Assembly (NCBI GenBank): GCA_024279715.1
Contig: JAJRRH010000135.1
Coordinates: forward strand, 1-39,416
Direction: 5' to 3'
Source of the DNA: Bacteroidota bacterium
GTDB lineage: Bacteria > Bacteroidota > Bacteroidia > Flavobacteriales_D > JABDKJ01
DNA: 39,416 nt
Each line of letters starts with the position of its first letter. Position 1 is the first letter of the stretch. Made by a program: the position numbers and the translations under genes. Shown here piece after piece: positions 1-39,416 of this stretch. The notes beneath the pieces were generated by a model. It worked only from the letters and a program-made list of their open reading frames with translations. It was not told the origin of the DNA and searched no databases.

Positions 1-2
1 CA

Positions 3-290
3 ACTAGTTTGGCAACAGTTTCAGAGATCAAGGCTATTGTTTATCCAAACCCTAATACTGGGGATCAAGTATTCGTTAACCTTGAGAATCTACGAGATGC
101 AGATCAAGTAGTGACTATTGAGGTGGTGGATATCTTCGGTAAGAGAGTGTTCTCTGAGCAATACTCAGTGAACGGATCTGTGATGACGCAAGAATTGGTA
201 TTCAATTCTGACTTAGCAAGTGGCATGTACTTAGTACAGATCACTACAGCTGATGGTCAATCAGTAATTCAAAAATTAACTATCGAATAA
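3..290 (+). CDS. C-terminal fragment of a secreted protein with T9SS type A sorting domain (5' truncated by window edge)
   Basis: Translation 'VYPNPNTGDQVFVNLEN...DIFGKRVFSEQ...LASGMYLVQITTADGQSVIQKLTIE' matches the Por secretion-system CTD pattern; frame is open to the window edge. Confidence 0.85.
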   Translation, partial: TSLATVSEIKAIVYPNPNTGDQVFVNLENLRDADQVVTIEVVDIFGKRVFSEQYSVNGSVMTQELVFNSDLASGMYLVQITTADGQSVIQKLTIE

Positions 291-310
291 TCGATAACTA
301 AATAAATTTC

Positions 311-348
311 AAAAGGGGGTTCGCTTATAGCGAGCCCCCTTTTTTTTG
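311..348 (+). terminator. Rho-independent terminator
   Basis: AAAAGGGGGTTCGC-TTATA-GCGAGCCCCCTTTTTTTT hairpin plus T-run just after the stop at 290. Confidence 0.9.
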
Positions 349-430
349 TTAAAACCTTAGGGTTGTAATTTGGTGAAAATCTAATTCTCCAAGTTGTTTG
401 ATTCTTTATTATCTTTGTTAGGTGTATTAT

Positions 431-2395
431 ATGAAAAAAATCAGCCAACTACTTTTGGTCATATTCGCCCTGTTCAGTGGGGGTATGTTATTGAACGGGC
501 AATCATCTTTTGATCAATTAATAATACAAGAAGGAAAAAGTGGAAAGCAGAAACTCAAACTTGCGCATGAGAAAAGCCTGACCAATAACTATGACTTAAA
601 ATACCATCGTTTGGAATGGCAAGTTGAGCCTCAGTCAGCTTTTATAAATGGAAGGGTGACTAGTGTCTTTGAAGTTGGGGCAGAGGCTATTTTTCAGATT
701 GTGTTTGACCTTTCTAATGCCATGCAAGTATCGAGTGTAGAATTTGAGGGAGAAGAATTAGGCTTTGAGCAAGATGAATATTATCTTTTCATTGACTTCA
801 ATGCTGAGTTAAACGCGGGTAGTCTGCATGAAATAGTAGTAATTTACAGTGGGGCTCCAGGTGTTTCAGGGGAAGGGAATTTAGTTTCGACAACCCACAA
901 TGGCGTGCCGATTTTATGGACATTCGCAGAGCCGTTTGGAGCACGAGAGTGGTGGCCTTGTAAACAAAGTCTAGATGATAAAATAGACTCAATAGATGTG
1001 TTTGTAACTGTGCCAATAGGCTTAAAAGTAGCGAGTAATGGATTGCTTATGTCAGTGGTGCCGAATGAGGGATTCGAAACACATCACTGGAAACATCGGT
1101 TTCCAATCCCTGCCTATCTAATCGCTTTTGCTGTCACAAATTATGAAGAGTTTACGGTCACAGTACCGCACGAAGATGGTGATGTGGATATTCTCAATTA
1201 TGTATATCCAGAGAATCTCGAAACCTATCAAGAGAAAGAGGAGGAGATGATTTTTATTATGAGTTTGCTTAATGAGTATTTTGGTTTATATCCTTTTCAA
1301 GAAGAAAAATATGGACATGCTGAATGGGGTAGAGGTGGAGGAATGGAACACTCAACAATGAGTTTTATGACCGGATTGAGTAATGGACTTATGACTCATG
1401 AGTTGGCACATCAGTGGTTTGGAGATCAAGTCACCTGTGGTAGTTGGGAGGATATATGGTTGAATGAAGGGTTTGCTAGCTATTGCACTGCCTTATACTA
1501 CGAAAGAAAATGGGTGTTGGATAATGACTATCCGTATTGGGACGGATGGAAATCTCAGATAGTTGACTTTATCACATCTGAGCCAGATGGTTCGGTATGG
1601 GTGGACGATGTGACAGATTCAGATCGAATTTTCAACGGACGATTGTCCTATCGGAAAGGAGCTTATCTATTGCATATGTTACGATGGGAAATGGGTGATG
1701 AAGAATTCTTTCATGCGATAAGAAATTATCTTGGTGACCCAAATCTTGCATTTTCATATGTGAGAACAGAAGATCTTATTAGCCATCTCGAATCGGTACA
1801 TGAAGAATCGTTGAATGAGTTCTTTGAGGATTGGTTTTATGGACAAGGATATCCTAGTCATAGCATCAGGTATCAGTTTGTTGGAGAGAACCTATACGTA
1901 AAAGTTAATCAATCGCAGTCACATGCTTCTGTTTCATTTTTTGAATTAACCATCCCGCTTGTTCTCAGAGGAGATGGTCAAACAAAAACCTTTAGATTAA
2001 AGCTAGAGTATGATGGACAATTTTTTGTCGTGCCTGTTTCCGAAGCAGAATTAGGTTTCTCTGTACAGGAAGTGGTCTATGATCCCGAACTATGGTTGAT
2101 TAGTAATGAAAACGTAGTAGAAGAAACATTAGAATTGTTTGATGTTGATTTGGTACTTAACTTGTATCCAAACCCTGTCCAAGAAATATTATCGTTTAAC
2201 TTGAACAGACCTTTGAGTTCACCGTACGATGTATATATCTATGATATTACAGGTAAGATTGTTTTTTTTCAAAAAGGAACTAAAGAACAAGCATTTAAAA
2301 TTGATGTAAGCGCACTTGCACCAGGTAATTATCAATTGCATGTCATCAATGAAGCGGAGGATGTTAAGCATTCCTTCATAGTTGAAAGGAGGTAG
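431..2395 (+). CDS. M1 family metallopeptidase with T9SS C-terminal sorting domain
   Basis: HELAHQWFGDQVTCGSWEDIWLNEGFASY (HExxH-x18-E), GGGMEHS (GAMEN-like), C-terminal 'LYPNPVQEILSF...GNYQLHVINEAEDVKHSFIVERR'. ORF track starts at GTG 422; ATG 431 (MKKISQLLLVIFALFS signal peptide) is more likely. Confidence 0.93.
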   Translation: MKKISQLLLVIFALFSGGMLLNGQSSFDQLIIQEGKSGKQKLKLAHEKSLTNNYDLKYHRLEWQVEPQSAFINGRVTSVFEVGAEAIFQIVFDLSNAMQVSSVEFEGEELGFEQDEYYLFIDFNAELNAGSLHEIVVIYSGAPGVSGEGNLVSTTHNGVPILWTFAEPFGAREWWPCKQSLDDKIDSIDVFVTVPIGLKVASNGLLMSVVPNEGFETHHWKHRFPIPAYLIAFAVTNYEEFTVTVPHEDGDVDILNYVYPENLETYQEKEEEMIFIMSLLNEYFGLYPFQEEKYGHAEWGRGGGMEHSTMSFMTGLSNGLMTHELAHQWFGDQVTCGSWEDIWLNEGFASYCTALYYERKWVLDNDYPYWDGWKSQIVDFITSEPDGSVWVDDVTDSDRIFNGRLSYRKGAYLLHMLRWEMGDEEFFHAIRNYLGDPNLAFSYVRTEDLISHLESVHEESLNEFFEDWFYGQGYPSHSIRYQFVGENLYVKVNQSQSHASVSFFELTIPLVLRGDGQTKTFRLKLEYDGQFFVVPVSEAELGFSVQEVVYDPELWLISNENVVEETLELFDVDLVLNLYPNPVQEILSFNLNRPLSSPYDVYIYDITGKIVFFQKGTKEQAFKIDVSALAPGNYQLHVINEAEDVKHSFIVERR

Positions 2396-2510
2396 TTTAA
2401 GTGTTAAACCCTATGCATTGAGCTCGTAATAGATAGTTCTAATGCGTAATTCGGGTTGAAGATCTATTTTTTATTCCATTTATTTTTATCTATCTATTTC
2501 TAGCGTAAGC

Positions 2511-3131
2511 GTGTTAGAAGTATTATTTTTGCGGTCTCTAACAATGCATGGAATAGAACCATATTATAATTGGCGACATCATTATATCGCTAGTGAAGAC
2601 GAACGATCGCCATTTTATGGCAGGGAGTACTCTGAAATTTACTTTACGCATGCCATCTATAATCATGTGATACATCCGCAATGGGATGAGATAGAATCAC
2701 CCACATTGTTTGTCAAAATACTGTTCGTCGATTATGAATCGGGCATCGGAATTATTGAATTATTTGGAGAGTGGAATGACGCCATCAATAATGATATCAT
2801 GATTTTGAGAAGAGAGGTTACGGACGTTCTTTTCGAGCAAGGAATTTCAAAATTTATTTTAATCGGAGAGAATGTTTTAAACTTTCATTATTCGGATGAT
2901 AGTTACTATGAAGACTGGTTTGACGAAGTCTGTGAGGAAGATGGGTGGATTGCCTTGTTGGACTTCCGTGATCATGTAGTCCAAGAGCTATCAGAAATAG
3001 ACATAGATTCATATTTTGTAATGGGCGGAGCGCTTGATATAGTAGAGTGGCGAGCTATGGAGCCACTACATTTGATAAATATGATTGACAGCTATGCTCA
3101 GAAACGGCTAGGGGTTGAAAATTTTGATTAG
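2511..3131 (+). CDS. Hypothetical protein (start may be ATG 2544)
   Basis: 206-aa acidic ORF in a gene-consistent position; no family recognised. Confidence 0.65.
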   Translation: MLEVLFLRSLTMHGIEPYYNWRHHYIASEDERSPFYGREYSEIYFTHAIYNHVIHPQWDEIESPTLFVKILFVDYESGIGIIELFGEWNDAINNDIMILRREVTDVLFEQGISKFILIGENVLNFHYSDDSYYEDWFDEVCEEDGWIALLDFRDHVVQELSEIDIDSYFVMGGALDIVEWRAMEPLHLINMIDSYAQKRLGVENFD

Positions 3132-3152
3132 TTTAGTAAAAAAATAATAAAC

Positions 3153-3827
3153 ATGCCGGTATTTCAATTAGTAGACCAGATGGTTTTTCCTGACCCCAAT
3201 CAAGCAAATGAAGATGGCCTTCTTGCTATTGGTGGAGACCTTAGTACAGAGAGACTTCTAACGGCATATAAAGCCGGAGTCTTTCCTTGGTTTAATGAAG
3301 GGGAGCAAATATTATGGTGGTCGCCAAATCCTCGATTCGTTCTTTTTCCAAATGAACTTACCGTTAGTAAGAGCTTAAAAAAAGAAATCAGAAAGAAGAA
3401 TTTTAAAATAACGTACAATACGGCGTTTGAACAAGTGATAGATTATTGCGCAAACATAAAGCGTAAAGACCAACAGGGAACTTGGATTACTGCTGCCATG
3501 AGAGAGGCATATATAAATTTACATAAACAAGGGCATGCCATATCGGTAGAAGCTTGGCGTGGCGATCAATTGGTAGGAGGGTTGTATGGAATGTCAATAG
3601 GTAAGATGTATTTTGGGGAATCCATGTTTAGTTTGATGAGTAATGCCTCCAAAGTGGCTTTTGTTCAATTGGTTAAAAAATTGAAGGAAGAGCGATTTCG
3701 ATTGATAGATTGCCAAGTTTATACAGAACATTTGGAGTCTTTTGGTGCTAGAATGATTCCAAGAGAAAAATTTCTCAATCAATTAATGATCAATGAACGT
3801 GAGCGTGAAGTAGAAGAAGGTAAATAA
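3153..3827 (+). CDS. aat: Leucyl/phenylalanyl-tRNA--protein transferase
   Basis: 'FPDPNQANEDGLLAIGGDLSTERLLTAYKAGVFPWFNEGEQILWWSPNPRFVLFP' and 'GGLYGMSIGKMYFGESMFSLMSNASKVAF' are diagnostic of Aat. Confidence 0.97.
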   Translation: MPVFQLVDQMVFPDPNQANEDGLLAIGGDLSTERLLTAYKAGVFPWFNEGEQILWWSPNPRFVLFPNELTVSKSLKKEIRKKNFKITYNTAFEQVIDYCANIKRKDQQGTWITAAMREAYINLHKQGHAISVEAWRGDQLVGGLYGMSIGKMYFGESMFSLMSNASKVAFVQLVKKLKEERFRLIDCQVYTEHLESFGARMIPREKFLNQLMINEREREVEEGK

Positions 3828-3965
3828 TCAAAATAGAGATTAAGCTAGATATTTGCCAATCAAGGGATAATTACTATAGTTGTGAAGGATTATTTATAGA
3901 ACCGTCATATAGTAGACAATATACTATTTGAGAATGATTACTTTTGTAATGAAAAAACAAGAAGC

Positions 3966-4301
3966 ATGTCCAAAACATATTACAACGAAGAAGATTTAGG
4001 GAAATTTGGTGAAATATCTGAATGGCAACCGGAATTAGGAAAGAAATTTTTTGACTACTATGGTTCGGTATTCAAGCCTGGAGCACTTTCTGCGCGCGAA
4101 AAAGCTTTGATAGCACTAGCGGTTTCACACGCAGTACAATGTCCTTATTGCATAGATGCATACACCAAAGACTGTCTTACAAAAGGTTCTGATGAGGAAC
4201 AGATGATGGAAGCGATACACGTGGCAGCAGCTATCAAAAGCGGTGCAGTTCTTGTGCATGGTGTTCAGATGATGAATAAAGCTAAGAAGTTAAGTATGTA
4301 A
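3966..4301 (+). CDS. Carboxymuconolactone decarboxylase/AhpD-like protein (arsenosugar-associated peroxidase-like type)
   Basis: 'ALIALAVSHAVQCPYCIDAYTKDC' AhpD CxxC motif; stop lies 1 nt from the ArsS-like start. Confidence 0.88.
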   Translation: MSKTYYNEEDLGKFGEISEWQPELGKKFFDYYGSVFKPGALSAREKALIALAVSHAVQCPYCIDAYTKDCLTKGSDEEQMMEAIHVAAAIKSGAVLVHGVQMMNKAKKLSM

Positions 4302-4302
4302 A

Positions 4303-5361
4303 ATGGCGGTAAAAGAAAAGATAAAATCACTAAAATATAGGGCGCATCAATTATCTGACCCTAAAGTACAGTTGGAGATACTTAGTAACACCAGTGAGAA
4401 TATGGTGAAGACTTTTGCTGAGAAATTAACAGATGATGGATTGTTTCCCTTAAAGCCTGTTTCCATTGAGGTCCTCCAGATTAATGTCGGTTATATGTGT
4501 AATCAGGTGTGCAAGCATTGTCATGTAGATGCTGGGCCAGACCGAAAGGAAATCATGACGCGAGAGACAATGCTTTTGTGCCTCGATGTTTTAAAGAACC
4601 CTGCAATTTCAACAGTGGATCTTACGGGTGGCGCACCCGAGATGAATCCGGATTTTAGATGGTTTGTAGAAGAGATTTACAAACTCAATAAACACATTAT
4701 TGTACGCAGTAACCTTACCATCATTACCGCCAATAAAAAGTACAATGACTTGCCTCAATTTTTTAAAAAAAACGAAGTGGAAGTGGTGTCGTCACTACCA
4801 TATTTTGCTGCTCGAAGAACTGATGCGCAAAGAGGGGAAGGGGTGTTTGAGCAATCTATAAAAGGGTTGCAGATGTTGAATGAAGTGGGATATGGAAAAG
4901 CTGATTCAGGGTTGACTCTCAATCTTGTGCATAACCCCTCTGGCGCTTTTCTTCCTGATGATCAAAATGAACTAGAAAAAATATTCAAAGACAAACTATC
5001 TGACGGATGGGGTATTACATTCAATAGTCTATTTGCCATTACGAATCTCCCCGTTTCTAGATTTCTAGAGCATCTTTTTGTGAGAGAAATGTATGATGAT
5101 TATTTAGTAGAATTGGTGAATGCTTACAATCCAATTGCTGCTGCCTCTGTGATGTGCCGATCCATGATCTCTGTCAGTTGGGATGGATTTCTATACGATT
5201 GTGACTTTAATCAGATGTTAAAATTAAAGGTGCAAGGCAAGGCACAAGACCTCAAAAGCTTTGATGAAAAAGAGTTGTTGAGCCGAAATATTATAGTGAA
5301 TCAGCATTGCTACGGGTGTACGGCTGGAGCTGGGTCAAGCTGTGGAGGTACTGTGGCGTAG
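4303..5361 (+). CDS. arsS: Radical SAM/Cys-rich protein, ArsS-like (arsenosugar biosynthesis family)
   Basis: Radical SAM motif CNQVCKHCHVDAGPDRKEIM; Cys-rich C-terminus HCYGCTAGAGSSCGGTVA typical of the rSAM/Cys-rich (DUF3641) family. Confidence 0.87.
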   Translation: MAVKEKIKSLKYRAHQLSDPKVQLEILSNTSENMVKTFAEKLTDDGLFPLKPVSIEVLQINVGYMCNQVCKHCHVDAGPDRKEIMTRETMLLCLDVLKNPAISTVDLTGGAPEMNPDFRWFVEEIYKLNKHIIVRSNLTIITANKKYNDLPQFFKKNEVEVVSSLPYFAARRTDAQRGEGVFEQSIKGLQMLNEVGYGKADSGLTLNLVHNPSGAFLPDDQNELEKIFKDKLSDGWGITFNSLFAITNLPVSRFLEHLFVREMYDDYLVELVNAYNPIAAASVMCRSMISVSWDGFLYDCDFNQMLKLKVQGKAQDLKSFDEKELLSRNIIVNQHCYGCTAGAGSSCGGTVA

Positions 5362-5438
5362 TATTTTATAAATAGCTCCTTTAAATGTCATCATTATTTT
5401 ACATACATTCGCTCAGAGAATAAGATCAACTATAAACT

Positions 5439-5849
5439 ATGGAAAATGATTATCAACAGAAATTAAGTCTAATTGCTTTAATGGTTGAATTAGTCAATAC
5501 GGATAGTCTAATGACGGAAGGTGAAAGCGATTTTATCAATAGACTAGGGGATATGTATGGTGTAGAACCGCTAGATATGCTTAAATTAAAATCGGGAGCA
5601 TTAAAGCCAGATGTGATCATCCCTAAATCTGAATCAGAAAGAGTTCCCTTTTTTCAAACTTGTGTGATGACCATGGGTATTGACAAGTCGGTTACGAATG
5701 AAGAAAGAGAGTTTTGTAGTGAGCTGGGATTAAGAATGGGATTGAGAGAAGAAGTAATCAATACGGTGATGATGCTTTTTGAAAAATATTTTCCCAAACC
5801 TGTGCCAATTGAAGAATTGGTCAAAGCGTACAGTATCGGCAGAAATTAA
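5439..5849 (+). CDS. Hypothetical small helical protein, possibly TerB-like
   Basis: 136-aa ORF 'LIALMVELVNTDSLMTEGESDFINRLGDMYGV...TNEEREFCSELGLRMGL', resembling TerB-type helical repeats; immediately upstream of pnuC. Confidence 0.65.
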   Translation: MENDYQQKLSLIALMVELVNTDSLMTEGESDFINRLGDMYGVEPLDMLKLKSGALKPDVIIPKSESERVPFFQTCVMTMGIDKSVTNEEREFCSELGLRMGLREEVINTVMMLFEKYFPKPVPIEELVKAYSIGRN

Positions 5850-5853
5850 TAGC

Positions 5854-6483
5854 ATGGAAACAGTAGTTGATTTTTTCATTCGACCTTATTTAGAGGCACA
5901 GACTTTTGATGTTATTATTGAATTAGTGGCAGTTGTTTTTGGAATAATTAGTGTTTACTTCGCTATTAGAGAGAATATTCTTGTCTATCCAACAGGGATT
6001 ATCAGTACGGCAATATTCATATATATACTTTTTAATTATCAATTGTATGGAGACATGATCGTCAATGTGTATTATACGGCGATGAGTATTTACGGGTGGT
6101 ATAGATGGAAAACGGTTAGTGACGACAATAGTCTTTATATCAGTTGGAGTAACAGGAAAGATAAAATCATTGCAGCTAGTATTTTTGTATTTACCGCCGT
6201 TTTTGTAGTCCTGGTGTATAAATGGAATAATAAATTTGATGTATGGACGGATTACGTGGACACTATCACAACAGGGTTGTTTTTTACTGCCATGTATCTG
6301 ATGGCAAATAAGAAAATAGAGAGTTGGTATTTTTGGATTATAGCCAATGTAGTTTCTATCCCTTTGTATTTTTATAAAGAATTAGGATTTACTGCAATAC
6401 AGTATGTGGTTTTTCTCGTTATGGCTATTCAAGGACTTAAAGTATGGAAAGAAAATTACAACAATCAGAAGATAATATCGTAA
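5854..6483 (+). CDS. pnuC: PnuC-type nicotinamide (riboside) transporter
   Basis: Multi-TM protein 'ISVYFAIRENILVYPTGIISTAIFIYILFNYQLYGDMIVNVYYTAMSIYGWYRW' typical of PnuC; ATG 5854 preferred over the ORF-track start at 5779. Confidence 0.92.
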   Translation: METVVDFFIRPYLEAQTFDVIIELVAVVFGIISVYFAIRENILVYPTGIISTAIFIYILFNYQLYGDMIVNVYYTAMSIYGWYRWKTVSDDNSLYISWSNRKDKIIAASIFVFTAVFVVLVYKWNNKFDVWTDYVDTITTGLFFTAMYLMANKKIESWYFWIIANVVSIPLYFYKELGFTAIQYVVFLVMAIQGLKVWKENYNNQKIIS

Positions 6484-7016
6484 GAGTGGTATTATATGGG
6501 CCTGAATCTACAGGCAAGACCACTCTAGCCAAAGCGCTTGCCAAGCATTACAACACCCAGTGGGTGCCTGAATTTGCAAGAGATTTTCTTCAAGCTAAAT
6601 TCGACAAAGGGGAAGGTGATTGTACAATGGATGACCTATTGCCGATAGCCGAAGGTCAGATATCCACCGAAAATGAATTAGCAGATAGAGCCAATAAAGT
6701 ATTGTTTTGTGATACTGATCTTTTGGTAACCATGGTTTACTCTGAAGTATACTATCAAAAAGTAGATCCAGTATTAGAGAAAGCAGCGCTAGAGAATCAT
6801 TATGATTTATATATCTTGACGGGAATAGATGTGCCATGGGTAGCGGACGATTTACGAGACAAGCCTGATGAAAGAGATGAAATGTACGACTTTTTTAAAG
6901 GGATACTCATACACTATGATTTGCCATTTATCACTGTCAAAGGGGATGAAGAACAACGATTGAAGAAGGTAATACCAGTCATTGATAGCCTTATCAAAGG
7001 AGCCAATAGAGAGTAA
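6444..7016 (+). CDS. nadR: NadR-like AAA ATPase / nicotinamide ribosyl kinase domain protein
   Basis: P-loop 'VVLYGPESTGKTTLAKALAKHYNTQWVPEFARDFL' typical of the NadR C-terminal kinase; overlaps pnuC by 40 nt. Confidence 0.87.
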   Translation: MERKLQQSEDNIVRVVLYGPESTGKTTLAKALAKHYNTQWVPEFARDFLQAKFDKGEGDCTMDDLLPIAEGQISTENELADRANKVLFCDTDLLVTMVYSEVYYQKVDPVLEKAALENHYDLYILTGIDVPWVADDLRDKPDERDEMYDFFKGILIHYDLPFITVKGDEEQRLKKVIPVIDSLIKGANRE

Positions 7017-7020
7017 TATG

Positions 7021-7803
7021 TTATTTTAATCCATCAAGGAATTGGTAGACAGCATTCCAATACTCTTCATGTCCATCTTTCTCTTCCCATAGCGCCTTAG
7101 AGCCGTGAAACCCTGACAAGGTCGGTAGAAAATAGGATTTGTCTTCACTCTTTATGGCATTGAATATGTCAATCCATTCCTTTTTTTCGTTTTTAGCAGA
7201 AGTGATAAACACGGGGCAGCTAATATCATTTGCGTAATCGATAATTTGTTTTTGGTTAAACTCAAAATACTCTCCTGGAGAAAAAGAAAGAACCCCTTTT
7301 ATTTCCGGGTTTTGACTTGCAATAATCAGAACTAGAGAAGAAGAATAGGAACTTCCCCAAATAATTATTTCTCTGCCGGGGTAGTGTTCTTTCGTATAGG
7401 CAATAGTAGCCAATAGGTCTGGGTATGCGTAAGGATACTTTGTCTTTAATCCTTTTTTCTTGGCACGAGCATGTGTTTCGTTTTTTACACCATTAACTTT
7501 CATGCCTGAACGTTGGTCAATAGCAATGCAAGTATAGCCTTTGGTAACAAGCTTGGGAGCTATCTCACGATATTCACCTCTACTAAACATGGCTTGGTGA
7601 AACAGTAAAATAATTGGCTTTTTTGTATCTTTTACTTCATAGATGTCCGCTGTTATTTCAAGACTATCTTTGGTTAAGAAAGAAGTGGTTTTGAAAGCTT
7701 CAAGACTATCAATTTCATTGGTATTAACTTCGTTTGTACAAAAACTTAGAAGTCCAATGAAAAATGCAAAGAGGATGAATGATTTTAGATAGCGGTTTTT
7801 CAT
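7021..7803 (-). CDS. Alpha/beta hydrolase (dienelactone hydrolase-like) putative lipoprotein
   Basis: 'KPIILLFHQAMFSRGEYREIAPKLVTKGYTCIAIDQRSG...IIIWGSSYSSSLVLIIASQNPEIKGVLSFSPGEYF'; lipobox-like LLSFC. Confidence 0.82.
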   Translation of the reverse strand: MKNRYLKSFILFAFFIGLLSFCTNEVNTNEIDSLEAFKTTSFLTKDSLEITADIYEVKDTKKPIILLFHQAMFSRGEYREIAPKLVTKGYTCIAIDQRSGMKVNGVKNETHARAKKKGLKTKYPYAYPDLLATIAYTKEHYPGREIIIWGSSYSSSLVLIIASQNPEIKGVLSFSPGEYFEFNQKQIIDYANDISCPVFITSAKNEKKEWIDIFNAIKSEDKSYFLPTLSGFHGSKALWEEKDGHEEYWNAVYQFLDGLK

Positions 7804-7889
7804 GGTGAAGTTTGTTTTGGTAAAAATAACTAAAAGAAATTACTGGATACAAAAAAGTGGTTATTTGCGTATCTTACGCATTGGGACAT

Positions 7890-9422
7890 TTATAAAATAC
7901 CCTTTGGAACAATCTTCCTCGTCCAGGTTTTAATTCTTTTTTTGACACCTCCTTCTTTGTCTGGGTTGTAGTCAATGGTTGTCTCCCATGAGTTTTCAGG
8001 CTGAAATTCTACTTCCATCCCCTCCGCCACTTTCACACTTATGCTCTCAGAATGAATAATAGTAATACACTCTGTATTGAGATTTGCACTTCTAGGGTCC
8101 AGATTGAAAGTTCCTACAACAGTGATTTTTCCATCTATCACCATTGATTTAGCATGTAGTCCAAAGATTGGATTGAAGTCCTCATCATCCGTTATATTAC
8201 TAGTCATGATTTCTTTTCTGATAGCTGCATCAGGTTTGAATTCAAAAATTCTAACCCCCGTAGCCAGCAATTTTTCTCGGTCTCTTTGATATCCACTGAA
8301 GGCTTCTAGGTTGTCGGTAGAGGGAAGACTATTGGTAAGGATTCTTATTTTTACGCCTCTTTTAGTAGCTGCGGTGAACAAATCCCTACTTATTTGAGTA
8401 GTGATCAGATATGGGGATTGGATGTCAATACTTGATTCTGCCTTATTTACTAGATCCATTAAAGAGGAGGTGGTTATTCCTCCCCCAGATAGACCTTCAT
8501 TACCATCATTTTTCCCAGGTAAATCGGAAACAAATTCAACACTATCGACCCATTGAAGATCGCCAGAATTATAGATGGACTGCAGTGCTGCAGGAAAATC
8601 CATCACCTTTTTTCTAATGACAGGAGAGAAGTTTTCTGGGTTACAGGCATATTGATAAAGGTTGTTGAATCTATCCGGATCATTCGCATAATCAGTTGTC
8701 GGATCCGCTATTTTATCAATGTCTACACAGATAGAATCTACCCAAAAAGTTTCAAATGATGAATGAACCTCTTCCACCACTTTTCCAAAAAGAAGAACAT
8801 CTCTATCTCTAAAGTTATAATCTCTACTGTAGTCAAAGTACTCATTAGCGATATTTCTACCACCAGTAATGACAGCCTTGTTATCTACATTAAAAGTCTT
8901 ATTGTGCATTCTTTGATTAGCATTTCTAAAATCGGTACTGAATGTTTTGATCTTTGAGAGTATGTTTTTTCCAAGGTTTACCCCCGGATTGTAAATCTTT
9001 ATTTCAATGTTTTCATGAGAATCCATCATGAGTACATCTTGAATGTCAGCATCGACCATGATATCATCCACAATGATACGCACCTTCACGCCACGGTCTG
9101 CAGCCCGTATAAGATAGTCACAAGCGATAAGTCCAACGTTGTCAGTAGAGAAAATAAAGTATTGAATGTCTATTGTTTCTTCTGCATATTCAGATAGCCA
9201 AGCCCTAGATACCATTGATCCTGCACCATCTTCAAGTACATACACTCCTGTCTTGTTTTTTGTTAGACCATCGAAGCTTTGAATTGTTTTGGCAACAGAA
9301 ATATCTGCCGCTCTATTAATACTTGAGCAGTAATTCTCTGAATTTGGTGACTCCTTGGTCTCTGTAGATTGACAGGAGAGTAATAAAAAAGATAATAATA
9401 AGAGTCTATTCATGTTCCTCAT
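7890..9422 (-). CDS. Phospholipase D family (cardiolipin synthase-like) lipoprotein
   Basis: Two HKD motifs: HNKTFNVDNKAVITGGRNIANEYF and HAKSMVIDGKITVVGTFNLDPRSANLNTE; lipobox LLLSC. Start may be ATG 9413. Confidence 0.92.
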   Translation of the reverse strand: MRNMNRLLLLSFLLLSCQSTETKESPNSENYCSSINRAADISVAKTIQSFDGLTKNKTGVYVLEDGAGSMVSRAWLSEYAEETIDIQYFIFSTDNVGLIACDYLIRAADRGVKVRIIVDDIMVDADIQDVLMMDSHENIEIKIYNPGVNLGKNILSKIKTFSTDFRNANQRMHNKTFNVDNKAVITGGRNIANEYFDYSRDYNFRDRDVLLFGKVVEEVHSSFETFWVDSICVDIDKIADPTTDYANDPDRFNNLYQYACNPENFSPVIRKKVMDFPAALQSIYNSGDLQWVDSVEFVSDLPGKNDGNEGLSGGGITTSSLMDLVNKAESSIDIQSPYLITTQISRDLFTAATKRGVKIRILTNSLPSTDNLEAFSGYQRDREKLLATGVRIFEFKPDAAIRKEIMTSNITDDEDFNPIFGLHAKSMVIDGKITVVGTFNLDPRSANLNTECITIIHSESISVKVAEGMEVEFQPENSWETTIDYNPDKEGGVKKRIKTWTRKIVPKGIL

Positions 9423-10167
9423 TTTGTCGCCAAATATCCCAGGATTTTTCTGCTTGCAGCTCTAGCATTGATTGTCCATTTAGTACTTGCGCACCATTTT
9501 TTTTGCCTTCTTTTAGAAAACTTGTTTCCGAAGGGTTGTAAACAAGATCATAAAGAAAATTGTTTTCTGTCAATTTTGAATAGGGGAGGTCAGGTTTGTC
9601 ATTAATATTTGGAAAAGTGCCAAGAGGTGTGCAATTAATGATGAAGGGAAAAAACTCTAAGGTCTTTTCATTGATGTCATCGTATGATATTTGATTGATT
9701 TCACTGGGTTTTCGAGAGACGAATAGTACATCTAGTCCCATAGTTCTTAACACAAAGCTGACTGCTTTAGAAGCGCCTCCTGTTCCAAGAATAAGAGCTT
9801 TTCTGTGATGTCTTTTGAGGAATGGTTTTATCGATTCCTTAAATCCAAAAGCATCTGTATTGTATCCTTTCCATCCGTTATTAGAAACGACAACAGTGTT
9901 GACCGCACCAATAGATTTGGCTTCAGAGCTAAGCTCTTCAATATAATCCATGATGGACACTTTGAAAGGGATAGTAACATTAAAACCAGTAATTTTATGC
10001 TTTGAAATCACACTTCTCATGTCCTCTATTTTTTCGATTTCGAGGTTGATGTATGAGGCCGATGTTTTTTCGATTAAAAATTTCTTGCTAAAATACTTTT
10101 CTGAAAAAGAATGAGCAAGGGACTTCCCGATTAGCGCATAGTTTCTTGAAGTATTATCGGCTTTCAA
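9406..10167 (-). CDS. aroE: Shikimate dehydrogenase
   Basis: 'NYALIGKSLAHSFSEKYFSKKF...GFNVTIPFKVSIMDYI...IGAVNTVV...NTDAFGFKESI...ALILGTGGASKAVSFVL'. The ORF-track start 10284 reads through the 3' end of the upstream gene; TTG 10167, overlapping that stop, is more plausible. Confidence 0.93.
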   Translation of the reverse strand: MKADNTSRNYALIGKSLAHSFSEKYFSKKFLIEKTSASYINLEIEKIEDMRSVISKHKITGFNVTIPFKVSIMDYIEELSSEAKSIGAVNTVVVSNNGWKGYNTDAFGFKESIKPFLKRHHRKALILGTGGASKAVSFVLRTMGLDVLFVSRKPSEINQISYDDINEKTLEFFPFIINCTPLGTFPNINDKPDLPYSKLTENNFLYDLVYNPSETSFLKEGKKNGAQVLNGQSMLELQAEKSWDIWRQNEEHE

Positions 10168-11110
10168 GACTGTCTTTTTTATTGTCAAACAAACCAAGAG
10201 CAAAAACCAGTGCAAAACCAACAACTGAAAAGATGATGGCTGCTGTAATCTCAGGAGGTAGTCCTCGGTCAGCTGCAAAAACATCGGGTGAAACTGATTT
10301 TTCTAAAAACGGAACAATTTCACCATGGCTGTTTACTCTTCGTTGTATTATTTTTTTCCATGGCCATACCTTATTGAGTGATCCTAGCATAAAACCCGTT
10401 AAAACAGCCATGGTTATAGAGCGAGCTTTTAGAAACGCCCAAGATACTACACGAGAAAAAGTAAGTAGTCCGACCACACATCCTGCGGCAAATATACCTA
10501 GCGTGAGTACATGACGTTTGAAGTCTTCTGTTAATCCACTTATAGCACCAAGTATAGTAGTGTATGAACCCATTAATAATAATATGAAACTACCTGAGAT
10601 GCCAGGCAATATCATGGCGCAAATGGCTATCATTCCTGAGAGAAAGATATACCATAACTCTCCTTGGCTTTCCATGGCAGGAGATATCGTAATTAGATAT
10701 GCTATTATAGTTCCAATGATAAGTGATGCGATTTCTTGCCATCGCCATGTTCCTATTTGCTTTCCGATATATAAAACTGAGGCAACGATAAGTCCGAAAA
10801 AAAATGACCACGTGGGAATAGGATATTGTGCTAAAGCTAGCGTAATAAGATTTGCAAGGCTAATAAGACTAATGAATATTCCAATGAATAGCGCTAGAAG
10901 AAAAGAGCCATTTACTTTTTTCCAAAAGGAAGAAAAACCTTCGTTTTTAAGTGTTTTTAGAGCCGATAGGTTTAAGTTATTGAAACTATTGATTAACTCT
11001 TCATATATTCCCGTAATGAAAGCAATTGTACCTCCTGACACGCCAGGCACCACATCTGCCGCACCCATTAAGAGTCCACGTAAAGTAATGCCTATATATC
11101 GAGATAGCAT
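10154..11110 (-). CDS. DUF368 membrane protein (PopT-type polyprenyl-phosphate transporter family)
   Basis: 'GLLMGAADVVPGVSGGTIAFITGIYEELINSF' and 'GMIAICAMILPGISGSFILLLMGSYTTIL', paired DUF368 signature repeats. Confidence 0.93.
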   Translation of the reverse strand: MLSRYIGITLRGLLMGAADVVPGVSGGTIAFITGIYEELINSFNNLNLSALKTLKNEGFSSFWKKVNGSFLLALFIGIFISLISLANLITLALAQYPIPTWSFFFGLIVASVLYIGKQIGTWRWQEIASLIIGTIIAYLITISPAMESQGELWYIFLSGMIAICAMILPGISGSFILLLMGSYTTILGAISGLTEDFKRHVLTLGIFAAGCVVGLLTFSRVVSWAFLKARSITMAVLTGFMLGSLNKVWPWKKIIQRRVNSHGEIVPFLEKSVSPDVFAADRGLPPEITAAIIFSVVGFALVFALGLFDNKKDSLESR

Positions 11111-11128
11111 ATTGGTTTTAAGGGAGTA

Positions 11129-11923
11129 TTATTGATCTGGTTTATGGGCGTACTTTTTTAATTCTTCAGGTAGGTAATTGAAAAAGGTGTCTCCACGAAG
11201 CCCTAGTCGTAAGCATTCTAGCGGGATGATGTCATGCGGACTGATATTGCCAAGATTTACATTTGCACCCACAAGATTGATGAACCATACTTGTTGTTCT
11301 TTCTTGGGCGCTTCCCAAAGAATGTCGTCTTTTGGTACTTTGTTTAATATTTTGTTAACCAACATTACATGCGCTGTTCCATTGGGTCTATAGATGCCTA
11401 CATTTCCGCTTTCTCTTGCTTCAGCTATTACTTTCCACGAGCCTGCAGCCAATTCTGAGTTCATCATAGATATCCATTTTCCAGGACTGATGAATATACC
11501 CTCTTCTTTTGATCCTACTTCGGATAATACTCTGAAGTTTTTTGCAAAATCAGAGATGAGTTCACATTTTCTATCTTGCGGTAGCGTGATGGACCCATCT
11601 GATATCTCCACAGTATCCACGCCATATTTGTCACAGAATCTTTTATATCCATCTGCATCATGTCTAATCAGGAAAGCCTCAAATAGTGTGCCTCCAAAAT
11701 ATACTTTGGCGCCTGCATCTTGATATAATTTTATTTTTTCTTGCAGATTTGGTGTCACTAGAGCAGTGCCAAATCCAAGTTTTAGAAGGTCTATTTTATC
11801 AGCACTCGCACTCAAAATGTTCTCTGCTTCACGAATACTTAGGCCTTTGTCCATTACCATGGTAAGACCAACTTCTCGGGGCCGACTTGCCCGCTTAGGA
11901 ATATGTGGGAATTCTAAATTCAA
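11129..11923 (-). CDS. Phosphosulfolactate synthase (ComA) family protein
   Basis: 'GLTMVMDKGLSIREAENILSASADKIDLLKLGFGTALVTPNLQEKIKLYQDAGAKVYFGGTLFEAFLIR...VEISDGSI' is characteristic of the ComA fold. TTG start overlaps the upstream TGA. Confidence 0.9.
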   Translation of the reverse strand: MNLEFPHIPKRASRPREVGLTMVMDKGLSIREAENILSASADKIDLLKLGFGTALVTPNLQEKIKLYQDAGAKVYFGGTLFEAFLIRHDADGYKRFCDKYGVDTVEISDGSITLPQDRKCELISDFAKNFRVLSEVGSKEEGIFISPGKWISMMNSELAAGSWKVIAEARESGNVGIYRPNGTAHVMLVNKILNKVPKDDILWEAPKKEQQVWFINLVGANVNLGNISPHDIIPLECLRLGLRGDTFFNYLPEELKKYAHKPDQ

Positions 11924-13341
11924 CGGCTATATTCGTTTATCAATTCAAGTACTTCTTTATTCTCAATAGCTTGAGGATGGTATGAGATGAATTTTCTACC
12001 AATGCCTTGATTGGAGTTGAGTAAAGCTTCCAATAAGATGGATGCTTTTTTTACTTTTCCTTGGCGGGTTAGTAAGGCAAGGAATCTAACATTTAACTCA
12101 TCCTGCTCGCCAAATTTATTAAAAGCAACAGAGATTGTTTTCATTGCTTTTTCGTCTTGTTTGGTAATAAATAGACAGTCAAAGAAACCTAAAAATACTG
12201 TGATATTTGGATTGCTGAAAAGTAATGATTTTTCAAAAATTTCAATAGCCTTGTCATACTGCTTATCTTTCTTTAGCATTTCAGCATAGAAGTGATGATA
12301 GTCAGAGTTACTAGGGGAAAGTTTAAGCGCATTTTTAATAGCAACGATACTTTTTTCGGCATTCCCTAAAAGGTCTTCAGCAATAGCAATTCCAATGTAC
12401 GCATCTGCAAATTCTGGATCCATTTCTAATGCTTTGTTGAAATACTTAATCGCGTTTTGAAAGTCCATCAACTGCTCATAGCATTCTCCCATATTGCAAT
12501 ATGTGATAGGCATTGGGTCTTCTAGGTTTGCCACTAGATTGTATGTGTCTAAAGCTTTCTGGTATTCTCCCATTTGATAAAGTATGTTGCCTTTATTGAA
12601 AAGAGATGGGGTATGGTTTTCATTAATAGCCAATGCATAGTCATAAGACTCTACCGCTTTGGTGAATTCTTTTGAATGTCCATAACATACCGCAAGATTA
12701 AACCACGCTGCTACCGAATATGGATTTGCATCAATGATTTGATTAAAAAAGGATGGGCCTTCCGATTGTCTATTAGCCCTTTGAAGACTGAATTGTAATT
12801 CATACACCGCAAAATCTTCTTTAGGGTCAATTTTCACTGCTTCTGCCAATAGTTTTATAGCTTCATCATTCATTCCTTTTGAAGAATATTCTATCGCAAG
12901 ATCCACTAAGATTTGAACTTTTTCTTCTCTCGGACAAACATTAAGAGCTTTTATATAGGACTCTTTAGAGGATTCAAACTTTCCCGTTTTGGAATAAGTC
13001 ATTCCCATCAGGTGGTGAATTTCATAATTAGAGGGTTCTAGAACAACCAGTTTTTGCAATAGTTTCATTGCCTTACGAAGTTGTCCACCAATAATATAAA
13101 GATAAGCTTTCTTCATTTTAATGGATACAGAATCTGGATGTTGAGAAATAGCCCTTGAAACAATGGACATAGCCTCATTTATTTCAAAAGTAAAAATAAA
13201 ATACTCTATTAATACTTCAAATTCATTGACATCGTAAAAAGAAGAAGTGTCGTTCTTCTGAGCGTTATATCTATCTATTAACGCTTTGTCTTGATTAAAC
13301 TCTTCTGGGAAAAGAAGGTCATCAAATAAAAAATCATCCAA
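11920..13341 (-). CDS. Tetratricopeptide repeat protein
   Basis: Multiple TPR units, e.g. 'AWFNLAVCYGHSKEFTKAVESYDYALAINENHTPSLFNKGNILYQMGEYQKALDTY'. Confidence 0.93.
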   Translation of the reverse strand: MDDFLFDDLLFPEEFNQDKALIDRYNAQKNDTSSFYDVNEFEVLIEYFIFTFEINEAMSIVSRAISQHPDSVSIKMKKAYLYIIGGQLRKAMKLLQKLVVLEPSNYEIHHLMGMTYSKTGKFESSKESYIKALNVCPREEKVQILVDLAIEYSSKGMNDEAIKLLAEAVKIDPKEDFAVYELQFSLQRANRQSEGPSFFNQIIDANPYSVAAWFNLAVCYGHSKEFTKAVESYDYALAINENHTPSLFNKGNILYQMGEYQKALDTYNLVANLEDPMPITYCNMGECYEQLMDFQNAIKYFNKALEMDPEFADAYIGIAIAEDLLGNAEKSIVAIKNALKLSPSNSDYHHFYAEMLKKDKQYDKAIEIFEKSLLFSNPNITVFLGFFDCLFITKQDEKAMKTISVAFNKFGEQDELNVRFLALLTRQGKVKKASILLEALLNSNQGIGRKFISYHPQAIENKEVLELINEYSR

Positions 13342-13556
13342 TGGTCACGTGTGTTTAGTGTTCACTGCAAAATTAGGCTATAAGTGGGTGTGGATGATTA
13401 ATCGGAGTTCGACTTATAAACAGGTCTCTGCCAACAAATGTCATTGTTAATAAGCTCGAAAATAAAAAACAAGTTATTCTATACGTATTCAGTAAGATAG
13501 GTTGAAATTGAATAATGTAAAAACAATAGTCTAGCGACTAATGTTGAAATGTTGCA

Positions 13557-13970
13557 CTATTTTTCAGAACAGTATTCACATGTTCCTTCTATTAAAATAG
13601 ACGATTGATTGATTACATATCCTGAAGGTAATTCTATTTTTGGGGATTCTTGCTCCATACAGTATGTCTTTTCACATGCTAGGCATGTAAAGTGAAGGTG
13701 ATTGTCATCGTGAGTACCTTCATGACAATGGTCTGAGCAATAGGCGTATTTCACCTCGTTATTTGGTCCAATTATTCGGTGAATTAAGCCTTTGGATTCA
13801 AAAGTGTTTAGTGTCCGATAGATTGTCACACGGTCAAGTTGAATCAAGTTGTGCTCCAGAAATGATTGAGAAATAGCAAAGTCATTATCCATAAATAGAC
13901 GTACAATATCTATGCGTGAGGCGGTTTTTTTAAGGCCGTTTTTTTCTAGTATTTCTTGAGGCTTATGCAT
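13557..13970 (-). CDS. Fur family transcriptional regulator
   Basis: 'LEKNGLKKTASRIDIVRLF...DRVTIYRTLNTFESKGLIHRI', Cys pairs CLAC..C and CEYC. Start set to ATG 13970 because TACATTTG lies at the ORF-track TTG start. Confidence 0.9.
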   Translation of the reverse strand: MHKPQEILEKNGLKKTASRIDIVRLFMDNDFAISQSFLEHNLIQLDRVTIYRTLNTFESKGLIHRIIGPNNEVKYAYCSDHCHEGTHDDNHLHFTCLACEKTYCMEQESPKIELPSGYVINQSSILIEGTCEYCSEK

Positions 13971-14355
13971 TCCGTACAAATGTAGTATTTCTGTTAGTTA
14001 TTTTACTGTTACAACAAATTATTTTCACCTTATTCTTGATGAGTTTTTTTTGGACAGTGTTATTGTTTTAAACGGATAGTAATAGTAGTCAAGCCAATAT
14101 TTGCTTCTTCAGATGTGAAAGGCAGTAAAGAAATCACGGAAACTAAGGCGAGTATATTTTCTAACCCGAAAAGACGTAGATGACGGTAACGAAATAAATA
14201 ATGAAAACAATCGTCAGTCTTGTTTAAACTCCGATCACTTTAAAAATTATAGTTGCAGATTTAACTTTTAATAGCATTGGAGGTAAGATGTCATGGTGTT
14301 GATTCACTATTGAGATAGAGCCAGTTCATAAGTTTTAAAACTTTAATGCAACAGG

Positions 14356-14386
14356 TTTGCATTTACGTAGAAAAGTATTATCTTTG
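14356..14386 (+). promoter_or_regulatory. Bacteroidota-type promoter (TTTG-N19-TATCTTTG) upstream of merC-like gene
   Basis: TTTG at 14356-14359, 19-nt spacer, TATCTTTG at 14379-14386; matches the -33/-7 (TTTG / TAnnTTTG) consensus. Confidence 0.8.
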
Positions 14387-14390
14387 TGGC

Positions 14391-14801
14391 GTGAAAAACA
14401 GAAAGATTTTTGGTATTGATTTGGATGTGCTTGGTACATGGGCAAGTGTTATTTGTGCAATTCATTGTGCATTGACGCCCATTGTATTGACTTATGGTCT
14501 CTTGGGTGGAGTAGGAATTTTCGAAAATGAAACATGGGACATTGCCTTTATACTTCTATCAGCTATACTGGCTTCAATGTCTTTGATCAGTGGATATACG
14601 AAAAAACACCATGACAAAACCCCATTGAAGCTTGCACTCTTTGGTTTTCTCATGTTTGCAATAGGGCATCTAGTGATTCATTCTAATATGGGGCATGTAG
14701 CGGCCGCTTTTGGTGGAGTGGTAATAGCTATGGCTCATGTTTATAATGCGCAGTTGCTAAAGATGCCTACCAATAAGGAAGATTCCGTTCTTTCCGAATA
14801 A
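14391..14801 (+). CDS. MerC domain-containing membrane protein
   Basis: 'LGTWASVICAIHCALTPIVLTYGLLGG' with the MerC-type CAIHC motif and four TM segments; GTG 14391 is in frame and just downstream of the -7 box. Confidence 0.85.
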   Translation: MKNRKIFGIDLDVLGTWASVICAIHCALTPIVLTYGLLGGVGIFENETWDIAFILLSAILASMSLISGYTKKHHDKTPLKLALFGFLMFAIGHLVIHSNMGHVAAAFGGVVIAMAHVYNAQLLKMPTNKEDSVLSE

Positions 14802-14807
14802 CGATTT

Positions 14808-15545
14808 CTAGTCTGGGGAAACAAATGTTTCTGGTTCTTCTTCCCAGAATCTTAGTATGTACTGATAAGGGAGTAAGTTAGTATTTACAGAATGTTTATT
14901 GAAGCCAGCAGCTTTCATTTCTTCAATGACCACCTCTGCGGATAGCCTCATCGAATTAGGTGGTCCGAAATCCATTTCTAGATCTTTTTTGAAGTCTATG
15001 ACTATTAGTTCATTGCCCATCTTCATCGAACGTTTTAGGTTTCTGAAATATTTAGTCCGGTTTTCAATATGATGGTAAGTGTTCACAATGATGGCTTTGT
15101 CAATCATGGTCTCCCCTACAGAAGATGAGGATTCAGTGCTTTTTAATGTTGATAAACGTTGGTCTGTCACACCATACTCTAGTTTTTTCTTGTTGACATA
15201 TTCCAGAAATCTATCGTCTATATCCGCACATATTACATTTGCTCCACGATTGACCATTCTGAATGCAAAATACCCGGTGCCACAGCCTATGTCTAGTATT
15301 GTATTGCCTTCGATGTCTCCAAGAAGATTGAGTACCTCTTCTGGTTTTTGCCACTCTATCCTTTTTTTATCTTCAAAATTAGCCACGAGTTCTTCGAAAC
15401 TTGAATGATTATTCATGTGCTCATTAGCAGATTTGTGTTTATGAATTGCTTCTTCTTTGGGGTTCTTTTTCGATTCATCCATAGAAGATTCAGACTTACA
15501 GCTATAAAGGGCTATGACAAGAATAAGGTATAGGTAGCGTTTCAT
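14808..15545 (-). CDS. Class I SAM-dependent methyltransferase, putative lipoprotein
   Basis: 'EGNTILDIGCGTGYFAFRMVNRGANVICADIDDRFLEYV' motif I; N-terminal MKRYLYLILVIALYSC lipobox (inner ATG 15545 preferred over 15602). Confidence 0.88.
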   Translation of the reverse strand: MKRYLYLILVIALYSCKSESSMDESKKNPKEEAIHKHKSANEHMNNHSSFEELVANFEDKKRIEWQKPEEVLNLLGDIEGNTILDIGCGTGYFAFRMVNRGANVICADIDDRFLEYVNKKKLEYGVTDQRLSTLKSTESSSSVGETMIDKAIIVNTYHHIENRTKYFRNLKRSMKMGNELIVIDFKKDLEMDFGPPNSMRLSAEVVIEEMKAAGFNKHSVNTNLLPYQYILRFWEEEPETFVSPD

Positions 15546-15821
15546 ATTGTTTTTTTTGCAAGATATGAATATTATAATGATTAGTCTCGGGTTGCAATCC
15601 AATTGTTTGCGGATGAAAAGGTTCGTTTGTTTGCGGGATAGTCCTTGTTGTGTTCACATAATTGTGGCAAGGTTAGATTAAGGCCATTCGCTAGAAGTTT
15701 GATAATGAACAGAAAAAAAACAGTTTAAGAGTGGGGTAGATCATAATTTATACCTAAATTGACCTCGAATTGATACTTTACGTTTGCGGTGATGATATCT
15801 AGTTCGCTTAACTCCCGATAT

Positions 15822-18800
15822 ATGAAACAACTTCTATTGACATTGCTCCTGGTTGGTATGATTGGATTCCTTCAATCCCAATCTGATTACAACCGAAATA
15901 TTGACTTTATAAAAAACCAAAATCAATGGCATGAAAATGTCAAGTACAAGTGTCAGCTTGTAGATGGTTTTGTCTTTCTTGAAGATCAAAAATTCACATA
16001 TACTTTTTTCAAGGCAGAAGATATCATGATGAAACATGAAATTCAACATGCTTCTGAAGAAGAGCAAGATGCTTTTCAACTTCATGGACACAGCTGGAGA
16101 CTTGAATTTTTGAATTCTCTAGAACCTGTTTTGAGCGGGTTTGATGTTCGTACTTATTATCACAATTACTTTATCGGTGATGCGTCAAAATGGGCGAGTC
16201 ACGTTCCTATATATAATGGTGTAAAGTATGAAGGAATGTATTCTGGTGTTGACCTTATGGCGTACAGTCAAGACGGATTCTTTAAGACAGATTGGATTGT
16301 ATCTATTGGAGCAGACCCAAGTCAAATAGCGTTCAGCTATGAAGGAATCGATGAATATTCTTTGATCGACGGTGACATTTCATTGTCGACATCCATTGGA
16401 ATGGTAAGGGAAAGTGAGCCTATTGCCTATCAATTTATAAGTGGGGTAAAGGTTTATGTGAATTGTCAATACATTATTAATGACGGCATCGTACGGTTTG
16501 ATTTTCCGAATGGCTATGATGAGACCGTTGAGTTAGTAATTGATCCAACATTAATCGCCTCTACCTTGTCTGGTTCTAGTGGGTCAAGTAATTATGGACA
16601 TACCGCCACTTTTGATAATGAGGGAAATATCTACACTGGTTGTATCTCTTTCGAGTCAGTTTATCCAACTACCACCGGCGCTTTTGCGGTAAATTATAAC
16701 GGTGGATTCACGGATTGTGGTATATCGAAACTAACCCCAGATGGTTCTGATTTAGTATGGGCGTCTTTTTTAGGCGGTAATGATGGCGAAAATCCACACA
16801 GTATGATAACAAATGGCAATCAGGAATTATACGTGTATGGCACAACTTCAAGTACAGATTTTGCAACTACAGCTACTACATATCAAGGATCGTCCGGGGG
16901 CAATACGGATATATTTGTAAGTCATTTTTCGGCAGATGGGAGTGCTCTTCTTGGATCCACTTACCTTGGAGGAAGCGATGTAGATGGCACCAATTCAAAT
17001 GGTGTTAATTATGGAGATAGTTATCGGGGAGAGATAATTTTGGACTTTCAAGACAAGCCTATAATTACTTCAGGATCATCATCTACTAATTTCCCAACTA
17101 CTGGGGGAGCTATTCAATCCACTAATAGCGGTGCTCAAGATGCAGTAATTTGTCGATTAAATTCTACGCTATCAAATCTAGAGATGAGCACGTACTTAGG
17201 AAGCAGTGAAGGAGACATGGGGTATGGTGTACGAGCAGCTTCCGATGGATCTTATTATGTCGCAGGTAGTGCAGGAGATGGATTTACGGTGACCGCTGGT
17301 GTTTATCAATCTGGATTTGCTGGTGGAGGTGGTGGATGGAGTGGTAATGCAGTAGATGGCTTTATTTGTCGCATAAATTCCAGTGGCACAACATTGCTAG
17401 CAAGTACATATCTGGGCACATCATCCGATGATCAAATCTTTTTTATCGATCTTGATACGGATGAAAATGTGTTTGTATTTGGGCAAGGTGGTGTAGATAT
17501 GCCAGTAACGGATAACGTATATATAAACCCGAATTCAGAACAGTTTATTACTAAGTTGGATGCAGACTTGACGGAAGTGTTAGTTGGTACTGTGATAGGA
17601 AGTGGTAATGGAGGTGGTGATTTTGGAAGTACAGATTTTGTTCCCGACGCTTTCTTGGTAGATAATTGCAATAATATTTATATCTCTGGGTACAGTGCGT
17701 TTGGCACTTTAGAAACTACGGCTGATGCTTTGTTTACTGATGGAGGATTCTATCTAGCAGTTTACTCTGAAAACATTGAAGATTTGGAATATGGCACTAT
17801 GTACACTGGGGATCACGTGGATGGAGGTACTTCTCGATTTGATAAAAATGGCACCGTCTATCAGGCTGTGTGTTCAGGGGGTGGATTCTCAACAACTTCT
17901 GACGCCTGGGCGACAGACCAAAGCACAGGTTGGGATATTGGTGTGTTTAAAATAAATTTTGACGTTTCCGGAGTCAATGCGTCAGTAGGGGGCTCAGACA
18001 TCAACGGCTGTGCACCTTTTGTGACTACATTTGAGAATTATTCTACAGGGGATCAATTTTTGTGGGATCTTGGTGATGGAACAACCTCAACTGAATTTGA
18101 ACCAACCCATACATATAGTGATCCTGGAGTCTATACTATTACATTAATAGTGTCAGACTCGTTGAGTTGTAATTTAGCCGACACTTCAAGTTTTGAAATA
18201 AATATTAGTACCCCTATGGATTATACGCCTTCATTTACTTTTGAATTAGGATGTAATGACTTGTCAGCTACCTGTACTAATTCTACCGATATTGATTTCT
18301 TACAATATATATGGGATTTTGGCGACGGAACGGTGGTGGAGGATTATGATGGATTTCATATCTATGATGAGCCTGGTGAGTATGTCATCGAACTCACCGC
18401 TATTGATAATGGATGTGTTAATGCTGATAGTATTAGTACGACAGTGAATGTGCTTGGAGAAGTGGTGGCAGCTTTAGGCAATGCGAATCTTGAAGGGTGC
18501 TCACCCTTTTTGGCTGAATTTGATAATCAAAGTGCGGGTTCAGTGTACACTTGGGATTTTGGTGATGGAACACCATCAGAATCAGGTCAGGAAATTACTC
18601 ATCTTTACACAGAACCAGGTATTTACGATGTGCTTTTGTTGGTAGAAGGTTTGGGGAATTGTGATGGCGCTGACACCACTACTGCCACAGTTACCGTCAT
18701 AGAGCCGCAGGTGGAATCGGCTTTTAGTATCGATCAAATTCAAGGCTGTGAAGAGATGTTGATTCAGACCAATAATCTAAGCTCAGGAGTGGGTATTACT

Positions 18801-19670
18801 TACTCGTGGGATTTTGGAGATGGTGGGTCTAGCACAGAAGAAAATCCGTCTTATAATTATACAGAACCTGGAACTTACGTGGTTGTTTTGTCAATATTCG
18901 ACGATGTATGTGAATCAAATTTCTCTTCAGAACAAGTGGTTGACGTGATTTCGGCTGGAGCGTTCGAAATTGATGATGTACCCTTCTGTTATCATTGGAG
19001 CGAAACGACAGTCAATGGAAATGTAGTGCCTAATATCACAGGTTACCTTTGGTCTACTAATGAGACGACAGAAGTAGCCACTGTCACCTCCCCAGGAATC
19101 TATACCGTCACGGCATTTATCAATAATTGCTGGTTGACTGACGAGTTTGAAGTGTATGAAGTGGCAAGAATCAACTTGATGGATAGCATTGAACTTTGTG
19201 ATGATGCTAGCATAATGCTCCGAGTGCCATATGAAGGTGCCACCAGCCAAGAATGGTGTAATGGGGAGATGAGTGAAAATCAAAGCGTGAGTGTCGAAGG
19301 GGAGTACTGTTATACTTTTGATGATTCTTTTGGATGTCATCAAGAAGGGGTCTTTTATGTGGCAGACTCCGAAGAGTTCTCCAACGTATTTATACCTAAT
19401 TCCTTTTCTCCTAACGAGGATGGGATTAATGATTTGTTCAAGCCTGTTGTTACCAATTTAAGCTCCTATGAATTGACAATATATGATCGTGTTGGAAATG
19501 ATCTCTTTTATTCTGAGGATGCCTCCGAGTCATGGAATGGACAATATCTAGATGAGGAGAACTACTATATACCAACAGGCGTTTACACTTATAGGATTAA
19601 GTATAAAAGCGCCAGCGTATGTGATCTTGAATCTACGGAGAAGTATGGAGTAATTACGGTTGTTAGATGA
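15822..19670 (+). CDS. Large secreted protein: DUF7948-like N-domain, SBBP-like beta-propeller repeats, four PKD domains, gliding-motility-associated (CHU_C) C-terminal domain
   Basis: Four WDFGDG/WDLGDG PKD motifs; 'ASTYLGGSDVDG'-type repeats; C-terminus 'VFIPNSFSPNEDGINDLFKPV...YDRVGNDLFYSED...WNGQY...PTGVYTYRIKYK'. Signal peptide begins at ATG 15822. Confidence 0.93.
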   Translation: MKQLLLTLLLVGMIGFLQSQSDYNRNIDFIKNQNQWHENVKYKCQLVDGFVFLEDQKFTYTFFKAEDIMMKHEIQHASEEEQDAFQLHGHSWRLEFLNSLEPVLSGFDVRTYYHNYFIGDASKWASHVPIYNGVKYEGMYSGVDLMAYSQDGFFKTDWIVSIGADPSQIAFSYEGIDEYSLIDGDISLSTSIGMVRESEPIAYQFISGVKVYVNCQYIINDGIVRFDFPNGYDETVELVIDPTLIASTLSGSSGSSNYGHTATFDNEGNIYTGCISFESVYPTTTGAFAVNYNGGFTDCGISKLTPDGSDLVWASFLGGNDGENPHSMITNGNQELYVYGTTSSTDFATTATTYQGSSGGNTDIFVSHFSADGSALLGSTYLGGSDVDGTNSNGVNYGDSYRGEIILDFQDKPIITSGSSSTNFPTTGGAIQSTNSGAQDAVICRLNSTLSNLEMSTYLGSSEGDMGYGVRAASDGSYYVAGSAGDGFTVTAGVYQSGFAGGGGGWSGNAVDGFICRINSSGTTLLASTYLGTSSDDQIFFIDLDTDENVFVFGQGGVDMPVTDNVYINPNSEQFITKLDADLTEVLVGTVIGSGNGGGDFGSTDFVPDAFLVDNCNNIYISGYSAFGTLETTADALFTDGGFYLAVYSENIEDLEYGTMYTGDHVDGGTSRFDKNGTVYQAVCSGGGFSTTSDAWATDQSTGWDIGVFKINFDVSGVNASVGGSDINGCAPFVTTFENYSTGDQFLWDLGDGTTSTEFEPTHTYSDPGVYTITLIVSDSLSCNLADTSSFEINISTPMDYTPSFTFELGCNDLSATCTNSTDIDFLQYIWDFGDGTVVEDYDGFHIYDEPGEYVIELTAIDNGCVNADSISTTVNVLGEVVAALGNANLEGCSPFLAEFDNQSAGSVYTWDFGDGTPSESGQEITHLYTEPGIYDVLLLVEGLGNCDGADTTTATVTVIEPQVESAFSIDQIQGCEEMLIQTNNLSSGVGITYSWDFGDGGSSTEENPSYNYTEPGTYVVVLSIFDDVCESNFSSEQVVDVISAGAFEIDDVPFCYHWSETTVNGNVVPNITGYLWSTNETTEVATVTSPGIYTVTAFINNCWLTDEFEVYEVARINLMDSIELCDDASIMLRVPYEGATSQEWCNGEMSENQSVSVEGEYCYTFDDSFGCHQEGVFYVADSEEFSNVFIPNSFSPNEDGINDLFKPVVTNLSSYELTIYDRVGNDLFYSEDASESWNGQYLDEENYYIPTGVYTYRIKYKSASVCDLESTEKYGVITVVR

Positions 19671-19999
19671 TATCACCTGCTTGCTTTTTTTTACAAAATA
19701 TCAGTGTGTTTTAAAGGGAAGAGTAGCGCGAATTTCTTCATAGTGGCAATGAATAGGGGCATGAAAGAGGTAAAATGACTCGCTAAAACGTAGAGTAGTA
19801 TTTTTTTTGTGTAGATTCATTTATCTCAGCCCGTTGAGATGGGGTGTTCATCTTGATTACTAACATCCTTATCGATAGTCAACATCGTTTAGTAGAATAA
19901 ATAGAAGATTTCTGGGAAGATAGCTTCTTATACGACTTTTTTTTCTAGCTTTAGAACAGCAAATGAATAGGACTTACAGCCTTCATTTTTTCTAAACGT

Positions 20000-22528
20000 A
20001 TGATAAAATATCTTCTTAAAATAGGAGCATTAGTTTTTTGTTTATTTATATTCAATACGACTCTCGCTCAGTCAGAATCTAAAGTAAAACATGAATATCC
20101 ATCAGAGTGGATGTATAATCAAAGAGCCTATCCTACAGGTACAATTAATAAAGCTGCAATAAAAAATGCCACAAAGCAGGTCATAGAAGCGAAGAATAAA
20201 AACGTAAATAAACTTAATGGCTCGTGGGAGCAAAAAGGACCATTGAATATTGGTGGTAGAATCACGGATATCGCAATTTCTCCAGACAACGACAATCATT
20301 TTTACATAGGCACGTCTGTTGGGGGTGTCTTCAAAACTACCGATAGGGGACAAACATGGTCGCCAATATTCGATGGTGTCGGGAGACCGTCAATAGGAAA
20401 CCTTGCCGTCGCACCAACGAATGCACAACGTATATATGTAGGTACGGGAGAGGCTAATGCTTCTGCTGGATCGGGAGCCTTTTTTGGAGACGGCATGTAT
20501 AGGAGTGATGACGGTGGACAGAATTGGTCTTCTATTGGACTTCCTAATTCAGAGCATATTGCAAGAATTCAAATTGATCCAAACAATCAAGATCGCTTAT
20601 TCGTGGCAGCTACAGGAGTGCTATACGGTAAGAATGATGAACGTGGAGTGTATCGTTCTATAGACGGTGGGGATAATTGGGAACAAGTACTTTTTGTATC
20701 TGACTCTACCGCCTGTATTGATCTTATCATGCATCCGGAGAATCCTAACATCTTATTGGCTGCTTTCTGGGAGCGGGTTAGATATCCGTGGGTAAGAGAC
20801 TATGCTGGGGTTACTTCTGGCGTGTATCGATCAGAGGATGGAGGAGAGACGTGGACATTATTAGCCAATGGACTACCAGCACCAGATGAGAATACAGGGC
20901 GTATTGGTTTGACAATATCCAGGTCTGGTAACTCGGATATTTACGCAAGCTATACCACTAATCAGATATCAAATACTTTTGATAAACTATTTAAATCTTC
21001 AGATTTAGGAATAACCTGGGAAGAAGTTAATTCTGGCTCTTTGAGTAGCGTGAATAGCAGTTTTGGCTGGTTCTTTGGTAATCTCCGTATTCATCCTACA
21101 GAGGAGGACGAAGTTTTTGTCTTGGGACAACAATTGTATAAAAGTAATAATAATGGCAACAGCTGGAATAATGCTACTAGCTCGATGCATGTGGATTTTC
21201 ACGCAATGGATTTTTCATGGACAGACCCCGACATGATGCTAATAGGAACTGATGGGGGATTATATATATCTGAAAATGGAGGAAATTCTTGGTCTCATTT
21301 TGAGAATCTTCCTATCACACAATTTTACAATATAGAAGTGGATGAGCAAAACCCAGAAACTATCTTCGGAGGAGCACAAGATAATAATACCTTGGTCTCT
21401 TTCAGTGGTGACCCAAGTGAATTTGAAGCTATACTCGGTGGGGATGGGTTTCATGTAAACGTAGATCCCAATGCCAGCAATATCGTATATGCAGAGTATC
21501 AGTTCGGAAATCTATTTAAATCTACTAATGGCGGTGTCAGTATGAATTCTGCAGTCGCGGGAATTGATGGTGGTGATCGTAATAATTGGAATACGCCTGT
21601 CGTACTATCCCCCTTTAATTCCGAAATAGTATATTATGGAAGTAATAAACTGTATCAATCCAATCAAGCATCTTTTTGGAATGCCATTAGTGATGATCTA
21701 ACCCATGGTCAGTTTGAGAATAGCAACTCTTTTGCAACATTAACCACTATAGCTCCTTCATACACTAACTTGGATGTGATATACACAGGAAGTGATGACG
21801 GGCGAGTGGCCGTCACTTTTGATGGTGGAGATAATTGGGAATTTGTAGACGCTCAATTACCCAACCGCTATGTAACAAGAATTGCTATCGATCCTAGTGA
21901 TGATTTGATGGCATACGTCACTTTCTCAGGGTATAAGTATGGTGATGTAGATGCTCATGTATATAAGACTACCGATGGCGGTCAGAATTGGTCTGCCATA
22001 TCATCCAACCTTCCGAATATCCCTGTTAATGAAATTGTGATATACGAGTCAGAAGAGGAGAGGTTACTCATCATTGCAAATGACCTCGGTGTGTGGTATA
22101 GCTCTGACGAGGGAGATGTATGGAGTGTAGTGGGTGATGATTTACCCATGACCATTGTAATGGATCTCCGAATACATAAACCAACACATACACTGTATGC
22201 CGGCACCTTTGGTAGATCTATCTATAGTATTGATCTCAATGAAGTTATCGCTGGAGTCAATGAGATGGAACAAATAGGAGAAGATCTCTTTGCCTATCCA
22301 ATACCAGTCAACGACATACTGTATGTAAAGACAGAAGGCACTTTAGATTTAAGAACTTCCGCCGTCTTGACGGATATAAAGGGGAGTATCGTAGGTCAGT
22401 TCTACCCTAGTTTTGAAAGTTACAATAAGTTATCTTTTGACTTAACGGATGTAGCGAATGGCACTTATTTTTTAAAGCTTAAATCGAACGTTAAGTATAA
22501 GGTAATAAAGGTGGTCGTACAACATTGA
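20000..22528 (+). CDS. Sortilin/VPS10-like BNR-repeat beta-propeller protein with T9SS C-terminal domain
   Basis: Repeated 'GGVFKTTDRGQTW', 'GMYRSDDGGQNW', 'GVYRSEDGGETW' Asp-box motifs; C-terminal 'AYPIPVNDILYVKTEG...NGTYFLKLKSNVKYKVIKVVVQH'. Confidence 0.92.
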   Translation: MIKYLLKIGALVFCLFIFNTTLAQSESKVKHEYPSEWMYNQRAYPTGTINKAAIKNATKQVIEAKNKNVNKLNGSWEQKGPLNIGGRITDIAISPDNDNHFYIGTSVGGVFKTTDRGQTWSPIFDGVGRPSIGNLAVAPTNAQRIYVGTGEANASAGSGAFFGDGMYRSDDGGQNWSSIGLPNSEHIARIQIDPNNQDRLFVAATGVLYGKNDERGVYRSIDGGDNWEQVLFVSDSTACIDLIMHPENPNILLAAFWERVRYPWVRDYAGVTSGVYRSEDGGETWTLLANGLPAPDENTGRIGLTISRSGNSDIYASYTTNQISNTFDKLFKSSDLGITWEEVNSGSLSSVNSSFGWFFGNLRIHPTEEDEVFVLGQQLYKSNNNGNSWNNATSSMHVDFHAMDFSWTDPDMMLIGTDGGLYISENGGNSWSHFENLPITQFYNIEVDEQNPETIFGGAQDNNTLVSFSGDPSEFEAILGGDGFHVNVDPNASNIVYAEYQFGNLFKSTNGGVSMNSAVAGIDGGDRNNWNTPVVLSPFNSEIVYYGSNKLYQSNQASFWNAISDDLTHGQFENSNSFATLTTIAPSYTNLDVIYTGSDDGRVAVTFDGGDNWEFVDAQLPNRYVTRIAIDPSDDLMAYVTFSGYKYGDVDAHVYKTTDGGQNWSAISSNLPNIPVNEIVIYESEEERLLIIANDLGVWYSSDEGDVWSVVGDDLPMTIVMDLRIHKPTHTLYAGTFGRSIYSIDLNEVIAGVNEMEQIGEDLFAYPIPVNDILYVKTEGTLDLRTSAVLTDIKGSIVGQFYPSFESYNKLSFDLTDVANGTYFLKLKSNVKYKVIKVVVQH

Positions 22529-22705
22529 TCCTATTGTTCTAGAGTTTATTTAATATTTCATTTTTCGTTTTTGCCCTAGAATTTTCATTTGGTAAGAATA
22601 CGTAGGGCTACTATCAACTCAGTTGTACAGACCAATTAACTAAATAATGACGCCGAATACTCATTTTCGTTTGGATATGTCTGTCAAATATTGTTTTTTG
22701 CAGTA

Positions 22706-25700
22706 ATGGTTGATTTCTCCCATAATTATAAAACCTTCCTTTGGTGTATAACATTTGTGATGTGTCATGCATTCGCAACGGCTCAGATGAGCCTAGTGGA
22801 GAATCGCTATTTTGAAACCATGACCACGGATGATAAACTCCCCTTTGATAAATTTAATTCTGGCGCTATTGATAGGGATGGATTTATTTGGATGTCAAGC
22901 GTACACGGAATAGTACGGTATGATGGTTACGAGTTTAAGGTGTATAGAAATGACATTGACGGTATCCATTCGATAGTAAATGGAAGACCTGGCAAAATAC
23001 TCATACATAAGGACAGAATGTGGATAGGTGGGTCGCTGGGATTGACTATTTTGGATTTAATGACGGGGGAATTTACAAATCTATCGGAGTTAGAACCCAA
23101 TGATTCTCTATGGACTAGCGATTTCAGAAAAATAGAATTAGACCCCGAAGGTAATCTTTGGGTAAAAAATAGCCAAGGTTTAATTAAATGTGATGCCAAA
23201 ACTTTAAGATTGACTCACCATAAAATAGATAGATATCTGAATGCTGTGGGATTGCATTTAACTAGAACTTGCGACCTAAGTTGGGATAAAAACGAAGACA
23301 ACATCGTATGGATTGGTACAGAATATGGACTTCTTAAGTACAATGTTGAAACGGAAGAGTACATAAACTATCTTTCTACTGATTTTACAGAGAATAGCGT
23401 GAAAGACAGTCTAGAATATGACCTTCATACAACTGTTATGGCAGACTCCTCAGGCATTGTTTATACTGGTATTTGGAGCACCTATTCTGGTAAAGCTCGA
23501 TGTAATGGTGTGCGTGCGTTTGATCCAAAAACAGAATCTTGGAACATGATTCATATCCCTAAGACTCGCAATGAGAGTCAAAAAATAACGGGTATATGGC
23601 ATAAGTCCATGGATGAGTTATGGATCGGACTACCTACTCGTGGACTTGCAACATACAATACAAAAACCGAGTCCTTTGTCTTTTACGATCATGATAAAAG
23701 TAATCCACATACTTTTAATGACCATGAAGTGAGATTCCCTTTAATGGATGCAATGAATAATTTATACGTAGCGACAATATCTGGATTGAGTATTGCGCAT
23801 AACCAACATAATGTTTTTAAAAGAGAAGAGTTTGTGACTTTGGACGTTCTGAATTCAGCGGGTGAAGATAAACGAGGGAGTTATGTTTTTAACTATCTTG
23901 ATACAGATAGATATGAATTTTATACGAGACACGGGGACAAAGGAGTTTTTGTAAAAGATAAAATTTCATCTAGGTCATGGATAATTCCTTTTGTTCAAAA
24001 TGAAAATTCGCCACAATCGAACTATCGTCAAGGCTTATTCGAAGATCATAATGGGGACATTTATGTTACTTCAGGAACTAACTTAATGGTGTTGGATGTC
24101 CACAATAACAGAATGACCAAGTTTAAGACGGACGAAGGAGAGGAAGTTACTTTTGATGCCGCTCTGGGGCGGCATATACTCGAGGATGATGAGAATAGAA
24201 TATGGATAGGAAGCCAGGGTGAGGAGGCGCAATTGATAGGTATAAATGCTAGTCGTGATAGTATTGTGTATTATAAAAATGAACCAAATGACCCCAATAG
24301 TCTTATTGTTAAAAACGGAATTTTAGACATGGACTTGGATGACAAAGGCAGAGTTTGGATTACCTCTGGAAATGGCACGTCATGTTTTAATCCTAACAAT
24401 AAAACATTTGAGAATTATTCAATGAATGGTGGTGTAGACCATAAGTTGATTTCAAATTTTTGTTACAACACAGTGACAGATACATTAGGTAGGAAATGGA
24501 TAAGTAGCTATGTTTTATATTGTATAGACGAGACAAAGCCAGAAGGTGAAAAAATTGAAGTAGTATCTAATAAAGAAGGATTACCGGGAAGCCTTGTGCG
24601 TACTATGAAGCTACATCCTGATGGCACTATATGGATGGTAACAGATAATGGATTTGTACACTTTAATCCCTATGATAAAGAAATAATAGTTTACACGACA
24701 AAAGAAGGAATTCCTAGAAATCAAATGTGGGATGATTACTTCTATATTACCGTTAAAGGGGAAGTAAGAATTTCTTCACACAATGGTAGCATAGAGTATC
24801 AGCCCGAATACGAAAAGAGCCTTCATGTGCCGAGTGTGGTCCTCACGGATTTTGAAGTCAAAGGAAAAACTTGGGGAAATAGCTTGGGGCTAAACACAAA
24901 GGATACAATCTTCTTGAGTTACAAGGAGAATTTCTTTGCTTTTAAATATGCTACGATGAATTTTGCCCCTCGTTTCGACAATACTTACCAGTATCAGTTA
25001 GAGGGAGTAGATGATGACTGGGTGGAAGGTGGAACAAGGAGGTATGCTAGCTATACGGATGTGGACGGAGGGTATTATACTTTCAAGGTAAAAGCGCAAG
25101 ACCGATTTGGAAATAACGCAGATAAAATTCTTTCGAAAGTTATTTTTATTTCAACCCCATATTGGAAGACTTGGTGGTTTAGAGGTATTATTGGTCTGAT
25201 AATTTTGGCTCTTCTTGCTGAAGCTATACAGTATCGGATGAATAATATACGAAGAGAGAAAGATTTGAAAGCAAAACTTGCTGAAAATGAAATGATCGCT
25301 TTGAGAGCACAAATGAATCCTCATTTTCTCTTCAATACGATAAATTCTATTAAGCGATTTATCATCAAGAATGAAACGAGTATCGCTGCCGATCATTTGA
25401 CGAAATTCTCTCGTCTGGTGCGATTGATTTTGAATAATTCTAATAGCAAAACAATCGTACTCAAGGACGAATTGGAGGCGCTAAGATTGTATATCGATAT
25501 GGAGCGAATGCGATTTGATGACAAATTTGAATTTGAAATTAACATAGATAGTTCTGTCCAAGTCGATAACATTGAAATTCCTCCGATGCTATTACAGCCC
25601 TTCGTCGAAAATGCAATATGGCATGGATTAATGCACAAGACGGACGGAGAAGGGCGTGTGGTGATAAAACTCAACGTTATAGATGAATATCTTGTATGCA

Positions 25701-25930
25701 CTATTGAAGACAATGGTATTGGTAGAAAAAAAGCTGCTGAAATGAAAAGCAAATCTGCGTTAAAGAAAAAATCACTTGGAATGGAATTGACAAAAAGAAG
25801 AATTGAACTCTTGGATCAATTTGCACAGAGTGAAGTGGTGAACCTTGAAATAATTGATTTAATAGATGATAGTGGTCAATCGGGAGGCACGAAAGTGATA
25901 GTAAGAATTCCTATAACAACCAATAAATAA
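22706..25930 (+). CDS. Two-component regulator propeller sensor histidine kinase (Reg_prop / Y_Y_Y / LytS-type His_kinase)
   Basis: Propeller repeats ('GNLWVKNSQGLIKCD', 'IWIGTEYGLLKYN'), Y_Y_Y region 'YQYQLEGVDDDWVEGG', TM 'GIIGLIILALLAEAIQY', H-box 'RAQMNPHFLFNTINSIKRFI', ATPase 'VENAIWHGL'. Confidence 0.93.
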   Translation: MVDFSHNYKTFLWCITFVMCHAFATAQMSLVENRYFETMTTDDKLPFDKFNSGAIDRDGFIWMSSVHGIVRYDGYEFKVYRNDIDGIHSIVNGRPGKILIHKDRMWIGGSLGLTILDLMTGEFTNLSELEPNDSLWTSDFRKIELDPEGNLWVKNSQGLIKCDAKTLRLTHHKIDRYLNAVGLHLTRTCDLSWDKNEDNIVWIGTEYGLLKYNVETEEYINYLSTDFTENSVKDSLEYDLHTTVMADSSGIVYTGIWSTYSGKARCNGVRAFDPKTESWNMIHIPKTRNESQKITGIWHKSMDELWIGLPTRGLATYNTKTESFVFYDHDKSNPHTFNDHEVRFPLMDAMNNLYVATISGLSIAHNQHNVFKREEFVTLDVLNSAGEDKRGSYVFNYLDTDRYEFYTRHGDKGVFVKDKISSRSWIIPFVQNENSPQSNYRQGLFEDHNGDIYVTSGTNLMVLDVHNNRMTKFKTDEGEEVTFDAALGRHILEDDENRIWIGSQGEEAQLIGINASRDSIVYYKNEPNDPNSLIVKNGILDMDLDDKGRVWITSGNGTSCFNPNNKTFENYSMNGGVDHKLISNFCYNTVTDTLGRKWISSYVLYCIDETKPEGEKIEVVSNKEGLPGSLVRTMKLHPDGTIWMVTDNGFVHFNPYDKEIIVYTTKEGIPRNQMWDDYFYITVKGEVRISSHNGSIEYQPEYEKSLHVPSVVLTDFEVKGKTWGNSLGLNTKDTIFLSYKENFFAFKYATMNFAPRFDNTYQYQLEGVDDDWVEGGTRRYASYTDVDGGYYTFKVKAQDRFGNNADKILSKVIFISTPYWKTWWFRGIIGLIILALLAEAIQYRMNNIRREKDLKAKLAENEMIALRAQMNPHFLFNTINSIKRFIIKNETSIAADHLTKFSRLVRLILNNSNSKTIVLKDELEALRLYIDMERMRFDDKFEFEINIDSSVQVDNIEIPPMLLQPFVENAIWHGLMHKTDGEGRVVIKLNVIDEYLVCTIEDNGIGRKKAAEMKSKSALKKKSLGMELTKRRIELLDQFAQSEVVNLEIIDLIDDSGQSGGTKVIVRIPITTNK

Positions 25931-25937
25931 TAAAACA

Positions 25938-26669
25938 ATGAAAGTAGTATTAGTAGATGATGAAAAACATGCTTTAGAAACATTTGAATGGGAGCTAAAG
26001 CAGTGTGATATGGATATTGAGATCCTAGGGATGTTTGATAACCCAAAAGAAGCACTCGTATTTCTGCAAAAAAATGAAATTGATGTTTTGTTTTTGGATG
26101 TTGAAATGCCATTTATGAATGGTTTTGAACTGCTTGAAGCGCTGGGAGATATTGATTTCGATGTGGTATTTACTACAGCGTATGACCAATTTGCTCTGCA
26201 TGCATTTCAAGTCAGTGCTATTGGCTACCTCTTGAAGCCAATTGATAGAGGTGAATTAATGTCAACGCTTGAGAAGATTGATCAATCCAGTATGGGCAAG
26301 ACCACACAAGAACAATTAGAGCTTTTAGCAAAAAGACTAAAGGGAGACAATCAAAAAATTGCGTTACCAAGTCTCGAAGGACTAGAATTTGTTAATATAG
26401 AAGATATAATTAGATGTCAATCGGATAGTAATTATACCAATATCCACCTCGAGGGCCCACGTAAAATCTTAGTGTCAAAAACCCTCAAACAGATTTCAGA
26501 ATTACTAAAAGAAGGGCCGTTTTATAGAGTGCATAATTCACATCTTATTAATCTCAAAAAAATAAAAAACTATGTGCGGGGTGATGGCGGATATGTGATC
26601 CTTGAAGATGGCTCTGAAATAGATGTATCTCGTAGTAAGAAGAAAGACTTCTTGAGTATTTTTTCATGA
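25938..26669 (+). CDS. LytTR family response regulator
   Basis: Receiver 'KVVLVDDEKHALETF...VLFLDVEMPFMNGFELL', LytTR 'FVNIEDIIRCQSDSNYTNIHLEGPRKILVSKTLKQI...FYRVHNSHLINLKKIK'; 7 nt after the kinase. Confidence 0.96.
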   Translation: MKVVLVDDEKHALETFEWELKQCDMDIEILGMFDNPKEALVFLQKNEIDVLFLDVEMPFMNGFELLEALGDIDFDVVFTTAYDQFALHAFQVSAIGYLLKPIDRGELMSTLEKIDQSSMGKTTQEQLELLAKRLKGDNQKIALPSLEGLEFVNIEDIIRCQSDSNYTNIHLEGPRKILVSKTLKQISELLKEGPFYRVHNSHLINLKKIKNYVRGDGGYVILEDGSEIDVSRSKKKDFLSIFS

Positions 26670-26688
26670 TTTCGAAATGTTTTGATAA

Positions 26689-26808
26689 TTACTTCTCGTC
26701 TTGCTTGTCCTTAGGGGATAGTTTATACATTAAGTACCCAAAGCCGAGAATAATATGCAGCAAAACTATTCCGCCAATAATGTAATACATTGTGCTTGAA
26801 TCTTCCAT
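26689..26808 (-). CDS. 39-aa putative single-pass membrane micro-protein
   Basis: Reverse-strand ATG...TAA translates to MEDSSTMYYIIGGIVLLHIILGFGYLMYKLSPKDKQDEK: one TM helix with a charged C-tail. Absent from the supplied ORF track. Confidence 0.6.
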   Translation of the reverse strand: MEDSSTMYYIIGGIVLLHIILGFGYLMYKLSPKDKQDEK

Positions 26809-26867
26809 CTTAATTTAATTTATTACAAAGTTAAAGTGTTTTAATGTCTGCAAGAATCTGTGTGAAT

Positions 26868-28199
26868 TTATTCAAATACCACCTTTTTGATAATTCGATC
26901 ATTCTCTGTAAAGCATACGAACGTGTATTCTCCTTTTGGTAGCATGCTTAAGTCTATGCGATTTCCTGTCGTTAAACTTTTTTCTAATACTTCTTCTCCC
27001 AATGAATTTATTATTTTAATCAATCGTATTTCTTCTCCTTCGATAGTCACTATGCCTGTGCTAGGATTTGGATAAATCGATATGGTGATAGGAGCATTGT
27101 TGTCTTTGATTCCTACGACAGTTATACTGTGACATTCTGATAATTTGGAGCAGATGCCGTCGTCGAGAATTACCGCATAATTGCCGGTCTCGGTAGGGGC
27201 GAAGTCTTGTTGAGTTGCACCATTAATAGGTTGCCATTCATTATCACAATTTACCCATTGGTAACTGACGCTTGTAGCATTAGCATGTATTGTGGATTGA
27301 GTGTATGAAATACTTGTGTCTACAGTCGTACAGCAGGGGATACCTTCGCCACATGGAAAGCCATCCCATATCTCTATGTCATCAATCCATTGTCCGATTG
27401 AATCTGCGCTGGAGTAATTGGTGAAAAGCATTATTCTGTCAATAGGTTCTGCAATTTTATTTGGACCAAAATGATCGGCAACAACATTGCCATTGATAGC
27501 CCACCAGAATCTACCGTCATCGCCCGTACTTCTATGCCAAAAGAATTCCACGGATAGCCATTCGCCAGTAGGTACTGCTATATCATGATTCTCCTCATAC
27601 CAATATTCAAGGTAGGGGTCTTCTTGATTAGCAACATTATCACCATGCACATACCAATAAATATTATCTACTAAATCCTCATAGACGTATGCTGCTATTC
27701 TATAATCTCCACTTGTTTTCCATTCGAAGAATGTTAACCATCCGTCAGAACCGAGTCTTGTCAGCAGGTCTTCTTCAAATTTTATAAGATACTTTACATA
27801 TAAATCTCCATCTTCAACAGCACCTTCCATTAAGTAAGGATCTTGTGTCCATCCTTCGTCTTTGTCAATAATCAATTGATGCAATGCGATGGTTGGATCT
27901 CCGTTGGGGTCATCTACTTCTACCAAGGTGTTTTGAATATATTCTTCCGAAGGCAGGGAGGCGTTCACCAATACTTGAAATTTTCCGATACTTTGCCAGA
28001 AAGTAATTGGCCATGTAAATTCTCCATTGTCGGAACCTTGTAGGTCTTGCCACCATGTTCCTGATTCAGGGTCGTCAGAATAAGGTACTCCCATCGTCAC
28101 ATCTTCTTCAAAGGATGATTTGAAAATCAAGTTTTGGGCGGTAGAGATTTGTATACCTAGAGAAAGAATGATAATGAGATTAATCTTTATTGAATTCAT
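26868..28199 (-). CDS. Secreted ConA-like/polysaccharide-lyase-like protein with T9SS C-terminal domain
   Basis: Signal peptide; 'FKSSFEEDVTMG...WWQDLQGSD', 'GEWLSVEFFWHRSTGDDGRFWWAINGNVVADHFG', 'IGQWIDDIEIWDGFPC'; CTD 'SIYPNPSTGIVTIEGEEIRLIKIINSLGEEVLEKSL...KGEYTFVCFTENDRIIKKVVFE'. Confidence 0.75.
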   Translation of the reverse strand: MNSIKINLIIILSLGIQISTAQNLIFKSSFEEDVTMGVPYSDDPESGTWWQDLQGSDNGEFTWPITFWQSIGKFQVLVNASLPSEEYIQNTLVEVDDPNGDPTIALHQLIIDKDEGWTQDPYLMEGAVEDGDLYVKYLIKFEEDLLTRLGSDGWLTFFEWKTSGDYRIAAYVYEDLVDNIYWYVHGDNVANQEDPYLEYWYEENHDIAVPTGEWLSVEFFWHRSTGDDGRFWWAINGNVVADHFGPNKIAEPIDRIMLFTNYSSADSIGQWIDDIEIWDGFPCGEGIPCCTTVDTSISYTQSTIHANATSVSYQWVNCDNEWQPINGATQQDFAPTETGNYAVILDDGICSKLSECHSITVVGIKDNNAPITISIYPNPSTGIVTIEGEEIRLIKIINSLGEEVLEKSLTTGNRIDLSMLPKGEYTFVCFTENDRIIKKVVFE

Positions 28200-28326
28200 T
28201 GCTATAGTGTTGGATTGAATGTGCCAAAGGTAATGAATAGTTAGTAATAAAATATGACGTATGAAGGTTAAATACCTTTTACAAAGGTGTCTTTATTTGC
28301 ATTAAAAGTCAAAAGACGGTGAAGTA

Positions 28327-28992
28327 TTACGTGTGACTTTTTCTAGGTATAGAAGAGCTTCCTGATATGTTTCTAATAGAATAGAGGATGTAAATAGTGC
28401 CAATGATCGAGGGGAGAATCCAAGCAATCATAACATCTCCATACCCAAGCCCTGCGATAATGAAGGCTGTGATAGAGGAAATGAATGCACCAAGCATCTT
28501 GGAGATATGGATTCGAAGCCAGCTTGTAGAAGTTCTTTTTTTGATACTATAAAACTTAAAATCCTTAAGGCTAAGAAGCAATCCAAAACCACCAAAAAAC
28601 AAGTAAAGAATGTTGCCGTATGCCTCTTGGGTGATGCCATATACACCTTTGAACAGCATTGCACTTGACGTTAAAATCATTGCCATAGATATCACTTTAT
28701 CTATATTCGATACTTCTTTTTTTCCTTTATGCAACAAGGCTCTTTGTCCCGTAAGTATTAGGTATATAGTGAAAAGACTGATGCTAAAAAGGAAAGGATT
28801 TTTATGGACAGGCATCAAAGCAATGGGCATGGATATTGCCGAACTAATAATCATGCCATAGGAGAATACTTTGCCAAGGAGTTTGTGTTGTTTTGTGCCT
28901 TTTTTTAGAATCACTATACCAATTCCTGCAATCAGCGCTATTCCTCCAAAAAAGGCATGAATATAAATGAGAATTGTTATTGTTGACTCCAT
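28327..28992 (-). CDS. Multi-pass membrane protein (DUF2306-like)
   Basis: About six hydrophobic segments; 'IHAFFGGIALIAGIGIVILKKGTKQHKLLGKVFSYGMIISS' resembles heme-protein-like/DUF2306 families. Confidence 0.65.
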   Translation of the reverse strand: MESTITILIYIHAFFGGIALIAGIGIVILKKGTKQHKLLGKVFSYGMIISSAISMPIALMPVHKNPFLFSISLFTIYLILTGQRALLHKGKKEVSNIDKVISMAMILTSSAMLFKGVYGITQEAYGNILYLFFGGFGLLLSLKDFKFYSIKKRTSTSWLRIHISKMLGAFISSITAFIIAGLGYGDVMIAWILPSIIGTIYILYSIRNISGSSSIPRKSHT

Positions 28993-29092
28993 GATTCTTG
29001 AAATAGAGTGGATGCAAATATGCCATAAAACAACTAAAGTTTATAATAAATCTACCTCAACTGTTGAATATCGGGGTTGAACTGAGATTGTC

Positions 29093-30412
29093 TTATGTAA
29101 ATAAATTAATAGAGCTAGCACCGGCACTCTTTGGAGCACGACGTTGATCCATCATAATGGTTTGTTTTCTGTCTGGCCCTACAGATACAATACTTATTGG
29201 TGTCTCTAATTCACGTTCAAGATAAGTGATATATTCATACATTTCAAGCGGAAGGTCTTCTGCATCTGATAGCCCTGTAAGGTCAGTTTTCCAACCTTTC
29301 ATTTCGATATACACTGGTTCTAGATCCATGTCATTCGCCTCAAAAGGAAGGATGTCAATTTTTCCGTCTTTAGTATTGTAGTGCGTACAGATTTTGATGG
29401 TATCAAAGGTGTCCATTACATCAGCTTTCATCATATTTAGATGGGTGACACCATTGATCATTATGGCATATTTCAGAGCAGGTAAATCTAGCCATCCACA
29501 TCGTCTTTCTCTACCAGTAGTGGCGCCATATTCATGTCCTAAAGCTCTTAATTTCCCTCCTGTTTCGTCAAATAATTCGGTTGGAAAAGGACCTGATCCT
29601 ACTCGGGTGCAGTATGCTTTGAAAATACCATATACATTGCCAATCTTATTTGGGGGGATTCCAAGGCCGGTAGATGCGCCAGCCGCAGTGGTATTGGATG
29701 AGGTGACGAACGGGTAGGAGCCAAAGTCAATATCCAATAACGATCCTTGTGCCCCTTCAGCGAGTACTGCTTTGCCATTTCGAAGGGCATTGTTGATGTA
29801 ATACTCACTGTCTATTATCTGAAATCGTTGTAGGAATTCAATCGCTTCTAGCCACTTGTTTTCCTCTTCTTGTATGTCATACTCAAAGTCCTACATGCTG
29901 AGCAAACGTTTGTGTTTTTCTACAAGCTGACTATACTTTTCTCGAAAATTCGGAGAAAGTATGTCGCCTACACGCAATCCATTTCTTCCTGTCTTGTCCA
30001 TATAAGTAGGACCAATGCCTTTGAGGGTAGATCCTATTTTTAATTTACCCTTGGCAGCTTCAGATGCAGCATCCAGAACTCTATGGGTAGGTAATATGAG
30101 ATGTGCTTTTTTTGAAATCAATAAGCGATCAATAACCGGTACATTCATTACCTCCAAAGCATCTATTTCTTTCTTGAAAATAATAGGATCGATAACGACA
30201 CCATTGCCCACAAGGTTGATGATTCCCTCACGAAATATGCCGGAAGGAATAGTATGTAGAACGTGTTTGATGCCCTCAAATTCTAAAGTGTGACCAGCAT
30301 TTGGACCCCCTTGAAATCGAGCGATAATATCGTATTTTGGGGTCAGGACGTCAACGATTTTTCCTTTGCCCTCATCTCCCCATTGGAGCCCTAAAAGTAC
30401 ATCTGCTTGCAT
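29093..30412 (-). pseudogene. purA: Adenylosuccinate synthetase, reading frame interrupted by one in-frame TAG (29891-29893)
   Basis: N-part 'LLGLQWGDEGKGKIVDVLTPKYDIIARFQGGPNAGHTLEFEG...GIGPTYMDKTGRNGLRVGD' and C-part 'AVLAEGAQGSLLDIDFGSYPFVTSSNTTAAGASTGLG...HEYGATTGRERRCGWLDL' lie in the same frame with no indel. Total 440 codons including the final stop. Confidence 0.93.
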
Positions 30413-30492
30413 AGCTTTTTGATTAGAAATTCAGCGACTAAAGATATTTGATATATAATCAATATCAATAGCTTCTTGGTGTAATGTTATGC

Positions 30493-30519
30493 ACAAAAAA
30501 CAACCCTATTTTTAGGGTA
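30493..30519 (-). terminator. Rho-independent terminator (minus strand) of the MbnP-like gene
   Basis: Minus strand ACCCTAAAAATAGGGTTGTTTTTT: 5-bp stem plus T-run downstream of the stop at 30536. Confidence 0.7.
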
Positions 30520-30535
30520 TTGTGAATATCTCCGA

Positions 30536-31318
30536 TTATTGAAGATTGTGATCTATTGCCCCCATAAACAATTCCATGAATTTCACTCCCAAAGTTTCCA
30601 CATTGCCACCAGCTAGATCGTTTTCTGTTGCTAGTGCGGGATCTAATGTCATGGTGTCATTATAGAACATCTTTTTGAGGTCTAGATTAATATTGAACTG
30701 GGTACTGCCCACACCGTCTAAAGTGATAGGCAAGTCCAGTGTGATAGTACGATATAAAGCGTGTGTGCCTGGGTGGTATGCAAAAGTATTCAACAAGGGG
30801 TCTGTGCCTTCAGGGTCGATATCAAATCGACCTTCAACCTCCGCAAAACGATATCCCGAATTCCAAGACCAATACATGCCATTATCTAAATTCAATGGAT
30901 GATTTGGTCCATATACAGTAGGGTCGAAGTCGGGATTGTCAGTGCCTCCAAAGTCAATAGGAACACCCCATGAGTATGTGATGCCAGTGTATTCCCCGTT
31001 GGGAATTGAGAACGTTTTTACCAAAGAACCTTCCGCCATGTGGAAGAATTCTATTCGACTTAATTCTACAGAGTCCCCATTGGCCTTGAGTAAGTATATG
31101 TCCCCTAGATAAAATTTTAAGTCGGAGAAGCTTATCCGATAGTTCATTACATTAATGAATTCATCATTTAATGAATATGGCGTTCCCTCCAGATTGGGCT
31201 TTATTGAAACTTGAAATGACTCTGAAGTGGGTGTTGGTGGAATAATAGGTTCATCCGGTTTACAGGAGGTGAAGAAAATAGCGCCTAAAATTGTGTAAAA
31301 GATTAAAGAAGTTTTCAT
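30536..31318 (-). CDS. MbnP family lipoprotein
   Basis: 'FQVSIKPNLEGTPYSLNDEFINVMNYRISFSDLKFYLGDIYLLKANGDSVELS...FSIPNGEYTGITYSWGVP' is characteristic of MbnP-like proteins; lipobox FFTSC. Confidence 0.88.
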   Translation of the reverse strand: MKTSLIFYTILGAIFFTSCKPDEPIIPPTPTSESFQVSIKPNLEGTPYSLNDEFINVMNYRISFSDLKFYLGDIYLLKANGDSVELSRIEFFHMAEGSLVKTFSIPNGEYTGITYSWGVPIDFGGTDNPDFDPTVYGPNHPLNLDNGMYWSWNSGYRFAEVEGRFDIDPEGTDPLLNTFAYHPGTHALYRTITLDLPITLDGVGSTQFNINLDLKKMFYNDTMTLDPALATENDLAGGNVETLGVKFMELFMGAIDHNLQ

Positions 31319-31621
31319 AATTCATTATTTTTACAAAAATACGAAATTATCATTATGGTGATTATGATACACATCATGTTGGGCGTTTGAGATCGGATAA
31401 TTAGTAAGCAATTATTGAATTCCTAATGGTTTAATCACCGCAGGTGGCAACACGGTTTGATCTGCAATAGATTGACTCAGTGATGTATTATAATGCGTTT
31501 TGTATAAAGCCAAAATCAATTTGTTTTGTTAATAGAGCTTTCCTACTTTATACACAAGATTCAATTTTTAATAGAATAGGTGTGAAATATTTAGTAATAT
31601 TGCAAAAAAATAAGGATTAAA

Positions 31622-32329
31622 ATGAGATATTTATATAGTACTTTTTTTTTGTCATTCGTCATAATGGTTAGTGGTTGTAAACATGAGCCGTTTCTTGGTA
31701 CTGACTATTCTATTAACGACGTGGTGGAAATCACTGATATTTGTGATGAAGATACCGTTTATTTTCAAAATACAATACTCCCTATATTAATTTCCAATTG
31801 CTCTACTTCGGGATGTCATGATGTGGAATCTGCGGAGGATGGTGTGGTATTAGTGGATTATGGTACGGTGATGTCCACTGGAGAAGTGGAAGCTTTTGAT
31901 CCAAATGATAGTGAGATCTATGAAGTGATTACTGAAGATGAAGATGACGATGATTTCATGCCTCCATCTCCTAATCTTCCACTCACAGATGAGCAGGTAG
32001 ATTTAATATATACTTGGATAAACCAGGGGGCACTCAATAATTCGTGTGCTTCATCCTGTGATGAGAATGTATTTACCTTTGCGTTGGGAGTACAGCCCAT
32101 TATTAATCTTAGATGCAAAGGATGCCACAGTGGTGGTGAGCCAGCAGCTGATCTAGCATTAATCAATTATGAGGATGTACAAAGTTTGTCATTGGATGGT
32201 ATCTTGATGGATGTACTGCTTCATGGGGAAGGGGACTTTGCGGACATGCCCCCAAGTGGTGGGCAGATTAGTGATTGTGAAATTCAAGTAATACAGAATT
32301 GGATCGATGCTGGTGCATTAGACAACTAA
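31622..32329 (+). CDS. Lipoprotein with two cytochrome c-like domains
   Basis: CSTSGCH (CX4CH) and CKGCH (CXXCH), each followed by MPPS and a 'TWINQGALNN' / 'NWIDAGALDN' terminal helix; lipobox MVSGC. Confidence 0.82.
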   Translation: MRYLYSTFFLSFVIMVSGCKHEPFLGTDYSINDVVEITDICDEDTVYFQNTILPILISNCSTSGCHDVESAEDGVVLVDYGTVMSTGEVEAFDPNDSEIYEVITEDEDDDDFMPPSPNLPLTDEQVDLIYTWINQGALNNSCASSCDENVFTFALGVQPIINLRCKGCHSGGEPAADLALINYEDVQSLSLDGILMDVLLHGEGDFADMPPSGGQISDCEIQVIQNWIDAGALDN

Positions 32330-32335
32330 TTTTTT

Positions 32336-32701
32336 ATGAAAAAGACATTCTTCTTTTTACCAATTTCGGTTTTTTTTCTAGTCACCTCGTGTTATTATGA
32401 TGTGGAAGAAGAACTATATCCTGAGGGTTGTGAATCTGTCATAGATGTCAGCTACTCGACCCATGTGCTTCCCATCGTGGATAATGCTTGCTATGGCTGT
32501 CATTCCGCCTCGGCAAATCAGGGAAACATTACTCTTGAAGGCTATCAATCATTAGAACCTTACTTAGCGGATGGAAGCTTTGAGTGCAGTATTAACTGGA
32601 ATGGTGGTTGTTCGCCAATGCCTAAAAATCAGTCCAAAATGCATCCTTGTGATTTGGCCATTGTCAACCAATGGTTGGATGATGGCGCATTGGATAATTA
32701 G
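32336..32701 (+). CDS. Small cytochrome c-like lipoprotein
   Basis: CYGCH motif, 'SPMPKNQSKMHPCDLAIVNQWLDDGALDN', lipobox LVTSC; 6 nt after the preceding gene. Confidence 0.8.
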   Translation: MKKTFFFLPISVFFLVTSCYYDVEEELYPEGCESVIDVSYSTHVLPIVDNACYGCHSASANQGNITLEGYQSLEPYLADGSFECSINWNGGCSPMPKNQSKMHPCDLAIVNQWLDDGALDN

Positions 32702-32803
32702 GGTTTTTCATGCGGATTGTGAACGATGCCTTTTGTCTAGTGCTGTCAATAATGATTGAAGAGTGTCATTGTAACCTTCCCTTATAAAATAAAGATTTAG
32801 GGC

Positions 32804-32850
32804 ATAAAAAAAGCGAGCCTCATTTTCATGAAACTCGCAGTTTTTTTTGG
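32804..32850. terminator. Bidirectional Rho-independent terminator
   Basis: AAAAAAAA-GCGAG-CC-TCAT-TTTC-ATGA-AA-CTCGC-AG-TTTTTTTT between convergent genes. Confidence 0.85.
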
Positions 32851-32863
32851 TAATAGCCTTAGA

Positions 32864-33253
32864 CTATCCTTTGCACTCACCAGTACATACATGTCCTTCT
32901 TCACCACATGACTTGTGGCATTTTCCCTCTACACATTTGTCATTACAGACATGTGCTTTCGCCTCTTTCTTGTTGGCATGACAAGCATCAGAACATTCAT
33001 GGCCTTTTTCGCCACATACTGTGTGACATTTGCCTTCTTTACATTGGTCATTGCACACATGGTCTTTGCCCTCTGCTTTATGGTCATCCGCATGGCAAGC
33101 TGCTGTACAAGTGTGACCTTCTTCACCGCATTTTGGGGTATCCATCACTTTATTGGCCTCATCCTTTACTTTATTCGCAGCATCAGTGGTTTCACTACAC
33201 GACATGAATACTACAAAAGAGAGAGCAGATAGAATATATAGTATCTTTTTCAT
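32864..33253 (-). CDS. Cys/His-rich repeat lipoprotein, probable metal binder
   Basis: Lipobox VFMSC; about 2.3 tandem copies of 'CGE[EK]GH.C...ACH......HVCN[DQK].C.EGKCH.'; 15 Cys and 10 His in the last ~90 residues. Confidence 0.85.
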   Translation of the reverse strand: MKKILYILSALSFVVFMSCSETTDAANKVKDEANKVMDTPKCGEEGHTCTAACHADDHKAEGKDHVCNDQCKEGKCHTVCGEKGHECSDACHANKKEAKAHVCNDKCVEGKCHKSCGEEGHVCTGECKG

Positions 33254-33592
33254 ATTTTTATATTTATTTTGTTTAACTCCAAATAAACAACTAATATCTG
33301 ATAGTCAATGTACTATTCAAGACAATTTATACATTTTTTTTCGGTATAGAATGTCTGATGGATTTAAGAGTAACAATTTTCCTGCAAATGCAGTATAAGG
33401 AACTGGAAAATAAATGCCAAATAATAATTGTTTCCTATTTTGTGAAAGATAAAAACACGCTCAAAAACGGGTGTATTGTTGAGTTTAACAGAAAGATAAC
33501 GCAATTTATCGAAGATAAAAGCTAGTTTGTCTTGTTAGTTGGGTGAATCGATAGTACTTTTGCAAAACTGAAACTAGAACATTTAGTATATT

Positions 33593-35104
33593 ATGAGAAG
33601 AGGAAGATGGATGCTATTCGTAGCATTTGGGGCTCTTTTGATGCAATGCCACACTACCAAGTGGAACCAAGTAAACGCATCAAAATCAATGCAGCCCGCA
33701 CCTATAAAGGTGCAAATGGTTTTCGATAACTACGATAACCAATTGATGGTCTTGAATGCCACAAGCCCAGGATATGACTATAAATATGATATCGGTGAAA
33801 AAGATGAAGAGTATTCATCCGATTCATTGCATATGCGATTCAAGAAGGTGGAAATCCGTCTTCATGAAAAAATGCCACCTGAAAAAGTGATAGCAGATAT
33901 CAAATTTGTGGATGGATTAGGGTCAGTGGCAGAGTTCAATGACGTAGACTTGCTACGACTAATACCAAAATTGGATGTAGAAGGAGACATGGCATATCCT
34001 GAGATGTTGCTCGAAGAATTTGATCGATTCGGATATACTTTCAGAAAAGAGCATGGTGAGTTTGACCTTATCCTGAGTGATAAGGTGGATGAGGAACGAA
34101 AAGCCAAGGCAGAAAGAGTATATAGAGCAAGTATAACCAACAACTGCCTTTCATCTACTAAGTGGGAGTTTGCGATGGTGTCAGAGGACTATTCAGATTT
34201 TGAGGATAGAAAATGCAGTGATAACAATTTGAACCAAAACCGTACTTATGCACATAGTTGGTTTCGTATTGATCCGGAATTATACTTTGTATTGCTAAAA
34301 ATTAAAAACCCTGGTTTAAAGAAAAACTTCGCCATGCCTTATGGTGAGCTTTCTGATAAAGCGGAAACTGTTTACATGGACTTCGAGAAGCTTCGTAATC
34401 CAATCAAAAGAAAGCTAGACACGGAAGTAATAGAAGTGGGGCATCAATCCAATAGATTAATTGAACCCCTCGATAGAGAAGAATACTATAAAAATGATTT
34501 TGGACTTTGGATAACCGGTAGCGATACACTGACATATTCCAGTATTTTGAATCAACCAGTTTCTACCACCCAGTTTTTAAAAGATGGATTCTACTCGGAC
34601 GTAAATCTTAAAACCTTCGACCCAGGGTGGATGAGATACCTAGACCAGGTGGATGTAGAAATTATCGATTTGAAAGGGACAGACGCCTATGTTCAATTTA
34701 CTGTCACAGGAGAGTATTCTCCTTACAAAGTGGTATTGGGTAACGTGGATCTATCCCAATTGAGCGAGCAGAAACTCAGAGGCTACCTGTTTGGTATCAA
34801 TACCTATCCGACAGGGAGGAGATATAATCCAACGCAGAGCACTATTTTTCATGATGTGGATTTGTTACCTAAAGACAGACTGCCATACCTATTGATGGTC
34901 GATTCTAAAACTGGAAATTGGGTCAATAACCAATATAAAGGTGTAGAAAAAATATACCTTACCTATTCATCGCGAGAGCAGGATGTGATTGATATTTATT
35001 TGATATCATACGAGAGAATAGTTCCTCTATGGATGGCAAGTGTCAAGCTGCCAAAAGATATGAGAGAGATAGTGAGAGTGAGAAAACAACTCTATAATTA
35101 CTAA
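33593..35104 (+). CDS. Hypothetical lipoprotein (503 aa)
   Basis: Signal/lipobox 'LFVAFGALLMQC'; long ORF preceded by TACTTTTG (-7-like) at 33555-33562; no family recognised. Confidence 0.8.
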   Translation: MRRGRWMLFVAFGALLMQCHTTKWNQVNASKSMQPAPIKVQMVFDNYDNQLMVLNATSPGYDYKYDIGEKDEEYSSDSLHMRFKKVEIRLHEKMPPEKVIADIKFVDGLGSVAEFNDVDLLRLIPKLDVEGDMAYPEMLLEEFDRFGYTFRKEHGEFDLILSDKVDEERKAKAERVYRASITNNCLSSTKWEFAMVSEDYSDFEDRKCSDNNLNQNRTYAHSWFRIDPELYFVLLKIKNPGLKKNFAMPYGELSDKAETVYMDFEKLRNPIKRKLDTEVIEVGHQSNRLIEPLDREEYYKNDFGLWITGSDTLTYSSILNQPVSTTQFLKDGFYSDVNLKTFDPGWMRYLDQVDVEIIDLKGTDAYVQFTVTGEYSPYKVVLGNVDLSQLSEQKLRGYLFGINTYPTGRRYNPTQSTIFHDVDLLPKDRLPYLLMVDSKTGNWVNNQYKGVEKIYLTYSSREQDVIDIYLISYERIVPLWMASVKLPKDMREIVRVRKQLYNY

Positions 35105-35121
35105 TAGTGTTAAAGATTTTG

Positions 35122-36270
35122 ATGATGAAAACAAGACTACTTTTAATAATAGTATTACTAATGAATTTTTCTGTGAATGCGCAGAATTCTATAAAATTCA
35201 ATAAGCAAAAAACGGATTTTTATTACCTGCAATTAAATCTTCACGGTGGATTTATGTCGGATATCAATGGCGAGCGATATGATATTGCTAACCGTGGATC
35301 TGCCAATCAAGTTGTTTTCCAATGGAGAAATATCTACAAGCGAAACCTTCAGAAAGGATATACTCGTTCGATCAACTACAAAGGATTTAAAGTAAGAGGT
35401 GGAGTAAGTTACAACAAGTCGGTCGATGCATCGGGCATGCGCTACGGTGGGCTCAAACTTAAAATCTTTGATACCTTCCTTAATTTCGGGAGCAAATGGG
35501 ATCGTACAAGTTTTCAGATAGGGGTGAAGTCTATTCCTTTTGGTCACAATCCTAAACTAGACCCTGTCTCTAGTTTTATGACCAATCTGATAAAAATGGA
35601 TTTGGGCGTGGTGCAGGATTTAGGATTTTTTTACAAAACACCATTGACCTCCAATATTGATCTAGAAATGGCGGTAACATCGGGAGGAGTACTCAACAAA
35701 CCATTCGTGGTATGTGAGAATCTGATCAACTATGATGATGTCCCGGATAATACCACCACTGTAAGATTAAATGAGTTTAATTATGATGGTACATGGTTAA
35801 CCACAGGGCGTATTGGTCATCCGAGTTTTAAGAAAAGCGAGTTGGGATTTGTATTCGGCGCTGGGAAACTCTACAATACCAATGTGCAAAATGACCTTGT
35901 CAACATCGTACGAGTAGGAGGTGATTGGGTATTCAAGAGTGGAGAGCAATTCAAGTTCAGCAGTTTGATCACTGTAGGAAAAACAAAATCAGAACTAGAA
36001 GGGACATTCAATAGCATGAACCTACAGACGACTCTCGATCTCTACTTGATTCGTAAATTTGTCATCTCAGGATCCTTTGCTTTTAACAACCTAGAGCATA
36101 CCTCAGAAGATGTATTCCATAAGAACAATACTTCTGCATTGAGTCTTACATATACGCTTACACCGCATACTAGACTTCGACTGAATAGCTACTACACCTA
36201 CGTCACCGAGGCGAGTGAAGTGCAATATGGAACATTCCTGCAGTTGGCAACAGGTATCGGAGAACGATAG
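35122..36270 (+). CDS. Hypothetical outer-membrane beta-barrel/porin-like protein
   Basis: Signal peptide 'MMKTRLLLIIVLLMNFSVNAQ' and alternating amphipathic strands; coupled to the preceding gene. ATG 35122 preferred over GTG 35107. Confidence 0.7.
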   Translation: MMKTRLLLIIVLLMNFSVNAQNSIKFNKQKTDFYYLQLNLHGGFMSDINGERYDIANRGSANQVVFQWRNIYKRNLQKGYTRSINYKGFKVRGGVSYNKSVDASGMRYGGLKLKIFDTFLNFGSKWDRTSFQIGVKSIPFGHNPKLDPVSSFMTNLIKMDLGVVQDLGFFYKTPLTSNIDLEMAVTSGGVLNKPFVVCENLINYDDVPDNTTTVRLNEFNYDGTWLTTGRIGHPSFKKSELGFVFGAGKLYNTNVQNDLVNIVRVGGDWVFKSGEQFKFSSLITVGKTKSELEGTFNSMNLQTTLDLYLIRKFVISGSFAFNNLEHTSEDVFHKNNTSALSLTYTLTPHTRLRLNSYYTYVTEASEVQYGTFLQLATGIGER

Positions 36271-36300
36271 CATTCTCTAGTAAATCCAAGGGTAATGTCA

Positions 36301-36890
36301 GTTTGAGTTAGGGGTATGAGTCTTGAGTAGCCAAGTGTTGAAAGAACCCCGAAGGGGTGAAATTATTGTAGCATTAAAATAAGTTCAACATTATATTTAA
36401 ACCCTGAAAGGGTGACAGAATAAATCCACGCCCAAGATAGAATACAGAAGTGTCATTTAGATCGACGCAGAAGTGTGTTGCAGTTTGAGTTAGAGTCTTG
36501 AGTAGCCGAGCGTAAAAAGAACCCTGAAGGGGTGGTATTTTTGTGGTCTCACTGGATAATCTCCCGTCTAAGTTTGGCGGTATTTTTGCCTACGCAGCGC
36601 GATTGGCAGCAAAAATAGTGACAAATCTTCAATCGTTGTCAGATTTCAACTTACAAGAATCGTTTTTTTAGTTTGAGTTAGGGGTGTGAGTCCTGAGTAG
36701 CCAAGTGTTGAAAGAACCCCGAAGGGGTGGTATTATTGTAGCATTAAAATAAGTCCAACATTACATTTAAACCCTGAAGGGGTGACATAGTAAACCAATC
36801 CGCAAGATAGAGTACAGAAGTGTCATAGAACAGACATGTGAAGATAGTTTGAGTTAGAGTGTGAGTCTTGAGTAGTCAAGCGACTCCTTC
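36301..36890. repeat. Tandem array of ~180-bp intergenic repeats (about 3.3 copies) containing ACCCCGAAGGGGT-type palindromes
   Basis: 'GTTTGAGTTAG...GAGT(C/-)(T/C)TGAGTAG(C/T)C(A/G)AG(T/C)G' starts at 36301, 36483, 36671 and 36847. Palindromes at 36346-36358, 36401-36413, 36521-36533, 36716-36728 and 36771-36783. Confidence 0.9.
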
Positions 36891-36967
36891 CAATCGGATG
36901 TAGTTTTGAAGACTCTCATAAAAGATAGTTATTTTTTCAGAGTATCTTCGCCGAAATTATCGCAGTA

Positions 36968-38515
36968 ATGACTTCTTTCGAAAGGGCTTTTTTTATATTG
37001 CTACTGATATTCAGTATGAATCAGGGTCATGCCTTGGCGCAATACACCAACGTCAAGATAAGTGATCGAAATAATCCCAATGAGCCTTCCATAGTATTCG
37101 ACCCGAATAATCCCACGCATATGTTGGCAGCGTGTAATGTCAATAAAGTCTATGTCAGTGATGATGCCGGTCATACCTGGATCAGCAGTATCTTGGAATC
37201 TCCGTACGGAGTATGGGGTGATCCGGCTTTGATGGTGGATGACCAAGGAGCATTCTATTTTTTCCATCTATCCAATCCCTCTAATGGCAGTTGGATAGAC
37301 CGTATCGTATGCCAACGCAGTACTAATTTCGGACAAGATTGGGATAAAGGACACTATGTAGGACTGAATGGAAACAAAGCCCAAGACAAAGAATGGCCGG
37401 CATTTGATAAAAAAAACAAAGCCATATATCTCACCTGGACCCAGTTTGACAAATACGGTAGTAAGGAATTAACAGATAGCAGTTCCATCATGTTTTCCCG
37501 ATCCAATGACTATGGCAACACATGGACTACCGCCAAAAGAATCAATCAAGTCAATGGCGATTGTATCGATGATGACAGAACAGTAGAAGGTGCTGTGCCG
37601 GCAGTAGGGCCTGACGGGGAAGTGTATGTCTCATGGGCAGGACCTCAGGGGTTGGTCTTTGACCGCTCTACAGATGGTGGTGTCACATGGTTGAAAAAGG
37701 ATATCGTCGTGAATGAAATAGGTGGAGGGTGGAGTTACAAAATTCCAGGTATAATGCGCTCCAATGGGTTGCCAGTAACGAAATGCGATACGAGCAGCAG
37801 TCCTTATCGTGGCACGATATATATCAATTGGTCTGACCAGATAAATGGTGCGGATGACACCGATATATGGCTTGTGAAATCAAGCGATGGGGGTGACACT
37901 TGGTCTGCTCCCAAGAGAGTTAATGACGATGCGCCCGGTAGCCATCAATTCTTTACTTGGATGGACGTGGATCAATCCAATGGTAAACTATACTTCGTGT
38001 TCTATGACCGACGTAACCATAAGGATGGTGCCACGGATGTGTACATGGCAATCTCGGAAGATGGAGGAGAGACTTTTCAAAACATCAAAATCTCGGAGTC
38101 ACCATTTACCTCTACTACCAATACTATCTTCTTTGGAGATTATACCAATATCATGGCGCAGAATGATATCATTAGACCTATCTGGACCCGGCTCGATTCT
38201 ACCAAGTTAAGTGTATGGACAGCTATTGTTGATAAGAAAGAAGTCGTGTATCATGAACCCACGCCATCCATTCCCTCAGCTATCGGAGTGGATCGGACGA
38301 TCGACTTCCGAATGTGCAGGGCGCATGTCGTAGATGCGGTAGTAGAAGACAGCCAAGGTGCCGTCATCGCTAGAGTAGGGGAAGGATTGCGTCTCGATAA
38401 AGGTAAGAATAACCTCACTATAAATCAACAAATGCTTTCACCAGGTAAGCGGTACGTGCTGAAGCTCTATGATAGAGGCAGAGTGGTGAAGCGGAAGTTG
38501 TTTGTGGTAGAGTAA
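36968..38515 (+). CDS. Secreted sialidase-like BNR-repeat protein with a T9SS-like C-terminal tail
   Basis: Asp-box motifs 'VYVSDDAGHTW', 'VKSSDGGDTW', 'MAISEDGGETF'; signal peptide; C-term 'LSPGKRYVLKLYDRGRVVKRKLFVVE'. Confidence 0.85.
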   Translation: MTSFERAFFILLLIFSMNQGHALAQYTNVKISDRNNPNEPSIVFDPNNPTHMLAACNVNKVYVSDDAGHTWISSILESPYGVWGDPALMVDDQGAFYFFHLSNPSNGSWIDRIVCQRSTNFGQDWDKGHYVGLNGNKAQDKEWPAFDKKNKAIYLTWTQFDKYGSKELTDSSSIMFSRSNDYGNTWTTAKRINQVNGDCIDDDRTVEGAVPAVGPDGEVYVSWAGPQGLVFDRSTDGGVTWLKKDIVVNEIGGGWSYKIPGIMRSNGLPVTKCDTSSSPYRGTIYINWSDQINGADDTDIWLVKSSDGGDTWSAPKRVNDDAPGSHQFFTWMDVDQSNGKLYFVFYDRRNHKDGATDVYMAISEDGGETFQNIKISESPFTSTTNTIFFGDYTNIMAQNDIIRPIWTRLDSTKLSVWTAIVDKKEVVYHEPTPSIPSAIGVDRTIDFRMCRAHVVDAVVEDSQGAVIARVGEGLRLDKGKNNLTINQQMLSPGKRYVLKLYDRGRVVKRKLFVVE

Positions 38516-38911
38516 GGATATTTGTGTTGACTTTTGAATTATGGAAGAAGATAATAGCTATTCGTTTTAAACACGTTTGAGATACATTTATATTTGTTTA
38601 TAAATTGGTTGTCGGATTATGTGATGACTCTATTTTTGATGGGGAACACGTTGTATTTTGCTGAATAACAGCAGCTTGTTTTTTTTTGTTTTTTGAATTC
38701 ATTGGGAGTCGGTGAGGGTGTTGTTGTTGGTATTGTTTGTATCTTGCGGACTTAAGAGATATAACCGCCATTGTGGTTATACAGTTGTTACCCATCATGC
38801 TAGAAACAACGGTAGTCCTTAAAAACAATGGAATGTAGAAGAAAAATAGGTTAAACCTGACAAGTGATACAACTAAAAAAATGACTAAACTAAAAGAAAT
38901 ATCCTACACAC

Positions 38912-38952
38912 AAAATCAAAAGAGTGCCAGAAAAAGGCACACATTTGATTTT
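38912..38952. other. Long imperfect hairpin (9 bp + 3x3 internal loop + 5 bp) followed by T-run
   Basis: AAAATCAAA-AGA-GTGCC-AGAAAAA-GGCAC-ACA-TTTGATTTT, continuing TT; plausible terminator or element end. Confidence 0.7.
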
Positions 38953-39017
38953 TTCCCATCGCTGAGGGATGGAAAAACCATCAATTATCAACAAAAATTT
39001 CGAAATAATATCTTTTC

Positions 39018-39058
39018 TAAAAAAGAAAAAGGCCAATTCCGCTTGAACGAAATTGACC
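39018..39058 (-). terminator. Putative minus-strand terminator
   Basis: Minus strand GGTCAATT...AATTGGCC hairpin followed by TTTTTCTTTTTT; lies downstream of the minus-strand transposase remnant. Confidence 0.5.
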
Positions 39059-39289
39059 CGAATAGACAACCCGAATCCTTAATTAATACTGACTGCCTAT
39101 GAATTAAACGCAAAATTAATACCAAAGGTTGCGTATTCACGAGTTTGAGTACATATTATCAAAACCTAAAAGTTAGTACTTTTGCAAAGCAATGTAACTA
39201 GCTAATTTGATTACAGATAGAGAGCTAACAGATGGCTCATTAAAAATTTAAAAACAAATTAGAATGAAAATAATATATTATTTAATATG

Positions 39290-39415
39290 CTAGTCCGCTT
39301 TCTTACAGGAACTATTTGCAATTGCAATAATTACTCTATCAAAAAGCCTGTCTCCAAAGTACCTGCGGTTAAGTTTGTAACAGAATTCATTGAGATAGTT
39401 TTGTAGATACGCTCC
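39290..39415 (-). mobile_element. C-terminal end of IS1595/ISXO2-like transposase (truncated by window edge)
   Basis: Minus-strand translation GAYLQNYLNEFCYKLNRRYFGDRLFDRVIIAIANSSCKKAD* matches the 'YLxEYxxEFxYRFNRRYF...LFDRLL' C-terminus of ISXO2-like transposases; missed by the ORF track because it has no start. Confidence 0.85.
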
Positions 39416-39416
39416 A

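Follow-up and report, generated by a model that had tools for sequence, protein, structure and literature searches.

The purA gene, which encodes adenylosuccinate synthase on the minus strand (30412-29093, 440 codons) of the window (the whole 39,416-nucleotide stretch of DNA that was analysed), is interrupted only once, by an amber codon (TAG) at codon 174 (29893-29891). This codon can with considerable confidence be attributed to a defect in the draft assembly at base level, either a consensus error or a captured minority variant, in an ordinary functional gene. We read the amber as an artefact because the gene is otherwise intact, the stop is unique among relatives, and breaks of the same class occur elsewhere in the assembly. 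Although the purA record contains the stop, the organism's functional gene most likely does not: a sense codon, probably one for tyrosine, would most likely occupy codon 174 there and allow a normal full-length PurA to be made. A sense codon would also be expected in the sequencing reads at 29891-29893.

The preliminary description of this DNA, made from its letters alone, had reported two open reading frames (ORFs) lying in one frame, separated by a single amber codon and free of any other lesion, and both translation and family profiles bear this out. The two ORFs (30412-29891 and 29737-29093) share a common minus-strand frame, and reading the TAG as X yields a 439-residue protein with no further stop or frameshift. 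This X-containing protein matches the adenylosuccinate synthase family NF002223 of NCBIfam over residues 1-423 with 557.4 bits, against a cut-off of 402, and the match to PF00709 breaks exactly at the stop (Table 1). The family match is thus continuous but for this one codon, an arrangement beyond chance. Overall, the gene resembles members of the PurA family (NF002223 / TIGR00184 / PF00709) in matching along its full length above the curated cut-off and in sharing ~67-72% identity with its best relatives, its relatives being Bacteroidetes, whereas it differs from them in that the assembled sequence lacks a single uninterrupted reading frame. From what is known of the family, a truncated PurA without the 265 residues that follow the stop, which comprise most of the conserved enzyme, is unlikely to function.

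Table 1. Positions of purA and its parts in the window.
Feature	Coordinates	Strand	Basis
purA, adenylosuccinate synthase, full length except for one internal TAG	29093..30412	-	ORFs, family profiles
In-frame TAG, codon 174	29891..29893	-	Alignment of relatives
purA N-terminal part, 173 codons, PF00709 positions 1-169	29894..30412	-	Profile match
purA C-terminal part, 265 codons, PF00709 positions 175-416, first ATG/GTG/TTG is the TTG at 29737	29096..29890	-	Profile match

Codon 174 sits in a variable, non-catalytic stretch between conserved motifs. None of 109 aligned relatives has a stop at this position; the residue is Tyr in 52, Phe in 15, Met in 11, Val in nine, Leu in nine and His in six, with a few others or gaps. 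A Tyr codon becomes TAG through one third-position change and, since Tyr is the commonest residue here, a single base change is enough to account for the stop, in keeping with the earlier suggestion that a change from TAT or TAC to TAG fits the local sequence. Moreover, no internal stop was reported in the purA of any other genome when 40 genomes were searched, 39 of which had a match to the gene. The one relative without a match, together with two that possess only fragments, is consistent with gaps in draft genomes. Three other genomes represented the same family in these comparisons, all of them from another genus. In the literature, no report of an amber-containing purA was found.

The assembly, which is apparently a metagenome-assembled genome (MAG), comprises 207 contigs and 2.36 Mb and is 71.6% complete, the window being contig 167. 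A base-level survey covered ~757 kb of the 2.36 Mb; three of its contigs (C3, C50 and C110; L159, L186 and L192) consist entirely of N. Unrelated single-base breaks were found in other essential genes of the same assembly. For example, groEL carries an in-frame TAA at codon 58 (C2:33229; L145:13229), first flagged by a hexamer scan, at a site occupied by Glu in 15 of 15 compared relatives. This groEL, the only Cpn60 copy found in the assembly, scores 868 bits against TIGR02348 and lies in its normal position after groES. In another example, a reference-based scan showed that cysC, encoding APS kinase, is split by a frameshift of the one-base type (L181:11665-12197; C137, ~51665-52197), such that one frame matches the APS_kinase profile as far as position 53 and another frame from position 55 onward. 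The broken cysC is followed by a cysD-like sequence. Finally, a TAA at C195:7221 (L154:7221), between two strongly coding halves of 619 and 122 codons, is a candidate that probably adds another such lesion to those in purA and groEL; the interrupted protein has no family match in Pfam or NCBIfam. Candidate stops in L138, L140 and L152, and in a minus-strand match of L154, look on reading like ordinary gene junctions and were rejected. Most of the antisense "stops" of one scan were likewise discarded as shadow matches of purA, and later scans took the best frame only.

Against an assembly defect, only two nonsense codons and one frameshift are firmly established, and genuine mutations, if rare, could likewise give rise to these lesions. 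Frame disruptions confined to single genomes have been ascribed to errors of sequencing or to new mutations (PMC3711429). The purA lesion is similar in being restricted to one genome and in having both halves match one family; it differs in being a nonsense codon and in coming from a draft, the published cases being frameshifts in complete genomes. Sequencing error, the first of the options that the preliminary description named without preferring any, is the best supported, given the prevalence of Tyr at the site and single-base breaks elsewhere that extend to the sole groEL.

How often such breaks occur can be approximated from the survey. Among ORFs of 250 codons or more, a stop arises from 4.7% of single substitutions, and two to three nonsense codons (two firm, one probable) in 622 kb of long ORFs suggest ~0.7-1e-4 errors per base, a crude figure of wide uncertainty that reflects detected cases only and counts purA itself. 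A rate of this order would be plausible for a thinly covered short-read assembly. It corresponds to perhaps one break per at least six windows of 39 kb, so that one such case among many windows is to be expected. A single-contig relative, G005, showed no in-gene nonsense codon in ~238 kb aligned, while the window's own genome, scanned in the same way, gave both the purA stop and the frameshift in cysC over 210 kb. Three flags raised in the G005 scan were dismissed, two of them falling in one alignment of 31% identity and the third at a poorly matched alignment edge. In a second relative, the nominally 100%-complete draft G001, the sole groEL (C60:2641-4146; L303) also contains a TAA, at a codon different from that in the window's own genome, so these stops do not form a conserved signal. 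The TAA of G001 sits inside a locally divergent stretch. Also against an assembly defect, overall quality is not grossly poor, the window and the aligned genes being for the most part intact. As a caution, before recoding or pseudogenisation is proposed for a lone stop in an essential gene of a draft built from mixed DNA, the stop should be weighed against how frequently such breaks occur throughout that assembly.

Other explanations would accept the stop as real. If it were read through, or decoded by a suppressor tRNA, full-length PurA would still be produced, and purA would provide an unusual instance of an essential enzyme made through suppression. The complete conservation of the half downstream of the TAG fits with this, but readthrough is very improbable: TAG and TAA are ordinary terminators in the genome, TAG closing 99 of 367 long ORFs, which upholds the earlier view that TAG is an ordinary stop and that reassignment of the code is unlikely. 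The stop is also absent at the site from all relatives compared, where recoding or suppression would have it retained. A search for a tRNA with a CUA anticodon, which the preliminary description had proposed, found none among the ~21 tRNAs recovered from the genome, an incomplete set in a 71.6%-complete assembly, and none in G001. Moreover, the other interrupted essential gene, groEL, has TAA, and one amber suppressor would not cover both. It is exceedingly improbable that essential genes of this organism really contain amber and ochre codons and that an unrecognised suppressor, its gene lying in sequence missing from the assembly, reads them through. Hardly any probability attaches to an enzyme whose two chains are produced separately and then associate, another of the earlier options. 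Family motifs are kept in both halves, yet no ATG, GTG or TTG occurs in frame after the stop before the TTG at 29737, which lies within the conserved QGSLLDIDFG motif; translation from there would begin inside EGAQGSLLDIDFG and lose 51 residues of the conserved region. In addition, all relatives with a complete purA match encode single chains.

A recent, real nonsense mutation is less likely than a consensus error or minority variant; recoding and a split enzyme are both very unlikely. PurA would then have been lost in the lineage or in a sub-population, with AMP supplied by salvage or by a purA outside the recovered bin. We regard this as unlikely. The record does contain the stop, and no decay is seen in the rest of purA, as a recent mutation would give; the ~28% of the genome that is missing leaves room for a second copy. 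The earlier call to look for another purA has been answered only within this incomplete assembly, where none was found. Similarly, apt was not detected in the assembly, a weak point given its incompleteness, and two relatives possess apt above the cut-off. Loss of PurA compensated by salvage or a hidden copy cannot plausibly cover the stop in the sole groEL. The intact purB of the genome also speaks against such a loss, although this is weak evidence since purB acts in earlier purine steps too. Apparent purB "stops" in three relatives turned out to be its natural stop at the C-terminus, past which the alignment had run.
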